From Cyclobacteriaceae bacterium (GTDB lineage Bacteria; Bacteroidota; Bacteroidia; Cytophagales; Cyclobacteriaceae): a DNA stretch of 64,000 nt. Position 1 is the first letter of the stretch. Each line of letters opens with the position of its first letter. Location of the stretch: contig JAEUTZ010000004.1 in assembly GCA_016787725.1 (NCBI GenBank), positions 248,001 through 312,000 of the forward strand, written 5' to 3'. Of this stretch, positions 1 to 64,000 are shown one piece after another. The notes under the pieces are model-generated. The model did no database searches. It worked only from the letters and a program-made list of their open reading frames with translations, and was not told where the DNA came from. The position numbers and the translations under genes were made by a program.

Positions 1-709
1 CTTTGAAATGAACCATAACCTGATCTATAACAGTTCGGCTGAGCATGCCGAAGCCCGCCTCATTAAAAGAATTTTTAGTCTTGCTTCGTTGGCCGACACC
101 TGGAAATTTGAAGTCTCCGGACACGACCAAAATGATTACAACACCTTTCGCGATGTCAGCATATACACCACCCTGGAATCCTGCTCGCAGTGTTCCGGGG
201 TCATGGCCCTCGCTCAGGTAAAAGAGGTAATCTACCTGCAAACAGACAACGGCATGTATTTGATTGGAAATATATTAAGAAACTTAACGCAAGGCACCAA
301 ACTGCAGGCGCCCAACCCGATTGACGGTACTGAAATCAGCCTTCCTTATTTTTCGCAATTGAATGAGGCCTTTGATGCATTCTGTAAAACGGTTTCCGAA
401 TCAAAACCGTTCTTTATTCCCACTGATCCGAACGAGAAGGTGGATGCTTCCAAATCCGTTACCTCGTTTCTCTGTACAGAAAGTGCTTACCGGATCTTCG
501 AAGCCGCAAAAGAAGAGCTCGGGAATTACCTCTCCGGAAAAACACCGCTTCGGTTTCCGGACTATCAGCCAAGCCGCAGCGTAACCAACTTGCACGGTAA
601 GTCCATCACTACCGAATCGACCATGACCAACAAAGCGGTAATAAAGGAAATCGCTTCTTTCTATTCCTACATTCAAATTAATGGCAGACGGGCAACCCCA
701 CACCGATAA
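1..709 (+). CDS. Cytidine/adenosine deaminase-like protein, 5' end cut by window edge
   Basis: The first ATG is at 8, but the frame stays open to base 2, so the gene may begin outside the window. The visible part is 233 aa. Residues 13-15 read HAE and residues 55-62 read TLESCSQC, which matches the zinc-binding HAE plus PCxxC signature of the CDA/TadA deaminase superfamily. The usual Pro before the first Cys is Ser58 here. His13, Cys59 and Cys62 would bind zinc and Glu15 would be the proton shuttle. The roughly 170 residues after the motif match no domain I recognise and may choose the substrate (free base, nucleotide, RNA or DNA cannot be decided). No signal peptide is visible, so a cytoplasmic location is inferred. 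The next gene begins 12 bases downstream in the same direction. Confidence 0.6.
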   Translation, partial: FEMNHNLIYNSSAEHAEARLIKRIFSLASLADTWKFEVSGHDQNDYNTFRDVSIYTTLESCSQCSGVMALAQVKEVIYLQTDNGMYLIGNILRNLTQGTKLQAPNPIDGTEISLPYFSQLNEAFDAFCKTVSESKPFFIPTDPNEKVDASKSVTSFLCTESAYRIFEAAKEELGNYLSGKTPLRFPDYQPSRSVTNLHGKSITTESTMTNKAVIKEIASFYSYIQINGRRATPHR

Positions 710-721
710 ACAAAATTCACC

Positions 722-1411
722 ATGTCCCTCAAAACCTACCTCACCACCCTCGCCACCGAGCGCAGCCCGGTGCCCGAGGTCATCTCGTTCCGCGCCACGC
801 GCCAGGCCATTGGGTGGTTCGGCATGCTGCTGCCCTTGGCGCTCTCGTTCGGCAACTGGCTGTTGGGCAACTGTTGCGTGCTGCAGCCCTCCATCAGCCA
901 CTACTATTATACCAACATGCGCGAGCTGTTCGTAGGCACACTGTGTGCGGTGGCGTTGTTCCTGTTTACCTACAAAGGCCACAGCAAGCTGGACAGCTAT
1001 GCCGCCAACGCAGCCGGGTTGTTTTGCCTGGGCATTGCCCTCTTTCCCACCGAGCTTGCGACTATTTCCTGCCAGGCACCGGTAGTCAGCATCTTTGCGA
1101 TCGACTGGCAATGGATCCTGCACTACATTAGTGCGGCCTTGTTCTTTTTGGTGTTGGCTTATATGAGCGGCTTTTTGTTTACCAAAAGCAACCTGCCGCC
1201 TGCGCAACAACCACTACGCAAGCGCCAACGCAACCGCCTCTATAAAGCCTGTGCGGCCATCATGGTAGGGTGTATTGTTGGGATCGGTGTGAACCACCTC
1301 TTTTTTGATCCGCAGCCCGAAAGCACGCTAACCTTCTGGCTCGAAGCATTGGCCCTCGTGGCCTTTGGCGTGAGTTGGTTAACGAAGGGGGAGGCGATGT
1401 TGGCGGATTGA
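722..1411 (+). CDS. Multi-pass membrane protein of unknown function
   Basis: The product is 229 aa with about six hydrophobic helices: near residues 29-50, 69-85, 95-112, 127-150, 172-190 and 204-220. A basic loop (RKRQRNR) lies before the fifth helix. The segment with the HYYYT motif followed by MRELFVG resembles an uncharacterised Bacteroidota membrane family, but I cannot give it a function. The ATG at 722 follows the upstream deaminase gene by 12 bases, so the two could be co-transcribed. The last ~85 bases of this gene are duplicated as a fragment at 2411-2494, and a shorter piece recurs near 4361-4395. The locus has therefore been copied and broken locally. Confidence 0.75.
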   Translation: MSLKTYLTTLATERSPVPEVISFRATRQAIGWFGMLLPLALSFGNWLLGNCCVLQPSISHYYYTNMRELFVGTLCAVALFLFTYKGHSKLDSYAANAAGLFCLGIALFPTELATISCQAPVVSIFAIDWQWILHYISAALFFLVLAYMSGFLFTKSNLPPAQQPLRKRQRNRLYKACAAIMVGCIVGIGVNHLFFDPQPESTLTFWLEALALVAFGVSWLTKGEAMLAD

Positions 1412-1428
1412 GAAATAATTTCTTGGGA

Positions 1429-1446
1429 TCACAGATTGTGACCTTA
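1429..1446 (+). promoter_or_regulatory. Candidate operator before the ORF6N gene
   Basis: The 18 bases TCACAGATTGTGACCTTA lie just upstream of the ORF6N start. They differ at one base from a stretch inside the same gene (1669-1686) that is the centre of a 33-bp perfect palindrome. ORF6N proteins are thought to bind DNA, so a site shared by the leader and the gene suggests autoregulation. That function is inferred. Confidence 0.4.
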
Positions 1447-1658
1447 AAAAAATGAGACATGAAAGAATTATCCATACTAACCACACCTGATTTCATCGCC
1501 ACAAGAATTCTGTTTCTGCGAGGCGAAAAAGTGCTGCTGGATGCTGATTTAGCCTTGCTATACGGTGTTGAAACCAAAGTCTTGAAGCAAGCGGTCAGAA
1601 GAAATATCGACCGTTTTCCTGAAGATTTTCTTTTTGAATTATCAACCGAAGAGTGGAA

Positions 1659-1691
1659 TTCTCTAAGGTCACAAATTGTGACCTTAGAGAA
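1659..1691. repeat. 33-bp perfect palindrome inside the ORF6N gene
   Basis: Arms of 16 bases pair without a mismatch around a single central A at 1675 (left arm begins TTCTCTAAGG, right arm ends CCTTAGAGAA). The central 18 bases match the candidate operator at 1429-1446 except for one base. It lies in codons for the SLRSQIVTLEK stretch. Confidence 0.85.
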
Positions 1692-1806
1692 AGGAAGAGG
1701 TAAATATTCCAAATACCCACCCTTCGCCTTCACCGAGCAAGGCGTGGCCATGCTCAGCGGTATTCTCAACAGCCCCCGTGCTGTGGAAACCAACATTGCT
1801 ATTATG

Positions 1807-1826
1807 CCTGCCTGCCGGTAGGCAGG
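1807..1826. mobile_element. 20-bp palindromic insertion breaking ORF6N
   Basis: The sequence CCTGCCTGCCGGTAGGCAGG folds on itself (one G-T pair, otherwise fully matched). Deleting exactly these bases restores the ORF6N reading frame and a normal protein sequence, which makes it a recent insertion. Related palindromes sit inside other repeats at 25105-25135 and 28471-28504. Confidence 0.75.
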
Positions 1827-2093
1827 AGAACCTTTGTAGCCCTGCGCAAGCTTATGGAAACCAATAAAGACCTGGCTGCTAAAATCCGGCAGTTGGAAAA
1901 GAAATACGATCAGCGTTTTAAGTTGGTATTCGATGCCATTCAAAAACTGATCCGACAGGAAAAGGAAGCCCGACCCATTGGCTTTGAGATCGGGAAGAAG
2001 AAATGAGCGGTGGAGTTTTCGGTGAAGGGCCCCTTCCGTTGTGGCGGAAAGTTGCTTTTGCGAAATTGCTCAGGAACAAAAAAGAAGAGTTAA

Positions 2094-2343
2094 ATGAACC
2101 AAAACGAAATAGCCGCATTAACCGACCAGGAATTGCTGGACGCAGCAAAAAAAAATGAAACCCACGCCCATCGTAGATGCCTTTTTTATTGGCTTCCTGG
2201 TGGGCATCGTCATTTTTAGCGTGGTGGTAAACCGGTGGGGGTTTCTCACCTTGATACCGTTGGTGTTAATGTATTGGTTATTGAAAAAGCCAAAGCACTA
2301 TGAGGCGCTTAACAAGGAATTGAAAAAGCGTGGGTTGCAATAG
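2094..2343 (+). pseudogene. Small two-helix membrane protein, copy 1, frameshifted in a poly-A run
   Basis: This is the near-identical sister of the gene at 4106-4354. An ATG at 2094 begins the same N-terminal stretch (MNQNEIAALTDQE), but the A run after GCAGC has nine A here against eight in copy 2. The extra base shifts the frame just before MKPTPIVDAFF. The remaining frame can still be read from an internal ATG at 2155 as a 62-aa protein with one or two hydrophobic helices (VDAFFIGFLVGIVIFSV and FLTLIPLVLMYWLL) and a basic tail (KKPKHYEALNKELKKR). Slippage in the A run could switch the long form on and off; a sequencing error is the trivial alternative. Function unknown. Confidence 0.6.
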
Positions 2344-2410
2344 AACCTTGCCCCGGGCCAAAAGGCGCAGTTTGTGAATGCCCAGATTAGAAGTTTTCGG
2401 TGAGGGTCCC

Positions 2411-2494
2411 TTACCTTCTGGTTCGAAGCGCTGGCCCTCGTAGCCTTTGGCGTAAGTTGGTTAACGAAGGGGGAAGCGATGTTGGCGGATTGAG
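2411..2494 (+). pseudogene. Duplicated 3' fragment of the membrane protein gene at 722-1411
   Basis: The bases match 1330-1411 at most positions, from CCTTCTGG through TTGGCGGATTGA, including the stop codon. No start or N-terminal part is present. Just after it, AGGTCGCAAATT recalls the candidate ORF6N operator that follows the intact gene, so the copied block probably reached past the stop codon. Confidence 0.75.
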
Positions 2495-2597
2495 GGCGTA
2501 ATTCTTGAGGTCGCAAATTCAGACAATCTGAAGCAGCCCTTCGAGAAGTCAATTGAGTTGCACGAACCTTAAGAAGGGCAGCACTGAAATTTTACGG

Positions 2598-2677
2598 AAA
2601 GTAAAATAAGAATTCTGTTATGTTACTTTTATTAGCTAAAGTAAAATAACGAAAAAAGTATGTTACTTTAGTAAAAT
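2598..2677 (+). promoter_or_regulatory. 40-bp tandem repeat forming a candidate operator/promoter for the Fic gene
   Basis: AAAGTAAAATAA occurs at 2598 and 2638, and TATGTTACTTT at 2619 and 2659, both exactly 40 bp apart. Within each unit, AAAGTAA and TTACTTT are inverted partners. The second unit runs into the Fic start codon at 2676. The Fic protein ends in a winged-helix-like segment, so autorepression from these sites is plausible but inferred. Confidence 0.5.
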
Positions 2678-3827
2678 GATTGAATTAGAGCAGTTTAAGG
2701 CCGGCCAATACGAAAAAAGCCCTGCCGGGTATCAATACTTCGTTCCCAATCGCGTAAACGAAGCCTGGATATGGAACAACCCGCTAATTAACAACCTACT
2801 TGAAAAAGCAGCCATTAAACTGGGCGAGCTTAACTCCTATGCCAGGTTGGTGCCAAACATAGACTTGTTCATTCAACTGCACGTAACCAAAGAGGCGGTT
2901 ATTTCAAGCCGTATTGAAGGCACACAAACACGAATTGATGAGGCACTCTTAAATGAAACAGATATTGCCCCTGAAAGGCGTGATGACTGGAAAGAAGTGC
3001 AGAACTACATCAAAGCACTTAACAAGGCCATTAAGGAATTAGAAAAACTGCCCATCTCTTCGCGACTCATACGCCACACACATAAAATACTGTTGAGCAG
3101 TGTTCGTGGTGAACACAAACAGCCAGGTGAATTCCGAACGAGCCAGAATTGGATTGGAGGAACAAGTCCTGCTGATGCAAAATTTGTACCCCCTCACTAT
3201 CAATATGTAAATGAATTGATGGGTGATTTGGAAAACTTCATTCATAATGAGGAAGCCAATGTGCCGGCACTCATACGCATGGCCATAGCACATTATCAAT
3301 TCGAAACCATACACCCCTTCCTGGATGGTAACGGACGTATAGGTCGCCTGTTAATTACACTATTTCTGGTGGACCAGAAAATAGTGACCAAGCCACTGTT
3401 GTACCTCTCCACCTATTTCGAAAACAATAAAGGGCTGTATTACGACAACCTCACCTTTGTGCGTACAAAGGACGACATGACCCAATGGATAAAATACTTT
3501 CTCTTGGGTGTAGCCGAAACAGCCCAGCATACAACCGAAACATTGCAAAAAGTATTATCACTCAAAGAAAAATTAGAAACTAAGATTTACACCACCTTTG
3601 GCCGCAGGAGCAACAGTGCCATTACATTACTTAGTCATTTATTTAAACACCCGATTGTTGATGTCCGCGAAGTTCAGAAAACCGCTAAAGTAAGTTACAA
3701 GGCAGCCAATGATTTGGTAAATGATTTTGTGGAGGCGAAGATACTGAAGGAAACTACCGGCCAAAGCCGCAATCGGTTATTCTCGTTTGATACGTACCTG
3801 GAGTTGTTTATTAAAAATAGAAGCTAA
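2676..3827 (+). CDS. Fic family AMP-transferase with N-terminal inhibitory helix (class II)
   Basis: The protein is 383 aa. The Fic core motif HPFLDGNGR lies at residues 213-221: His213 would be the catalytic base, and the Gly/Asn/Arg loop binds ATP phosphates. An inhibitory motif SSRIEG lies at residues 77-82 (class II, S/TxxxE G/N), which in this family blocks ATP binding until relieved. Residues ~1-70 look like the Fic_N domain, and the C-terminal ~70 residues look like a winged helix (REVQKTAKVSYKAANDLVNDF). Known relatives adenylylate protein hydroxyls; the target here is unknown. The start follows two copies of a 40-bp unit that may be its operator. A second, distinct Fic gene lies 600 bases further on the opposite strand. 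Confidence 0.9.
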   Translation: MIELEQFKAGQYEKSPAGYQYFVPNRVNEAWIWNNPLINNLLEKAAIKLGELNSYARLVPNIDLFIQLHVTKEAVISSRIEGTQTRIDEALLNETDIAPERRDDWKEVQNYIKALNKAIKELEKLPISSRLIRHTHKILLSSVRGEHKQPGEFRTSQNWIGGTSPADAKFVPPHYQYVNELMGDLENFIHNEEANVPALIRMAIAHYQFETIHPFLDGNGRIGRLLITLFLVDQKIVTKPLLYLSTYFENNKGLYYDNLTFVRTKDDMTQWIKYFLLGVAETAQHTTETLQKVLSLKEKLETKIYTTFGRRSNSAITLLSHLFKHPIVDVREVQKTAKVSYKAANDLVNDFVEAKILKETTGQSRNRLFSFDTYLELFIKNRS

Positions 3828-3888
3828 TGCCGCAGTAATACGGCAACTGAAATACAACCGGGAAATCTGCGCAAACTCCGTACTAAAT

Positions 3889-3916
3889 CGCAGAGTCCCG
3901 AAGCGGAGACTCTGCG
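3889..3916. repeat. 28-bp imperfect palindrome
   Basis: CGCAGAGT at 3889-3896 pairs with ACTCTGCG at 3909-3916, with CCCGAAGCGGAG between. It is another of the short palindromes scattered through this window. It sits in the 278-base gap between the Fic gene and the small membrane gene, where I see no convincing coding sequence. Confidence 0.6.
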
Positions 3917-4028
3917 CGGAACAGCACGCCCGCTCGCGCGCCTTTGAACGGATTGCCGACAAGTACATTGCCTGCATCCAAAATGCCCCGGGCCCAAAGG
4001 CACAGTTTGTGAATGCCCAGAGTAAAAG

Positions 4029-4375
4029 TTTTCGGTGCAGGTCCCTTCCGTTGTGGCGGAAAGTTGCTTTTGCGAAATTGCTCAGGAACAAAAAAGAATA
4101 GTTAAATGAACCAGAATGAACTAGCCGCATTAACCGACCAGGAGTTACAGGATGCAGCAAAAAAAATGAAACCCACGCCCATCGTAGATGCCTTTTTTAT
4201 TGGCTTTCTGGTGGGCATTGTAATATTTAGCGTGGCGGTAAACCAGTGGGGGTTCCTCACCTTGATACCGTTGGTGCTAATTTACCGGTTATTGAAAAAA
4301 CCGAAGCACTATGAGGCGCTGAATGATGAATTGAAGAAACGTGGGTTAAGCTAAGGCATTTAACGAGGTGGGGAG
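4029..4375. repeat. Duplicated block, copy 2 (copy 1 at about 2015-2360)
   Basis: From TTTTCGGTG to the end of the small membrane gene, this block matches 2015-2345 at most positions, including ~80 non-coding bases upstream of the gene. A 50-base piece (CCCCGGGC... CAGTTTGTGAATGCCCAG) precedes this copy at 3990-4020 but follows copy 1 at 2349-2385. This suggests tandem duplication and later rearrangement. Confidence 0.7.
4106..4354 (+). CDS. Small membrane protein (82 aa), intact copy 2
   Basis: It begins MNQNELAALTDQELQDAAKK, a short polar helix, then MKPTPIVDAFFIGFLVG, two hydrophobic segments (~residues 28-44 and 50-64) and a basic tail KKPKHYEALNDELKKRG. The helix-TM-TM plan suits an inner-membrane protein with both ends in the cytoplasm. 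I do not recognise a named family. The frameshifted sister lies at 2094-2343. The ATG at 4106 is favoured over the internal ATG because the N-terminal 20 codons are conserved between the copies. Confidence 0.65.
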   Translation: MNQNELAALTDQELQDAAKKMKPTPIVDAFFIGFLVGIVIFSVAVNQWGFLTLIPLVLIYRLLKKPKHYEALNDELKKRGLS

Positions 4376-4395
4376 GCGATGTTGACGGATTGAAA
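4361..4395 (+). pseudogene. Second short remnant of the 722-1411 gene end
   Basis: TTAACGAGGTGGGGAGGCGATG followed by TTGACGGATTGA matches the last ~30 bases of the membrane gene (1380-1411), with a few changes. It lies directly after the duplicated small gene, as the longer fragment does after copy 1. Confidence 0.5.
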
Positions 4396-4452
4396 ATGAA
4401 ATAGCCGAAAGAGTTTAGAGAGCTCGGTGATTGCTGGTCAGCTGATCGTGAC

Positions 4453-5538
4453 TTACTTCTTTAAAATATCCAGAAGGGCTACGTTCAAATACAACTTCTC
4501 CTTGCCTAATTCAACACTCTTCAAAAATCCTTTTTCTTCCAACGAAGCAAGGTAGGTGCCGGCTGTTTTTACTTTCACAATTCCTGCTTCTACTAAAAAC
4601 TGTCGCTTCGAATACGGCCGTTGAAACAATACTTCTACCAAATCTTTTGAATAGATGTTCGGTAACTCTTGTTTGATCGCTTCACTCATGGCAGTCATGG
4701 CAACTTTTATTTCTTCAATCTTATGCAAGGTGAGCTTGCTTGTTTCTTCTACAGCATGGATCATATACAAGATCCACCGTTGCCAGTTGCCTTCTTCGGT
4801 TACTTCGCGCAACAACTGATAATAATCCGACCGATGTTCAAGAATATATCGACTTAAATACAATACCGGCATTCTTAGCAACCCTTGCTGCACCAGGTAA
4901 AGTATATTGATGATTCTTCCGGTTCTTCCATTCCCATCACCAAACGGATGGATTGCTTCAAACTGGTAATGCGCCACGGCCATCTTAACCAACGGATCAA
5001 GTCCATCGTCATTCAGGTTCAGAAACTCTTCCAGGTTTTTTAGTTTCGTTCGGATGATTTCTTCACCAACCGGTGGGGTATAGATCACCTCGCGTGTTTT
5101 ATCTTTCACGATTTGAGTGCCAGGTGTATTTCGAATTCCCGATTGATTTTCTTTGATGACCTGTACGAGCTTGACAAACAGGTTGGTGGTTAGCACGCCT
5201 TTTTCTCTCACCTGTTCATGGCCGTACCATAAAGCCTCTTTATAATGCAATACTTCTTTGGTAGCGCTGTTGCCCACACTTCTTTCGGCTACCGCATATT
5301 GATAGAGTTCATCGTGGGTGGTGATGATGTTCTCAATTTCCGAACTGACTTTGGCCTCTTGCAGACCAATCGAATCCAGCAAAATGGCTGGGTTAGGCAA
5401 ATTGGAAAGGGAACCCTCCAAACGCGCCAGGGCTCTGTGCGCCAGTATGGTGGCCTTTAAAATATCCTTGCCTTCCAGTTCCTCAGCAGGTGGAAGTAAG
5501 GGTAGTTCGTTGTAGGGTTCCGATGGATGAAATGCCAT
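4453..5538 (-). CDS. Fic family AMP-transferase, SoFic-like (class II)
   Basis: The product is 361 aa, close to the length of Shewanella SoFic (~370 aa). HPFGDGNGR lies at residues 197-205, with His197 as the expected catalytic base. The inhibitory helix motif SSEIEN is at residues 65-70, with Glu69 as the auto-inhibitory residue. The C-terminal ~70 residues (LVEVLFQRPYSKRQFLVEAGI, here split) look like a winged helix. The two Fic proteins of this window differ over most of their length, so they are not a recent duplication. The gene is read toward the left, away from the R-M locus, with 180 bases between its start and the first hsdS. Self or substrate adenylylation is expected from the family; the target is unknown. 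Confidence 0.9.
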   Translation of the reverse strand: MAFHPSEPYNELPLLPPAEELEGKDILKATILAHRALARLEGSLSNLPNPAILLDSIGLQEAKVSSEIENIITTHDELYQYAVAERSVGNSATKEVLHYKEALWYGHEQVREKGVLTTNLFVKLVQVIKENQSGIRNTPGTQIVKDKTREVIYTPPVGEEIIRTKLKNLEEFLNLNDDGLDPLVKMAVAHYQFEAIHPFGDGNGRTGRIINILYLVQQGLLRMPVLYLSRYILEHRSDYYQLLREVTEEGNWQRWILYMIHAVEETSKLTLHKIEEIKVAMTAMSEAIKQELPNIYSKDLVEVLFQRPYSKRQFLVEAGIVKVKTAGTYLASLEEKGFLKSVELGKEKLYLNVALLDILKK

Positions 5539-5719
5539 AACCTGTTCGTCTAGTCAAGGGCATGCCGTGGCCTTATGGTTAATACGAGGGCAAATATATC
5601 AATAAATTGACCTTGTACAAGCGAATAGGTCATGTCGTGACGTAAAAATTAACTTAGTATGAGATATACTTTGATTTAAATTTGAACTTTCCCACCTTGG
5701 TTCCCGTTAAAGCCTTGAA

Positions 5720-6286
5720 TTGAAGACACTCTTAGAAAATATCGCCAAACTCCAGTCGGGGCTGTATACCCAGCCCGACATTCAGGCAGATACCTTGTAT
5801 CTGCAAGGGGTTCACTTCGATCAATTTGGTGAATTTAACCCGGAGGTAAAACCCCAGCTCAAACTAAACGGCAAAATAGAACGGCACCTGCTACACCATA
5901 ACGATATACTTTTTGCCGCTAAAGGCCTCAACAATTTTGGAGTGGTCTACCATACCGATCTGGGTAAAGCTGTGGCTTCGTCTTCCTTTATTATTGTGCG
6001 ACTCCATCATGAAGCACAGCGGCAAATAGAGCCAGACTACCTCGCCTGGTACCTCACCCATAATCCGGGCGTTAAGTTATTTCACAAACAACTCGGCACT
6101 ACCATTCCCTCTATTTCTATTGAAAAACTCAGCAAACTGGAAGTGCACGTTCCCTCCCTGCATCAACAACGCAGAATTGTGGAAGTACAGAAATTACGAA
6201 ACCGCGAAAAGCAACTGATCAAGCAACTTGAAATACAAAAGGACCTCTTGATAAAACATCAACTTTTAAACGCAACAATACAGTAA
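5720..6286 (+). CDS. hsdS: Half-size type I R-M specificity subunit (single TRD)
   Basis: The frame is 188 aa, about half of a normal HsdS. There is no ATG anywhere in the frame and an in-frame TAA lies at 5708, so the TTG at 5720 is the only sensible start. The protein has one target-recognition-like domain (PSISIEKLSKLEVHVPS is the usual end of a TRD: 'the site is recognised' region) followed by a helical spacer (QQRRIVEVQKLRNREKQLIKQ). In known systems half-subunits can pair to form a complete specificity module that reads a palindromic bipartite site. It lies 3 bases before hsdM and must share its transcript. With the full-length HsdS downstream, the system could have two specificities; alternatively this is a relic. 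Confidence 0.75.
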   Translation: MKTLLENIAKLQSGLYTQPDIQADTLYLQGVHFDQFGEFNPEVKPQLKLNGKIERHLLHHNDILFAAKGLNNFGVVYHTDLGKAVASSSFIIVRLHHEAQRQIEPDYLAWYLTHNPGVKLFHKQLGTTIPSISIEKLSKLEVHVPSLHQQRRIVEVQKLRNREKQLIKQLEIQKDLLIKHQLLNATIQ

Positions 6287-6289
6287 GCC

Positions 6290-7822
6290 ATGACCGATAA
6301 AATATCACAAAAGGAAATCAACAACATTGTATGGAAAGCATGCGACACCTTTCGTGGCGTCATCGATCCCAGTCAATACAAAGACTACATCCTCACCATG
6401 CTCTTTTTAAAGTATGTGAGCGATGTGCACAAAGACAAATACACCGAACACCTCAGCAAATACAAAGGCGATAAGGAGCGTGCAGCACGTGCCATGAAAC
6501 ACGAGCGCTTTGTGGTGCCCGATCATTGTTCGTTCGATTACCTCTATGAACACCGTAACGAAACCAATGTGGGCGAACTCATCAACATTGCGCTGAACGA
6601 CCTTGAAGAAGCCAACCGCGAAAAACTAAGCAGCGAAGATGGCAGCGGTATTTTCCGCAACATTGATTTTAACAGCAGCAACCTGGGCGATGTAAAAGAC
6701 AAAAACACGCGGCTTAAAAATCTGCTCATTGATTTCAGCGATCCGAAACTGGATTTGCGCCCTTCGCACCTGCAAGGTCATGATGTGATTGGCAGCGCCT
6801 ATGAATACCTAATTGCCAACTTTGCCAGTGATGCCGGCAAGAAGGCTGGCGAGTTCTACACACCGGGCGAAGTATCTACCTTAATTGCGCGACTCACCAA
6901 ATCAAAACCCGGTGCGCGCATCTGCGACCCTACGTGTGGTTCGGGCTCGTTACTGATCAAAGCCGGGCAGCAGGTGGGCTCCGACAATTTTTCACTCTAT
7001 GGCCAGGAAGCCAACGGCAGCACGTGGGCGCTGGCGGTGATGAACATGTTTTTGCATGGCTTTGACAATGCCACCGTACGCTGGGGCGATACCATACGCA
7101 ACCCCAAACTGAAAGAAGGCGATGCCCTGATGAAGTTTGACACCGTGGTGGCCAATCCGCCCTTCTCGCTCGACAAGTGGGGAGCCGATGAGGCCGGGGC
7201 CGACAAGTACACGCGCTTCTGGCGCGGCATACCACCCAAGAGTAAAGGCGACTGGGCGTTTATCAGCCACATGATTGAAACACTGAACGAGCACGGCAAG
7301 GCTGGCATTGTAGTGCCACACGGAGTGCTCTTCCGCGGAGCGAGCGAAGGCAAAATACGCCAGAAGACTATGGAAGAAAATTTACTCGAAGCAGTGATTG
7401 GCTTGCCCGCCAACCTCTTCTTTGGCACGGGCATACCGGCAGCGGTGCTGGTGTTTAACAAAGCGAAAGGCAAGAATAAAAACATTTTGTTCATTGATGC
7501 CAGCCAGCATTACGAAGCCGGCAAGAACCAGAACAAACTGCGCAAGGAAGATTTGGATAAAATAGTAGACACCTACCGCGCCTTTAATGAAGGCAGGCTG
7601 CAGGCCGGGGTGGTTGAAGAAAAATACAGCTACGTGGCCACAACCGAAGAGATTGCCGAGAACGACTATAACCTAAATATACCGCGCTATGTAGATACGT
7701 TTGAAGAAGAAGCGGAAGTGAACATTACAAAAGTGCAGGAAGAAATTAACAGGCTGGAAGGCGAATTGAAAAACGTGCAGCAGGAGATGAATAAATATTT
7801 AAAAGAACTGATGCATGGTTAA
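6290..7822 (+). CDS. hsdM: Type I restriction-modification N6-adenine methyltransferase (M subunit)
   Basis: The product is 510 aa, normal for HsdM. An N-terminal helical HsdM_N domain (residues ~5-150) is followed by the methyltransferase fold. GEFYTP precedes motif I, DPTCGSGSL (residues 213-221), the AdoMet-binding loop. Motif IV NPPF is at 289-292 and marks an N6-adenine enzyme. The C-terminal ~40 residues are charged and coiled (KVQEEINRLEGELKNVQQEM) and should contact HsdS. It would methylate host sites as an M2S complex and, with HsdR, cleave unmodified DNA. The stop codon overlaps the next hsdS start by 8 bases, which indicates translational coupling. Confidence 0.97.
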   Translation: MTDKISQKEINNIVWKACDTFRGVIDPSQYKDYILTMLFLKYVSDVHKDKYTEHLSKYKGDKERAARAMKHERFVVPDHCSFDYLYEHRNETNVGELINIALNDLEEANREKLSSEDGSGIFRNIDFNSSNLGDVKDKNTRLKNLLIDFSDPKLDLRPSHLQGHDVIGSAYEYLIANFASDAGKKAGEFYTPGEVSTLIARLTKSKPGARICDPTCGSGSLLIKAGQQVGSDNFSLYGQEANGSTWALAVMNMFLHGFDNATVRWGDTIRNPKLKEGDALMKFDTVVANPPFSLDKWGADEAGADKYTRFWRGIPPKSKGDWAFISHMIETLNEHGKAGIVVPHGVLFRGASEGKIRQKTMEENLLEAVIGLPANLFFGTGIPAAVLVFNKAKGKNKNILFIDASQHYEAGKNQNKLRKEDLDKIVDTYRAFNEGRLQAGVVEEKYSYVATTEEIAENDYNLNIPRYVDTFEEEAEVNITKVQEEINRLEGELKNVQQEMNKYLKELMHG

Positions 7823-9062
7823 GGAAGAGAAAATAAAACCCGGCTACAAACCAAGCCCGCTTGGACCAATACCAAATGATTGGGATGTCAAAGAATTGGG
7901 AAGCCTTGTAAACGAGGAAAGACCAATCTCTTATGGGATAGTGCAAACTGGCGAAAGTATTGAAGGCGGAATTAAATGTATCCGAGTAACAGATATTGTC
8001 GATGGAAAAATTGATCCATCAAATTTGATCACAACCTCAAAGAAGATTAGTGATTCTTATAAAAGAACGTTGCTTAGAAAAGGAGACCTTGTGATGGCTC
8101 TTCGTGGAAAAATTGGCCAAATAGCTCTAATAGACGATCATTTAGTAGGGGCCAATCTAACAAGGGGAGTGGCATTGATCGATCTGAAAGAAGGGTATGA
8201 TAGAATTTTTCTTAAACAGCAAATTTCCTCCGATCGCGCAATTAAAACATTCGAGAAGAGTTTGAATGGTTCGGCTCTTCAAGAATTGTCAATCGGAATT
8301 CTAAGGAAAATTCCAGTCTTAATACCAAATCAATTAAGAGAACAAACCGCCATTGCCAACTTGCTCAGCACGTGGGACAAAGCCATTAACACATTTACCC
8401 AACTCATTGCCCAAAAAGAGCTGCGCAAAAAATGGCTGATGCAGCAGTTGCTTACGGGCAAAAAAAGGTTGAAGGGGTTTGAAGGGGAGGTAAAACTAAA
8501 ACTTGTTGAACATTATCTAAAAGAAATTTCGGAGAGAAATAAAGACTTGAAAATCACCAATGTTTTATCTGTCACTAATTCAAAAGGATTTATAAACCAG
8601 GCTGACCAGTTCGACAGGGTTGTCGCTAGTGAAGATGCCACGAACTATAAAATTGTAAGGAAAGGGCAATTTGCTTACAACCCGTCTAGGGTTAATGTTG
8701 GGTCGCTGGATTTATTGAGAGTTTTTGAAAGTGGGATATTAAGTCCGATGTATGTTGTTTTTGAAACAGATAAATCTCATTTGTTACCCGATTATTTCTA
8801 TTACCAATTGAAAACACATTGGTTTTATGGACACATTCCCATGTTTGTACAAGGTAGCGTAAGGGATAGTTTGTCTTTTGATGGTCTTTGTTCAATGAAA
8901 TTCTTTATTCCTTCAATAGGAGAGCAATCCGCCATTGCTAGCGTATTGCAATCAGCTGATGCCGAACTAAACCTGCTTCGCCAAAAGCTGGATAAACTCA
9001 AAGAACAGAAGAAGGGGTTGATGCAGGTGTTGTTAACAGGGAAGAAAAGACTAAAATTATGA
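7815..9062 (+). CDS. hsdS: Type I restriction-modification specificity subunit (two TRDs)
   Basis: The protein is 415 aa with the usual two-part plan. TRD1 lies at ~residues 15-185, a first conserved helix ends in LLTGKKRLKGF (~212-225), TRD2 lies at ~225-375, and a second conserved helix ends in LLTGKKRLKL at the C terminus. Each TRD should read one half of a bipartite DNA site. The TRD coding stretches are clearly more AT-rich than hsdM next door, as expected for domains swapped by horizontal transfer. The ATG at 7815 overlaps the hsdM stop. The two LLTGKKRL helices are the natural points for TRD exchange. Confidence 0.93.
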   Translation: MVKEEKIKPGYKPSPLGPIPNDWDVKELGSLVNEERPISYGIVQTGESIEGGIKCIRVTDIVDGKIDPSNLITTSKKISDSYKRTLLRKGDLVMALRGKIGQIALIDDHLVGANLTRGVALIDLKEGYDRIFLKQQISSDRAIKTFEKSLNGSALQELSIGILRKIPVLIPNQLREQTAIANLLSTWDKAINTFTQLIAQKELRKKWLMQQLLTGKKRLKGFEGEVKLKLVEHYLKEISERNKDLKITNVLSVTNSKGFINQADQFDRVVASEDATNYKIVRKGQFAYNPSRVNVGSLDLLRVFESGILSPMYVVFETDKSHLLPDYFYYQLKTHWFYGHIPMFVQGSVRDSLSFDGLCSMKFFIPSIGEQSAIASVLQSADAELNLLRQKLDKLKEQKKGLMQVLLTGKKRLKL

Positions 9063-9066
9063 CCAT

Positions 9067-9294
9067 ATGAAAAACTATCATTTAACAAAGGAAGACGACC
9101 AATGGAAATTGAAACAGGAAAGAGCCGAGCGCTCAAGTAAAACTTATTCAACAAAGGAAGAAGCCCTGAAGAAGGCACCTGACTTTGTAAGAGAACAAGG
9201 GGGCGGATCATTAAAGATTCACAAAGAGAACGGTAGAATTCAAGAAGAAAGGACCTATCCTAAGAGTGCTGATCCCAAAAAGAGTAAGGGATAA
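9067..9294 (+). CDS. DUF2188 domain protein
   Basis: This 75-aa, very hydrophilic protein has the DUF2188 layout: NYHLTKEDDQWKLK, then alternating basic and Ser/Thr residues, then a GSLKIHKENGRIQEERTYP end. The function of the family is unknown; small DUF2188 proteins often occur in accessory loci. It starts 4 bases after hsdS and 16 bases before the DUF3800 gene, so it belongs to the hsd transcript. Confidence 0.8.
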   Translation: MKNYHLTKEDDQWKLKQERAERSSKTYSTKEEALKKAPDFVREQGGGSLKIHKENGRIQEERTYPKSADPKKSKG

Positions 9295-9310
9295 AAATGA
9301 AATATAGGTC

Positions 9311-10060
9311 ATGCATTTGATGTATGTAGATGAAAGTGGGGATCCGGGCCGGACTACTTATAGTTCACCGCATTATATCCTGTCTGGCCTTATTGTGGGT
9401 CAGCATGATTGGAATAGGTGCCTTGACAGATTGAAAGAATATCGAAGGTTACTGAAGGCTACCTACAATTTAAACCAACGGGTGGAGATTCATGCCACAG
9501 AGCTAATTCGGATTAACGAAATAGAATCATACCGCCTTATTCGAAAGTCAGATAGAGTAAAGATATTAAAGGATTATTGTCAGCAATTGCCGATCATTTT
9601 TGATTGTGGAAAAGTCATTAATATTTGCCTCAAGAAAGATGAATTTGAAGGCGAACATGACTTTCAATTGATTGCCTGGAGGCGCCTGATTGAGCGATAT
9701 GACCGATATTTGAAGAAGGTTGTGAAAGATAACGGCATCATTATTTCAGATGATACGGATGGGCACAGGGTGATTCAGTTACTGAGGAAAATGAGAAAAT
9801 ATAATCCGGTGGCCTCACATTTTACCGATGCTCCCTACAACGCACCATCCGATAGCATAATTGAAGACATATTTTCCCGATCTTCTCACCACTCGTATTT
9901 TATTCAATCGGTAGATATCATTGCGCATTTGCTGTATAGGAGAGAGTACCCGAAAGGAAGTTTGAAAAAGTTTCAATTGGAAAGGCAATTTGAAAAGCTT
10001 GAGCCTATTCTATTGAAAGAGGCATCCAAGACAGACCCCTTAGGAATTGTTAGAAAATAA
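9311..10060 (+). CDS. DUF3800 domain protein, predicted RNase H-like fold
   Basis: The product is 249 aa and starts MHLMYVDESGDPG, the signature of DUF3800; the acidic DES residues are thought to belong to an RNase H-like active site. A later acidic pair (IIISDDTDG, ~residues 154-162) and SVDIIAH (~214-220) fit the remaining family motifs. Members are common in phages, defence islands and R-M loci, but no biochemical role is settled. It is the last gene before a strong terminator, between hsdS and hsdR. It may be cargo or a helper of the R-M system (inference). Confidence 0.88.
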   Translation: MHLMYVDESGDPGRTTYSSPHYILSGLIVGQHDWNRCLDRLKEYRRLLKATYNLNQRVEIHATELIRINEIESYRLIRKSDRVKILKDYCQQLPIIFDCGKVINICLKKDEFEGEHDFQLIAWRRLIERYDRYLKKVVKDNGIIISDDTDGHRVIQLLRKMRKYNPVASHFTDAPYNAPSDSIIEDIFSRSSHHSYFIQSVDIIAHLLYRREYPKGSLKKFQLERQFEKLEPILLKEASKTDPLGIVRK

Positions 10061-10090
10061 AAAAACCCCGGTTAAAAACCGGGGATTTAT
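10061..10090 (+). terminator. Rho-independent terminator after the hsdM-hsdS-DUF3800 operon
   Basis: CCCCGGTT (10066-10073) pairs perfectly with AACCGGGG (10077-10084) around an AAA loop and is followed by ATTTAT. It begins right after the DUF3800 stop and separates hsdR from the modification genes. Confidence 0.9.
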
Positions 10091-10229
10091 TGCGGCCCGA
10101 TAACCCCAAGCGGAGGCTACCAGGTCGGCTTATTTTGAAGGCAATCTAAACTGCCCTTAGAAACGCGTTGATGGCTCAAAGTAATGTAAAAACGGAATAA
10201 ATCGCAAATGAGTTTCAATTTGACTTGTT

Positions 10230-13200
10230 ATGGAAACACCCTCCTTTAAAGAAGACCACATTAGCCAGCTACCCGCCTTGCAATTTTTGCAGAAACTGGG
10301 CTATACCTACCTAACCCAGGCCGAGGCATTAAAACTGCGTGGTGAGAAAACGACCAATGTGCTGCTGGAAGATGTGCTTCGCAAACAATTGAAGGAGATC
10401 AATTCCATCCGCATCAGTTCCACCAAAACTTCGGTGTTCAGCGATGCCAATATTGAAAACGGCATCCAGGCATTGAAAGACCTGCCCATGCACGAGGGCT
10501 ACATCCATGCCAGCGAGGCAGCCTATAATTTATTAACACTCGGCAAGGCGCTGGAGCAAAGCATTGATGGTGATAAAAAGAGTTTCACGCTGCAATACAT
10601 TGATTGGGCCACTCCGCAAAACAATGTATTTCACGTCACCGAAGAATACAGCGTGATGCGCAGCAACAGCAAAGAGCATTACCGCCCCGATATTGTACTT
10701 TTTATAAACGGCATACCGGTGTGCATCATCGAGTGCAAGCGGCCTGATATGAAGGAGCCGCTGGAGCAGGCCATTTCGCAACACCTGCGCAACCAGCAGG
10801 AAGATGGCGTGCGCTCGTTATATGTATATTCACAACTGGTGCTGGGCATTGCCACCGAACAAGCGGCTTATGCCACAAATGGCACTACCGAGGAGTTCTG
10901 GGCGAAGTGGCAGGAGAAATTTAATTCGCAGGAAGAAGAGAAGCGATACAACGAAACTCTGCAAACCATAAAAAATACGCCACTCACAATAGCGCAAAAG
11001 GATAAATTATTCAGTGATCGTTTCCGCTATGTACGGCAGCATTTCGATTCATTTGAGAAAGAGAGCATATTGCCTACCACGCAAGACATTTATCTGTACA
11101 ATTTGTGCCGGCCCGAGCGCTTGCTTGAATTGGTTTTTAACAATATCATCTTCGATAATGGGGAAAAGAAGATAGCCCGCTACCAGCAATACTTTGCCAT
11201 CAAGAAAACGTTGCAACGCATTATTCACCCGCAGGAAGGTAAACGACAGGGTGGTGTAATCTGGCATACACAGGGCAGTGGCAAGTCACTCACAATGGTG
11301 ATGCTGGCCCAGGCTATTGCCATGGAGAGAAGCATCCGCAACCCTAAGATCATTTTGGTGACCGATCGCATTGATCTGGATGATCAGATCACCAAAACAT
11401 TTCAGAAGTGTGGTCGCACGGTAGAGAATGCAACCACTGGCCAGCGCTTAATCGAATTACTGGAAAGTAAAAGCGATGCGGTTGTCACCACCATCATCAA
11501 CAAGTTTGATGCTGCAGTAAAGAAATTAAAGCAGCCTCTTTTATCTCCTGATATTTTTGTGTTGGTAGATGAAGGACACCGCAGTCAGCACGGCATGTTC
11601 AATATTGATATGCAAAAGACCCTGCCCAATGCCTGCTACATTGCCATGACGGGTACACCACTTTTCAAAAAGGATAAAAGCACAGCGCTGAAGTTTGGTG
11701 GCATTATTGATTCATACACAGTAGATCAGGCTGTGAAAGACAAGGCGGTAGTCCCGTTGCTTTATGAAGGCCGTTATGCGGTGCAGAAAGTAAATGAAGC
11801 ACCGATTGACAATTTCTTTAGTATGATCAGTGAACCGCTCACCGATTATCAGAAGGCAGATTTGAAACGAAAGTTCAGCCGGGCTGATCAGTTGAACATA
11901 GCCGAACAAAAAATCTACGCCATCGTGTGGGACATCAGTCTTCACTATCGCGATAGCTGGAAAGGCACGCCATTCAAGGGCCAGCTGGTTTGTCAGAGTA
12001 AAGATGCCGCGATCAAATACAAAACGTATCTGGATGAAATTGGAATTGTAAGTACCGAACTACTCATTTCACCACCCGATGACCGCGAAGGAGAAGATAG
12101 CGCGTTTGCGAAATCAAGTGATCGCGTCAAGCAATTCTGGGCAAAAATGATGGATGAACATGGCACACCCAAGAAGTACCAGGACAACATCATTAACCGG
12201 TTTAAAAATGCTGCGCAACCTGAGATTATCATCGTAGTGGATAAACTGCTCACCGGCTTTGATGAACCGAAGAATACGGTGTTATACCTCACCCGCAGTT
12301 TGAAAGGGCACACGTTGTTGCAGGCCATTGCTCGCGTGAATCGCGTGTGCCATGACAAAGAGTTTGGCTACATCATTGACTACTACGGAGTGTTGGGCGA
12401 ACTGGATAGTGCATTGGAATTGTATTCGTCACTGCAGGAGTTTGACGAGGCCGATTTGCAAGGCACACTGACCGATATAAGCGCGGAAATAAAAAAGCTG
12501 CCGCAGAAGCATGCCGAGGTGTGTGACATTTTCAAAACCATTGCCAACAAACGTGATGCAGAAGCCTATTCACAATTGTTGCGTGACGATGCGATTCGCG
12601 TAGTATTCTATGACAAGCTCGCTGCTTTTGCCAAAGCGTTAAAACTGGCAATGTCATCCATTCAGTTTCACAGGGAAGTAGAAGCGAAAGTAATCGATCG
12701 CTATAAAGACGATCTGTCATTCTTTTTAAAGCTGCGCGCCAGTGTGATTCAGCGCTATTCCGATGCGGTGGATTATAGCCAATATGAAGGCCAAATCCAG
12801 AAACTGATTGACACGCATATTCAGACGGATGAAGTCAAGGTGATTACCGAGCTGGTGAACATCTTTGATAAAGATAAATTCCAGGCCGAAGTAGAGAAAA
12901 CCGAAGGTGTTGCCGCCAAAGCGGATAAGATTGCTTCGCGCACATCCAAGCACATCAGCGAGAAGATGGAGGAAGACCCGGCTTTCTATCGGAAGTTTTC
13001 AGAAATGCTGAAAGATACTATTCGTGAGTATGAAGAACATCGCATCAATGAAGTGCAATATTTGAATAAGGTGAAGGAGATCATGGATGCCGTGTTGAGT
13101 CATACTGACTCAGACATGCCAGAAATCCTGAAAGGCAGAGAAGCGGCCAAAGCTTTTTATGGCCTTACGATGGAATCACTGAGCGAGAAGATTCAGGACA

Positions 13201-13454
13201 AGGACACGCGTAAAGAAATTGCCATACAAACCGCCCTGCGCATAGATGAATTAATTGAGAATGCTGTACTGGATCATGGCAAACCAATTATTGACTGGCA
13301 GTACAAATCAAACATCACGGGAAAGTTACAAATCGACATTGGTGATTACCTGATCGATGAAGTGCGTGATAAGTACAACATTGGTTTGTCCTTTGGCGAA
13401 ATGGACGCCATTGCAGAAAAGTGTATTGAGGTTGCAAAAGTACGGCACAGGTAA
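10230..13454 (+). CDS. hsdR: Type I restriction endonuclease, R subunit
   Basis: The product is 1,074 aa, a normal length for HsdR. The N-terminal nuclease domain has a PD-(D/E)xK site: Asp154 in RPDIVLF and Glu168-x-Lys170 in IIECK. The superfamily 2 translocase follows: Walker A QGSGKS at 348-353, DEGH at 447-450, MTGTPLF soon after, and the second RecA lobe with LLTGFDEP and QAIARVNR. A long helical C-terminal region should bind the MTase core. It uses ATP to pull DNA and cut unmethylated molecules. A terminator and ~140 non-coding bases precede it, so it probably has its own promoter, which lets modification run ahead of restriction. The next gene overlaps its stop by one base. Confidence 0.97.
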   Translation: METPSFKEDHISQLPALQFLQKLGYTYLTQAEALKLRGEKTTNVLLEDVLRKQLKEINSIRISSTKTSVFSDANIENGIQALKDLPMHEGYIHASEAAYNLLTLGKALEQSIDGDKKSFTLQYIDWATPQNNVFHVTEEYSVMRSNSKEHYRPDIVLFINGIPVCIIECKRPDMKEPLEQAISQHLRNQQEDGVRSLYVYSQLVLGIATEQAAYATNGTTEEFWAKWQEKFNSQEEEKRYNETLQTIKNTPLTIAQKDKLFSDRFRYVRQHFDSFEKESILPTTQDIYLYNLCRPERLLELVFNNIIFDNGEKKIARYQQYFAIKKTLQRIIHPQEGKRQGGVIWHTQGSGKSLTMVMLAQAIAMERSIRNPKIILVTDRIDLDDQITKTFQKCGRTVENATTGQRLIELLESKSDAVVTTIINKFDAAVKKLKQPLLSPDIFVLVDEGHRSQHGMFNIDMQKTLPNACYIAMTGTPLFKKDKSTALKFGGIIDSYTVDQAVKDKAVVPLLYEGRYAVQKVNEAPIDNFFSMISEPLTDYQKADLKRKFSRADQLNIAEQKIYAIVWDISLHYRDSWKGTPFKGQLVCQSKDAAIKYKTYLDEIGIVSTELLISPPDDREGEDSAFAKSSDRVKQFWAKMMDEHGTPKKYQDNIINRFKNAAQPEIIIVVDKLLTGFDEPKNTVLYLTRSLKGHTLLQAIARVNRVCHDKEFGYIIDYYGVLGELDSALELYSSLQEFDEADLQGTLTDISAEIKKLPQKHAEVCDIFKTIANKRDAEAYSQLLRDDAIRVVFYDKLAAFAKALKLAMSSIQFHREVEAKVIDRYKDDLSFFLKLRASVIQRYSDAVDYSQYEGQIQKLIDTHIQTDEVKVITELVNIFDKDKFQAEVEKTEGVAAKADKIASRTSKHISEKMEEDPAFYRKFSEMLKDTIREYEEHRINEVQYLNKVKEIMDAVLSHTDSDMPEILKGREAAKAFYGLTMESLSEKIQDKDTRKEIAIQTALRIDELIENAVLDHGKPIIDWQYKSNITGKLQIDIGDYLIDEVRDKYNIGLSFGEMDAIAEKCIEVAKVRHR

Positions 13455-14149
13455 TGGAGCATCGCATTCAGTTTGGTTCGAAGGAAATTGTTTATCAGCT
13501 AACCTACTCTAAAAGAAAGTCGCTGGGCATTACCATTACTCCAGCGTTACACGTATTGGTAACAGCACCGGAGGGTGCTTCAGTGGAACGAATTGAAGCG
13601 ATTGTAAGAAAACGTGCACCGTGGATTATCAGCCAGGAGAATTTCTTTTTGAGTTTCCATCCCAAGACTCCGGCACGGAAATATGTAGGCGGTGAAAGTC
13701 ATTTGTATCTTGGACGTCAATACATCTTGAGAATTAATGAAGGGAAGAAAAATGATATTCATCGAAAGCGCAATACAATTGAAGTAACAGTTAAGAGCAG
13801 GGCTCAGGTAAAAAAGGTGTTATTGAATTGGTATCGCCTTCAGGCAAAAGAAAAGTTTGGTGAGCTAGCGGAACCATGGATTGAAGAATTCAGACAGTAT
13901 AGAGTGAAACCCACAGGCATTTATTTACAAAACATGCCCACGCGCTGGGGCAGTTGTACACCAAACGGAAAAATCATTTTGAATCCGGAGTTGATCAAAG
14001 CTCCGAAGCGATGCATTGAGTATGTAATTATCCACGAGTTGTGTCATTTGGTGCATCATGACCACACCCAGAAGTTCTTTGATCTTCAAAAGAAAGTAAT
14101 GCCTGATTGGGTGAGGTGGAAGAATAAGTTGGAAAAGTTGTTAGCGTAG
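13454..14149 (+). CDS. YgjP-like M48-type metallopeptidase (DUF45)
   Basis: The protein is 231 aa. The zinc motif HELCH is at residues 194-198, followed by a further His pair (LVHHDH) and FFDL, as in the YgjP/SprT-like group. Upstream, MPTRWGSCTPNGKIILNP is the family signature just before the catalytic helix. The start ATG overlaps the hsdR stop (TAATG), indicating translational coupling. YgjP-like genes often follow hsdR in type I loci; a role in processing or turnover of R-M proteins has been suggested from context only. No signal peptide, so cytoplasmic. Confidence 0.92.
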   Translation: MEHRIQFGSKEIVYQLTYSKRKSLGITITPALHVLVTAPEGASVERIEAIVRKRAPWIISQENFFLSFHPKTPARKYVGGESHLYLGRQYILRINEGKKNDIHRKRNTIEVTVKSRAQVKKVLLNWYRLQAKEKFGELAEPWIEEFRQYRVKPTGIYLQNMPTRWGSCTPNGKIILNPELIKAPKRCIEYVIIHELCHLVHHDHTQKFFDLQKKVMPDWVRWKNKLEKLLA

Positions 14150-14185
14150 TATCATAAATCTGTATTTTATAGTCCAAGTAAACCT

Positions 14186-14800
14186 ATGAAACCAATAACT
14201 AAGACAAAGCCAGCATTACAAATCAATTCAGTCGTAGAAACTGAAAAGCGACTTTATAATATCATTAAGATTTATAAGAAACACAAAGCCGATAATCCCG
14301 ATTCCTGGATTGAGTTTGCTAAAAGTCAGGTAAACTTAAAAGAAGCAATAAGAGTTTCATCACTATCCATTAATCAAAGTAACAAGCGCCACCCACATCA
14401 ATATCGACTTGAGCAAAAAACCTTGAATGCAACCTGTGATGAGCTTTTGCTTATTGAACGCAAGCTTAAGGCCGCCAGAACATTTGATGAACTCTATCAA
14501 CTCATTATGTCTATTGATGTATATGGCCTGGGTCCATTAACCCGTTATGATATCGCCACCCGCATCGGAGCATATCTGAAATTATATCCGGATCGTATTT
14601 ATCTGCATGCCGGTACCAGGACAGGTGCTAAAAAGCTTCTTGGAAAAGTGGATGGAGAATACATTCTCAAAAGCGATCTGCCTAAGCCTTTTCGCAGTCG
14701 TGAGGTAACCTGTTCAGAGATAGAAGATATTCTATGTATTTTTAAAGATCAGTTTAATGGTATTGATCCTCGTCTACTTTTAGTAAAATCAAAGTGTTGA
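14186..14800 (+). CDS. Hypothetical protein next to the R-M locus
   Basis: The product is 204 aa with no signal peptide or membrane segment. The N-terminal half is helical and basic. The centre reads YGLGPLTRYDIATRIGAYL and then GTRTGAKKLLG, a pattern of short helices and Gly-rich turns that could be a nucleic-acid-binding helix-hairpin-helix. This is a weak resemblance, not an identification. It starts 36 bases after the metallopeptidase gene in the same direction and ends 20 bases before a convergent unknown gene. Base composition is AT-rich, like the TRD parts of hsdS, which suits acquired DNA. Confidence 0.7.
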   Translation: MKPITKTKPALQINSVVETEKRLYNIIKIYKKHKADNPDSWIEFAKSQVNLKEAIRVSSLSINQSNKRHPHQYRLEQKTLNATCDELLLIERKLKAARTFDELYQLIMSIDVYGLGPLTRYDIATRIGAYLKLYPDRIYLHAGTRTGAKKLLGKVDGEYILKSDLPKPFRSREVTCSEIEDILCIFKDQFNGIDPRLLLVKSKC

Positions 14801-14820
14801 TTCAAAACCTGAGAGGTGGA

Positions 14821-15720
14821 TTAGAGCCTTAACTTCTTTTTGAATATTCTCTGAAAATCTTTCTCAATCCTATAGGCTTCAGCGCGGCAAGTGATTAAAT
14901 CTTTTAAGAAAACCAGGTATTCCTTTCTACGAAAGAAATCCATATCTATTGATTTCGAGATGCTGAAAAAGGGGACAGACACGCTTATTGACCAACTATG
15001 GTTATCATCTACTTTGCGTCCAAATGCTTTTTTCACTAGGTATTCAATATCGTTCTCAAATTTCCCAGCTCCCTGGGTTGTTGAAGTGATTTGTTCGATT
15101 TCAGATATAACCTTTCTGATTTTTCCATCCGATTTAAGTTGCATGATTACCTTAAGCAAGTCTTCTCTAGTTGAGGCTTCGGAAAGTACATATTGTGTAG
15201 GTGATGGAAATTGAAAATTGCGCTTGATACCAGTTTTAGTCTTATTGAGCAGTGAATTATTTGTCTCGTGAATTATTTTTTTATCGATTTCCCTCAGAGT
15301 TTCAACCAATACGTTATCAACACTTTCAGTATAGTTTGTGATTTCTTCAGACCTTTCGGGGCATACTAATAAATCTGATTCATATGACCTTGAAGCCAAT
15401 AAATAATTACTAATACCCTTGTCCTCATAGCTGGCAGGGCTATTCCAATTAACGTTTAATTCATCGAGTTGAACTCCCTCTATGAAAGCGCTGGCATTGG
15501 TTTCGAACCAGCTAAATCTTTTCCAATCTTTTTCAAAACCATTTATTGGGAAGTAGGAATCTTCGTAAAGTAGAAGGGCAGTAATAAAATTAGATAGGCC
15601 CCCAAGGTTTTTGATTAATGAGTCATGTTTACTTTGATCTAAATCATTTGTGCTTTCCAATAGTACACCAGCATGTTCGAGCGACCAATTGTCAATTATG
15701 CATTTCTTTGGATAGCTCAT
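14821..15720 (-). CDS. Hypothetical protein, AT-rich accessory gene
   Basis: The product is 299 aa, acidic in the N-terminal half and basic at the C terminus (KDFQRIFKKKLRL). There is no signal peptide and no clear membrane helix. The region around residues 140-230 is predicted helical, and a short hydrophobic stretch VSVPFFSISKSI lies near residue 250. I recognise no domain. It is convergent with the 14186 gene and markedly more AT-rich than the next chromosomal gene. It marks the right end of the R-M island and might be an extra defence or toxin gene; that is a guess from position. Confidence 0.65.
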   Translation of the reverse strand: MSYPKKCIIDNWSLEHAGVLLESTNDLDQSKHDSLIKNLGGLSNFITALLLYEDSYFPINGFEKDWKRFSWFETNASAFIEGVQLDELNVNWNSPASYEDKGISNYLLASRSYESDLLVCPERSEEITNYTESVDNVLVETLREIDKKIIHETNNSLLNKTKTGIKRNFQFPSPTQYVLSEASTREDLLKVIMQLKSDGKIRKVISEIEQITSTTQGAGKFENDIEYLVKKAFGRKVDDNHSWSISVSVPFFSISKSIDMDFFRRKEYLVFLKDLITCRAEAYRIEKDFQRIFKKKLRL

Positions 15721-15828
15721 TTCATAACTCTTGTGGATAAAGCTAAGTTAATCATTTTGTCTTTGGTGGTGTTATCATCGCCCAATCTCACTGTAGCTTT
15801 TGGCTGAATTTAGAACTACCGGCCCCCG

Positions 15829-16551
15829 CTACCTCCTGAACAAACCCTTCACCCGCCACCATAACCCCCGCGGGCTATACCACCGCGTAGCCACCACACC
15901 GCCCAACGTAATTCCACCGGTAAGATCATAGGGCATGCTAATTTTTATTTCTTTTAACGGGGTGTCAGCCACTACCTCATATTCCACCGTGGTTAACCCA
16001 ATAAAAGAGGCTACCAGGGTTTCCACCACCCGGGGCTGATCGATCACCAGGTCAAACTTTCCATCGGCATCGGTAACCGTTCCCTGGGTGGTACCCTTGC
16101 GCACCACGTTTACTCCGGGCAGCAACGCACCGTCCGGTCCGCTGGTGATCACACCTTTAATCGAAAGCCGCGCAATGGTGTCAACCCGCTCCGCGGGGGC
16201 CGGCCGGGTTTTATCCACCTGTTCCTGCGCAGCCCGCGTGCGGGGTGGCTGCGCTTCCGCAGGGCGGCTGAGCAGCACCAGCAGGCAGGCCAGAGCCGCA
16301 GCCCATCGGGGCTGAAGTTTCGCAGGCGGACGTGAGCCTTTGTACGTAGTCAGTTGGTGCGGTGCAAACCGCCCGCAGGTGGCGGTAGGTCGCGCCAGGA
16401 AATACTGTTTGATCTGGTCTTCGGACCAGGTGGTGAAGTCGATCACCTCTTTTTTGCACGAGCTGCAATACCCGCCTTGTGGCGTTGGCGTAAACTGAGA
16501 CCACTTCTCATGACAGGGCGTGGGAATAGCGAGTGTAAAGGTTCTTTTCAT
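15829..16551 (-). CDS. Cys-rich head plus carboxypeptidase-like regulatory domain, membrane-anchored
   Basis: The protein is 240 aa. The N-terminal part has five Cys (PCHEKW, GGYCSSCKKEV, ATCGRF), resembling a zinc-ribbon-like CxxC domain found in many Bacteroidota proteins that carry a CarboxypepD_reg domain. A hydrophobic helix near residues 83-98 (WAAALACLLVLLSRPAEA) should place the rest in the periplasm. The CarboxypepD_reg beta-sandwich covers ~125-220 (GVITSGPDGALLPGVNVV, then GTTQGTVTDADGKFDL), the same fold as the start of the SusC proteins further on. No receptor barrel follows. The role is unknown; coupling of a cytoplasmic metal site to a periplasmic binding domain is an inference. 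Confidence 0.8.
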   Translation of the reverse strand: MKRTFTLAIPTPCHEKWSQFTPTPQGGYCSSCKKEVIDFTTWSEDQIKQYFLARPTATCGRFAPHQLTTYKGSRPPAKLQPRWAAALACLLVLLSRPAEAQPPRTRAAQEQVDKTRPAPAERVDTIARLSIKGVITSGPDGALLPGVNVVRKGTTQGTVTDADGKFDLVIDQPRVVETLVASFIGLTTVEYEVVADTPLKEIKISMPYDLTGGITLGGVVATRWYSPRGLWWRVKGLFRR

Positions 16552-16611
16552 AGCGGGTTAGGGTTAACCAGGAGATGCAAGTGGAGTAGTTTTTCCATAA
16601 GCTGATTTCAT

Positions 16612-16874
16612 AAGAAAAAAAGCGACCGCAATCCAGAGGCGGGTTTTTGTGTAAGGGGCAGCCTGTCCGCCCTATGGCGGAAAGGATCCCCCAATAAGAA
16701 GAAGGGATAACAGTCTTCGCTCGAGGGGATTCTTCGCTCCATTCAGTTTCTTTTTTCAACAATCCCTTACTAGTAAAGAATCCTTTCATCCTCAATCGCA
16801 GTAACGATCCGCTCTGAATTGGTTTCAATTATTTTTAGTATCCCTAAGAAGAAGAATGGCAATGAACTTCGATC
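16612..16874 (+). repeat. Family A nested inverted repeat, copy 1
   Basis: The order is: poly-A, GCAATCCAGAG (outer left arm), GGATCCCCC (inner left), loop, GGGGATTCTTCGCT (inner right), a ~90-base segment, GCTCTGAATTGG (outer right), then T-rich. A 20-base palindrome, TCCGCCCTATGGCGGA, is inserted next to the inner left arm. Read on the minus strand, the element encodes MKGFFTSKGLLKKETEWSEE and continues to YWGIL in one frame. See the GIY-YIG entry at 31830 for interpretation. Confidence 0.85.
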
Positions 16875-16875
16875 G

Positions 16876-17165
16876 AGGAGCAAACAAAAAAAACAATAGC
16901 AATCCAGAGCAGCGAAGGGTAGAGGGCGGAAGCGAAGGATCCCCCCATAAGGAAGAGAGATAACGTGCTTCGCTCGAGGGGATTCATCGCTGCCTCCGTT
17001 TCTTTCTTAAACAGTCCTTACTAGTAAAGAACCCTTTCATCCGCAAAGCACAGCCACGATCCGCTCTGAATTGCTTTCAATTATTTTTTTGTTATTAAAA
17101 CCAACCGCAATCTGATGAGTGAGGGAATCAGTCTGGCGGATCTGAATTGCTTTCAATAAAAATGA
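16876..17165 (+). repeat. Family A nested inverted repeat, copy 2, plus a short extra right arm
   Basis: The same arms are seen: CAATCCAGAGC near 16897, GCGAAGGATCCCCC, GGGGATTCATCGC, and CTCTGAATTGC near 17073. Directly after, ACCGCAATCT and GGATCTGAATTGC (17100-17155) form a miniature second copy with almost nothing between the arms. The minus-strand frame again begins MKGFFTSKD but stops soon. Confidence 0.8.
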
Positions 17166-17189
17166 AAAAGGTAAGGAATCGACCTTTCT

Positions 17190-17540
17190 GCGGTAGGTTG
17201 CAAGCACCGTGCGTGGTGAGGTTGGCTTCGTGAGAAGTGAAGTCGGCACCGCGGGCAGAGAAGTTGGCACCGCGGAAGCGAAAGTAAGCAGTGTCTGCCA
17301 CTGTATCAGGCGCTGTGAGTAGCGCAGGTCGTACCAAAAGTACCGAAGTTACCCCCGTGAAGAGTGAAGGAAGCACCGGCAGCGACTACAATGACTATCG
17401 GGAGCACGGAAGAATGCTCCTCATGCTCCAATAAATGTATCGTGAGAGGTGGTGGAAGCATCGTGGGAAGTGAGTGAGGCACCGCGGGTGGAGAGAAAGG
17501 CACCGCGGAAAGAAGTAAAGGTACCGCAGGCCGGTGCGGA
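17190..17540 (-). repeat. Two short arrays of degenerate 21-bp tandem repeats
   Basis: On the plus strand, units of exactly 21 bases ending in GGCACCGCG follow one another at about 17211-17273, and a second array ending in GCACCGCGG lies at about 17441-17525. On the minus strand the first array would read GANFSAR, GADFTSH, EANLTTH, a seven-residue pattern. No intact gene contains it, so this may be a decayed repeat-protein gene or a non-coding satellite. I see no other coding signal between 17166 and 17888. Confidence 0.6.
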
Positions 17541-17888
17541 TGGACCGCCTGCACGTGTGTATCCCACAATCGGCTACCGGAATTCATACCGCTGCCGCTG
17601 ATAACGCTGCTTCCGCTGACATAACTACCACCGGAGATCGGTGGAGTCTGCTTCGTAGCCGGTGATCGTGGCATGATGACTTCGTGATAGCAGGAGCAGC
17701 GACCAACATCAAACATTAATAAATTTCTAATCCGTGAATTTGTGAATCAGAGCCTGCAAACGTGCCAATGCATTTTGAGTTTCACTTGCACGCATAAATA
17801 AAGTTTGCAAAAAAGTATCTGAAAATCACAACGCAGTTTTATCGCGTGCGTTGCAATCCACATAAGCCAATAAACGCTTATTTATTTT

Positions 17889-18614
17889 ATGTCCAACTTG
17901 AAAAATGTAGAAGGGTTCAACAAGTTGATCTCACTCTACACCGGTTACGGAGGAACGCAGGTTCCCGGTTCGCCAAATCTCCGTGTGGAAAGTTTGTCGG
18001 AGTTACTGACCCAGGCACGCGAAGCGTTGCTTCAGGTAAGTGTAACGAAGACGGGTTACGAGTCAGCCACCAACTGGCGCGAAGTAACGTTTGTTCAAAC
18101 CAAACTGCTTGCCTCGCGCATCTTGTCGGAGCTGAAATCGTGTGGTGCCTTGCCCCAGACGGTAGCCGATGCTGCCGGCATGGTGCGCAAGATCAGAGGT
18201 CGGGTACTTACCGACAAGCCGGAAACTCCGGCAGCGGTAACCGATTCTGGAAAGCCTGTAGTAAAGCGACCACGGGTAACGGGGTCAGGCTACGACAGTG
18301 TGATCTATCACTTTGAAAAATTGATAGAGACACTGGCAGCCGAACCCAAGTATGCTCCGGGGTTACCCGAACTGCAGGTGCCAGCACTGAAGCAAACGCT
18401 GCAGCATTTGCGCGCGGCCCAGGAGGCCGTAGCAAACAGCTACAGCCGGTTGAGTCTGGCCCGTATCCACCGCGACACTGTGTTGTATGGCGAGTGGGGT
18501 GTTCACCACACCGCCATGGCCATCAAGCAACAGGTGCGTGCGCGCTTCGGTTTCACAAGCCTGCAAGCTGTCGAAGTCGGCAGGATTGAAATCAATCCTA
18601 TTAAACTCGGATGA
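17889..18614 (+). CDS. Hypothetical helical protein (241 aa)
   Basis: No signal peptide or membrane helix. The sequence looks like two helical bundles (residues ~5-105 and ~130-205) joined by a Pro/Lys-rich linker (VLTDKPETPAAVTDSGKPVVK). Long amphipathic helices with QTLQHLRAAQEAVANSY suggest coiled-coil packing. The C terminus (VEVGRIEINPIKLG) may be a beta hairpin. I do not recognise a family. A strong hairpin follows the stop. The next gene, 68 bases on, encodes a membrane-anchored DUF4230 protein. Function unknown. Confidence 0.75.
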   Translation: MSNLKNVEGFNKLISLYTGYGGTQVPGSPNLRVESLSELLTQAREALLQVSVTKTGYESATNWREVTFVQTKLLASRILSELKSCGALPQTVADAAGMVRKIRGRVLTDKPETPAAVTDSGKPVVKRPRVTGSGYDSVIYHFEKLIETLAAEPKYAPGLPELQVPALKQTLQHLRAAQEAVANSYSRLSLARIHRDTVLYGEWGVHHTAMAIKQQVRARFGFTSLQAVEVGRIEINPIKLG

Positions 18615-18630
18615 ACGAACCACAAAACTG

Positions 18631-18670
18631 ACCTCTGCGATCCGCCAGGCGGGTTGCAGAGGTTCCTTTA
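18631..18670 (+). terminator. Probable terminator with a nested palindrome
   Basis: ACCTCTGC (18631-18638) pairs with GCAGAGGT (18656-18663), and between them CCGCC pairs with GGCGG around a single A. TTCCTTTAAAAA follows. The inner CCGCC/GGCGG part resembles the short palindromes inserted elsewhere in the window. Confidence 0.65.
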
Positions 18671-18682
18671 AAAACATGAACT

Positions 18683-19390
18683 ATGAAAACCTCCAAGCAT
18701 CCCGCTATAGCGGGACCCCTCCTCACCGCAGGCCTGATCGTGGCCGCCTTTCTGGCCGGCCAGTTCTACCACCGCATTGAGCAACGCTCTCCACAGCAAC
18801 TTACGTTGGAACAAATCCTCTCCATCCGCGAACTGCACCTGGTGCGCCACACGTACACCGACCTGTTCTTCCTGCACAAACAAAACAATCCCAATAAGGC
18901 CATCCGCGCGATGGTGCAGGTGCCGGTAACCGTTACTGCCTACCTCAACCTGAAAAACATTGAGCTGCGCTATGCAGGCGACTCGCTGCAAACGATCATC
19001 CTGCCCCGCGCCACGCTGCACGAGCCCATCTACCACGTAGGCCGCCTGGTGGTGCGCGAAACGCGCAGCTTCCAACTGCATGCCGGCCCCGACTTATACC
19101 CAGATGTGGTGGAATACCTGAGTGCCAACATCGCCACCCGCATTGACACGACCCGCCAGCTGGCCGAGTCCAACCGCATCCTGCTGCAAGCCGAAGCGGA
19201 AGGGAAGGAGTACCTGCAAGGGTTGTTGCACGCCCTGGGTCGTGCCGACATCCGTGTAACCTTTAATGATTCCCAACGCGATGCGCAGGTGGTGGAGTAT
19301 TTGCAAACGCAACGGTCCGGGGTGCCCGCCCGCCCAAAAGAAAACCTGTCGAAAGCCTCCGCCATCCCCTTCGGTTACTTGCCGTTTTGA
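18683..19390 (+). CDS. DUF4230 domain protein, membrane-anchored
   Basis: The product is 235 aa. One N-terminal hydrophobic helix (LLTAGLIVAAFLAGQFY, residues ~13-29) anchors it, and the DUF4230 domain fills ~40-190 (ILSIRELHLVRHTYTDLFFLHK, shown in part, is the usual start). The family has no known activity. The codons for residues 7-11 contain a perfect 14-bp palindrome, CCCGCTATAGCGGG (18703-18716), a sequence common as a dispersed element in Bacteroidota; the start of the protein may have been altered by its insertion. A C-terminal basic/Pro segment ends the protein. Confidence 0.8.
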   Translation: MKTSKHPAIAGPLLTAGLIVAAFLAGQFYHRIEQRSPQQLTLEQILSIRELHLVRHTYTDLFFLHKQNNPNKAIRAMVQVPVTVTAYLNLKNIELRYAGDSLQTIILPRATLHEPIYHVGRLVVRETRSFQLHAGPDLYPDVVEYLSANIATRIDTTRQLAESNRILLQAEAEGKEYLQGLLHALGRADIRVTFNDSQRDAQVVEYLQTQRSGVPARPKENLSKASAIPFGYLPF

Positions 19391-19424
19391 TTGAGGCGAA
19401 GTTTTAATGCGCGGTGATGGAGTC

Positions 19425-20185
19425 TTCGTTCGAGGAGCCAACAAAAAAGCAACCGCAATCGAGTAAGAACTTGTCACCCTGAGCCTGTCGAAGGGTGACT
19501 TCGGTGTACTCTATAGAGAATTGGTAATCGAGGAGCAACCAAAAAAGGGACCGCAATCCAGAGCAGCCTCGGGTAGAGGGCGGAAGCGAAGGATCCCCCA
19601 TTAGAAGTCGGCTAAACAGTCTTCGCTCAAGGGGATTCTTCGCTCCATTCCGTTTCTTTCTTTACCGATTCCTTACTAGCAAAGTCCCCTTTCATCTGCA
19701 AAGCACAGTCACGAGCCGCTCTGAATTGGTTTTCAATTTTTTTTGGTTATCACTTACAAGAAGTATGGATAATTAACTTCAATCGCGGAGCAACCAAATA
19801 AAGCAACCGCAATCCAGTAAGAACTTGTCACCCTGTCCAAAGGACTCCTACGGAGAGCCTGTCGAAGGGTGACTTCGGTGTACTCTATAGAGAATTGGTA
19901 ATCGAGGAGCAACCAAAAAGGGACCGCAATCCAGAGCAGCCTCGGGTAGAGGGCGGAAGCGAAGGATCCCCCATTAAGAAGCGGGGATAACAGTCTTCGC
20001 TTGAGGGGATTCTTCGCTCCATTCCGTTTTTTTCTTTACCGATTCCTTACTAGCAAAGTCCCCTTTCATCTGTAAAGCACAGTCGCAAGCCGCTCTGAAT
20101 TGGTTTTCAATTTTTTTTTGGTTATCACTTACAAGAAGTATGGATAATTAACTTCAATCGCGGAGCAAACAAAAAAACCAACCGC
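19425..20185 (+). repeat. Tandem pair of family A elements with family B hairpins inside
   Basis: Two copies of ~360 bases lie head to tail (about 19430-19785 and 19785-20165), over 90% alike by eye. Each holds: left A-rich arm, AAGAACTTGTCACCCTG with its inverted partner (family B), TCGAGGAGCAA, a full set of family A arms, then TTGGTTATCACTTACAAGAAG. Copy 2 has about 20 extra bases, TCCAAAGGACTCCTACGGAG, inside the family B hairpin. The minus-strand frames begin MKGDFASKESVKK and reach TEWSEESP in both. No conventional gene is visible from 19391 to 20334. Confidence 0.85.
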
Positions 20186-20229
20186 AATCCAGTCCAGCGT
20201 TGGCGGGGCGTGGCGGGAAGCCTGCTGGG

Positions 20230-20259
20230 TTGCAGCGCGTGGTGTAAATGGTATCTTTA
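20230..20259 (+). promoter_or_regulatory. Bacteroidota-type promoter for the glycosyltransferase operon
   Basis: TTG at 20230-20232, then 19 bases, then TATCTTTA at 20252-20259, fits the phylum consensus (TTTG, N19, TAnnTTTG) with one change in the last base. Transcription would start near 20264, downstream of the first possible ATG (20248), which supports the later ATG at 20335. Confidence 0.6.
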
Positions 20260-20334
20260 CAGAAGACCAATTACTCATTCCTGGCATGGCCACTACGAAA
20301 ATTATTGTTAACAGCAAAGTGTAACGGGGCCGCC

Positions 20335-21486
20335 ATGCGCAATGATTACCGGTCTGTTTACGTGGCCTTCGATCCGCATCCTTCCTACAAAGGGGCGTCA
20401 ACACATATTCATCAGATGTGTGAAGTGCTGGCGGGTGCACACCCGCCCTTGTTGGTACTTACCCTCAAGAGCAATCAACCGCCTGTCTGGACCGAGCACA
20501 TCCATCACTATTGTTTTGAATCGGACGAAGAGAATCTCCTGAAGCGCGCCAGGGCCTTCATGCACTGGGTAAAAGCAATTCTCGATCAGCAGTACAACCT
20601 GGTAGTCGGCCACTTCCGCGATATATGGGGCGGCCTTGCCGTGTTGGAGTTTCCGCACATCCGACCGGTGTTTGAAGTAAACGGCCTCCCGTCCATTGAG
20701 TTGCCGTACCGCTACCCATCCATCGCAAGGGAAACGCTGCAAAAGATTCTGTTCATGGAGGATCGGTGTTTAGCGAAGGCCGCTGCGATAATAACCCCTT
20801 CGCACACAACGAAGGCCTGGTTGAGGGTGCGCGGTGTGGAAGAAGCGAAAATCACCGTCATCCCCAATGGTGCTGAAGTGCCGGAAAAAACTCCGCGCCC
20901 AACGGACCTTCCGGAGAAGTACATGGTGTACGTGGGTGCGCTTCAACCGTGGCAAGGTGTGGATGTACTGCTGCGAGCCTTGCGCTACCTGCAAGATGTA
21001 CCGGTGCCGCTGGTCATTTGTTCATCGTACACCGAACATCATGCAAAGCCCTACCTCAAATTTGCGGAAAAGATTGGGGTGTCGGCCATGGTGATCTGGC
21101 GGTATCAACTCGATAAGGCCTCGTTAAACAGCGTGCTGAACCAGGCGTTGTTTTCCGTGGCCCCCCTTACGGAATGCAGTCGCAACCTGGAGCAGGGCTG
21201 TTCGCCTTTGAAAATTCTTGAGAGCATGGCCTGTGGTACGCCTGTTATTGCTTCTCAAATTCCGGTGGTCGAGGAGATCATCCATCATGATGAAGATGGC
21301 ATCCTGTGTCGCGCGGATCGGCCGGCAGAATTGGCGCGCACCCTGCGCATCGCTATTGATTACCCGGAACGCACCCGGCAGTTGGGTGAACAAGCCAGAA
21401 GAAAAATTCAACAGCAGTTTACCTGGGGGCACGCACACCGTACGTTGCAACAGGTTTATGATAAGGTTCTGATCTTTTCTTTTTAA
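20335..21486 (+). CDS. Glycosyltransferase family 4
   Basis: The protein is 383 aa from ATG 20335 (MRNDYRSVYVAFDPHPSYKG). An upstream ATG at 20248 lies before the likely transcription start and adds no family sequence. GT-B fold: N-terminal Rossmann domain with the GASTHIHQM substrate loop, and C-terminal domain with VIPNGAEVPEK, YVGALQPWQGVDVLLRAL and the GT4 motif near the end, SPLKILESMACGTPVIASQ, whose Glu binds the nucleotide sugar. It should add a sugar from an NDP donor to a surface glycan or lipid carrier. First gene of a cluster that continues to 25031. Confidence 0.92.
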   Translation: MRNDYRSVYVAFDPHPSYKGASTHIHQMCEVLAGAHPPLLVLTLKSNQPPVWTEHIHHYCFESDEENLLKRARAFMHWVKAILDQQYNLVVGHFRDIWGGLAVLEFPHIRPVFEVNGLPSIELPYRYPSIARETLQKILFMEDRCLAKAAAIITPSHTTKAWLRVRGVEEAKITVIPNGAEVPEKTPRPTDLPEKYMVYVGALQPWQGVDVLLRALRYLQDVPVPLVICSSYTEHHAKPYLKFAEKIGVSAMVIWRYQLDKASLNSVLNQALFSVAPLTECSRNLEQGCSPLKILESMACGTPVIASQIPVVEEIIHHDEDGILCRADRPAELARTLRIAIDYPERTRQLGEQARRKIQQQFTWGHAHRTLQQVYDKVLIFSF

Positions 21487-21497
21487 CCGCCACCACC

Positions 21498-22532
21498 ATG
21501 AGCATCAGCAAGGCCAAACAGTTTTACCAGGAGCTTACCCCGCAGCAAAAACATTTTGTCGACAACAAAGTCATTAACACCACGCTGAGCGTAAAACACT
21601 GGCTTGGATTTTTGAGCAAGGCCAGTGCCTATGATGACTACAGTGATAAAGCCCGGCAAACGTTGTCCATCAGAATGGCGTTGGTTGTGGTAGGCATTAT
21701 TGGTCTGGTGATTTTAGCGTTTGGGATGGCGAACTATTACCTGCTGGCACTTCCTGTTATTTTAGGAATTGTTCTTTTTAACATGGCCCAAACAAGGAGC
21801 CAATTTGCCAGGCGCGATATCAATAATTACTTGCGTTTGTTTTTCATGCCTTTCCTGGAGGTGGTCCGGCAGAAAGCCGGTGAAGAAGCCAAGCTTTCCG
21901 CCTCCCTCGATTTTCGCGATCCGTTTAAGGTATTAAAACCAACGAAGCAAGAAGTTAACGTTCAGGGCCGGAAGCGTTACATCAACATCTACGAACCGAA
22001 AATGATCATTGCCGGAGTTACGCTGTTGGATAATTCCTACCTGGAAACGGTGGTGATGGATGAAATTAAGAAAGTAAATTACACCAACCCGCGCGGGAAG
22101 TCTAAATCGAAAACAAAAACAGTACATCGCATTTTTATCCGGCTAACGGCCAGCAAGAATGTGTACACGCGCAATGATAGCAGTATCCCACCCCACGTAG
22201 AGTTTACCGATCAGGCCGATAGTTACTCGTTCAAACTCAAGGAAAAGAAAAAGGAAGACACCTACGGAGTATTAAAGCCGCGTGAGTTTTTTACGGAATT
22301 GGCATTGCTCTACGGATTGCTTCAACCCCTGCACGGGGCAGCAGCAGGAAGCCCTGCCCCAACAGAACCCATACCGGGTGCAAGCGGCATGACGGACACC
22401 GGCAGCGGCATCACCGAGGCGTTGGTGTGGAATGATTTGCTTTTTAATAATTATGATTATGACAGCGTTTCCAGGCGGGGCAGCGGAGTGCCCGGTAGCG
22501 ACAATGAATCCCGAAATATTTTTGATAGCTAG
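21498..22532 (+). CDS. Membrane protein of unknown function in the glycosyltransferase cluster
   Basis: The product is 344 aa. A soluble N-terminal part (~60 residues) precedes two close transmembrane helices (~62-82 and ~84-101: ALVVVGIIGLVILAFGMANY and LLALPVILGIVLF). A large C-terminal domain of ~240 residues has alternating strands and charged stretches. The end is Gly/Ser/Asp-rich. I do not recognise the family. It sits 11 bases after one glycosyltransferase gene, and its stop is directly followed by the ATG of the next, so it is co-transcribed with both and may act in assembly or regulation of the glycan (inference). Confidence 0.75.
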   Translation: MSISKAKQFYQELTPQQKHFVDNKVINTTLSVKHWLGFLSKASAYDDYSDKARQTLSIRMALVVVGIIGLVILAFGMANYYLLALPVILGIVLFNMAQTRSQFARRDINNYLRLFFMPFLEVVRQKAGEEAKLSASLDFRDPFKVLKPTKQEVNVQGRKRYINIYEPKMIIAGVTLLDNSYLETVVMDEIKKVNYTNPRGKSKSKTKTVHRIFIRLTASKNVYTRNDSSIPPHVEFTDQADSYSFKLKEKKKEDTYGVLKPREFFTELALLYGLLQPLHGAAAGSPAPTEPIPGASGMTDTGSGITEALVWNDLLFNNYDYDSVSRRGSGVPGSDNESRNIFDS

Positions 22533-23672
22533 ATGAGCATCCTCTGGCTCACCGAAAATTATCCGCCCCAGCGCGGAGGCATGGCCCAGTCGTGCGACCG
22601 GATTGTGGATCACTTGCGCAAACTCGGGCACACCATCAATGTCTTGCATTTTACAGACCGGGGCCTTCCTTATCAGGTAACGCAACAACAGAACGGGTGG
22701 TATGCAGCCGCTCCCTTCGAAGACAGTGAAGCCCATACACTTAATGTAACCTGGGAATTTGTGCGGCAAAAACCCATCGCGGCCATCGTTTGCTTTGGCG
22801 GGTACTTGCCGATGCTGGCTGCGCCCGTTTTTTCAAAATGGTTATCGGTGCCGTTGCTCACGTTGGTGCGGGGCAACGATTTTGACGCAGCCGTTTTTAC
22901 ACCCCGCAAACGCGATATGATGCGCGATGTGCTCGAAGCCTCCCGCGTGGTGAGCGTGGTTTCGAAAGACAAAGCTGAAAAAATCAAAACGCTTTATCCG
23001 CACGTGAATGTACACTATGTTCCCAACGGCATTGAGATCGAAAGTTGGAATCCTACGCCCAGTGAAATGGCCTTTGCCAAAACCTGGCGAAAGGAAAACA
23101 GTGAACAGAAAGTTTGCATCGGCTTATTCGGTCAGTTAAAAGCAAAGAAGGGCGTTCGTTTTTTATTTGATGCCTTGCGGCAATCGGAGGTGTTGGCACG
23201 CCTTCACGTTCTGCTGATCGGGGAAGTAACGGAAGAAACCGGGCAGCTCCTGGCTTCCGATGAGTTTTCAATAACCGCTTTACCTTTTCTCGACCGGTAT
23301 GAATTGTTGAAATATTATTTGTGTTGCGATGGCATGACTATTCCCTCATTTTATGACGGTATGCCCAATGTGTTGCTGGAGGCGGGTGCCCTGGGCATAC
23401 CGGTTATTGCTTCCAACACGGGCGGCATGAAAGACATCATCACCAACCGGCAAAATGGCCTGGTGTTTACACCCGGTGACGCTTCCTCGTGCCGGAAATC
23501 TTTTTTTGATTTTGTAAATTTATCAGCGGATGCGCGGGCCGCGCTAGGCGCCCAACTGCAGCGTGTCATCCAAACCCAGTATACCGTACAACTTGAAGCT
23601 AAGCGATATGACGAACTTCTTAAAACATGGCTGGATAGCAATCACCCTGCTGTCCGCCTGCACGTTCAGTAA
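22533..23672 (+). CDS. Glycosyltransferase family 4
   Basis: The protein is 379 aa with a clear GT-B plan. The N terminus LWLTENYPPQRGGMAQSCDR contains the acceptor-side Gly-rich loop. VPNGIEIESW marks the inter-domain region, IGLFGQLKAKKGVRFLFDAL the donor-domain start, and FYDGMPNVLLEAGALGIPVI the Glu-x7-Glu-like donor site. It differs strongly from the GT4 at 20335, so they probably catalyse different steps. It starts immediately after the previous stop. The lipoprotein gene overlaps its 3' end by 65 bases in another frame. Confidence 0.93.
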   Translation: MSILWLTENYPPQRGGMAQSCDRIVDHLRKLGHTINVLHFTDRGLPYQVTQQQNGWYAAAPFEDSEAHTLNVTWEFVRQKPIAAIVCFGGYLPMLAAPVFSKWLSVPLLTLVRGNDFDAAVFTPRKRDMMRDVLEASRVVSVVSKDKAEKIKTLYPHVNVHYVPNGIEIESWNPTPSEMAFAKTWRKENSEQKVCIGLFGQLKAKKGVRFLFDALRQSEVLARLHVLLIGEVTEETGQLLASDEFSITALPFLDRYELLKYYLCCDGMTIPSFYDGMPNVLLEAGALGIPVIASNTGGMKDIITNRQNGLVFTPGDASSCRKSFFDFVNLSADARAALGAQLQRVIQTQYTVQLEAKRYDELLKTWLDSNHPAVRLHVQ

Positions 23673-24189
23673 CTCCAACCTGGGTGGCGGTCAGTATGCG
23701 ATTCGGTCCGCAACGGAAGCCGAGCTGGCTGCCATCAGCATCCGTGCCGATGAAATTTCGGTGCGCGATGCAGACGGCCAACTGATTGGCGTGGCGAAGC
23801 GCAGCGATAAGCGAAAATATTACGATCCCTCCAACACCATGGTGTATGCGGTTAAGCTGGATGATGACGGTTTTAAGCTGCGCGATGGGAACGAACAGAT
23901 GATCTGGAAAGTCAAACTATACGAAGACAAATTGAAGATTGCCAACAACGAAGAGATGAACCGGGGCTATGAAGTTAAGTTGCGCGATGGGAAATTGAAA
24001 TTGGAGCGAAACGAAACCGAATTAAAATCATTGCGGTTAAGCGCGGAAACCGATTGGTATGCGGTGGAGGACCACTACAAAATTCAAGGCTTCGGCCAAT
24101 CGCTGGCCGTGGGCATTTTGCTGATTGATGAATTGAAAGAGCGCGAAAAATTTATCATCATGGCCGAGCTCGTCAAACAGGGCCGATGA
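23608..24189 (+). CDS. Lipoprotein of unknown function in the glycosyltransferase cluster
   Basis: I place the start at ATG 23608, giving 193 aa that begin MTNFLKHGWIAITLLSACTF; LSAC is a lipobox, so Cys18 would be lipidated. The longer frame from 23563 puts 15 polar residues before the signal peptide and is unlikely. The mature part is a string of short beta repeats (VRDADGQLIGVAKRSDK, VKLDDDGFKLRDGN, VKLRDGKLKLERN), spaced ~20-25 residues, suggesting a beta-helix or blade structure. Its start lies 65 bases inside the upstream GT gene and its end overlaps the next gene by 4 bases, so translation is tightly coupled. Function unknown. Confidence 0.72.
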   Translation: MTNFLKHGWIAITLLSACTFSNSNLGGGQYAIRSATEAELAAISIRADEISVRDADGQLIGVAKRSDKRKYYDPSNTMVYAVKLDDDGFKLRDGNEQMIWKVKLYEDKLKIANNEEMNRGYEVKLRDGKLKLERNETELKSLRLSAETDWYAVEDHYKIQGFGQSLAVGILLIDELKEREKFIIMAELVKQGR

Positions 24190-25031
24190 AACTTTTCTAT
24201 GTGATGGGCGGAGGACTGGGCCACCTGTACCGGGTGCGCACCTTTATTGATCAGGGGAGCCTCTCACCGATTAAAGTGCTGACCAATAATCCGCTGGCGG
24301 AAAAATTGTTTTCAAACGCGGAGATCGTGTTTGTCGAACACGAAACCCCACACGGACTTATTCAACAGATACATTCTGCGCTGAACACCATCCCGTTCTC
24401 CGAATTCTATATCGATGCTTTTCCTGCCGGATTGTTTGGCGAATTACCGGTGCTGAACCAACGAACTGTTTACCTGGCCAGGCGATTGAACTGGAGTCTG
24501 TATAAAGTGCTGGTCAAGCCCGGCCAGCTTCGTTTTAATGAGACGTTGCTATTGGAAGAGTTGGAAGAAGCGCATAGGCAGGTTGTCAATGAGGTCTCAG
24601 AAAGCATTTCTCCCATTGACCTTCATTATCCGCCAGCGGATAGCAGCAGCATTATTTCAAAGGAAATTATTCCGCAGGCAAAACCGGTTTGGCTCATTGT
24701 ACATTCCTTCATCCGGGAAGAGGTGGAGTCGCTGGTGCGGTATGCCAAAGAGATAGCCCGTTTAGAAAAGCAAGATCCGGTATTCATTGTGCTGAGCGAT
24801 CAGCAGATCGTTGAGGAAGATGTGTATTGTTATACCTGGTTTCCGGCAACGGATTGGTTTCCGTTGGCCACACGGATTTTTACAGGCGGTGGCTTTAATG
24901 TGTTGAAGCAAGCCGTTCCGTATGCCCATAAAATTACCGCCATTCCCTTTCCCAGGCGCTATGATGACCAAGACTGGCGCATCAAAAAGTTTAAATCAGC
25001 AACAGGCGCAGCCGCATTGAGTGCCGGGTAA
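24186..25031 (+). CDS. Predicted glycosyltransferase of the MurG/GT28-like type
   Basis: The protein is 281 aa. It starts MKLFYVMGGGLGHLYRVRTF, the Gly-rich phosphate loop plus His typical of GT-B enzymes related to MurG and UDP-glycosyltransferases. The C-terminal half has ATRIFTGGGFNVLKQAVPY and IPFPRRYDDQ, which match the donor-site GGG/N motif. It is shorter than most GT28 proteins (~350 aa). The last ~12 residues (SATGAAALSAG) end where a repeat region begins, so the C terminus may have been cut or replaced. It overlaps the lipoprotein gene by 4 bases and closes the cluster. Confidence 0.78.
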   Translation: MKLFYVMGGGLGHLYRVRTFIDQGSLSPIKVLTNNPLAEKLFSNAEIVFVEHETPHGLIQQIHSALNTIPFSEFYIDAFPAGLFGELPVLNQRTVYLARRLNWSLYKVLVKPGQLRFNETLLLEELEEAHRQVVNEVSESISPIDLHYPPADSSSIISKEIIPQAKPVWLIVHSFIREEVESLVRYAKEIARLEKQDPVFIVLSDQQIVEEDVYCYTWFPATDWFPLATRIFTGGGFNVLKQAVPYAHKITAIPFPRRYDDQDWRIKKFKSATGAAALSAG

Positions 25032-25509
25032 TTAGAAGCCGGGCTAACAGTCTTCGCTCGCGGAGCAACCAAAAATGCGACTGCAATCAAGAACTTGTCA
25101 CCCTGAGCCTGCCTTTGCCGAAGCGGCTTCGCGCAGGCATCCTCAGCATGACAGATTCTTAATGACTTGCATTTCATAGATCCTGCTCCACGATGCTTCA
25201 CGGGGATCCCGGCAGCACGCAAAAGCGTGGCCGGGATGACAGCTTCGTAGCAGGGATGTAGATCACTAATCGTCAATCTAAAATCCAATCTAAAATCCTC
25301 TGAGGTGAGGGAGTAGTGAATCTAAATAAACCGTCATTCCGGGCAAGCTGGAGGGATCTTAGGTTGAAGTGAATTTTACTATTGATTGCGCCAACGGTAT
25401 CGAAGTATTGGCGCGACCCGGAATCCCCCATCGCGTTGGTCTGCATTTCATAGATTCTTCTCCTCGGTAGAAAGGAAAGTTTTACCCACTAAATTTGTAT
25501 CTTTGAATA
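25032..25509. repeat. Repeat-filled gap: family A fragment, family B block, further hairpins
   Basis: 25045-25090 is a family A fragment (TCTTCGCTCGCGGAGCAACC). 25089-25285 is a family B block: AAGAACTTGTCACCCTGAG, a palindromic insert around GCCGAAGCGGC (25105-25135), CTCAGCATGACAGATTC, CGGCAGCACGCAAAAGCG paired with GGCCGGGATGACAG, then AATCGTCAATCTAAAAT. 25388-25414 is a hairpin (GCGCCAA/TTGGCGC) between CATTCCGGG and CCCGGAAT. No gene is visible. Confidence 0.75.
25498..25505 (+). promoter_or_regulatory. -7 promoter box directly before the antitoxin start
   Basis: TATCTTTG matches the Bacteroidota -7 consensus TAnnTTTG exactly. The ATG of the DUF433 gene begins 5 bases after it, so the transcript may start at or next to the start codon (leaderless). 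No good -33 box is seen 19 bases upstream. Confidence 0.45.
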
Positions 25510-25752
25510 ATGTATCGAGTCAAGGACTACATAAATATTGACAAGGAAATCCTATCAGGAAACCCTGTTTTTAGAGGGACAAGAGTTCCTATTCAGACTC
25601 TCTTTGACCATTTGGAAAAAGGGATCTCGCTTGACGAGTTTCTAAGGGACTTCCCAACCGTAAAAAAGGAACAAGCCATTGCCGTGATTGAGATCGCAAG
25701 TAAAATTCTGACCTCAAAAAATATCGAGCAACTGTATGAGACTGCTGCTTGA
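25510..25752 (+). CDS. DUF433 antitoxin
   Basis: The protein is 80 aa. It shows the family pattern DKEILSGNPVFRGTRVPIQTL followed by a helix-turn-helix-like stretch (LDEFLRDFPTVKKEQAIAVIE). DUF433 proteins are predicted DNA-binding antitoxins paired with DUF5615 PIN-like toxins; they should neutralise the partner and repress the operon. Its end overlaps the toxin gene by 17 bases. The TATCTTTG box 5 bases before the ATG suggests an almost leaderless message. The pair is AT-rich and flanked by repeat blocks, consistent with mobility. Confidence 0.9.
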   Translation: MYRVKDYINIDKEILSGNPVFRGTRVPIQTLFDHLEKGISLDEFLRDFPTVKKEQAIAVIEIASKILTSKNIEQLYETAA

Positions 25753-26056
25753 TGAGAATCTTCCCAAAAGATTAAAACAAGATCTTAACGAATTTGAAAT
25801 TTACACTACAGCAGACAAAGGTTGGATGGGAGTTTCAAACGGTAAACTATTAGAACTGTTAACCGAAAACAAGTTTGACGCATTATTGACCTTTGACAAA
25901 AACTTAACATACCAACAAAATTTTACCAAATACACGATTGCAGTCATTGTGTTAAATGCTCCGGACAATAGTTACGCAACATTGAAGGACTTCGTTCAAA
26001 AAATAAAAGACGTTTTAAAGACCCGCTTGAAGCCGGGACCGACTGAGATTAAGTGA
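25736..26056 (+). CDS. DUF5615 PIN-like toxin
   Basis: The protein is 106 aa. It begins MRLLLDENLPKRLKQDL, the DUF5615 signature: Asp6 and Glu7 are PIN-type acidic residues. LLTFDKNLTYQQNF supplies the next conserved Asp, and AVIVLNAP is the following core strand. PIN-like enzymes are Mg-dependent RNases; this subgroup is called a toxin from its constant pairing with DUF433. It is translationally coupled to the antitoxin by a 17-base overlap. The last residues (TRLKPGPTEIK) run up to a new repeat block. Confidence 0.9.
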   Translation: MRLLLDENLPKRLKQDLNEFEIYTTADKGWMGVSNGKLLELLTENKFDALLTFDKNLTYQQNFTKYTIAVIVLNAPDNSYATLKDFVQKIKDVLKTRLKPGPTEIK

Positions 26057-26451
26057 GGCTAGACCTTCGACCGAACGGTTTCTTCGTTCTATTCCAGTAA
26101 GAACTTGTCACCCTGAGCCTGTCGAAGGGTGACTTCCGTGTACTATTTAGTGAAATTGTAAGTCATACTTCGACAAGCTCAGCATGACAGATTCTTAATG
26201 ACTTGCTTTTCATAGATCCTGCTCCACGATGCTTCAAGGGGATCCCGGCAGCACGCGAAAGCGTGGCCGGGATGACAGCTTCGTAGCCGGGATGTAGATC
26301 AATAATCGTCAATCGCAAATCGTCAATCTAAAATTCCCTCTGCTTGCTGTCAGATCTTCCGATCTGACAGACATGAATAAGTATTACCCGATAATTGCTC
26401 ATCACGACCAATGCCGAAATTTCTCTACCTTGAAAGTCAATCTAAACTCCC
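26057..26451. repeat. Family B repeat block, second copy, plus short palindrome
   Basis: 26098-26335 repeats the block at 25089-25285 in the same direction: CACCCTGAGCCTG/TCGAAGGGTG hairpin, ACTTCGACAAGCTCAGCATG, CGTGGCCGGGATGACAGC, and tandem AATCGTCAATC units. At 26346-26371, GTCAGATC and GATCTGAC form a perfect arm pair around TTCC. The rest has no gene signal. Confidence 0.75.
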
Positions 26452-27972
26452 ATGCGCACATTCCCTTTCCTCTTGCTGCTCTTCATGATCACCGGTTGTA
26501 AACAATCAACTGAAACTTCGTCCGCCATCGATGCGGATACCCAGGCCTGGTGGGCCACCACCACCGCACTTAGCAGCGATGCGATGGAAGGCCGCGACAC
26601 CGGTTCACCCGGCTATGCACGGGCGGCAGCTATTGTAGCCGAGCGCTTCGCAGCAGCCGGCCTCGAACCCCTGGGCGATAACGGCACCTGGTTTCAAGAC
26701 GTGCCCATGGAGGAAACCACCATCACGCAAGCCACCATTACGGTGGGCAATCGCCCGCTCCGGTTTCTGCACGAGGTGTATGCCGGCCCCAACACCATCA
26801 CCCCAACCATCGATGCACCCCTTACCTACTGCGGCTATTGCGACTCCACCAGTACGCGCAACGTGAAGAATAAAATAGTGATCTGTCACGGCACCAGCCG
26901 CGAAGGCCTGCCCGGCAATGCTGACCGGCTGCGCATCCTCACACAAGCCGGTGCGTTGGGTGTGATCATGATCACAGATCCGGGCTTTACCGTTGAACCA
27001 CCCCGCTGGCCTTTTGCCTATAGTAAACGAGTCGTGCTGGCTGGTGCGGCTTCCGCCCAAACGTCCATCCTCAATTTCAGACTGAACGCAGCGGCCTTGG
27101 AAAAAGTAATTGCCGGTAGCGGCCAACATGCTCAAGAGCTCATCGACCTGGGAAGCGCGGGTAAACCCCTGCCAACCTTTGAGGTGCCCGATCGGTTGCA
27201 GGCGAAGTTTACCACCGTGCAGCGAACCATCAACTCACCGAATGTCATCGGTCGCTTGCCCGGCACCGATCCGGCCCTCGCCAACGAAGCGATCGTACTC
27301 ACCGCCCACCTGGATGGCTATGGCTATGGCGAGCCTGTGAATGGCGACAGTCTTTATAATGGTACGTTGGATGATGCGGCCTACGTAGCGCTCATGATTC
27401 AATTGATTGAAAGGCAAAAGGGCAAGGGATTTAAACGGCCGTTGATCATTGCGGCTGTTACCGGGGAAGAGAAGGGCTTACTGGGCTCGCGCTACCTGGT
27501 GCAACATTTGCCGGTGCCGAAAGAAAACATTGCCGCGAACATCAACCTCGATCAGTTGCGGCCGCTGTTTCCGTTAGAGATCCTCACCGTGCATGCGTTG
27601 GATGACACCTCGCTGGGGGCGGATGCCACGGCCGTGGCCACGGGCATGCAGATCAATGTGCAAAACGATCCCGAGCCGGAACGCAACCTGGTGATGCGCA
27701 CCGATCATTGGAACTTTCTTCAGGCCGACATTCCCGCCATCAACTTTGTGTTTGGGTTTGAGCCCGGCAGTGAAAGCGAGCGCATCTACCGGCAATGGTA
27801 CCGCGAAGGGTACCACACCCCCAAGGATGATCTGGAGCAAAAGATCGACTGGACTGCCGCGGCCAAGTTCAACGAGTTTTATTATCGATTGGTGGCGAAG
27901 GTAGCCGATGGCGAAACGAAACCCACCTGGAATGCCGGCAGCAAACTAAGGCCGGTGAAGGTTGAGGAGTGA
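26452..27972 (+). CDS. M28 family metallopeptidase, lipoprotein
   Basis: The protein is 506 aa with a lipoprotein signal (FLLLLFMITGCKQS; Cys16 lipidated). A PA-type insert covers ~100-240 and the M28 zinc peptidase domain follows from ~255. Visible zinc/catalytic residues are His286 in HLDG, Asp307 in GTLDDA, Glu339-Glu340 in GEEKG, the Asp in INLDQL, and a late His in TDHWNF. Members are aminopeptidases or related hydrolases of peptides; here it would act in the periplasm or on the cell surface. It stands alone, with repeat blocks on both sides. Substrate unknown. Confidence 0.93.
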   Translation: MRTFPFLLLLFMITGCKQSTETSSAIDADTQAWWATTTALSSDAMEGRDTGSPGYARAAAIVAERFAAAGLEPLGDNGTWFQDVPMEETTITQATITVGNRPLRFLHEVYAGPNTITPTIDAPLTYCGYCDSTSTRNVKNKIVICHGTSREGLPGNADRLRILTQAGALGVIMITDPGFTVEPPRWPFAYSKRVVLAGAASAQTSILNFRLNAAALEKVIAGSGQHAQELIDLGSAGKPLPTFEVPDRLQAKFTTVQRTINSPNVIGRLPGTDPALANEAIVLTAHLDGYGYGEPVNGDSLYNGTLDDAAYVALMIQLIERQKGKGFKRPLIIAAVTGEEKGLLGSRYLVQHLPVPKENIAANINLDQLRPLFPLEILTVHALDDTSLGADATAVATGMQINVQNDPEPERNLVMRTDHWNFLQADIPAINFVFGFEPGSESERIYRQWYREGYHTPKDDLEQKIDWTAAAKFNEFYYRLVAKVADGETKPTWNAGSKLRPVKVEE

Positions 27973-27984
27973 GGGAAGAGGGTG

Positions 27985-28115
27985 GTTCAAATAAAAAGCC
28001 TGTCATCCTGTCCAAAGGACTCCTACGGAGAGCCAGTCGAAGGGTGACCTCGATGAACGATGAAGTGAGCGGTAAGTCACGCTTTCGACAAGCTCAGCAT
28101 GACACGTTTCAAAGT
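27985..28115. repeat. Family B hairpin with a micro-palindrome inserted
   Basis: GTCATCCTG ... TCGAAGGGTGAC is split by GTCCAAAGGACTCCTACGGAG, the same insert as in the tandem repeat near 19840. CGCTTTCGACAAGCTCAGCATG follows. Confidence 0.65.
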
Positions 28116-28141
28116 GAAGGGTGTAAATCGCAAATCGTCAA

Positions 28142-28247
28142 TCTAAAAACCCTCCTGGGTGGGGGAATTTAGCCTTGCACACGCATAGGTGTAATCTAAA
28201 ACCCTCCTTGGTGGGGGAATTTAGCCTTGCACACGCATAGGTGTACA
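28142..28247. repeat. Tandem direct repeat, two units of about 52 bp
   Basis: Each unit runs CTAAAACCCTCC, then GGTGGGGGAATTTAGCC, then TTGCACACGCATAGGTGTA. The two differ at only a few positions. No ORF depends on them. Confidence 0.85.
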
Positions 28248-28738
28248 ATCCCTCACTAGTAAAGAACCCTTTCACCCACCAGACCCAGCCACGATCCGCT
28301 CTGAATTGCTTTCAAAACTTTTTTTATCCACAACAAAAACAGAGTCACTGAACTTCGCTCGAGGAGCCAACAAAAAAGCGACCGCAATCCAGTAAGAACT
28401 TGTCACCCTGAGCCTGTCGAAGGGTGACTTCCGTGTACTATTTAGTGAAATTGTAAGTCATACTTCGACAGGCCTGCCTTTGCCGAAGCGGCTTCGCGCA
28501 GGCAGGCTCAGCATGACAGATTCTTAATGACTTGCATTTCATAGATCCTGCTCCACGATGCTCCATGAGGATCCCGGCTTCCCGCAAAAGCGTGGCCGGG
28601 ATGACAGCTTCGTAGCATGGATGTAGATCAATAATCGTAAATCTAAAATCGTCAATCTAAAATCTTCCCCTCAGGTTTTTTCATAGCTTTCAACTTTAAA
28701 CTTTCAACTTTCAACTCCACCATCCTATCTTCACTCCC
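28248..28738. repeat. Family A right half joined to family B block; CTTTCAACTTT repeats
   Basis: 28250-28390 carries the family A right part (CCCTCACTAGTAAAGAACCC, GCTCTGAATTGC) and the next left arm (CGACCGCAATCCAG). 28396-28668 is a third family B block. Within it, ACTTCGACA and GGCTCAGCATGACAG are separated by a ~34-base palindrome around GCCGAAGCGGC that is absent at the same point at 26166. Tandem CTTTCAACTTT units lie at 28687-28716. Confidence 0.75.
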
Positions 28739-29233
28739 ATGAATCCCATCGAAAAATACTTCACAGCCGAGCGCTGGTGGTGCACAGGCGGCATGGCCCT
28801 CGGCTTCCTCGCCACCGCGGTGGCCCTCTACTGCCTGCTGAAAATAAAGCAACCCTATTATAATGGTCTGGCGTGGGTCCTGCTCGTACTCGGACTTTTC
28901 TTCTTCATCATCTGCATAGGCGTTTTCCTGCGCAGTCCCAAGGACGTTGCCCGCGTTCATGCCGTGATCGAACACGATGCCGCACAGTTGAAGCAGGAAG
29001 AGCTGCCCCGCATGGAACGCGTCATGCGCACCTTCAAGGTGATCATGGTGGCCGAAGTTTCGCTGCTTGTGTTGTCGGTCGTGATGATCTGGTTTGTACC
29101 GGTACCGCCCGTCTGGAAGGGTGCCTTCGTGGGCGTCCTCATCATGGCCACCCTGCTGCTGGCCTTTGATTACCTGGCTGATAAAAGAGGGGCCGAGTAT
29201 CTTGAATTTTTGAAAGCGCAGGTGCCTGTATGA
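28739..29233 (+). CDS. Small membrane protein of unknown function
   Basis: The product is 164 aa with four predicted membrane helices in two pairs: ~15-35 and ~42-62, then ~100-120 and ~125-145. A charged helical loop between the pairs (SPKDVARVHAVIEHDAAQLK) should lie in the cytoplasm. I recognise no family. A TATCTTCA box lies just before the ATG. The next gene overlaps its end by 4 bases (ATGA), so the two are translated together. Confidence 0.72.
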   Translation: MNPIEKYFTAERWWCTGGMALGFLATAVALYCLLKIKQPYYNGLAWVLLVLGLFFFIICIGVFLRSPKDVARVHAVIEHDAAQLKQEELPRMERVMRTFKVIMVAEVSLLVLSVVMIWFVPVPPVWKGAFVGVLIMATLLLAFDYLADKRGAEYLEFLKAQVPV

Positions 29234-29601
29234 AAGTCTCCAATCCTGACCATCAGAAAATTCTGCAGCAGGTAGGGTTGAGTTCACTGCATTATTATGA
29301 TGCCAGCCAGTTCAGTCGGTACATCCCCCACGGTTATCCGGATTCGGAGACGGAAGCCATGGATTCCATTTACCGCATGTATGAGCGGGTACTGCTGCAC
29401 CATGAGTCGGGCCTGCGCATTTCCTTTCTAACAACCGAGAGTTACGATGGCGATTCTGAGGAGCACACCGTTATGGATTGCTTCGTGATTACCCGGCAAC
29501 ATCAAAAACACAGCGTCACCGCCATCGACCTGCAAACCCGCACCTTCAATACCCCCTCCGGCCCCATCCCCTTCACCGCCATCCTTAATACGCTAGAGTA
29601 A
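29230..29601 (+). CDS. Hypothetical small protein (123 aa)
   Basis: A soluble, mixed alpha/beta protein with no signal peptide. The ATG overlaps the stop of the membrane protein gene (ATGA). Features such as HYYDASQFSRYIPHG and TTESYDGDSEEHTVMDCFVI do not match a family I know. Translational coupling suggests that it works with the upstream membrane protein, perhaps as a cytoplasmic partner. The acyltransferase gene converges from the other side about 35 bases on. Confidence 0.65.
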   Translation: MKVSNPDHQKILQQVGLSSLHYYDASQFSRYIPHGYPDSETEAMDSIYRMYERVLLHHESGLRISFLTTESYDGDSEEHTVMDCFVITRQHQKHSVTAIDLQTRTFNTPSGPIPFTAILNTLE

Positions 29602-29607
29602 GTTTTA

Positions 29608-29660
29608 AAGCTATTAAGCTTTAAGCTTTCAACTTTTAACTTTCCACTTTCAACTTTTCC
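29608..29660. repeat. Short tandem repeats of the CTTTCAACTTT type
   Basis: AAGCTTTCAACTTTTAACTT and related units repeat four or five times. The same motif occurs at 28687-28716. The minus-strand acyltransferase gene ends inside the repeat, so its last codons (KEKLKVES) are repeat-derived. Confidence 0.7.
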
Positions 29661-30766
29661 TTCATTCCAAACAACACCCTCATCACCTTCCACCGCCTGA
29701 TCAGCAGCTCATACCCCACCAGGCACACGCCAAATGTTCCCACAGTCAATACCAGGAATTTTGCTGCGAGGCCCCAGGGAAGTTCCATCAGGTAAAAGGC
29801 AATCGTGATGGTGACGGTCTGGTGCAGGATGTAAAACGGATATACGGCTTCGTTGGCATAGATAAGAAAGGGAGAACGCTGTACCAGGTAAGTGGATGCA
29901 TACCCGAACAAGGCCAGGATCCAGCACCAGAGGTTAACCACTTTGAACACCGCTTCAGTGAAATGCACAACGATGGTATCTTCAAAAAGCTCGCGGATGC
30001 CGATGAGCAACGTGAAGGCCAGCAAACCACCGAGCAAATACTTTTGGCGGTGCGTGCGCACGGTGTTCCAGAACGGTTCGCCTATGCTGATCAGCACAAA
30101 GCCATAGAAGAAAAGGGTCCCGTAATTCACAATATTGAACCAGTCGCCCACCAGCGCATGCGTGGATTCGAAGAAGGGTTCTACGAGGGCCTCCCACACA
30201 TACAATGGCACCACCAACCAGAACAAGCCCCACGGGGTGGTCGCCCAGGTGGCAATGCGTTGGGTGAAGAAGTTGTGCGGATGCCTGCGCAGGGAAAGGA
30301 ACACCGGCAGCCAGACGACTGAAAACAAAAAGAGGTACGGCAGAAACCACAGGTGGTGCCACGAGAAATTCCCTTCGGGGTAGGCACCGTGGGTAAAGAC
30401 CTGGGATGGGTAAAAATCAAAGTAGCCACCGGTAAACTGACCATGGGCTACGCGCTCGAAATACACCTGGGGGGTAATGATCACCAGCATCCCGAACAGC
30501 AAGGGTATCATGAGTCGGGTGAAACGTTCACCGGCAAACTGGCCCGCGGTTCGTTTGCCCAGGGCAAAGTAGGTGCCCATGCCGGAGATGATAAACAGCA
30601 GCGGCAACCGCCACTGGTTCAGAAACATCATGGGGTAGCGCAGCCAGGGGTAGAGCTCGTTGTTTTTAATGTGCCACCCCCAGGGTACAAAGAACATGCC
30701 TACGTGGTAGAGGATGAGCAACCCAAACAAGATTACCCGCAACCAGTCGAGTTCATTTTTGCGCAT
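29636..30766 (-). CDS. Acyltransferase 3 family membrane protein
   Basis: The protein is 376 aa with about ten membrane helices. It starts RKNELDWLRVILFGLLILYH, the acyltransferase 3 signature, and has RLPLLFIISGMGTYFALGKR in the second helix pair, which is the usual core motif. These enzymes O-acylate sugars or other surface molecules at the inner membrane. The C-terminal residues LKVES are encoded by a simple repeat, so the original end may have been changed. A small membrane protein gene follows on the same strand upstream (30806-31147). No operon partner tells the substrate. Confidence 0.9.
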   Translation of the reverse strand: MRKNELDWLRVILFGLLILYHVGMFFVPWGWHIKNNELYPWLRYPMMFLNQWRLPLLFIISGMGTYFALGKRTAGQFAGERFTRLMIPLLFGMLVIITPQVYFERVAHGQFTGGYFDFYPSQVFTHGAYPEGNFSWHHLWFLPYLFLFSVVWLPVFLSLRRHPHNFFTQRIATWATTPWGLFWLVVPLYVWEALVEPFFESTHALVGDWFNIVNYGTLFFYGFVLISIGEPFWNTVRTHRQKYLLGGLLAFTLLIGIRELFEDTIVVHFTEAVFKVVNLWCWILALFGYASTYLVQRSPFLIYANEAVYPFYILHQTVTITIAFYLMELPWGLAAKFLVLTVGTFGVCLVGYELLIRRWKVMRVLFGMKEKLKVES

Positions 30767-30805
30767 GTGTAAAGATAAGTTCCGGAAATGAAATTGTAGG
30801 TAGCC

Positions 30806-31147
30806 TTACCTGATCATGATTTGATAAAGCAGGAGGAGGATCACGACTCCCAGGAGGCTGGTGTAAATGGTTTTGTTGTGTCGGGCCAGCCAGTTGGGAA
30901 GGTAGATATCAAAGTTATCGCGTGTAGAGGCAGAAAACTTGCGTGCCCACACGGTGAGGGGACAACTGTTTTTAAAAATCAAGAGCACAATTCCTTCGAC
31001 TAAAAAGCTGCCGAGTCCGAGCCAAACCCAATGATCAATCCGGTTGGTGATTACCGCATAGAATAAATAAAAGAGCACCCCATTAAAGAATAGCCAGATC
31101 ATCGTATGAAGGACCTTAATCGCGAGGAGTTTATGGGAAGGGTTCAT
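30806..31147 (-). CDS. Small membrane protein (113 aa)
   Basis: Three to four hydrophobic helices: ~14-32, ~40-58 and ~93-111. SCPLTVWARKF lies between the second and third helices, and TRDNFDIYLPNWLARHNK before the last. This pattern recalls small Bacteroidota proteins of the DUF2784-like size class, but I cannot assign it. It is read in the same direction as the acyltransferase gene, 39 bases upstream of it, so co-transcription is possible. Confidence 0.7.
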   Translation of the reverse strand: MNPSHKLLAIKVLHTMIWLFFNGVLFYLFYAVITNRIDHWVWLGLGSFLVEGIVLLIFKNSCPLTVWARKFSASTRDNFDIYLPNWLARHNKTIYTSLLGVVILLLLYQIMIR

Positions 31148-31289
31148 AGAATCAGAAGGGAAGGATCTTGAGAATGGCTTTCACCATGGTAAATGAATCG
31201 CATTCCCAGCACAAAGGAAATGACAATTTCCGGTTGCTGAACTGATTCAAATCATGCGTGCCGCTACCCGCAGCCTGTTGAAATTGTCA

Positions 31290-31697
31290 ACGTGCTTCAA
31301 TTGATGAGCAAACAAAAAAAGGCAATCGAAATCCAGAGCAGCGCAGGCTGGGAGGTGGGAGGCAGCCTGTCCGCCCTAGGCGGAACCTGTCCGACTACTG
31401 GCGGAAGGATCCCCCAATAGGAGTCGCTATAACCAACTTCTAATCGAGGAGCAAACCAAAAAAGCAACAACAATCCAGAGCTGGGGTGGGCTGTGGGTGG
31501 AGCGAAGGATCCCCCAATAGAAGCTGGGATAACGAGCTTCAACCGAGGAGATTCTTCCCACCAACAGGCGGGCAAGCTGCTGTATTCCGTTCATAATTCC
31601 CTTTCATCCGAAAAGCACAGTCACGAGCGGCTCTGAATTGCTGTCAATATTTTTTTGATTGTCTCAAACAAGAAGAATGAATAAACTTAAATGGAGG
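31290..31697 (+). repeat. Family A element, compound copy with two left halves
   Basis: Two left halves (AAATCCAGAGCAGC near 31330 and CAATCCAGAGCTGG near 31470) share one right half (GGAGATTCTTCCC, CGGCTCTGAATTGC near 31635). Next to the first inner arm there are two successive micro-palindromes, TCCGCCCTAGGCGGA and TCCGACTACTGGCGGA. The minus-strand frame starts MKGNYERN. I see no gene between 31148 and 31829. Confidence 0.75.
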
Positions 31698-32210
31698 AGA
31701 AAAACAAAAGCCAACCGCAATCCAGAGCAACGGCAGGCATGAGGGTGGGAGGCAGCCAGTCCGCCCTTTGGCGGAAGGATCCCCCAATAGGAGTCGGTTT
31801 TAAAGGGGGGCATTCCAAGCATAACCGCACTACGGCTCCATCCCCATAATGCGGTCAGTCAAGTCATTCCAACCCGGATTCATTTTTGTAATCAGGTCTT
31901 CCTTATACGCCCGACTTTTTCCTTTGATAAACCGTTCTCGTTCAAGCGCGGCTTCTTCAGAATCCAATGTTTCAAAGTAAACAGGCTTGATGAGGTTATA
32001 CCGCGCAGTAAAACTTCCAGGATTTATTTTTCGAATGTGTTCCCATAATCGCGTTCGCAGATCCGTAGTCATACCAACGTAGAGAACAGTATGGTGTTGA
32101 TTGGTTAACAGGTAAACGAACGCTGCAGGCCGCATGATTTGAATTTCACTAATTTTTCAAATAGAAAAAAAGGCCAGACTGGCGGATCTGAATTGCTTTC
32201 AATGTTTTTT
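31698..32210 (-). mobile_element. Family A element carrying a GIY-YIG gene between its outer arms
   Basis: The left outer arm CAATCCAGAGC is at 31718-31728 and the inner left arm GGATCCCCC at about 31778. Then comes the GIY-YIG gene (31830-32135, minus). The right outer arm TCTGAATTGC is at 32187-32196, followed by TTTCAATGTTTTTTT. TCTGAATTG pairs with CAATCCAGA at 8 of 9 positions. In all other copies the space between these arms holds only a short leftover frame. I read this copy as the gene-bearing form of the repeat. Confidence 0.55.
31830..32135 (-). CDS. GIY-YIG endonuclease domain protein
   Basis: The protein is 101 aa, a single GIY-YIG domain. The first strand reads FVYLLTN (the GIY half as VYL) and is followed by VLYVGMT (the YIG half as YVG). 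Arg (TRLWEH) and Glu (ALERERF) complete the expected active site, and NPGWNDL is the usual end of this small subgroup. Free-standing domains of this size are numerous in Bacteroidota and have no settled role; homing endonucleases and UvrC use the same fold to cut DNA. It lies inside the inverted arms of the repeat family described here and is read in the direction in which empty copies keep their short frame. A link to spread of these repeats is my inference. Confidence 0.9.
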   Translation of the reverse strand: MRPAAFVYLLTNQHHTVLYVGMTTDLRTRLWEHIRKINPGSFTARYNLIKPVYFETLDSEEAALERERFIKGKSRAYKEDLITKMNPGWNDLTDRIMGMEP

Positions 32211-32575
32211 TATAAAAACCAACTGCAATCCAGAGCTGGGGTGGGGTTGAGCCGAGGGGGCGAAGGATCCCCCAATAGGAGTCGCTATAACCGGCTTCGC
32301 TCGGGGGGATTCTTCGCTCGCTTCTCTTCTTCTTCAATGATCTCTTCTTGATAAAGAACCTGCTTCAACCACAATGCGTATTCCCTTGCCGCTCTGAATT
32401 GGTTTTCAATAAAAAAATAAATGACCCTAATCCAGTCCAAGGGACTCCTTTGGAGAGCTTGGGCGGGCTTGTGTGTGAGGGGCGAAGGATCCCCCATTAG
32501 AAGACGAGATTACAAGCTTTGACCGAGGAGATTCTTCTCCGCCAGCTGGCAGATCTGAATTGCTTTCAATTATTC
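32206..32575 (+). repeat. Two further family A copies
   Basis: The first (32212-32420) has TGCAATCCAGAGC, GCGAAGGATCCCCC, GGGGGATTCTTCGC and GCTCTGAATTGG. The second (32425-32575) has TAATCCAG, then the micro-palindrome TCCAAGGGACTCCTTTGGA, GCGAAGGATCCCCC, GGAGATTCTTC and GATCTGAATTGC. The minus-strand frame of the first is longer (WLKQVLYQEEIIEEEEKRAK) but corresponds to the same place. Confidence 0.75.
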
Positions 32576-32735
32576 TTATTATCCACTACAAAAACGCAGG
32601 GTCACTGAACTTCGATCGGGGAGCAAACAAAAAAGCAACTACAATCCAGAGCAGGGTGAGGTTGAGAGTGGGGGCGAAGGATCCCCCATTAAGAAGCAAA
32701 GGTGCAGTCAGGTCTTCCGACCTGATTGTTTTTTT
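32576..32735 (+). repeat. Family A left half ending in a hairpin
   Basis: ACTTCGATCGGGGAGCAAAC, CAATCCAGAGC and GCGAAGGATCCCCC are present, then the copy stops. GTCAGGTC and GACCTGAT (32709-32728) form a hairpin followed by eight T, which could terminate minus-to-plus read-through. A TTTTAAATTTTGAATCTTG stretch then leads to the DUF2784 gene. Confidence 0.65.
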
Positions 32736-32831
32736 TCTGATTCCCTTGAGTCTTTTGGACGGACTGACAAGCAGGGTATGATCTGCCTTGTTGAATTTTA
32801 AATTTTGAATCTTGAATTTTGTCTTACCCCG

Positions 32832-33203
32832 ATGCTATCCTTCCTGAACATCTTCTTCTTTCTGTTTCACACAGCGTTCACGCTGTTTAATGTAGTCGGG
32901 TGGATGGTGGCCAAAACAAGAAAACTCCATTTGATAACCATGGCGCTAACAGCCTTCTCCTGGTTTGTCCTGGGCATCTGGTACGGCTGGGGTTATTGCT
33001 TTTGCACCGACTGGCACTGGCAGGTGCGCGAAGCCCTTGGCCATCACGATCACTCTACCTCCTACATTCATTTTTTAATCCTGAAGTTAACGGGGGCCGA
33101 TCTAAACACCCGGTTGGTAGATGCGGGTACGGCCCTTGTCTTTACCACGAGTTTAATCGCCAGCCTCTGGGTAAACCGAACGTTGCTTTATCGCAAACGC
33201 TGA
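32832..33203 (+). CDS. DUF2784-like membrane protein
   Basis: I choose ATG 32832 (MLSFLNIFFFLFHTAFTLFN), giving 123 aa; the frame can extend to 32805 but the extra residues come from an AT-rich repeat. Three or four helices: ~2-24, ~33-54 and ~95-115. The loop WYGWGYCFCTDWHWQVREALG with its Cys and Trp residues is characteristic of DUF2784 proteins. Function unknown, inner membrane. The start was probably provided with its present upstream region by repeat insertion. Confidence 0.75.
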   Translation: MLSFLNIFFFLFHTAFTLFNVVGWMVAKTRKLHLITMALTAFSWFVLGIWYGWGYCFCTDWHWQVREALGHHDHSTSYIHFLILKLTGADLNTRLVDAGTALVFTTSLIASLWVNRTLLYRKR

Positions 33204-33329
33204 CCAACAACAAGTGTCTACTTTAGCGGGCAACACAAGTTGCGAGGTTTGGATTTTCCGCTTTCGCGGGATAAAGGAATCTCCTTCGGATAATCCTGGC
33301 ATTTCTTATCTTCGTTTGATCAAAATTTC

Positions 33330-34259
33330 ATGCCTATGCCCTCCTTTCATGTTACCCGATCCATCCTAATCGAAGCATCCCCTGAAAAAATCTTTTCCAT
33401 ACTCAGTGATTATCACCACTGGCCGGCCTGGTCGCCCTGGTTGATTGCCGAGCCTGGCGTAAAGGTGACCGTAAAAACGGATGGCAAGGAATACAGTTGG
33501 GAGGGCAAGCGCACCGGAAGCGGAGAAATGAAAATACGTAAGGAAAGTTCTCCCACCCGGATGGATATGGTCGTTACTTTTTTAAAGCCCTGGAAATCCT
33601 CGTCTCCCGTATGGTTTGAATTAAAATCATTGGGCAAGTCAACGGAAGTAACGTGGAGCATGACGAGCAGCCTTCCCTTCTTTATGTTCTGGATGACGAA
33701 GATGATGGCGGCCTATATCGGCATGGATTATCACCGTGGGTTGATGATGCTGAAAGATTATGTGGAAACCGGTGCGGTCCCTTCCCGGCTCGACTTTAAA
33801 GGGATCCAACCGTTTGCCGGGAGTATGTATGTCGGAATAAAAACCACCTGTACGATGGATACCCTCAATAGCAAAATGGCGGATGATTTCGGAAAGTTAT
33901 CGGCCTGGGCCAAGCAACAAGCGAACCAGATCGCGGCTCCGCCTTTTTCAATCTACCATACCTGGGATGTGGTAAAAGGTAAGGTGGTGTATACTTCGGC
34001 CTATCCGGTAAAAGCCATACCCGCTCAACTGCCAGAAGGATTTATTACCGGCTCGATCCCGGCATGTAACGTCAATACGATCACCCACACCGGTATGTAT
34101 AAGCATTTAGGCAATGCCTGGACCACACAGTACATGATGCAACGCAACAAGGAGTATAAGTACCGCAAAGGAATTGATCCGTTTGAAGTGTATGTAAGCA
34201 TGCCCGGCCAGGTACCCGAGGAGCAACTGATTACCGAAATTCATTTTCCGGTTGCTTAA
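33330..34259 (+). CDS. SRPBCC domain fused to a GyrI-like ligand-binding domain
   Basis: The protein is 309 aa. Residues ~1-150 match the polyketide cyclase/START-like SRPBCC fold (ILIEASPEKIFSILSDYHHW, then WPAWSPW). Residues ~160-309 match a GyrI-like (AraC effector-binding) domain. Such fusions are thought to bind small hydrophobic or cationic molecules in the cytoplasm; no enzyme activity is known. A TATCTTCG box at 33307 is a fair -7 element, giving a leader of ~11 bases. A bidirectional terminator separates it from the convergent fasciclin gene. Confidence 0.87.
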   Translation: MPMPSFHVTRSILIEASPEKIFSILSDYHHWPAWSPWLIAEPGVKVTVKTDGKEYSWEGKRTGSGEMKIRKESSPTRMDMVVTFLKPWKSSSPVWFELKSLGKSTEVTWSMTSSLPFFMFWMTKMMAAYIGMDYHRGLMMLKDYVETGAVPSRLDFKGIQPFAGSMYVGIKTTCTMDTLNSKMADDFGKLSAWAKQQANQIAAPPFSIYHTWDVVKGKVVYTSAYPVKAIPAQLPEGFITGSIPACNVNTITHTGMYKHLGNAWTTQYMMQRNKEYKYRKGIDPFEVYVSMPGQVPEEQLITEIHFPVA

Positions 34260-34330
34260 TCTTTCTGAAGACTTCCGTTTATTAGAAGTCCGGAACCTGT
34301 GTGGTTAAGTTTTTTGTCGGGTGATCGTTC

Positions 34331-34366
34331 ATAAAAAAAAAGAGACATCATCGGATGTCTCTTTTT
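34331..34366. terminator. Bidirectional terminator between convergent genes
   Basis: AGAGACATC (34341-34349) pairs with GATGTCTCT (34354-34362). There are eight A on the left and five T on the right, so it works as a U-tract hairpin for both strands. Confidence 0.9.
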
Positions 34367-34382
34367 CATGGACAGGGAATAA

Positions 34383-34889
34383 TTACTTTGGCATTACAAC
34401 GCCATCAATTACATGTACAACCCCATTGGAGCCTTTCAGATCCGCAGCGGTAACGTAGGCGGCATTGCCCCCCTCATCCGTTAACTTCACTTTTCCATTC
34501 TCTAAGGAAGCAGTCAGTTTGCCACCACTTACCGTAGTTACGACAGCTTTGCCATTACCACTCTTGATCGCAGCGGTTACACCAGCCGCATCCAGGTTAC
34601 CACTCACTACGTGGTAGGTAAGAATCTTGGCCAACTGCGCCTTGTTCTCAGGCTTCAGCAAATTGGCTACGGTGCCTTCCGGTAGTTTGTTAAACGCAGC
34701 ATTGGTAGGTGCAAACACGGTAAACGGTCCTTTTCCTTTTAAGGTTGTTACCAGATCCGCTGCCTTTACTGCAGCTACCAACGTAGTGTGATCAGCCGAT
34801 CCGATGGCAATGTCAACAACATCTTTACTTTGACCGAAGGAGGTTGCTGCAACAGCAATCCCCATCAGCAACACGAATAATTTTTTCAT
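34383..34889 (-). CDS. Fasciclin (FAS1) domain protein, secreted
   Basis: The protein is 168 aa with a signal peptide (MKKLFVLLMGIAVAATSFGQ) and one FAS1 domain. The two conserved boxes are GPFTVFAPTNAAFNKLP (~residues 57-73) and ILTYHVVSG (~90-98); the end reads VVHVIDGVVMPK. FAS1 domains mediate adhesion or ligand binding at the cell surface. It is a single-gene unit with its promoter in the 240-base divergent gap and a shared terminator at its end. Confidence 0.95.
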   Translation of the reverse strand: MKKLFVLLMGIAVAATSFGQSKDVVDIAIGSADHTTLVAAVKAADLVTTLKGKGPFTVFAPTNAAFNKLPEGTVANLLKPENKAQLAKILTYHVVSGNLDAAGVTAAIKSGNGKAVVTTVSGGKLTASLENGKVKLTDEGGNAAYVTAADLKGSNGVVHVIDGVVMPK

Positions 34890-35131
34890 TTTGTTTTATT
34901 GGTTTATGTCTGTAGCAACAGAGGGAGTGGATTAATGTTTAGGTCCATCCTGTGCATTTCACAAAACGTTAACAATGTTTACTCAACGGGTCGCTGACCC
35001 CGTAAAGGTTAAACAAGGATGTTGTAGGATTAGCACGATGCGATCAGGCTAGCTTCAACAAACCGATTCCTACAAATTAATTTTTGTTTCGCTTGTGTAA
35101 TTTTGACTAAAGAGGGTGTACTTATTGGCTG

Positions 35132-36286
35132 ATGAAAAAGAAAATTAAACCCGTTCCCATACTCCTGGCGTTGGCAGGCGGTGCAGTTGGATTTTTTTCA
35201 GCGCAGGCTGGACTTAAGGTGGCACAAACCATGCCCACCTCCGTATTCATTACGTTGCTGATCCTGATTATTCCTTCCTTCTTTCTGGTGATCGCCCTGC
35301 ACGAAGCCGGGCATGCGCTGGCCGGGGTGTGGGTAAACTTCGATTTTCGCATGTATGTGGTGGGCCCGTTTCTGTGGGAGAAAGAAGCCGGCCAATGGAA
35401 ATTCAAGTGGAATAAAAATGTGAATACCTCCGGAGGAATGGTGTTGTGCCTGCCCACAGAATCAAAAGACCTGCGCAACCGGTTTGCCCGCTTCGCGGCA
35501 GGCGGACCACTTGCCAGCCTGGTGAGCGGTGTTGTCTTTGCCGGTATATATGCAGTACTAACATTCCTTTCATCGTCATCGTTATTCATGCAGGTGCTGA
35601 CAGGGTGGGTTGCCATCCTGGCGTTTCTGTCGGGGGTGATCTTCATCATAACCGCCCTACCCTTTCATACCGGTGGGTTCTCTTCCGATGGAGCCCGCGT
35701 GTTGCGTTTGTACCGCGGGGGAGCCGTGGCCCGGTTCGAAGTATTGTTATTAAAGATCATTGCCACGAGCTCGGCCGGGGTTCGACCTTCGCAATGGTCT
35801 GTAGCCGAGCTGGAAGAAGCGCTGACATTAGCCCGCGAAATTAATGCCCCCATGCGTGTGTACTTGTATTACTTCTTCTATCACCACGCGTTGGATACGC
35901 ATAACCTGAGCCGGGCAGAAGAATACCTGAATCACTACCTCACCGAAGCCGAAGCGGTGCCGCCTGGAATTCGCGCAGGCATCTGGATCGAAGCCGCCTT
36001 CTTTTATGCGCATATTAAAAAAGACCTGGACAAGGCAACGCACTATTGGAATCAATATAAGCCCTCCGCCTTTATTCCGAAGGCGCTGGTATTGGGAACA
36101 GAGGCCGCCCTGTGCCAGCTTCGGGGAGAAACCGATCAGGCAACCAGTCTCTACGAAAAGGCCATGACCGAAATCCCTACCATGCTGGATCAAGGGGTTG
36201 CGATGTCGTTAAAAGATCAGGTTCAGGAAATGTTGACGGCAACAAATCGATTTGTACATACCAGCACCCCGGTTTTATTACCGTAA
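35132..36286 (+). CDS. M50-type membrane metallopeptidase with C-terminal helical repeats
   Basis: The protein is 384 aa. HEAGH at residues 57-61 lies in a membrane helix (IALHEAGHALAG), the zinc site of M50 (site-2-like) proteases, and SSDGARVLRL near residue 190 supplies the third ligand. About four membrane helices fill the first 210 residues. The last ~170 residues are soluble and TPR-like (LSRAEEYLNHYL, ATHYWNQYK, QATSLYEKAM). Usual members cut regulatory membrane proteins; some lack known substrates. A TAATTTTG box at 35098-35105 may be the -7 promoter element. Divergent from the fasciclin gene. Confidence 0.85.
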   Translation: MKKKIKPVPILLALAGGAVGFFSAQAGLKVAQTMPTSVFITLLILIIPSFFLVIALHEAGHALAGVWVNFDFRMYVVGPFLWEKEAGQWKFKWNKNVNTSGGMVLCLPTESKDLRNRFARFAAGGPLASLVSGVVFAGIYAVLTFLSSSSLFMQVLTGWVAILAFLSGVIFIITALPFHTGGFSSDGARVLRLYRGGAVARFEVLLLKIIATSSAGVRPSQWSVAELEEALTLAREINAPMRVYLYYFFYHHALDTHNLSRAEEYLNHYLTEAEAVPPGIRAGIWIEAAFFYAHIKKDLDKATHYWNQYKPSAFIPKALVLGTEAALCQLRGETDQATSLYEKAMTEIPTMLDQGVAMSLKDQVQEMLTATNRFVHTSTPVLLP

Positions 36287-36317
36287 ACTTGTTCGCTCAG
36301 GAAATTCCATTCAGGCT

Positions 36318-37094
36318 TTATTGCTGACTTGCCAGGTTCTTTTTGATGTTCATCATGATCCCATCCGGAGTAATGCGGGGCAGGTTGGAGATGAACCAAT
36401 TATTGAAGCCCACAATCTTTTTCCCTTTTCCTTTCAATAACAAAGCAACCCCTTGCCGCGCAACTTCCTTTGCCGGCACAGGCTTGTTCGCCTTGTAGGC
36501 ATTGGTCTTCCACATGGCATCCGTGTTAAAGGCTGTGTCCACCGGACCGGGGCAAAGAGCCGTCACGATTACTCCGGTTCCTTCCAGTTCAGCCGCCAGC
36601 GTTTCCGTAAAGGCCAACACAAATGACTTGGTGGCCGAATACACCGAATAGTAGGGAAAGGGTAGAAAGGAAAGCAACGATGCGATATTCATGATGCGGC
36701 CGCGTTTGTGTACCAGCATGTCCTGCAAAAACAACTTGGTCAGGGCAACCACCGAAGTTACATTCAACTGAATCATCCGCAGTTCTTCGTCCAGATCGGT
36801 ATCACTGAAATTGCCGTACACACCGCTGCCTGCATTATTCACAAGAGCCGTGACGGTTAATCCCTGTTTGGTCACCGCCTCATACAAAGACACAGCTCCA
36901 TCCACCTCCGACAAATCTTGTTGAAACACATGCACCGAGTTCGCATAGTGTTGTTCCAACTCACGTTTGAGTGCGTTCAGTTTGTCAACGCTACGCGCAA
37001 CCAATACCAGGTCGATTTGCTGAGCCGCCAAATGCTTCGCCATTTCATAGCCAATGCCGGAGGAAGCTCCGGTCAATAAGACAAGTTCTTTCAT
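36318..37094 (-). CDS. Short-chain dehydrogenase/reductase (SDR)
   Basis: The protein is 258 aa, normal for classical SDRs. The cofactor loop is TGASSGIG (8-15), NNAG follows the fourth strand, and the active site is YSATK (Tyr-x3-Lys) with a Ser upstream in the ASLLSFLPF stretch. It uses NAD(P) to oxidise or reduce an alcohol/ketone; the substrate cannot be told. A Crp-type regulator gene lies 73 bases upstream on the same strand and may be co-transcribed or control it. Confidence 0.93.
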   Translation of the reverse strand: MKELVLLTGASSGIGYEMAKHLAAQQIDLVLVARSVDKLNALKRELEQHYANSVHVFQQDLSEVDGAVSLYEAVTKQGLTVTALVNNAGSGVYGNFSDTDLDEELRMIQLNVTSVVALTKLFLQDMLVHKRGRIMNIASLLSFLPFPYYSVYSATKSFVLAFTETLAAELEGTGVIVTALCPGPVDTAFNTDAMWKTNAYKANKPVPAKEVARQGVALLLKGKGKKIVGFNNWFISNLPRITPDGIMMNIKKNLASQQ

Positions 37095-37167
37095 GGTTCC
37101 TTTTATTTAATGATGAGTCAAAGGTGGAGGTTGGAACACGCACCGGTCATTAACATTTGTTTAGATT

Positions 37168-37737
37168 TTACCGGCTTCCTTTTTTAAGCCGGCTTAAGTG
37201 TACCGGACTGATGCCCAGGTAGGAGGCGATCATGTGTTGCGGCACGCGGTTGTGGATGTTGGGAAAGATCTGGGCGATGTTTTCATACCGCTGGGCAGGG
37301 GTAAAGACATATTGATTTTTCAGGCGGTTGTCAAAATAAAGGAAGTAGAACTCGGCTATCGTGCGACCCAGCTTGTCGCCCTGCGCGAGGTGGGCATACC
37401 CCCATTCAATGGCCTTTCGGGGCATGACCATGACCGAAGTTTCTTCCAGCGCCTGTACACTGTTCGTGGAAGGGGTGGATACCAGGAAACTCGTGTAGTC
37501 GGCAATGAATTGACCTTCCAAGGAGAAGTGAATGGTATGTTCGTTGCCGGCATGATCGATGATCGTACTGCGTGTTAAGCCGGAAGTGATGAAGAAGATT
37601 TCCTGACTGATCTCCCCTTGGTGACTCAGGAACGCTTTCGCAGCGAAAGTCTTCTCGTAACACAGGGCCAGAAAGTCGTTCAGTTCTTCGTCCGAGATGG
37701 AAATCAGATGCCGGAGGGTGGCGTGTAACTTCTCCAT
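37168..37737 (-). CDS. Crp/Fnr-type transcriptional regulator
   Basis: The protein is 189 aa. A cyclic-nucleotide-binding beta-roll covers ~10-115 (FLSHQGEISQEIFFITSG is the usual core), the dimer helix ~115-145, and a short helix-turn-helix QHMIASYLGISPVHLSRLKK the C terminus. Residues that grip cAMP in Crp are not clearly present, so the effector is unknown, as for most Bacteroidota members. It lies directly before the SDR gene in the same direction and may regulate it (inference). Confidence 0.92.
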   Translation of the reverse strand: MEKLHATLRHLISISDEELNDFLALCYEKTFAAKAFLSHQGEISQEIFFITSGLTRSTIIDHAGNEHTIHFSLEGQFIADYTSFLVSTPSTNSVQALEETSVMVMPRKAIEWGYAHLAQGDKLGRTIAEFYFLYFDNRLKNQYVFTPAQRYENIAQIFPNIHNRVPQHMIASYLGISPVHLSRLKKGSR

Positions 37738-37812
37738 GTGGATGTAACAACCAGCCGGCTGGATTGTTGCGCGTCAGGGTGCTGATAGGAACATCGCCTG
37801 CGAAACGTCAAT

Positions 37813-38403
37813 TCACCGGATCACCTTTCCGGTTAACACACTCACCTTATCCGTGAACGGATTTCCTGAAGCCCTGCGAAAGGAGACCACCTGCCCAACA
37901 TGCCACAGACAATCGGCTATCGGACCGTTGATTTCATTCCAGAACGGAAACTCAGTGGTTTTATCGGCCCGCTTAAACACCATCTTGATGTTATTCAGGT
38001 CGGCATCGGAAAGCGTTCGGAGGGTAGTGCTTGCCCCCTGCAGGTTGAGCAGCGTTTGTTCGCGCATCGCTTCGAAAGGGAGGGTGGCCGGCTGGCCTTC
38101 GGTACTGATTCCCTTCGTGCTGTTCAGGATAATGATTGACATGCCATAGATATGTTCAATCGTCTGCTGCGAGGTGCGCGTATCATTTCCCGGTTTGTAA
38201 GCCAGGTCTTCTTTTCGCAGCCCGTCCGTAGCCCAATAATAGCGGAAGCCTAACCCATCAATCATGCGGGCCGCTACGGCTCCCGCTGTATACGTTTCCG
38301 GATAATCGGGTATTTCGTAATAAGGCAACTTCTTGTCCTGCCCAAACATCGCCCCGGAGATCAACATCAAAACAACGAACCTCACGCCAATCATATACCC
38401 CAT
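37813..38403 (-). CDS. Secreted DinB-like protein
   Basis: The protein is 196 aa with a signal peptide (VRFVVLMLISGAMFGQ). The mature part is helical and carries DinB-type elements: MIDGLGFRYYWATDGLRKED at the start, TIEHIYGMSIIIL with a metal-binding-type His in the second helix, and CLWHVGQVVSFRR in the last helix. DinB-fold proteins often bind a metal through three His; two are obvious here. It follows the isomerase gene by ~40 bases on the same strand. Function unknown. Confidence 0.75.
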   Translation of the reverse strand: MGYMIGVRFVVLMLISGAMFGQDKKLPYYEIPDYPETYTAGAVAARMIDGLGFRYYWATDGLRKEDLAYKPGNDTRTSQQTIEHIYGMSIIILNSTKGISTEGQPATLPFEAMREQTLLNLQGASTTLRTLSDADLNNIKMVFKRADKTTEFPFWNEINGPIADCLWHVGQVVSFRRASGNPFTDKVSVLTGKVIR

Positions 38404-38443
38404 GATATTATTTCATTATCCATTTTCAATTGTCCATTATCCA

Positions 38444-39310
38444 TTATCCCTTGTCCAATCCTAAGAGGTACTTCGCACTCGGCTCAAACGTTGGCGCATC
38501 CATCTCCACAAAGAAATTTTTTAGTCCACCCACCTGGGCGGCTTCAAAGAACTCTTTCCAATCCACTTTGCCTTGCCCCACGGGCACCTGCGCTTCCCCT
38601 GTGCCCGACCAATCGGATAGATGTGCCGAGATAAACCGGCCCGGGTACTTTCTGAAATAATCGGCCGCCTTGTAGCCGGCAATAATCACCCACACCTGGA
38701 ATTGCATCTTGATCAGGTTCGGATCCAGCTCGCGCAACAACACATCATAAATCAGCTCGCCTTCCAGCTTTTCAAACTCCCAGTTGTGGTTGTGGTACAC
38801 CAGCTGAATGTTGTTCTTGCGAAACAAATCTGCCATGCCATTCATCTCCTGCGCGGCTTTCTTCCAATCGCTGAGCGTAGCCGTGTTCGGTAACCCAAAG
38901 GCAGAAACCACCATTTGCGTAAGGCCTAACTCCTTGGCATAATCAATCCGTTCCTGCGCATGGGTTTTGAACTCATGAAAGATATAATGACAACTGACAC
39001 ACGTCATGCCCGCATCGTTGATGATCTGTTTCATCTCTTTTGCTTTCAAATGTTCCAGCGGACCAAAGCCATATTTTGCATACCCCTGCGGTGAGCACAT
39101 CTCAATGCTCTTGTACCCATATCCTGCCATCTGTTTGAGTGTACCGGCAAAATCTTTCGTCAGCGTTTCGCGAATCGTCCAGCTTTGAAATCCAAGCGGT
39201 GCGGGTAATGCCGTGGAAGATTTACCAAATCCGGATAGATAAGGTGCGAGGGTGACGGCAGCGCCTGCGGCCAGGCCGGTATGAATGAATTTTCTTCGGG
39301 TTTGATTCAT
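38444..39310 (-). CDS. Sugar phosphate isomerase/epimerase, Tat-exported
   Basis: The protein is 288 aa. It begins with a Tat-type signal (QTRRKFIHTGLAAGAAVTLAP). The rest is a xylose-isomerase-like TIM barrel: GFQSWTIRE, GYKSIEMCSPQG, YHNHNWEFE and FFVEMDAPT mark successive strands, with Glu, His and Asp positions typical of metal binding. It should isomerise or epimerise a sugar derivative in the periplasm. The Gfo/Idh/MocA gene directly upstream (22-base gap) is a common partner in Bacteroidota sugar-derivative breakdown, such as 3-keto-glycoside routes (inference). Confidence 0.88.
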   Translation of the reverse strand: MNQTRRKFIHTGLAAGAAVTLAPYLSGFGKSSTALPAPLGFQSWTIRETLTKDFAGTLKQMAGYGYKSIEMCSPQGYAKYGFGPLEHLKAKEMKQIINDAGMTCVSCHYIFHEFKTHAQERIDYAKELGLTQMVVSAFGLPNTATLSDWKKAAQEMNGMADLFRKNNIQLVYHNHNWEFEKLEGELIYDVLLRELDPNLIKMQFQVWVIIAGYKAADYFRKYPGRFISAHLSDWSGTGEAQVPVGQGKVDWKEFFEAAQVGGLKNFFVEMDAPTFEPSAKYLLGLDKG

Positions 39311-39331
39311 GGTAGTGAGTTATTATGTTGG

Positions 39332-40855
39332 TTAAATAGTTGCTGGTTCCCACCCTTTGCGGTATTCACGCGCCAGGTAGGCATTCGCCTCCGGGGCATT
39401 GGTGATTTTCATGTTCGCTGCATCGTAGTACAAGGTCTTGCCGGTGCGCAAAGCGACCGCATACAAATTGATGGCTTCCGTCAACGGCCAGGTATCACGC
39501 AAACTTCCCGGACATTGGGCCTTGTTTTTAATGCCATCGATAAAACCTTTAAGAACATCCCCACCCGGTTCCTCACGTGGATGTTTCCAGCTTTCACCGG
39601 CACGTTTGCCGGAAATGATTTGCGGATTTTCTCCATGGAAGCCGGCCAGAATGATGCCGGCATCTCCAACAAACATCATGGCTTCGGCCGGCAAGTCTTT
39701 ATTTTGTTTTACTAACTCCTCAGGCACTGCCGGGCGCATGCCTCCATCATACCAGCACAGGTTGATGGCCGGCCGCGAACCTTTCGCTTCAAACCGGAAC
39801 CGGACCTGGCTGGCCAGTGGAAAGGCAAAATCATTCCGGATCCGGAACGGTACCTTTTCATTAAAGTCGACTGCATGATTGCGGTTCGGCTCGATGATGG
39901 TGGGCGCTTCCAGTTGCAACGCCTGGAATACTTTCCACAAACTATAGTGCCCCATGTCGGCCATCGAACCACCCCCGAAGTCATACCAGCCCCGGAAGAC
40001 CATATTGGTATAGTTGGGATGATAAGGCCGCTCTTTCTCCGGCCCCAGCCACAAATCCCAGTTAAGATCTTTCGGAACCGGGGGTGTATCCGCAGGCAAC
40101 GAAGTATACTGTGGCCATACGGGCCGGTTCGTCCAGTTGTGTACTTCTTTTAATGTACCGATTGCTCCGCTGTTAATCCACTCCATGGTTTTGTCCATGT
40201 CGGCATTGGCTTCCCACGCTGCGAGGTGGCTGGTAGCCGGTGATTTTTTTGCCAGATCAATTACCTGCTTTCCTTCCAGCAACCGGTTGGCTACCGGTTT
40301 GTGCATAGTTACATGGATGTTGCGCTTCAAGGCGGCAATGGCCAGCAGTCCATGCAGGTGATCGGGCGTCATGATTTTGATGGCATCCAGATCTTTTTCT
40401 TTGGCAAACAGTTCGCGAAAATCGGTATAGGCGTTGCAGGCGCTGTATTGATCTGTGCTGCGTTGCTCTTTATAATAGGTGTCTACAATGTATTTGCCAT
40501 TGTTCAACCCACCCGGAATGTCATTGTCACCTCCGGGGGTCCAGGTGGTGCTGTTCAATTTTTTGCGGATCTGATCGCGCAGGTAATTCTTGCCCCAGTC
40601 GCGGTAGCCGACCGCTTCAAGGTTCGGATCACAGACGGCAACTATTTGAATTTCGGGTACGGAGAGCAAGGGCAAAATTTCGCGCAAGCCCTGCGTGCCC
40701 AGGCCGATGTAAGCCATTGTGATCTTATCGCTGGGGGCTGTGAAATCTTTTCCACCGAGTACATGCCGTGGGAGAATGGTAAACGCCAGGGCGGTGGAGG
40801 CCATGTTACCAATAAATTTTCTGCGGTTGAGGGGAGTAATTAAAGGCTTTTTCAT
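39332..40855 (-). CDS. Gfo/Idh/MocA family oxidoreductase, Tat-exported
   Basis: The protein is 507 aa with a Tat signal (NRRKFIGNMASTALAFTILP). The NAD(P)-binding Rossmann part reads MAYIGLGTQGLREILPL, and the catalytic-lysine region MHKPVANRLLEGKQVIDLA follows, with EKP replaced by HKP. The C-terminal beta-sheet domain contains GGSMADMGHYSLWKVF. Secreted members of this family in Bacteroidota act on sugars and polyols with a tightly bound NAD. The gene starts the minus-strand run Gfo/Idh, isomerase, DinB-like. The 270 bases before it show no other gene. Confidence 0.92.
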   Translation of the reverse strand: MKKPLITPLNRRKFIGNMASTALAFTILPRHVLGGKDFTAPSDKITMAYIGLGTQGLREILPLLSVPEIQIVAVCDPNLEAVGYRDWGKNYLRDQIRKKLNSTTWTPGGDNDIPGGLNNGKYIVDTYYKEQRSTDQYSACNAYTDFRELFAKEKDLDAIKIMTPDHLHGLLAIAALKRNIHVTMHKPVANRLLEGKQVIDLAKKSPATSHLAAWEANADMDKTMEWINSGAIGTLKEVHNWTNRPVWPQYTSLPADTPPVPKDLNWDLWLGPEKERPYHPNYTNMVFRGWYDFGGGSMADMGHYSLWKVFQALQLEAPTIIEPNRNHAVDFNEKVPFRIRNDFAFPLASQVRFRFEAKGSRPAINLCWYDGGMRPAVPEELVKQNKDLPAEAMMFVGDAGIILAGFHGENPQIISGKRAGESWKHPREEPGGDVLKGFIDGIKNKAQCPGSLRDTWPLTEAINLYAVALRTGKTLYYDAANMKITNAPEANAYLAREYRKGWEPATI

Positions 40856-41125
40856 ACGGTAGAAGTTAGGAAGAAGCTGTGCGGTACAAGCAATCTATTA
40901 ATTTGAGCGCTTAATAACCAGTAATTTTATGGGGAAGGTCGCGTGCGGTACTTTGCTGCCCGATAACGGTGAGGGTAAAATAAACTTAATGATTTGAGGC
41001 CAGGGATGCGGGTGCTGAATTCTGATTGTAATACCATTCGAATGGCATCTTCATGTCATGTTACAATTTCGGGTAACAGGGATTGAATAATTCCTCAACG
41101 CAAGACCGGGAGCAGTGGTTGATTT

Positions 41126-42118
41126 TTAAAACCTCACCTCGTTCTCCAACGGATCTCCATTTTTATAATGATTCAGATTCGAAAGGGTGGTGATGGCGAT
41201 TTGAGTCAGCGCTTCCTGTGTGAAGAAGCCCTGGTGGGCGGTAATCAATACGTTCGGGAAACTGCTGAGCCGTGAAATTATATCGTCCTTGATGATTTTC
41301 TCGGAGAGGTCGCGGAAAAATAATTTCTCCTCCTGTTCATAGACATCAATTCCCAAGGCACCAATGGTTGCTGATTTCAATCCCTGGATCACCGATCGGG
41401 TATCAATCAATGCACCCCGGCTGGTATTGATGAGCATGACTCCTTTTTTCAATTGTTGTACCGATTGATCGTTGATCAGGTACCGTGTATGTTCGTTGAG
41501 CGGGCAATGCAGCGAGAGGATATCCGATTGCGAAAACAAAGTGGCTAAGGGCACATAGGTAACTCCGGCCGCTTGGAGTTGTGCATCGGGCTTGATATCG
41601 TATGCCAACACCTTACAACCAAAACCGAGCATAATTGTACAAACGACTTGGCCTATGTTTCCGGTTCCTACCACACCCACCGTTTTACCATATAGATCAA
41701 ACCCCAGTAAGCCGTTGAGTGAAAAGTTTTGTTCGCGCACCCGGTTATAGGCTTTGTGGGTTTTGCGATTTAAAGTCATCATCATCGCCACCGCATGTTC
41801 AGCCACTGCATGGGGCGAGTAGGCAGGAACGCGAACAATCTTTACATTGAATTCTTTGGCCGCAGCCAAGTCTACCTGATTGAACCCGGCACACCGCAAT
41901 GCCAGGATGCCAATTCCTTTTTGTGCCACGTGCTGCAAGACCGGGCGGCTGATCTGATCGTTAACGAATGTACAAATCGCGTCTACTTCGCCCAGAAGGT
42001 TAACGGTTTTTTCATTGAGAGCCGTTTCATAGTATTCGATGGTAAACCCCAGGCCTACATTGTACTTATCAAAAAAAGTTTTGTCGTATGTCTGGGTACT
42101 AAAAAAAGCAATTTTCAT
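41126..42118 (-). CDS. ldhA: D-isomer-specific 2-hydroxyacid dehydrogenase, D-lactate dehydrogenase-like
   Basis: The protein is 330 aa, matching LdhA. It has the NAD loop VGTGNIGQ (~150-157), the substrate Arg in NTSRGALIDT, the acid in GIDVYEQEE, and the catalytic His in TAHQGFFT. RCAGFNQVD is the N-terminal substrate loop typical for the D-lactate branch. It would convert pyruvate to D-lactate with NADH in the cytoplasm. Substrate choice by sequence alone is likely but not certain. It follows the nrdA terminator, so it has its own promoter in the short gap. Confidence 0.92.
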   Translation of the reverse strand: MKIAFFSTQTYDKTFFDKYNVGLGFTIEYYETALNEKTVNLLGEVDAICTFVNDQISRPVLQHVAQKGIGILALRCAGFNQVDLAAAKEFNVKIVRVPAYSPHAVAEHAVAMMMTLNRKTHKAYNRVREQNFSLNGLLGFDLYGKTVGVVGTGNIGQVVCTIMLGFGCKVLAYDIKPDAQLQAAGVTYVPLATLFSQSDILSLHCPLNEHTRYLINDQSVQQLKKGVMLINTSRGALIDTRSVIQGLKSATIGALGIDVYEQEEKLFFRDLSEKIIKDDIISRLSSFPNVLITAHQGFFTQEALTQIAITTLSNLNHYKNGDPLENEVRF

Positions 42119-42130
42119 AATTGATATAAA

Positions 42131-42158
42131 AAGAAAGCCCGGAGTGCCGGGCTTTCTT
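42131..42158 (-). terminator. Terminator after nrdA
   Basis: AAGAAAGCCCGG (42131-42142) pairs perfectly with CCGGGCTTTCTT (42147-42158) around a four-base loop. On the minus strand TTTTATATC follows the hairpin, so it stops transcription leaving nrdA. Confidence 0.9.
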
Positions 42159-42175
42159 AATTAGGTTAATCTTAA

Positions 42176-44659
42176 TTAACTCCCACATGCTTCACACGCA
42201 TCCGGGTTGTCCAGGGAGCAAGCCATGTCGGCTCGCTTCTGATCGAGATCCGAAAGTTTCACTTCCGGCTCGTTGTAGGCGATCGTCTGCTGGGCTTCCT
42301 TTACCGGGGCATAGGTTGCAACGGGTTCCGTCACCAACGCATTCGCGGCATTGGTAGCCGCTTGCGCATGGGCGGTGGGTTGTTGCATGGCCGTTTTATC
42401 CAATGTAAACTTGATCGCATCCGCAGCAGCGGTGGAGCGCAAATAATACATACCGGTCTTCAACCCTTTCTTCCACGCATAGAAGTGCATGGAGGTAAGC
42501 TTCCCAAAGTTGGGATCGGTTAAGTGAATGTTCAGACTTTGACTCTGGCAGATGTAAGCACCACGGTCGGCACTCATGTCGATGATCGACTTCTGCGAAA
42601 TCTCCCACACGGTTTTGTAAATATCCTTGATGTTTTGCGGAATCTCGGCAATGGGTTGAACCGAACCGTTGGTAGAAATCAGTTTCTGACGCATGTTCTC
42701 ACTCCACAAGCCCAGGCTGATGAGGTCTTTCATCAAATGCTTATTGGCAATAATGAACTCGCCCGACAATGTTCTTCGCGTGTAGATGTTTGAAGTGTAC
42801 GGTTCGAAGCATTCGTTGTTGCCCAGGATTTGCGAAGTAGAAGCGGTAGGCATTGGAGCGAGCAGCAACGAATTGCGCACGCCATGTTGCTTCACTTCTT
42901 TCTTCAGGTTGTCCCAATCCCAGCGTCCGGAATCCGGGGTAACGCCCCACATATCAAACTGGAAGATTCCTTTGGAGACCGGTGAACCCTTAAAGGTTTC
43001 ATACGGCCCATGCTGCTTCGATAACTCCATGGAAGACTCCATGGCCGCGAAGTAGATGGTTTCGTGGATTTCTTTATTCAGTTGACGGGCCTCCGGTGAA
43101 TCGAACGGCATACGCAACAAAATGAACGCATCCGCCAGGCCTTGTACGCCAATGCCAATCGGGCGGTGGCGCAGGTTGGAATTGCGGGCTTCAATCACCG
43201 GATAGTAGTTCACGTCAATCACCTTGTTCAGGTTGCGCGTAACCACCTTGGTGATTTCATACAACTTCTGATGGTCGAAGGTGCCATCTTCGGTAATAAA
43301 CTTGGGCAAGGCAATCGAGGCGAGGTTACACACGGCCACTTCATCGGGTGAGGTGTACTCGATAATCTCCGTACACAGGTTGCTCGACTTAATGGTACCC
43401 AAATGTTTTTGATTGGATTTGCGGTTGGCCGCATCCTTGTAGAGCATGTAAGGCGTGCCGGTTTCAATCTGGGCTTCCAGAATTTCAAACCAGAGATCCT
43501 GGGCTTTTACTTGCTTGCGGAACTTGCCTTCCTTCTCGTATTTTTCATAGAGGCGTTCAAACTCTTCGCCCCAGCAATCGGCCAGGCCGGGTGCTTCGTT
43601 CGGGCAGAAGAGGGACCACATCTCATTGTTCTCGATGCGCTTCATGAACAGGTCCGGAATCCACATGGCATAGAATAAATCGCGGGCGCGCATTTCTTCC
43701 TTGCCGTGGTTCTTCTTCAGTTCGAGAAAATCAAATACATCGGCATGCCAGGGTTCAAGGTAAATGGCAAAGCTTCCTTTGCGCTTACCACCGCCCTGAT
43801 CCACATAGCGGGCCGTCATGTCGAAGTTTCTGAGCATGGGCACAATGCCGTTGGATGTTCCGCCTGTGCCTTTGATGTAGGAGCCTTTAGCGCGCACGTT
43901 GTGAATGCTGAGGCCAATGCCTCCGGCCGACTGCGAGATTTTCGCAGTTTGTTTTAGGGTATCATAGATTCCGTCAATGCTGTCATCCTTCATGGTCAGG
44001 AGGAAGCAGGAGGAAAGCTGGGGCTTGGGCGTGCCGGCATTAAATAAAGTAGGGGTGGCGTGTGTAAACCACTTCTCCGATAATAAATGATAGGTTTCGA
44101 TGGCAGCCGGAATATCTTCTCCGTGAATGCCAACCGCCACCCGCATGAGCAAATGTTGCGGACGTTCCACCACCTTGCCGTCAATCTTCATCAGGTACGA
44201 ACGCTCCAGGGTCTTGAATCCGAAGTAGTCGTAACTGAAATCGCGGTCGTAGAGGATGGCTTCATCCAGCTCGGCTGCATTTTCATGAATCACCTTCCAG
44301 GTGTCTTTGGAAATGAGCGGGGCATTTTGGCCGGTCTTGGGATCCACATAGGTGTACAGTCTTTTCATTGTGTTGGAGAAAGACTTGCTGGTAACCTTGT
44401 GCAGGTTCGAAACGGCAATGCGTGCCGCTAGCTTGGCGAAGTCAGGATGGCGGGTGGTCATGGTCGCTGCAATTTCAGCAGCCAGATTATCCAGTTCCTG
44501 GGTGGAAACACCATCGTACAGGCCATTAATCACTTTCATGGCCACCTCTACCGGGTTGACAAATTTGGGATCTAAACCATAGCAGAGTTTTTCAATACGG
44601 GCCGTGATTTTATCAAACTTTACGGACTCCCGGTGTCCGTCACGTTTTAGTACGAGCAT
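42176..44659 (-). CDS. nrdA: Class Ia ribonucleoside-diphosphate reductase, alpha subunit
   Basis: The protein is 827 aa. An ATP-cone regulatory domain lies at the N terminus ([20 protein letters not shown], residues ~1-90). The catalytic barrel has SSNLCTEI with an active-site Cys, [16 protein letters not shown] with Asn, Cys and Glu, and GMYYLRS with the radical-transfer Tyr pair. The C-terminal CEACGS (822-827) is the thioredoxin-facing dithiol. It reduces ribonucleoside diphosphates to deoxy forms with the NrdB radical. The cone gives dATP/ATP control. nrdB lies 52 bases upstream on the same strand. A long Ala/Thr-rich linker joins barrel and tail. Confidence 0.97.
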
Positions 44660-44711
44660 CTGAAAATAGGGTTGTGTGGTAAAAACAGTTTAAAAAATGT
44701 GATCGAATGTA

Positions 44712-45701
44712 TCAAAAATCTTCGTTCAGTGAAAACTTTGGCGCGGTTTCTTTTTCCGTGCTTTTCATCACTCCGGCTTTCTGATATTCGGCCACACGCT
44801 TTTCGAAGAAATTGGTTTTGCCGCGCAGCGAAATCATGTCCATGAAATCGAAGGGGTTGGTAGCTCCATATACCTTCTTCCCGGTCAACTCATTGATCAG
44901 GCGATCGGCCACAAACTCAATGTATTGACGCATCTGTTCGGCATTCATTCCGATCAAATTCACCGGCAAGGCATCGGTCACAAATTCTTTTTCAATTTCC
45001 ACGGCATCTTTGATAATCTCAATCACCCGCTCTTCTGAAAGTTTGTTCACGACATGCTGGCTATAGAGGTGGCAGGCAAAATCGCAGTGCAACCCTTCAT
45101 CACGCGAGATCAGTTCGTTGGAGAAACTGAGGCCGGGCATCAGACCGCGTTTCTTCAACCAGAAAATGGAGCAGAACGAGCCGGAAAAGAAAATTCCTTC
45201 CACGGCCGCAAACGCAATCAGGCGCTCCTGGAAATTTCCTTGCGAAATCCAGCGCAACGCCCAGTCAGCTTTTTTCTTTACGCAATCCATCGTGTCGATG
45301 GCGTGAAACAATTTGTCTTTCTCCCGCGCATCCTTTACGTAGGTGTCTATTAATAAAGAGTAGGTCTCGGAGTGGATGTTCTCAATGGCAATCTGAAAGC
45401 CATAAAAGAACTTGGCTTCGGTGTATTGCACCTCGCCCACAAAGTGTTCGGCCAGGTTTTCGTTTACAATGCCATCGCTGGCAGCAAAAAATGCCAGTAC
45501 GTGGGTAATAAAGTGGCGTTCTCCATCATTCAGATTGGCCCAATCTTTCAAATCGTGGCTCAAATCAATCTCTTCGGCCGTCCAAAAGCTGGCCTCGGCC
45601 TGTTTATAGAACCTCCAGATATCATGGTGTACGATGGGGAAGAGCACGAAGCGGTCTTTGTTCTCTTTGAGGATGGGTTCTTCTTTTGCGGAATGACTCA
45701 T
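44712..45701 (-). CDS. nrdB: Class Ia ribonucleoside-diphosphate reductase, beta subunit
   Basis: The protein is 329 aa, as expected. Iron ligands of the ferritin-like core are visible as [18 protein letters not shown], with the ExxH pair in the fourth helix, and [16 protein letters not shown], a second ExxH. The radical Tyr should be in YSLLIDTY. It supplies the tyrosyl radical to NrdA. It is the first gene of the nrdBA pair. A consensus promoter lies ~135 bases upstream, and a hairpin followed by a T-rich run lies in the leader. Confidence 0.97.
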
Positions 45702-45742
45702 GTGTAAAATACTTTAAAGGTTACCTATGTTTTTTGCAAACA

Positions 45743-45762
45743 AAAGCCCGTTCAGGGCTTCT
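45743..45762 (-). terminator. Hairpin with T-rich tail in the nrdB leader, possible attenuator
   Basis: On the minus strand AAGCCC, TGAAC loop, GGGCTT is followed by TTGTTTGC. It lies between the likely transcription start (~45828) and the nrdB ATG (45701), so part of the transcripts could stop here. Confidence 0.5.
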
Positions 45763-45833
45763 GGTGCAGGTGATTAATTTTTTTGGAGAGCATGAAGGAT
45801 GAGATCAACATCCCTTCATAACTTCAGCATCGA

Positions 45834-45864
45834 CAAATATTCGAAATGATGAGTCAAAAACAAA
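45834..45864 (-). promoter_or_regulatory. Promoter of nrdBA with upstream GTGT/ACAC dyads
   Basis: On the minus strand TTTG (45861-45864), 19 bases, then AATATTTG (45834-45841) fits the Bacteroidota consensus with one change. Just upstream, GTGTAACAC (45878-45886) and GTGTGGAATCACAC (45888-45901) are dyads that could bind a repressor such as NrdR. Their arm order is the reverse of the E. coli NrdR box, so that is uncertain. Confidence 0.5.
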
Positions 45865-45909
45865 GTGAAGTTTTTGCGTGTAACACCGTGTGGAATCACA
45901 CTGGCGGCC

Positions 45910-46195
45910 GTAAGTGTTTGGTAAATAGTTGCTTTAAAAAAATTGTGTCAATCATTAGATGAGATAAAATATTTTTAAATTTTTTTTGCGCTCAGACAGC
46001 ACCAAAATCGAAACTATTTTTCAGTACGAGTGAACTCCCGAATTTCCTAAAACCCGGGGCGACAATTCTTTGCGGCATGTCCGTTCAAATGGGTAGGAGG
46101 GGTAACCGCATGGTGGTAAGGCCATTGACAAGGATTAGGCAGGAAGCTCCGAAAATTCTTTGAAATCAAGGATTTTAGGGCAATTTAGTGGGGTA
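45910..46195. other. Unexplained non-coding stretch between nrdB and rplU
   Basis: No ORF is convincing. 45950-45985 is very AT-rich. 46020-46165 is GC-richer, with ATGG/CCAT and GCGG/CCGC pairings and AATTCTTTG at both 46063 and 46155. It lies upstream of the rplU promoter, so it is not the rplU leader. I tested it by eye against the conserved cores of SRP RNA, RNase P RNA and tmRNA and found no match. Confidence 0.35.
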
Positions 46196-46198
46196 CCC

Positions 46199-46228
46199 TT
46201 GTTTTTCAAGTCGATTGATCTATCTTTG
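46199..46228 (+). promoter_or_regulatory. Consensus promoter of rplU-rpmA
   Basis: TTG (46199-46201), 19 bases, then TATCTTTG (46221-46228) is a full match to the Bacteroidota consensus. Expected start ~46233, leaving a leader of ~20 bases before the rplU ATG at 46253. Confidence 0.8.
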
Positions 46229-46252
46229 CAGTCCATTTTTAAAAACATAAGC

Positions 46253-46561
46253 ATGTACGCAATAGTAGACATTGCCGGTAAGCAGTTTAAGGTGGCTAAA
46301 GACCAATATATCTATGCTCCAAAAATGGAGGGAGAAACGGGTGCCAACGTATCGTTTGACAACGTTCTTCTTCTGGACAAGGATGGCAGTGTGGAAGTTG
46401 GCGCCCCTACTGTAAAAGGTGTGAAGGTATCAGGGAAGATTCTGGAGCACGTAAAAGGAAACAAGGTGATTATTTTCAAAAAGAAGCGCAGAAAGGGATA
46501 CACCGTGAAGAACGGCCATCGCCAGCAGTTCACCAAGGTGCAAATTGAAAGCATCGGGTAA
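46253..46561 (+). CDS. rplU: 50S ribosomal protein L21
   Basis: The protein is 102 aa from ATG 46253 (MYAIVDIAGKQFKVAKDQYI), the normal L21 start. A longer frame from 46160 would run through the promoter and is rejected. GNKVIIFKKKRRKGYTVKNG and HRQQFTKVQIESI are the conserved rRNA-binding end. It is part of the large subunit. rpmA follows 36 bases on, the classical pair. The intervening bases TTGAATCTTAAATTTTGAAT are of a simple-repeat type also seen before 32832. Confidence 0.97.
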   Translation: MYAIVDIAGKQFKVAKDQYIYAPKMEGETGANVSFDNVLLLDKDGSVEVGAPTVKGVKVSGKILEHVKGNKVIIFKKKRRKGYTVKNGHRQQFTKVQIESIG

Positions 46562-46597
46562 TTTTTGCATGTTGAATCTTAAATTTTGAATTGAGTT

Positions 46598-46855
46598 ATG
46601 GCACATAAAAAAGGAGAAGGTAAAGTAAAGAACGGCCGCGAATCGGAAAGCAAACGGTTAGGTATTAAAGTATTCGGTGGTCAGAAAGTAGTGGCGGGCA
46701 ACATCATCGTACGCCAGCGGGGCACCAAGCACAACCCGGGCCGCAACGTGGGCATCGGCAAAGACCACACCTTGTTTGCACTCACCAACGGGGTAGTCGT
46801 TTTTAAGAAAGGCCGCGCCAACAAATCTTTTGTATCCGTTCAGGCCGAAGCCTGA
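46598..46855 (+). CDS. rpmA: 50S ribosomal protein L27
   Basis: The protein is 85 aa starting [20 protein letters not shown], the typical L27 N-terminus without a cleavable extension. [17 protein letters not shown] and [12 protein letters not shown] are conserved core segments. Its N-terminal tail reaches toward the peptidyl-transferase centre. It is the second gene of the rplU-rpmA operon and ends before a strong terminator. Confidence 0.98.
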
Positions 46856-46881
46856 TTGGAATAAAAAGCAACCAATTTTAT

Positions 46882-46920
46882 AAAAGCACCCCTCGTTTTA
46901 GGGGTGCTTTTCTTTTTATA
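46882..46920 (+). terminator. Terminator of rplU-rpmA
   Basis: AAAAGCACCCCT (46882-46893) pairs with AGGGGTGCTTTT (46900-46911), followed by CTTTTTATA. The rest of the gap to 47161 shows no gene; CCTAAA is repeated three times just before the SusC start. Confidence 0.92.
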
Positions 46921-47161
46921 CCCGATTCAATAAAAAAAATTTAGAAAATTTTCAACAAGCCCAACTCCAAAGATTCTTCTGATTGGAGACCTTCAAGGGA
47001 CTGAACAACAGAATATTTTGGTCCGCAATCGTTACTTGCTATATTTTATTCTGTGTCCAGATAAGATGACAGAATAAGAATAGAGGTATTCTTGGTGGGG
47101 GGTATTTTGCACCTCTGTCCGAAAGCTTAGATTTAACGCTTTAAAACCTAAACCTAAACCT

Positions 47162-50100
47162 ATGAAGAAGTTTCTACTGTTATGCTTCTCATTCGTTTTT
47201 GTGCTCAGTGCCTGGGCGCAGGATCGAGTGGTTTCGGGTAAAGTGACGTCTACGGAAGACGGTTCGGCTTTGCCCGGAGTAAACGTAGTGCTGAAAGGCA
47301 CTACAAACGGAACGGTTACCGATGCCGATGGTAACTACCGACTTACTATCCCGGCTTCCGGGGGAAGTTTGGTCTTTTCCTTCATCGGACTTACAACCCA
47401 GGAAATTGCCATTGGTGATCGCAATACCGTGGATATTTCGCTCGGGTTGGATGTTACCCAGCTGGGTGAAGTGGTGGTAACCGGTCAGGGTATTGCCCGC
47501 GATAAGAAAGCGCTGGGTTATGCCGTGAGTTCAGTCGGTGCCGACCAACTATCCGCCCGCCCGGTGAACGACATTTCCCGCGTATTGCAGGGCAAAGTTC
47601 CCGGAGTGGTCATTAACCCCACCGGGGGTGCTGCCGGTGCCGGATCGAGCATCAACATCCGCGGGTATTCTTCTTTAACGGGAAGTACCCAACCCTTATG
47701 GGTAGTGGATGGCGTGCCGTTTAACTCCGCCACGAACAATGCTTCTGGTTTTACAACGGGGGGAACCGCCACAGCCACCAGCCGCTTCCTGGACATTGAC
47801 CCGAACACCATTGAGAGCATCAACGTATTGAAGGGCTTGGCTGCTACTGTATTGTATGGCGACCAGGGCCGCAATGGTGTAATTCTTGTTACCACCAAAT
47901 CCGGAGCCAATAAGCGCAAGCAGTCGGAAATCAGCTTCCAGCAGTCACTCTCCATCAGTGAAATCGCTTCGCTGCCAACGTTCCAGGATAAATATGGAAA
48001 TGGGTTCCAACAGTTGTATGGTCAGTTCTTCAGCAACTGGGGTCCGCACTTTGACGAAATTGACTCGGTAGGGTATGCCTATCAGTTCCTTTCAGACCCT
48101 TCGCTGCGCGATGCTTATCCTGAATACTTTTTCAGGCGTGAATCGTATGATGCCAAACCAGATCCTTCTGGGTTCTTCCGGAATGGTTTAGTGTCTAACA
48201 CCTCTGTGAACATAGCAGGCGGTTCAGATAAATTGAGCTACAATGCTTCCGTTGCTTATACAAAAGAGGAAGGCTATGCTCCGGGCAACGACCTGGAGCG
48301 TTTGAATATTTCTACCGGATTTACCGCGGCCGTTACGGATAAGTTCACTATCAAAACATCCATTCTGATTGCCAATACGGATTTCCAATCTCCGCCTTTA
48401 AATGGTGCAACAGGTGGGGGAGCCTCATTCGGTGGGGTGCCCTCGTTATATGGCCAATTTTTATACACGCCCCGAAATGTGGACGTTTTGAATTTGCCGT
48501 TTGAGACCCCTTTGGAGAAGAAAAGTATATATTACCGCGGTGGTAACGACATTCCCAACCCACGGTGGGTAGCCAAGTATCTACGAGAAACGGATGTTAC
48601 CAACCGCTTCTTTAATGCTTCTACGTTGTCCTACGATTTCACCGATAACATCAGTTTGGCATATCGTGTAGGATATGATACCTATACGCAAAACCAGAGC
48701 CGTGAGTATAACAAGGGTATCGGCCCTACGTACAATGTTATTGATCGTGGCGTGTTTCAAACACAAACCTTTACCAACACGATCTGGAACCACGACTTGA
48801 TATTCTCGTTGTCAAAAGACCTGACTTCGGAAATTTCCATGTCGGCCCGTATCGGGGGTAACGCCCGTAACGACAAGAGCCAGCGCGATGGTATCTACTC
48901 TGAAAACCAGACCGTGTTTGGCTTGATGGCGCACTCCAACTTCCAGACTTCCTCCTCGCGCAGTATCGCGTTTGACGGCAGAACCTTCTACCGCAATACC
49001 GAGCAGCAGCGTTATGGTGTGTATGGCGATTTCTCCTTTGACTACAGAGACTATGTGTTCCTGAACCTGGCCGGTCGTAACGACTGGACCTCAACACTGG
49101 AAGAGGGCTTTAACTCCTTATTCTATCCCAGTGCCAGTGCATCGTTCATTCCTACCGAAGCGTTTTCCGGATTGAAGTCGAACACGTTGAATATGTTAAA
49201 GTTGCGCGTGGGCTACGGAACTTCCGCAGGTTTCCCCGGTGTGTATTCTACCCGTTCGATTGTTGCGCAGAACCTGCGTGGCTTTGCCGATGCCGGTGGT
49301 ACGATCTATGCTGAGCAAACCATCTCCGACTTCCTCGGCAATGCCAAGTTGAAGGCTGAGTTGCAGCAAGAGATTGAAGCTGGTTTTGAAGCTAAGTTCC
49401 TGCAAGACCGCATAGGCATCGATTTCACCGTGTACAATCGCACTACCCGCGACTTGATCACAACCGCTCCGATTGACCCGGCCACCGGCTATACCTCTAC
49501 CGCTACCAACATTGGTAAGCTCAGCAACAAAGGTATTGAAGTGGCTTTAACAGGAGTTGCCGTTAAGTCCGGTGATTTTATGTGGGACATCATGCTGAAC
49601 TACACAGTGGTACGGCCGAAAGTGGAAGAGTTAGGCGGAGGAATATCTGAGATCGTACTTTCCGGGTTCACCGATCGCGGAAACTTTGCCATCGAAGGTC
49701 GCCCCACCAATATCATCAAAGGGTCAACCATCTTGAAAGATCCCAATGGAAATCGCGTAGTGGGATCGGCTGGGTTGTATGAGTTGGATCCGATCTTGCG
49801 CGAGTTGGGCGATCCCAATGCCAAGTGGCTGGCCTCCTTATTCAACACGTTTACCTATAAAGGCTTTACGTTTAGCTTCCAGTGGGATTACCGTCATGGT
49901 GGCAAAATCTATTCCTCCACGGCATCAGCGGTTATTGGCCGGGGTACCTCGGATGATGTTGATTTCAACCACGACTTAACGTTCATTCTGCCTGGGGTGA
50001 AGAACATTGGAACTAGCGATGCCCCGAATTATGTGGAGAATGATATTCAGATCACTGCTTCAGACTATGGGTTTAACACGCAGTTCTTCGGATACAACGA

Positions 50101-50371
50101 GGTGGCTATGTTTGATGCTACCACCATCCGGTTAAGAGAGGTGTCATTGGCTTATAATTTCCCGAAAACCTTGCTGAGCAAGACTCCTTTCACGAACGCT
50201 TCGTTACAATTAAATGGAAACAACCTTTGGTTTAATGCAGTGAATGTGCCTAAGGGTGTAAACTTCGATACCGAAGTTTCCAGTCAGGGTGTGGACAACG
50301 GTCTTGGATTTGATTACCTGACCGGCCCGAGTACGCGTAGATATGGTGCAGTGTTACGGCTCACATTCTAA
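47162..50371 (+). CDS. SusC/RagA family TonB-linked outer-membrane receptor, operon 1
   Basis: The protein is 1,069 aa. A signal peptide (FLLLCFSFVFVLSAWAQ) is followed by a CarboxypepD_reg domain (~24-105), the plug (~115-235: INIRGYSSLTGSTQPLWVVDG and RNGVILVTTKSG are signature segments) and a ~22-strand barrel ending in LRLTF with a terminal Phe for outer-membrane insertion. It imports a ligand caught by the SusD partner, driven by TonB. The first ~110 residues are almost identical to the SusC of operon 2, in DNA as well, while the rest differs. The substrate is not evident: no glycan enzymes are in the operon. Confidence 0.95.
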   Translation: MKKFLLLCFSFVFVLSAWAQDRVVSGKVTSTEDGSALPGVNVVLKGTTNGTVTDADGNYRLTIPASGGSLVFSFIGLTTQEIAIGDRNTVDISLGLDVTQLGEVVVTGQGIARDKKALGYAVSSVGADQLSARPVNDISRVLQGKVPGVVINPTGGAAGAGSSINIRGYSSLTGSTQPLWVVDGVPFNSATNNASGFTTGGTATATSRFLDIDPNTIESINVLKGLAATVLYGDQGRNGVILVTTKSGANKRKQSEISFQQSLSISEIASLPTFQDKYGNGFQQLYGQFFSNWGPHFDEIDSVGYAYQFLSDPSLRDAYPEYFFRRESYDAKPDPSGFFRNGLVSNTSVNIAGGSDKLSYNASVAYTKEEGYAPGNDLERLNISTGFTAAVTDKFTIKTSILIANTDFQSPPLNGATGGGASFGGVPSLYGQFLYTPRNVDVLNLPFETPLEKKSIYYRGGNDIPNPRWVAKYLRETDVTNRFFNASTLSYDFTDNISLAYRVGYDTYTQNQSREYNKGIGPTYNVIDRGVFQTQTFTNTIWNHDLIFSLSKDLTSEISMSARIGGNARNDKSQRDGIYSENQTVFGLMAHSNFQTSSSRSIAFDGRTFYRNTEQQRYGVYGDFSFDYRDYVFLNLAGRNDWTSTLEEGFNSLFYPSASASFIPTEAFSGLKSNTLNMLKLRVGYGTSAGFPGVYSTRSIVAQNLRGFADAGGTIYAEQTISDFLGNAKLKAELQQEIEAGFEAKFLQDRIGIDFTVYNRTTRDLITTAPIDPATGYTSTATNIGKLSNKGIEVALTGVAVKSGDFMWDIMLNYTVVRPKVEELGGGISEIVLSGFTDRGNFAIEGRPTNIIKGSTILKDPNGNRVVGSAGLYELDPILRELGDPNAKWLASLFNTFTYKGFTFSFQWDYRHGGKIYSSTASAVIGRGTSDDVDFNHDLTFILPGVKNIGTSDAPNYVENDIQITASDYGFNTQFFGYNEVAMFDATTIRLREVSLAYNFPKTLLSKTPFTNASLQLNGNNLWFNAVNVPKGVNFDTEVSSQGVDNGLGFDYLTGPSTRRYGAVLRLTF

Positions 50372-50389
50372 TCTTAAATGTAGAAGTTT

Positions 50390-52177
50390 ATGAAACTGAC
50401 AAAATTTTTTATACTAACTGTTTTCGTGTGGCTGGGTTCTTCCTGTACGCTTGATCTGCGTGAAGACCCCAATGCTGTACAGCCGAATCAGGCGCTGCCA
50501 AGTTTGATTTTGAACTCCATGCAACGCAACCTGGCTGGTTTATTTAACACTGCCAGTTCCAATGGTATGATTGCAACCCGACTTATGAATTCGGGGGGTA
50601 ACAACTATGCCAACATCTGGAATCCCCAATCGTTTGACGGCACCTGGTCAACTGCTTATGCCAACATCCTGTTGGATGGTAAGCAATTGATCGAACTGGC
50701 TGATGCGAATGGATTGGCCCGGCATGCCGGGATGGCACGGGTCATCAGCGCATATACCTTGTTGTTGCTGGTGGATAGCTTTGGCGATGTGCCCTATAGC
50801 CAGGCATTGCAAGGATCGGATGAGTTTAATCCGGGTGTGGATAATATGGCCGATGTTTACAATGAAGCTATTGCTCTATTGGATAAGGCAAAGACCGATT
50901 TAACAACGCCTACCGTTGCCCTGGGTGGATATTTAAATGCTACCGCTCCGGCTATTTCGGATTTGTATTATGCCAACAACTATGGCAACTGGGTGCGACT
51001 GGCCAATTCGTTGAAGTTGAAGGTTTATTTGAATCTGCGCCTGACGGATCCTACGGCTGCCACAGCAGGTATTAATGCCGTGATTGCTGATGCTGGTGGC
51101 TTGATCAGTACTACCGCTCAGAACTTTACTTTCCGTTATGGTATCAGTCAGTCTGACCCGGATTCACGCCATCCGCGGTTCAATGCGAACTACCTGGCCG
51201 GTGGAGGTAACTATATGTCCAATTACCTGATCTGGCAAATGTTCCATGGATATGATGCAACGCAAAATGGTCAGCCTGGTGATCCAAGAATCCGGTTCTA
51301 TTTTTATCGCCAGGTATCCACCAATAACTCTGACCCGAATAACATTCGTTGCGTAACGGCTCTTTCGGCTCCGCCTCACTATCCGTTTTCTACAGGTACA
51401 GCCATTATTTATAACTCCAAGGCGGGGGTACCTCCGGGCATCAGCACCAATCCTGCACACCCGGCTTATTTCAGCTCGTCCGGTCTTCCGCGTACCTTCT
51501 GCTATCCGACTGACCGGGGCTACTGGGGTCGCGATCACGTAGATAACCAAGGTATTCCTCCGGATAACTTTCTGCGCTCTGCGTGGGGTGCGTATCCTTC
51601 CGGAGGTCGGTTCGATGCTAACGTGAATACTTCGGTAAACGCGAACGTAGGAATGCGCGGAGCCGGCATGCAGCCCATTATGATGCGGTCTTTTGTACAG
51701 TTCATGTTAGCGGAAGCTGCCCTCTATTTAGGAACTACCGGAACGGCACGTACCTATTACCAGAATGGTATCCAAGCTTCGTTTGACGATGTACGGGCCT
51801 TCGTGGCGGGTGGTGCGGAAGCGACTACGGTGAACACGTTCTATCCGGCTGCTACCTATACCACCGATGTAACAAATTACATTACCGCTGCACTGGCTGC
51901 GTATGATGCCCAGGTGGGTAATGATAATATCATGAATTACATCGCGCGCGAGTATTGGATTGCCCTTTACTGCAATGGGGTGGAAGCCTTTAATTTGTAT
52001 CGGAGAACGGGACTTCCCACCGGCATGCAACCCGCATTGAACGATGATCCGGGTGCATTCCCCCGTTCGTTCTATTATCCGGCCAACTTTGCGACTCGCA
52101 ATTCCAGCGTTACGCAAAAGTCTGACTTAACAGGCCGCATTTTCTGGGATACCAATACAAGCAACCTTGATTTTTAA
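50390..52177 (+). CDS. SusD/RagB-like lipoprotein, operon 1
   Basis: The protein is 595 aa with a lipoprotein signal (FFILTVFVWLGSSCTLD; Cys19). The helical TPR-like scaffold includes YTLLLLVDSFGDVPYSQAL, the SusD_2-type motif, and the C-terminus VTQKSDLTGRIFWDTN is typical. It caps the SusC channel on the cell surface and binds the ligand. It starts 19 bases after SusC, in the same transcript. The middle (~270-400) is Pro/Tyr-rich and probably forms the ligand pocket. Confidence 0.93.
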   Translation: MKLTKFFILTVFVWLGSSCTLDLREDPNAVQPNQALPSLILNSMQRNLAGLFNTASSNGMIATRLMNSGGNNYANIWNPQSFDGTWSTAYANILLDGKQLIELADANGLARHAGMARVISAYTLLLLVDSFGDVPYSQALQGSDEFNPGVDNMADVYNEAIALLDKAKTDLTTPTVALGGYLNATAPAISDLYYANNYGNWVRLANSLKLKVYLNLRLTDPTAATAGINAVIADAGGLISTTAQNFTFRYGISQSDPDSRHPRFNANYLAGGGNYMSNYLIWQMFHGYDATQNGQPGDPRIRFYFYRQVSTNNSDPNNIRCVTALSAPPHYPFSTGTAIIYNSKAGVPPGISTNPAHPAYFSSSGLPRTFCYPTDRGYWGRDHVDNQGIPPDNFLRSAWGAYPSGGRFDANVNTSVNANVGMRGAGMQPIMMRSFVQFMLAEAALYLGTTGTARTYYQNGIQASFDDVRAFVAGGAEATTVNTFYPAATYTTDVTNYITAALAAYDAQVGNDNIMNYIAREYWIALYCNGVEAFNLYRRTGLPTGMQPALNDDPGAFPRSFYYPANFATRNSSVTQKSDLTGRIFWDTNTSNLDF

Positions 52178-52196
52178 CCTTTAACGAGCAGAAATT

Positions 52197-53354
52197 ATGA
52201 ATTTTAAGAAATATACCTGGTTAATGGCCCTCTTTATTATGGGCCTTGGCGTTGCCTGCCGGGATGAAAGTTTATATCCACTGCCCTATAATGATCGTGT
52301 GGCGGGTGCGTACTTGCGGATGTATTCGATCACAACCAATGTGTTCGACATTAATAACCTCGCCAGTTCAGGGTTTGATGTTACCTATGAAATTGTGGAT
52401 GAAGCGAATGGTGACAACCTGCAGGAAGTAGAATTTTATGTTTCCATGCGCAGAGGTACCGGTGTAACAGGCGAGGCGCTGATCAAAACGATTCCAGGGT
52501 CAGATTTTGCCGCGGTTCCTGAACCCACTTATTCAGAATATAAGCGGGCTCGAATCCGGCTTACTGCCACCGAAACATTGGCAGCGTTAGCGGGGATCAC
52601 TGCGGCTCCGCCTCCTACCTGGCCCTCTGGGTCAGCAGGGTTGGTGTATCCGGGTTCCGTGGCTGTAGCCGATCAGGTCATTTACCGCTGGCAGATTGTT
52701 TTGAAGGATGGTCGGAAGTTTTCGGTGTTAAATCCACAACGGACTAACGTTGCAGAGTCAAACAATACTCCGAATATTACCACGGGCCAATTTTACAATG
52801 CACCTTCTACTTATACAGTATCCGTGCGTTCCCTGCAAGCGGGAGCCTGGACAGGAAGTTATACACTGGATCAAACGGAGATCTGGTCGCCTGCCCATTC
52901 AGCAGCCTTGCATTCCAGCAGTTATCCGCCCAGTTTGAATCAGGTGTTGTTCCCTTCACAAACGGTTACGCTGGCCATTCCTGCCAATGGGTTATCTACT
53001 GAGCGGGAGTTTACGGTAACCGGATACCGCGGCACAAACATTACCTTGCGCATCAATCTGGAGAATGGAACTGTTTTTGTTCCCTTGCAAAACACCGGTG
53101 TGGATTGTACCTCCGAGCGTGAAATTTACCTGACAACCCCCGTAGCCGGATCCTTTGCAGGAAATACCACGTTGGCTCCAGGCTTGCCTCAAGCTACCGT
53201 TCAAAACCGCGGTTCATACAACACGGCACAAGATGGTCTTACTGCCGGACAAATCATGACCATAGGTTTGGATGATGACGCGGATGAATATGGCCGCAGA
53301 AACGGCTATTGCACCTGGACCCGCAGGGTAAAATTGAGATTAACCCGCATTTAG
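52197..53354 (+). CDS. Surface lipoprotein of unknown function, operon 1
   Basis: The protein is 385 aa. Lipobox LGVAC (MNFKKYTWLMALFIMGLGVA then Cys21). The mature part is beta-rich, with two or more Ig/beta-sandwich-like parts (~30-200 and ~200-385). YTLDQTEIW and GTNITLRINLENGT recall binding modules of Sus accessory proteins. It is third after SusC and SusD, like the lipoprotein of operon 2, but I see no clear sequence likeness between the two. A terminator closes the operon. Confidence 0.78.
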   Translation: MNFKKYTWLMALFIMGLGVACRDESLYPLPYNDRVAGAYLRMYSITTNVFDINNLASSGFDVTYEIVDEANGDNLQEVEFYVSMRRGTGVTGEALIKTIPGSDFAAVPEPTYSEYKRARIRLTATETLAALAGITAAPPPTWPSGSAGLVYPGSVAVADQVIYRWQIVLKDGRKFSVLNPQRTNVAESNNTPNITTGQFYNAPSTYTVSVRSLQAGAWTGSYTLDQTEIWSPAHSAALHSSSYPPSLNQVLFPSQTVTLAIPANGLSTEREFTVTGYRGTNITLRINLENGTVFVPLQNTGVDCTSEREIYLTTPVAGSFAGNTTLAPGLPQATVQNRGSYNTAQDGLTAGQIMTIGLDDDADEYGRRNGYCTWTRRVKLRLTRI

Positions 53355-53375
53355 TCCGATTTAATTTCTTTATTA

Positions 53376-53410
53376 GCAAAGAGGCCGCAGAAATGTGGCC
53401 TCTTTGCATT
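53376..53410 (+). terminator. Terminator of Sus operon 1
   Basis: GCAAAGAGGCC (53376-53386) pairs perfectly with GGCCTCTTTGC (53397-53407), followed by ATTTAAAC. It lies 20 bases after the lipoprotein stop. Confidence 0.88.
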
Positions 53411-53535
53411 TAAACTCATTTTTTGATGAATTTCATGTTAAATTTTAAGGGATTGTTAAGAAATCATTTCGGTTCCGGATAAAAACACCCTAAATTGGGG
53501 GTTCTTAAATTCATTCTTTAACTAAACCAAAACCT

Positions 53536-56500
53536 ATGAAGAAGTTTTTACTGTTATGCTTCTCATTCGTTTTTGTGCTCAGTGCCTGGGCACAGGATCG
53601 GGTGGTTTCGGGTAGGGTCACGTCCACCGAGGACGGATCGGCTTTACCTGGAGTAAACGTGGTTCTGAAAGGAACTACCAATGGAACGGTTACCGACTCT
53701 GACGGTAACTACAAACTTACCGTACCCTCTACAGGTGGTAGCCTCGTGTTCTCCTTTATTGGTCTGAAGACGCAGGAAATTGCAATTGGAGACCGCACTA
53801 CCGTGGATGTGGGGCTTGGCCTTGATGTTCAGCAATTGACGGAAGTAGTAGTAACTGCACAGGGTGTTCAGCGCGAACAAAAGGCCCTTGGGTTTGCGAC
53901 TACCACTATTTCTGCCGCGACCCTGGCCGAAAAACCAGAGACCGATGTTGGCCGTGCGTTACAAGGCCGGACCCCAGGTCTTCAGATTTTGAACTCTTCC
54001 GGATTGGCCGGCTCAGGTTCAAAAATCAACATCCGGGGTATCAGCTCGCTGACCGGTGATACGCAGCCTCTTTGGGTTGTGGATGGGGTGCCGATTAATA
54101 CGCAGTCCAACGACATCAGCAGCAGCTTCCTGGATGGCCAGGTAGCTCCGACCCGCTTTTTGGATATCGACCCGAACAACATCGAGTCCATCAGTATTCT
54201 TCGCGGATTGAGTGCCACTACCACGTACGGCTCGCAAGGGCGAAATGGTGTGATCCTGGTATCCACCAAGACCGGTGCTAAATCCAAACAAAACAAATTT
54301 CAGGGATCCATCACTCAGTCGTACTTCCAGGTAGAAGCTATCTTACCTGAGTTTCAAAACAAATGGGGGAATGGTTTTGATGGGGCCTATGGCGAGTTTT
54401 TTAGCAACTGGGGTTCGATATTTGATGGCAAACCCACGGGTGTCCGTCACCCGTATTATGAGCACCGTAACACATTTCCTGAATTCCCTGAATTTCAGCA
54501 GGATGCCGTAACCAATGGCGGGTATATCCCGGTAGCTGCTCCGAATAACGTGGCCGACTATTTTGTAAAAGGTCATTCAGCAACTACTTCTCTTTCGCTC
54601 GGTTCGAGCAATCAGTTTGGAAGTTTCAACTTCAACTACAGCCATCTTGATGAGAAAGGATTCATAGAAGGCAACAATCTGGTGCGTGATAACTTTTCGT
54701 TGGGGGGAACGGCCAACATGACCGAGAAACTCTCTTTGACAAGTACCTTTAATTTTGTGCGCACCGATTTTGAGACCCCGCCCAGTGCAGCTGGTTTTGG
54801 TTCCAATACATCTGGTGCACCTTCCGTGTTTGCCAACCTGTTCTATACTCCTCGTAATATTAATTTAACAGATTGGCCCTGGGAAAACCCGGTAACAAAG
54901 GCCAGTGTGTATTACCGCAATGGTAACGATATCGTAAACCCCCGCTGGTTGCTCAAGAATGCACAACAGACCAGCTTAACAAACCGGTTCTTCTCAAGTT
55001 CCAGCTTGAATTACAAATTGACGGATTGGTTAAGTGTTACGTATCGCTTAGGGTATGATCAATATACCGAGGATCAAAGCTATTGGAACAACAAAGGGGG
55101 TACCGGATTTGATGCTCAATTAACACCGGGAGCCTATCGTACTGTATCCAGTACCAACCGGGTATTGGATCATTCCTTCCTGGCTAACTTTAATAAACAA
55201 ATCAACCAGGACATTGACATAACAGGTCTCGTTGGATTCAACTACCGTAGCAATGAGTATAACCAGATGGGGTTGGAAAGCCTGGGCCAGGTGGTGTATG
55301 GATTGCTGGAACACCGCAATTTTACAACTACCCTACCGAGAGATTTCCGTGGCTCTAACCTGAACTTCCAGGAGAACAGCGCCATTCAGGGAGTATTCTT
55401 TGATGGTAACCTAGGATACAAAGATTACCTGTTCTTGAACTTATCAGGGCGTAACGACTGGTCATCGACTCTTGAAAAAGAAAATCGCTCATTGTTCTAT
55501 CCAGGCGCCAGTGTGGCGTTCATTCCGACAGCCGCCTTCCCTGATTTTGCAGCCAACGTTTTGGATTTCCTGAAAGTGCGCTTCGCCTACGGAACTTCCG
55601 CAAATTTCGGCTCTCCGTACAGCACTCGTCCTACTTTGACATTGAATTCACAGGCGCGTGTTGACGGATTGGGGAATGTAGTAACATCCAGCTTGCCGGG
55701 TCTCTTAGCCAACCCGAACCTGCAACCTGAATTATTGCAGGAAACAGAATTGGGTATTGAAACCAAAATGCTTGACAACCGCCTTCGGTTAGACCTTTCC
55801 TTGTACAATCGTACGGCAAAGGATCAGATCGTTCAACGCAGTTTGGATCCAGCCACCGGGTATAACTCCAGTTTCATTAATGCCGGAGAGATTGAGAACA
55901 AAGGGATCGAAGCATCCCTTTGGGTGACTCCAGTTCGGGGCGATTTGGTTTTCGAAATCGGAGCTAACTTTACGTTAAACCGCAGCTTGGTAGTATCGCT
56001 GCCGGAAGGTTCAAAGGAAATCCTGATCAATGGATTTACAAACCTCGGTAACTTTGCCATCGAAGGCGAACCGATGAACGTAATCAAAGGAACGTATGTA
56101 CAAAAGGCTCCAGACGGCCAGTTGATTGTCAACGATGCCGGAGACTATAAAATTGGTAACGACATCGGCATCATTGCCGATCCGAACCCGAATTGGTTAG
56201 GGTCACTGATTACCAACTTAAGCTGGAAAGGATTGAGCTTTGGCATGCAGTGGGATTATGTAGATGGAGGCCAGATGTATTCTTATTCGGCAGCTACCAC
56301 TATCGCCCGTGGTGTTTCGAAAGATCTTGAGGAATTCAATCCTTCTTTAACCCTGATTTTACCGGGGGTTAATGAAATCACCGATGGCAGTGGAAACGTA
56401 ACCGGGTACAAGCCTAACGACATTCCGCTCACCACGTCTGGTGTATTCTTTGGGAACACCATCATTGGTGCCGACATGGACGACCGTGGGGTGTATGACG

Positions 56501-56754
56501 CCACCCGGGTTCGGTTCAGAGAAATTTCACTTGGATACACCTTGCCCAAGAGCATTGTCACCAAGTTGAAAGTGCAGGGCATCAGTGTAACGGCCCTGGG
56601 TAACAACCTGTGGTTCCGTGCGATCAATGCTCCGAAGTATGCCAAGGCTGATTTTGACAGAACCGCCTTTGGTGCAAACAACGGTGCCGGTTTCGATTAC
56701 CTGGGCGGACCTTCTGCACGCAGATATGGTCTGAACCTGAAAGTGACATTTTAA
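53536..56754 (+). CDS. SusC/RagA family TonB-linked outer-membrane receptor, operon 2
   Basis: The protein is 1,072 aa with the same signal peptide and CarboxypepD_reg domain as operon 1, then a plug (INIRGISSLTGDTQPLWVVDG, RNGVILVSTKTG) and a barrel ending LNLKVTF. Beyond residue ~110 it differs clearly from the first SusC, especially in loops of the barrel, so its ligand is likely different. It is TonB-powered and pairs with the SusD gene whose start abuts its stop codon. The tightly shared N-terminus hints at gene conversion or recent swapping of the signal/regulatory module. Confidence 0.95.
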   Translation: MKKFLLLCFSFVFVLSAWAQDRVVSGRVTSTEDGSALPGVNVVLKGTTNGTVTDSDGNYKLTVPSTGGSLVFSFIGLKTQEIAIGDRTTVDVGLGLDVQQLTEVVVTAQGVQREQKALGFATTTISAATLAEKPETDVGRALQGRTPGLQILNSSGLAGSGSKINIRGISSLTGDTQPLWVVDGVPINTQSNDISSSFLDGQVAPTRFLDIDPNNIESISILRGLSATTTYGSQGRNGVILVSTKTGAKSKQNKFQGSITQSYFQVEAILPEFQNKWGNGFDGAYGEFFSNWGSIFDGKPTGVRHPYYEHRNTFPEFPEFQQDAVTNGGYIPVAAPNNVADYFVKGHSATTSLSLGSSNQFGSFNFNYSHLDEKGFIEGNNLVRDNFSLGGTANMTEKLSLTSTFNFVRTDFETPPSAAGFGSNTSGAPSVFANLFYTPRNINLTDWPWENPVTKASVYYRNGNDIVNPRWLLKNAQQTSLTNRFFSSSSLNYKLTDWLSVTYRLGYDQYTEDQSYWNNKGGTGFDAQLTPGAYRTVSSTNRVLDHSFLANFNKQINQDIDITGLVGFNYRSNEYNQMGLESLGQVVYGLLEHRNFTTTLPRDFRGSNLNFQENSAIQGVFFDGNLGYKDYLFLNLSGRNDWSSTLEKENRSLFYPGASVAFIPTAAFPDFAANVLDFLKVRFAYGTSANFGSPYSTRPTLTLNSQARVDGLGNVVTSSLPGLLANPNLQPELLQETELGIETKMLDNRLRLDLSLYNRTAKDQIVQRSLDPATGYNSSFINAGEIENKGIEASLWVTPVRGDLVFEIGANFTLNRSLVVSLPEGSKEILINGFTNLGNFAIEGEPMNVIKGTYVQKAPDGQLIVNDAGDYKIGNDIGIIADPNPNWLGSLITNLSWKGLSFGMQWDYVDGGQMYSYSAATTIARGVSKDLEEFNPSLTLILPGVNEITDGSGNVTGYKPNDIPLTTSGVFFGNTIIGADMDDRGVYDATRVRFREISLGYTLPKSIVTKLKVQGISVTALGNNLWFRAINAPKYAKADFDRTAFGANNGAGFDYLGGPSARRYGLNLKVTF

Positions 56755-56766
56755 ATGAGAATCAAC

Positions 56767-58464
56767 ATGAAAGACATACTTAAAAAATTTGGATTTCTGG
56801 TGTTGTTGGTAACCACGGTTACATCCTGCGATCTGGATGGCGACCTGGAAAACCCCAACCAGATTACCGTGTCAGGTGCCGATGTGGACTTGATCATGAA
56901 CGGAATACAGCTTGATTTTGCTGATTTCTTTAATGCGGCCCATGACCGGGTAAATCCGCTGGTGCGCATGGAGGCTATGACGGGCGGATTCCGGTACCAA
57001 ACCGCGAACAGTCCTCAAGATGCCAATGGAGTTTGGAGTTCAGCCTATGAAGATGTATTGGTGAACGCAGAAACCATGATCACATTAGCCGAAGAAAAAG
57101 GGTTGACTACTCACATAGCCGTTGGTAAAATCCTTTCGGCCTATGTTTACTTAACTCTCGTAGATGTATTTGGTGATGTACCGCGTACCGAAGCTTTAAA
57201 GGGCGGTGAAGGTAACTTCAATCCAGTTGCTGATGGTGGTGAGAGTGTGTACGATTATGCTATTACGTTGTTGGATGAAGCCCGTACTGAATTAGCTAAA
57301 ACCGGCACTGCTGCAGGTGGAGCGTTGTCGCGCGACATTTATTACGGTGGTAACCGGGCTCGCTGGAACGCATTAGCCAATACATTGGAGTTAAAAGCCC
57401 AGTTAAATCTGTCGCAAGTTCCTGCCCGTAAAGCCGGTGCCGATGCACGGATCACCGCACTTTTAACGGCAGACTTGGTGGATACAGAAGCCGAGAACTT
57501 TACTTATAAGTATAGTTCCACTACAGTACCGGTTTCTCGTCACCCGCTGTATCGCCAATACTACGATCCGATCCGCGGTCAGGCCGGTGGGTACATTGCC
57601 AACTATTTCCTGTATGAATTATTTCAGGGTAAAGTGGATCCGGTAGATCCGGCCGTTACCGTTCAGGATCCCCGGTGGAGATATTACTTCTATCGTCAGG
57701 TAGGTAGCATTGCACAAGCATTAGCCGTTGATCCAAAGTCACTGGGCTGTGCACCGGGCGCTCCGCCACAGCATTATATCGACCAGGGTGTGAAAATGTT
57801 CTGCGTATTTGATCCCGGATTTTACGGCCGCGATCATGGTGATGGTTTTGGTATTCCTCCGGATGGTCCGGTATTAACGGCTGCCGGGGTATATCCTGCT
57901 GGTGGAAAAATTGATAACACCGCTGTTACGAATGCTACGTTTGTAGGCACGACAATTCAAGGAGATGGTGCCAATGGAGCCGGGATTCAACCCATCTTTA
58001 TGTCTTGGTTTACTGACTTCATGCGGGCCGAGTTCTTAGCACGCAATGGCGATGCTGCCGGAGCAAAGACCGCGATGAATGACGGAATCAACAAGTCGAT
58101 TACTCAGATCCGGAACTTTGCAACGAGCAAAGCGCAGGTATTGAGCCCGGGTCGGGAACCTTCCACTACCGCCTATCTGGCTGCTGTCAACTTTGTATAC
58201 GACAATGCAGCCAACAAGCTGGATGTTATTGGTAAGGAATTCTACATCTCTGCCTGGGGCAATGGTGTTGAAGCATACAATATCTACCGGAGAACAAGTG
58301 CACCCCGCGATCTGCAGCCTACGTTGCAAACCAATCCGGGTCCGTTCTACCGTTCGTATGTGTATCCGGCAACCTATGTGAACCTGAATGACAATGCTTC
58401 ACAAAAGGATTTCAATGCTACGAACAAAGTATTCTGGGATACCAATCCTGATGACCTTAAATAA
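56767..58464 (+). CDS. SusD/RagB-like lipoprotein, operon 2
   Basis: I prefer ATG 56767 (MKDILKKFGFLVLLVTTVTS then Cys), 565 aa, since it gives a compact lipoprotein signal; ATG 56755 directly after the SusC stop is the alternative. SusD_2 features: AYVYLTLVDVFGDVPRTEAL, and the end DFNATNKVFWDTNPDD. Likely surface ligand binder for the SusC in front. Sequence is only distantly similar to the operon 1 SusD. Confidence 0.92.
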   Translation: MKDILKKFGFLVLLVTTVTSCDLDGDLENPNQITVSGADVDLIMNGIQLDFADFFNAAHDRVNPLVRMEAMTGGFRYQTANSPQDANGVWSSAYEDVLVNAETMITLAEEKGLTTHIAVGKILSAYVYLTLVDVFGDVPRTEALKGGEGNFNPVADGGESVYDYAITLLDEARTELAKTGTAAGGALSRDIYYGGNRARWNALANTLELKAQLNLSQVPARKAGADARITALLTADLVDTEAENFTYKYSSTTVPVSRHPLYRQYYDPIRGQAGGYIANYFLYELFQGKVDPVDPAVTVQDPRWRYYFYRQVGSIAQALAVDPKSLGCAPGAPPQHYIDQGVKMFCVFDPGFYGRDHGDGFGIPPDGPVLTAAGVYPAGGKIDNTAVTNATFVGTTIQGDGANGAGIQPIFMSWFTDFMRAEFLARNGDAAGAKTAMNDGINKSITQIRNFATSKAQVLSPGREPSTTAYLAAVNFVYDNAANKLDVIGKEFYISAWGNGVEAYNIYRRTSAPRDLQPTLQTNPGPFYRSYVYPATYVNLNDNASQKDFNATNKVFWDTNPDDLK

Positions 58465-58473
58465 CGAATCAAC

Positions 58474-59451
58474 ATGAAAAGATTAATAAAGAGTTTATTC
58501 ACCATTGCAGCAGTTTTCGTTGCAATGTCTTGTATGGACGAATCACTCGATCCGTTGCAAATGTCATCGGTGAAGAAGGGTTCGATCCTTGCCCTGCGCG
58601 GAACGCAATTAAACAATCTCTATTTTCAGGGTAAACCCGGATACGAGGTGTTTCCGAGAATCTGGACGGGAACCGAGACGTTTGCGTTTGATGCAGAATA
58701 TCTATCAGAAGACGTAACGACTCTGGCCAGCGTAGATATTTTTGTTTTGAAGCGGACAACTGTTGGCGGTTCAACTACCCGCACTGCTCTCCTGAATGTA
58801 CCGTTCTCTCAATTCAAGCAAACGGATGATTACAAAGGCCCCTGGGTTTCCGTTTCTATTCCGATGGAAGACATATTGGACGTGTTAGGATTGGATTCTT
58901 CGAGTCCTACTTTTGCGGATGATATGCTTGCCTTGTATCCAAACGGGATCAACGTAGAAAGCGATTTGAACCTGACGGATGGCACCAAGGTGTTGGCCTC
59001 TCAACTGGTCGCTTCTGGATTGTATCAGAGTAATCAGTTCTATCCTGCGCAACGGTTGAACATTGCTGTTACCGACTATTGTTCTTACAATGAGAATGAT
59101 TGGGCGGGTACGTATGATGCCACAGAGACATCTGAATTCTTTGGTGGATACGGGCCTTATGATGTAACCTTCACAAAGGATGGAACAACTGCGAACAAAT
59201 TCAACACGGACAATTGGTATGATTCCGGAATTCCGATTTTTATCATTTTCACGCCTTCAACAAGTGTTGAGACCCAAATTGTAACTGCACCCGTGCAAGA
59301 ATTCACAACTGGATCTGGTTCCGTGCGCTTAATTGAAGGCAGCGGAACCTACAACTCATGTAAAAAGGAAATGGTTATCAACTTTACCTATAAGAATAAA
59401 GCAACCGGTGATCTGCTGGATGCTTTCTTATGGTCGTTAAAGCAGAAGTAA
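58474..59451 (+). CDS. Surface lipoprotein of unknown function, operon 2
   Basis: The protein is 325 aa with a lipobox VAMSC (Cys20). The mature part is beta-rich; it is acidic and Thr/Ser-rich in the second half, with CSYNENDWAGTYDATE opening a likely beta-sandwich. It has the same place as the 52197 gene in operon 1: third, after SusC and SusD. The two may play equal accessory binding roles (inference). It starts 9 bases after SusD and is followed by a strong terminator. Confidence 0.75.
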   Translation: MKRLIKSLFTIAAVFVAMSCMDESLDPLQMSSVKKGSILALRGTQLNNLYFQGKPGYEVFPRIWTGTETFAFDAEYLSEDVTTLASVDIFVLKRTTVGGSTTRTALLNVPFSQFKQTDDYKGPWVSVSIPMEDILDVLGLDSSSPTFADDMLALYPNGINVESDLNLTDGTKVLASQLVASGLYQSNQFYPAQRLNIAVTDYCSYNENDWAGTYDATETSEFFGGYGPYDVTFTKDGTTANKFNTDNWYDSGIPIFIIFTPSTSVETQIVTAPVQEFTTGSGSVRLIEGSGTYNSCKKEMVINFTYKNKATGDLLDAFLWSLKQK

Positions 59452-59468
59452 TTAATTCCAAATGTTTT

Positions 59469-59502
59469 AAAAGGGGCCATCATTCGATGGCCCCTTTTTT
59501 TA
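59469..59502 (+). terminator. Terminator of Sus operon 2
   Basis: AAAAGGGGCCATC (59469-59481) pairs perfectly with GATGGCCCCTTTT (59486-59498) around ATTC, followed by more T. Confidence 0.93.
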
Positions 59503-59574
59503 TGGGTAATTCATAAAAAGAAGTACAGACAATTGCCAATCATTCCTTAATTTTCAGTTTGTGAATTTTTGATT

Positions 59575-62280
59575 GTGCGCAAATTAAGTTGCTTCCTGTA
59601 CTTATTTCTGATGCTGACATTTTCGGCACAGGCGCAATCGATTTTGTCCAAACGTTTGGATGAATCCAGCCGCGGAAAGGACCTGATTTCTGTGTTCCAG
59701 GAGTTGGAAGCAACGTCCAACATTCGCTTCTACTACCTTGCCGATTGGCTGGTAAATATTAAAATTCCAAACGACTACGCGGGGGCAACCCTGAATGAGA
59801 CGCTGCAAGAACTGTTTCTCGGAACCGAGTTTAGTTATGTGGAGCTGAACGCCAATACCTTTGTATTTTTAAAGGACCCCACCCAATCGCTGGAGCGAAC
59901 CCGGTTGATTCAAACAGCAACCCGCGAGCAAAAGAAAGTGGAGCGACTTGTGATCGGGGATCCAAACAAACCAGACGCGCAGCAACGGGTAACGTTGTTG
60001 GGTACTGTATGGGATGGTAAAACCAACGAACCGTTGATTGGTGCAAGTGTGCAGGTAAAAGACACCAAACAAGCTACCGTAACCGATGTGAATGGAAAAT
60101 TTGAATTTTCTATTACTCAAGGACCGCATGTGTTTAGTTTCAACTATATCAATTTTGACGAGAAAGTGGTTGACCTGGAAGTCTATTCCGGAGGGTCGAT
60201 TTCAATTGAACTGGACGAAGCGCCAACCGTGTTGCAGGAAATTGTGGTAGAGGACCGTGCAGCGCGCGAAATTACAACCAGTGGCATCGGCCAGGCGCAG
60301 CTCAGCATGAAAGAGATTAAGCGAGCCCCGGCTCTATTAGGCGAAGTGGATTTGATTAAGCAGGTACAGGTGCTTCCCGGTGTCACCACGGCAGGGGAAG
60401 CAGCCTCCGGCTTTAATGTACGGGGCGGGAGTGTCGATCAGAATTTGATTTTGTATGAGGGCCTTCCTGTTTTCAACAGCTCGCACGTATTCGGTTTTTT
60501 CTCAGCCTTCAATTCAGAAGCCATCCGCGATGTTACCTTTTACCGGGGCGGTATACCGGCTGAATATGGAGGTCGCGTTTCTTCGGTCTTGGACATTCGA
60601 TCGAAGGAAGGGAGTCTGGAAAAATGGCAGGGCAGTGGTGGCATTGGCATGGTCTCCACCAACCTGATGATTCAAGGTCCCATCAAGAGAAACAAAACCT
60701 CCATCGCGGCATCCATTCGAACTACGTATTCAGATTGGTTGATTAATACAGTGCGCAGCAATTACGTTGGCTTGGAGAACAGTTCGGTTACCTTTTACGA
60801 TGGTGCCATTAAGCTTTCTCATTTATTTAGTGACAAAACCAAGCTAACGGTTTCTGGCTACCTAAGCAACGATCAGTTTCGGTTGCAGGGCGATTCCACC
60901 TACCGGTGGGATACCTACCTGGGTTCGTTGCGACTCGATCACGCTTTCAATTCCTCGTTCAGCGGGTCTCTGTCATTAGGGATGGGCAATTATTCCTACG
61001 ATGTCTCGGATGAGGATCCGCTCACAGGGTTTAATCTTCGCTACGAACTGGCCTACCCAACCGCCAAGGTCGATTTTAATGCCCGCGTAAAAAACCATAA
61101 GCTCAATTTTGGAGCCCAAAGTATTTACTACGATTTCAATCCGGGAACCTTAGAACCCTCTACGGAGCAGTCCAATAAGAATTTCATTCAAATGGAATTG
61201 CAGAAGTCACTGGAGTCGGGTCTTTATGTTGCCGATCAATTTGATATCCTGACCAAACTCCATGCCGATGTCGGTATCCGCTATTCACTGTTTACAGCCT
61301 ATGGTCCGGGTACCGTAAATATTTATGATCCGGATAACCCGCGCGAAACGCTTTACCAGACCGATACCCTTTCCTATGCTACCGGTGATAAAATCAAATC
61401 GTATCAAAACCTGGAGCCCCGCCTTGGCTTGCGTTACGATTTGCCAAGAACGGCCTCCATCAAGTTCGGATATAACCGGATATATCAATACCTGCACCTG
61501 GTAACCAATACCACAGCGGTTACACCCATCGACATCTGGCAACCCAGTGGCTATTACTTTAAACCGCAACAAGTTGATCAATTCTCGTTAGGATACTTTA
61601 AAAATTTTAAAGACCGTAAGTACGAGGCGTTTGTAGAAGGGTATTATAAGGTGTTAGACAACGTACTTGAATTTAAAGATGGGGCACAGCTTATTTTAAA
61701 CCCAAACCTGGAGACGGACCTTTTGCAAGGGCAGGCCCGCATGTATGGAATTGAAACCCAGATTTCGAAATTGACAGGACGCCTAAACGGATCCTTGAGT
61801 TATGCTTACTCCAGATCTTTGCGAACCATTGTGGGCAACTTTCCGGAGGAAACTATTAATGAGGGCCGCGAGTATGCTTCCAACTTTGATCAACCCCATG
61901 TGGTGAATCTGAATTGGCGCTATAATTTATCGAGACGCTATTTCTTCACAGGATCATTTACCTATCGCACGGGTCGTCCGATAACCTTGCCGCTATCGGC
62001 CTTTAGTTATGAAAACTTTACCGTCTCTTCGTTTTCCGATCGCAACCAATTTCGGGTGCCGGACTACCACCGGCTGGATGTTGGTTTTGTGATCGAAGGC
62101 AGTCACAGGCGTAAAAAACTCTGGGATGGCACCTGGACATTGTCCATCTATAATGTGTATGGGCGCAAGAATGCCTATTCCATCTTTTTCAAAGAAGTTC
62201 GCCCAGGCATATTGAGGCCGTATCAACTCTCTATTATAGGAATTGCGTTGCCCTCCATCTCCTACAGTTTTAAGTTTTGA
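59575..62280 (+). CDS. TonB-dependent receptor with N-terminal STN-like and CarboxypepD_reg domains
   Basis: The frame opens with TTG at 59569, but GTG at 59575 (reading MRKLSCFLYLFLMLTFSAQAQ) gives a better signal peptide, 901 aa. There is no ATG near. An STN-like segment (~25-110: VFQELEATSNIRFYYLADW) precedes CarboxypepD_reg (~145-225), the plug (GFNVRGGSVDQNLILYEGLP) and a barrel ending ISYSFKF. The STN domain in relatives talks to an anti-sigma factor; none is seen nearby. It is not of the SusC type. The downstream DUF4249 gene overlaps its stop region, so this receptor and the DUF4249 lipoprotein form a pair. Confidence 0.9.
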   Translation: MRKLSCFLYLFLMLTFSAQAQSILSKRLDESSRGKDLISVFQELEATSNIRFYYLADWLVNIKIPNDYAGATLNETLQELFLGTEFSYVELNANTFVFLKDPTQSLERTRLIQTATREQKKVERLVIGDPNKPDAQQRVTLLGTVWDGKTNEPLIGASVQVKDTKQATVTDVNGKFEFSITQGPHVFSFNYINFDEKVVDLEVYSGGSISIELDEAPTVLQEIVVEDRAAREITTSGIGQAQLSMKEIKRAPALLGEVDLIKQVQVLPGVTTAGEAASGFNVRGGSVDQNLILYEGLPVFNSSHVFGFFSAFNSEAIRDVTFYRGGIPAEYGGRVSSVLDIRSKEGSLEKWQGSGGIGMVSTNLMIQGPIKRNKTSIAASIRTTYSDWLINTVRSNYVGLENSSVTFYDGAIKLSHLFSDKTKLTVSGYLSNDQFRLQGDSTYRWDTYLGSLRLDHAFNSSFSGSLSLGMGNYSYDVSDEDPLTGFNLRYELAYPTAKVDFNARVKNHKLNFGAQSIYYDFNPGTLEPSTEQSNKNFIQMELQKSLESGLYVADQFDILTKLHADVGIRYSLFTAYGPGTVNIYDPDNPRETLYQTDTLSYATGDKIKSYQNLEPRLGLRYDLPRTASIKFGYNRIYQYLHLVTNTTAVTPIDIWQPSGYYFKPQQVDQFSLGYFKNFKDRKYEAFVEGYYKVLDNVLEFKDGAQLILNPNLETDLLQGQARMYGIETQISKLTGRLNGSLSYAYSRSLRTIVGNFPEETINEGREYASNFDQPHVVNLNWRYNLSRRYFFTGSFTYRTGRPITLPLSAFSYENFTVSSFSDRNQFRVPDYHRLDVGFVIEGSHRRKKLWDGTWTLSIYNVYGRKNAYSIFFKEVRPGILRPYQLSIIGIALPSISYSFKF

Positions 62281-62285
62281 CGAAT

Positions 62286-63389
62286 ATGAAATGCCGATTG
62301 GGATATATATTAATTCTTTTATGCACGGCCTGTGTGGACCGGATCACATTTGATATCGAGGCTCCTGATAATTTTCCGATTGCAGTGGAAGGATTTATTA
62401 GTGATGAACCAGGGCCATATACAGTCAAGATCTCCAAGGCATTCGATATTGAATCGAAACAGTCAATCAAAACTCCAATTTCCGTCAACCGGGTCACCCT
62501 TTCCGATGATGCCGGCAATGCGGAGAATCTGGTACGTGTTGCCGATGGGGAATATCAAACCAATCCTTTAGGAATCCGGGGCACCATCGGGCGAGCCTAT
62601 ACACTTGAAGTTGAAACATTGGATGGAAGAGTCTATCGCTCAACACCCGACCCTTTGTTACCTGCGGGAACGATCACCGAAGTATATTCACACTATAAAG
62701 CCGAGACAAGTGCAGATGGAGCGACTGAATATGGCTTCGATGTATTATTCAATTCAACAGCCGGAGAGCAACAAAATTTTTACTTTTTGTGGAAGTTTGT
62801 GGGCACCTTTCAGGTAGAAACCAATCCGGAGTTATATACCGTAAATTGTGGTGAATCCCGCTGTCCAGCCCCCTTGCCGTGTAGCGGCTATGTTTGGAAT
62901 GGCGCGTTAACGTATGTCAGTCCGTGTGAATGTTGTACCTGCTGGTCTAAATTCTTCAATACCGAACCGGTAGTCAGTGATAATCAAGTGGTGAAAGATG
63001 GACTTTTCCGGGATGTTAAAATCGGTTACGTGCCCATCACCGAATGGACCTTTATGCACAAGGTGCACGCGGAAGTGCAACAGTTCAGCCTGTCTCCCCG
63101 GGCGTTTGCTTTCTGGAAGGCCATTAAGGATCAAAAGCGGGCTACCGGAAGTTTGTTCGAACCACAAGCTGGTAAAATTCCAACCAACTTTACCCAATTG
63201 AGTGGTAAGAGTGGCCCGATAGAAGGATTGTTTTATGCTACTGCCATTACACGAAATTCGATTTACATTACCCGCAACGATGTGCCGAATCAATCCGTAA
63301 TTCCGGAAGTTGAGTTGTTATTTACCGATCATTGTGAGAAACTGTACCCGAACACGACTACCGTGAAACCTGACTTCTGGGTCGATTAA
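62286..63389 (+). CDS. DUF4249 family lipoprotein
   Basis: ATG 62286 is preferred over TTG 62277; 367 aa. Lipobox LLCTAC (Cys15). DUF4249 pattern: an N-terminal beta-sandwich (FPIAVEGFISDEPGPYTVKI) and a C-terminal domain (FFNTEPVVSDNQVVKDGLFRD, in parts). The middle (~198-225) has about eight Cys within ~30 residues (NCGESRCPAPLPC, then SPCECCTCW), likely disulfides or a metal site. The family regularly follows TonB-dependent receptors and is thought to act as a surface partner. It begins 5 bases after the receptor stop. Confidence 0.88.
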   Translation: MKCRLGYILILLCTACVDRITFDIEAPDNFPIAVEGFISDEPGPYTVKISKAFDIESKQSIKTPISVNRVTLSDDAGNAENLVRVADGEYQTNPLGIRGTIGRAYTLEVETLDGRVYRSTPDPLLPAGTITEVYSHYKAETSADGATEYGFDVLFNSTAGEQQNFYFLWKFVGTFQVETNPELYTVNCGESRCPAPLPCSGYVWNGALTYVSPCECCTCWSKFFNTEPVVSDNQVVKDGLFRDVKIGYVPITEWTFMHKVHAEVQQFSLSPRAFAFWKAIKDQKRATGSLFEPQAGKIPTNFTQLSGKSGPIEGLFYATAITRNSIYITRNDVPNQSVIPEVELLFTDHCEKLYPNTTTVKPDFWVD

Positions 63390-63391
63390 TA

Positions 63392-64000
63392 ATGGAACGA
63401 ATGCAACTGACTCAGAAATATCGAATACTGATTTCCGGATTGATCATCCTTGTAACCGCATCGTGGTATCCAGTAGATTTTTTATCGGAATTAGAGACTC
63501 GGTACCAGGACTATAGAAAGAAATATCCTTTTGTACGGGTACAACTAACAACCCACCAACCCAAATACATTCCGGGCGATACCGTTTTTTTCTCTGTTAC
63601 CTATGTTCTGGAAGATCGCCAGCCTATCAGCGGCATGCACTTGCTTCATCTGGATGTTGTTTCTGATGAGAATCAGATTGTGCAGCGGGTACGATTCAAA
63701 GTAAAGGATGGTATCGGATTTAATCAGTTTGTTTTGAAGGGCGACCTTAACCCGGGAGTTTATAAGTTCCTCGTTTACTCGGATTGGATGCGCAACTATG
63801 GACCGGACTCATTCTTTCAAATGGACATTCCAGTTGTAACCAAACAACAGGTTGCACTCACACCGAATCAATCCAGCCTGTTGAAGATAGGGGCTGAGGG
63901 TGGCCACTTTATTCAGGGTGTTGAAAACCGGGTATATGCGGTGGGTATGCCCCGTCAATCTATTCATCTTTTGGATGAAGCCGGGGCGGAACTTCAGACC
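63392..64000 (+). CDS. MG2-like surface protein, 3' end beyond the window
   Basis: ATG at 63392 begins 2 bases after the DUF4249 stop; 203 residues are visible with no stop. An N-terminal hydrophobic segment (YRILISGLIILVTASWYPV) looks like a signal peptide. The following part reads VRVQLTTHQPKYIPGDTVFF, then VLKGDLNPGVYKFLVYSDWM, the pattern of a macroglobulin-type MG2 domain. Such proteins accompany TonB-dependent receptors in Bacteroidota. Full length and C-terminal domains cannot be seen. Confidence 0.75.
   Translation, partial: MERMQLTQKYRILISGLIILVTASWYPVDFLSELETRYQDYRKKYPFVRVQLTTHQPKYIPGDTVFFSVTYVLEDRQPISGMHLLHLDVVSDENQIVQRVRFKVKDGIGFNQFVLKGDLNPGVYKFLVYSDWMRNYGPDSFFQMDIPVVTKQQVALTPNQSSLLKIGAEGGHFIQGVENRVYAVGMPRQSIHLLDEAGAELQT

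Follow-up and report, generated by a model that had tools for sequence, protein, structure and literature searches.

Introduction

The phage T4 GIY-YIG gene SegB is said to lie near tRNA genes, and fungal mitochondrial GIY-YIG homing genes reportedly come with duplicated gene ends; we know of no homing genes of this type with duplicated ends from bacterial chromosomes or in company with palindromic repeats. Site-specific single-strand nucleases, termed Ssn, were reportedly described in Nature Communications in 2025, where a Neisseria GIY-YIG enzyme is said to cut a repeated sequence only as a single strand. In that work the short target is reportedly repeated many times in Neisseria, and many homologues are reported to have sequences of their own. 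To our knowledge, the mobile-unit anatomy, the arrays of empty copies and the tRNA branch set out below are not part of that work. The first-pass annotation of the DNA analysed here knew of no description of a system in which a GIY-YIG nuclease is paired with palindromic repeats, which, given the Ssn paper, was probably too strong.

A superfamily of CGTC-tagged REPs was defined by Di Nocera et al. 2013 (PMC3733652) and reported from five phyla, with Bacteroidetes, alphaproteobacteria and Neisseriae among the hosts. That survey concludes that these REPs apparently lack a dedicated transposase and leaves their mobiliser open, and the term 'GIY-YIG' is absent from its text. RAYTs, which are tyrosine transposases of the Y1 HUH type, are there assigned to REPs with a GTAG tag (PMC3733652). 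Among the matches listed in our literature searches, none linked GIY-YIG genes to bacterial REPs or to tRNA duplications.

A GIY-YIG gene inside a copy of a palindromic repeat

The window, that is, the whole stretch analysed, comprises 64,000 nt of Cyclobacteriaceae bacterium GCA_016787725.1 (JAEUTZ010000004.1, 248,001-312,000, forward), and coordinates refer to it. The 101-aa GIY-YIG gene that the first-pass annotation had placed between the outer arms of one copy of repeat family A was confirmed by its open reading frame, its match to PF01541 and the positions of the arms:

31717..32196, minus strand: gene-bearing copy of palindromic repeat family A (outer arm, gene, inner arm, outer arm)
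32185..32196, no strand assigned: outer arm upstream of the gene, GATCTGAATTGC
31830..32135, minus strand: GIY-YIG nuclease gene, 101 aa (open reading frame; PF01541, 50.6 bits, cut-off 22.6)
31772..31785, no strand assigned: inner arm downstream of the gene, CGGAAGGATCCCCC
31717..31728, no strand assigned: outer arm downstream of the gene, GCAATCCAGAGC

Read in gene direction, the outer arm CAATTCAGA starts 60 bases before the ATG; the inner arm GGGGGATCC lies 44 bp past the stop codon and is followed by the outer arm GCTCTGGATTGC. PF01541 is the sole Pfam family above cut-off for the window protein, whose nearest solved relatives by sequence are the UPF0213 proteins 1zg2 and 1ywl. Residues Y8, Y19, G21, R29, E67 and N86 (numbering of the first row) are invariant across 13 aligned clade proteins, and the first five presumably include the GIY-YIG catalytic residues. 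In fold and in these five residues the clade proteins resemble the Ssn nucleases as these are reported.

The likeness to RAYT/REP pairs drawn in the first-pass annotation is apt. As in such systems (REPtron, REPIN), one small nuclease-like gene is bracketed by inverted palindromic repeats, and gene-less singles, inverted pairs and clusters are dispersed in the genome; in contrast to them, the protein is of the GIY-YIG type and lacks PF01797, and its repeats either resemble CGTC REPs or, as in the window, differ from them in sequence. The source genome does carry two PF01797 (Y1/RAYT-like) genes, L172 (C5:200022) and L173 (C5:135234), and the family A repeats could in principle be REPs of a RAYT located elsewhere, with the GIY-YIG gene as a passenger. 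By eye, however, each of the two genes is flanked by palindromes of its own (GTCAGGTCTTACGACCTGACTG; AGCGCGCGTTTGTAACGCGTGC), and family A arms occur near them only as scattered, short, fuzzy matches. In view of this, and of the association of repeats with GIY-YIG genes above controls (see below), we consider the passenger reading extremely improbable, and a RAYT origin of family A was set aside.

Gene-less copies of family A

The family A unit is a palindromic repeat of ~175 nt. The window contains seven complete gene-less units, all in one orientation, and several half units:

16629..16822, minus strand: empty copy, fold z -3.4
16900..17074, minus strand: empty copy, fold z -1.3
19554..19729, minus strand: empty copy, fold z -4.0
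19927..20103, minus strand: empty copy, fold z -5.3
31471..31641, minus strand: empty copy adjoining the gene copy, fold z -2.4
32226..32402, minus strand: empty copy adjoining the gene copy, fold z -5.7
32428..32563, minus strand: shorter empty copy whose left arm contains a micro-palindrome (at 32436), fold z -1.5
31329..31427, minus strand: half copy (plus-strand left half), end approximate, by eye
32642..32691, minus strand: half copy (plus-strand left half), end approximate, by eye
28260..28309, minus strand: half copy (plus-strand right half), start approximate

The fold energies of 14 family A entries, in which one unit is counted on both strands, lie below those of mononucleotide shuffles (z -1.3 to -5.7). 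About nine empty copies with the same arms and orientation had originally been reported; seven complete units bear this out, but several of the positions given are partial copies. Those at 28250 and 32576 are half copies, as is that at 31290, which precedes the complete unit beginning at 31471. The positions 19425 and 19785 mark left arms, each separated from the real unit by another repeat.

With one unit as BLASTN query, 24 matches were obtained in the source genome on contigs C15, C22, C1, C4 and C5, including complete units outside the window on C22 (L131), C1 (L132), C4 (L133) and the window's own contig, C15 (L134). A BLASTN scan of the genus yielded 20 matches in the source genome and, among 58 other genomes, one weak match each in G041 and G027 only; that in G041 adjoins a gene related to the window gene. 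Family A is almost private to the source genome.

Reading frames that start with MKG and reach TEWSEESP in several empty copies had been likened to the start and end of small GIY-YIG proteins, and the empty copies had been suggested to be internally deleted derivatives. The MKG frame exists, but ATGAAA occurs in only 8 of the 18 extracted family A entries, which represent 16 distinct units, two of them taken on both strands: seven C15 units carry it in a common position and one entry in a different position, and it is absent from all four L131 units and both L132 units. No Pfam match at E<=10 was found for three window frames from empty copies or for the typed MKG...WSEESP frame, and the latter had no match in NCBIfam either. 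The frame was rejected as a GIY-YIG relic, as it matches no profile and is not general among the units; judged by this frame, an origin of the empty copies by internal deletion is not supported. Six family A regions outside the window contained no GIY-YIG remnants in tblastn searches (E<=1).

A second dispersed hairpin repeat (TTGTCACCCTGAGCCTGTCGAAGGGTGAC or variants) is located at 19465, 19819, 25089, 26099, 27994 and 28394 and in places adjoins family A left arms; L001 has a GIY-YIG gene that is flanked by a repeat of similar kind. Tiny palindromes of 16-28 nt (e.g. TCCAAAGGACTCCTACGGAG, TCCCGA..TCGGGA) were seen by eye inside the loops of repeats and tRNA copies, at 19836-19855, 32436-32455 and 16677-16700 of the window and at L002, L003 and L018, with sister copies that lack them. 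The window also holds a CGTC-like REP at 28569-28607 (GGATCCCGGC...GCCGGGATGACAG) and imperfect repeats with a 21-nt period, possibly coding repeats, at 17187-17510.

Related genes within the genus and the order

In G041, a gene 66% identical to the window gene lies in a tandem array with the same architecture as family A. The outer arms resemble CCAATTCTGAGC / GCACTCAGGATTGG and the inner arms GAGCGAAGAATCCCC / GGGGATCCTTCG, and downstream of the gene an inner arm is followed by an outer arm, as at the window gene. The gene of G049 (65% identical) is preceded by a complete unit, with an inner and an outer arm directly past its stop codon, and G045 (L035) has the same layout. An array with family-A-like arms in G027 has no GIY-YIG gene within ~1.5 kb, which counts against a strict one-to-one link between gene and repeat. 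The gene neighbouring the window site was found in the source genome and three others; its neighbourhoods differ between genomes, and no empty site of the window copy was therefore obtained from the other three.

Ten PF01541 genes were identified in the source genome. Its other small ones lie by tRNA genes, except for L001 (beside another repeat) and L007 (at a contig end). Arms around other GIY-YIG genes had been anticipated; the source genome in part contradicts this, as its other free-standing genes are without family A arms, with a single stray fuzzy match at L009 as the sole exception.

Relatives of the window protein (E<=1e-12) occur in 87 of 292 genomes of the order. We analysed 30 loci, which are the best matches to the window protein (the window gene included) and not a random sample. 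At least two repeat arms with at most one mismatch lie within 500 bp of the gene at 28 of these loci; the gene is inside a repeat at 15 (4/600 for shuffled flanks), and the strict order O-I-gene-i-o is seen at six (0/600). Repeats across the gene are direct at 21 loci, inverted at 11 and of either kind at 25. The repeats share an architecture consisting of an outer arm (e.g. GTCATTGCGA or GTCATTCTGA), an inner arm (e.g. GAAGCAATCT or GAAGAATCTC) and their mirror halves. Because the arms are shared, flanks taken from two different clade loci also match one another, in 55 of 870 pairings. At L157, the 500 bp on each side of the gene-bearing unit contain four complete empty units plus a portion of another, and at L147, L156 and L165 the gene lies between complete units. 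Control genes of the large GIY-YIG type had at least two arms in 5/21 cases and were inside a repeat in 0/21, and tRNA-type GIY-YIG genes had arms in 2/33 and were inside a repeat in 0/33; the arm lists differ slightly between order loci, named loci and controls, that for the order loci also holding family A arms.

The same pattern was seen at 80 loci from named organisms, the best matches to a profile of 13 clade proteins and likewise not a random sample: arms are present at 77, and the gene is inside a repeat at 37. By name, 76 of the 80 were taken as Bacteroidota, the rest being MAGs named Chlorobiota, Limnohabitans, Armatimonadetes and 'bacterium'. Both flanks were available for 78 loci, of which 66 have direct or inverted flanking repeats and 40 inverted ones; in such terminal inverted repeats around a gene, as in the 32-bp ends of L224 (see below), the units resemble MITEs or insertion sequences. 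A tRNA within 500 bp was found at 0/80. Embedding in palindromic repeats that have empty copies alongside is thus common among related GIY-YIG genes, as proposed (15/30 order loci, 37/80 named loci, G041 and G049), with 15/30 and 43/80 genes, respectively, scored as not inside a repeat.

One strict repeat pattern tracks the clade genes over the order (34/50 versus 53/242 genomes, p 7e-10) but not within the single families f13 (p 0.17) and f1 (p 0.54), so that shared ancestry may explain the correlation; the suggested relation of repeat number to GIY-YIG gene presence is accordingly found only at the wider scale. Sites of this pattern lie within 600 bp of the gene at only seven of 28 loci, where they number 17 against 0.069 expected for the 28 genes.

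Short, fast-evolving genes might simply gather in repeat-rich intergenic DNA. Arms of 10 bases do arise by chance, as the large-gene controls illustrate, and these controls are all GIY-YIG genes; yet the excess of strict sites, albeit clustered at seven loci, and the direct repeats at small genes in the census described below make chance or bias a very improbable explanation. The association of the GIY-YIG gene with palindromic repeats is real and general in the loci examined.

A gene-bearing unit at two sites in Chryseobacterium

At eight Chryseobacterium loci, inverted ends of ~32 bp enclose the gene, the stop codon of which touches the right end. Seven genomes (L209, L210, L216, L219, L231, L235 and L241) have the unit at one common site, where it separates what we take, by eye, to be a barnase-like and a barstar-like gene. 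In L224, the unit is located at another site, between genes named by eye as DinB-like and Sua5-like; it spans 2942-3338 (397 bp) and has 32-bp terminal inverted repeats. When L224 was compared by BLASTN with the seven in turn, the main alignment always started at 2939-2942 and stopped at 3338-3342, and four of the seven pairs gave one further match, an inverted match of the unit ends. DinB was found in all eight genomes and Sua5 in six of the seven other than L224; in the downstream stretches fetched from the seven (0.9 kb only for L257), the L224 site contained no GIY-YIG gene. These data show that the gene and its inverted ends are one unit at two unrelated Chryseobacterium sites. By eye, the eight junctions have no obvious target-site duplication, and no exact empty site was found in the loci examined. 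Strict repeat sites number 3 to 34 per genome in the eight genomes; 30 fetched repeat loci comprised eight with the GIY-YIG unit (five different units), ten with a gene-less inverted pair and 12 with a single repeat.

We consider it probable that the members of this GIY-YIG branch are each paired with a palindromic repeat, the gene copy being autonomous and the empty copies its non-autonomous relatives. Family A would be the repeat of the window gene within this branch of small GIY-YIG genes, and its gene-bearing copy (outer arm, gene, inner arm, outer arm) the autonomous unit, to which the empty ~175-nt copies would stand as REPs do to RAYTs or MITEs to a transposon. The enzyme would recognise the arms as hairpins, probably in single-stranded DNA, and cut at them, whereupon repair would copy the repeat to another location, either with the gene or on its own. 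That the nuclease mobilises the repeats is what we infer from their association; taken together with the reported Ssn work, the closest working analogy may be RAYT acting on single-stranded REPs.

Homing would read the same loci differently: the repeats would have spread by other means, and the enzyme would cut intact palindromes (or tRNA genes), into which the gene is then copied, splitting its own recognition site. This suits the palindromes interrupted by the gene at 15/30 and 37/80 loci, which would destroy the site, as well as the sister branch beside tRNA genes with part of the tRNA duplicated and the way in which target type follows the gene tree (see below). The single and paired repeats of Chryseobacterium, however, look like the ends of the unit itself, and in L224 the complete unit, ends included, lies elsewhere, for which homing would need a pre-existing repeat at that place, itself possible. 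On balance, we regard homing as rather unlikely. The readings considered here overlap, and the likelihoods attached to them are not exclusive shares.

CGTC-type repeats beyond Bacteroidota

A tblastn search of a plasmid collection returned 33 records, mostly from Rhizobium, Sphingobium, Shinella and Sinorhizobium, and also from Neisseria, Planktothrix and Aeromonas. Inverted repeats bracket the gene above shuffles at 12 of the 16 loci fetched; the other four had no repeat above shuffles (L300, L302 and L306) or direct repeats only (L301). At ten of the 16, the bracketing repeats were read by eye as CGTC REPs (e.g. CGTCATCCTCGGGCTTGACCCGAGGATCCA). These loci are from Neorhizobium, two Shinella, S. 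meliloti, Rhizobium CIAT894, Azospirillum, Novosphingobium, two near-identical Sphingobium and N. gonorrhoeae. Like CGTC REPs, the repeats of many relatives begin with (C/T)GTCAT and form inverted pairs, whereas the outer end of family A in the window, CAATTCAGAGC, has no CGTC, TGTC or CCTC tag.

The gonococcal relative is 41% identical over 86 aa, and its gene is bracketed by inverted CGTC REP dimers. Such a location would also suit a role in DNA maintenance or uptake of the kind reported for Ssn in Neisseria, in which single-strand cuts at repeats tune recombination and residence in repeats is a by-product. A unit at unrelated sites, tandem arrays and genome-private repeat families fit this role poorly, and we judge it improbable as the explanation.

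As enzyme and repeat also occur together in many other bacteria, the nuclease may be the partner, missing until now, through which such repeats spread. With CGTC REPs bracketing GIY-YIG genes, a protein of ~100 residues becomes a concrete candidate mobiliser for them; the GIY-YIG enzyme is a good candidate answer to the question of what mobilises CGTC REPs. Should this hold, palindromic repeats of bacteria would be maintained by a further class of enzymes in addition to RAYTs, and some of the genes annotated merely as 'GIY-YIG nuclease family protein' would be autonomous members of mobile units of very small size, such as that of 397 bp in L224.

A sister branch at tRNA genes

The members of a sister branch of small GIY-YIG genes adjoin tRNA or tmRNA genes that are duplicated in part; they share the strand of these genes and in places form tandem arrays. 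The branch is represented in the source genome by L002, L003, L005, L008 and L009 and elsewhere by many of L011-L101 and L308-L337. Like GIY-YIG homing genes, the gene is free-standing and adjoins a duplicated part of what would be its target gene.

A census of PF01541 genes in nine genomes gave 80 matches, 59 small and 21 large. Direct repeats flank 44 of the 57 small genes with both flanks; pairings of flanks from different loci matched at rates of 9/326 within one genome and 23/723 between genomes (a 25% random draw of pairs), which argues against chance or bias. A tRNA lies within 350 bp of 33/59 small genes, and 51/57 have a tRNA or direct repeats. All 41 counted tRNA neighbours in this census are on the strand of the gene. 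The large genes had neither direct repeats (0/21) nor a tRNA within 350 bp (0/21).

At the level of the phylum, the tRNA-branch profile matched in 91 of 148 genomes. Among 30 fetched loci, two of which (L308 and L319) repeat census genes, a tRNA is near in 27, with 30/30 such tRNAs on the strand of the gene, and flanking repeats were detected at 24/28. The displaced tRNA copies were compared with the tRNAs themselves for 39 remnants that could be aligned to a tRNA above shuffles; these came from the census and from 16 of the phylum loci, duplicates and unalignable cases being skipped. A perfect stem of at least 7 occurs in 21/39 displaced copies versus 5/39 tRNAs, and one of at least 6 in 29/39 versus 12/39. 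Several of the displaced-copy hairpins, TCCCG...CGGGA or TCCGCC...GGCGGA, are at the former position of the anticodon arm.

Target type was mapped onto a tree built from 86 small genes over 74 columns, many of its forks being weak. Rows of fewer than 55 residues were dropped; every third of the 30 order loci (10 in all) was included, as were another 22 loci from the genus. The labels REP, for nine census loci, and tmRNA were assigned manually on the basis of the flanks; 13 rows were labelled 'other'. The label repeat versus tRNA takes two changes on this tree, the shuffled mean for the repeat group being 21.7, and all labels together take 30 versus 56.8 when shuffled. Rows with His, Gly, Asp, Met and Pro cluster, whereas those with Leu, Asn and Val do not and those with Arg hardly do (5 changes versus 5.9 shuffled); the poor clustering of these four is in part due to tandem copies labelled 'other'. 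As vertical inheritance beside one tRNA can yield clustering, the pattern indicates a stable association and not proven specificity.

We tentatively propose, short of considering it probable, that small GIY-YIG genes may make up one large class of mobile genes that target hairpins and fall into two branches. In the first, CGTC-type REPs and private palindromes, family A among them, would have their missing partner. The second would be the tRNA/tmRNA branch found throughout Bacteroidota, with several clades true to one tRNA type, an intact tRNA on one side of the gene and a displaced copy, often with a stronger hairpin, on the other. The tRNA branch is the most novel part of the findings and would be a new kind of tRNA-borne element that uses tRNA genes as sites without an integrase. 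At L076 and L079, tandem 5' fragments of tRNA-Pro with a D-loop hairpin, a tRNA-derived repeat, lie upstream of the gene.
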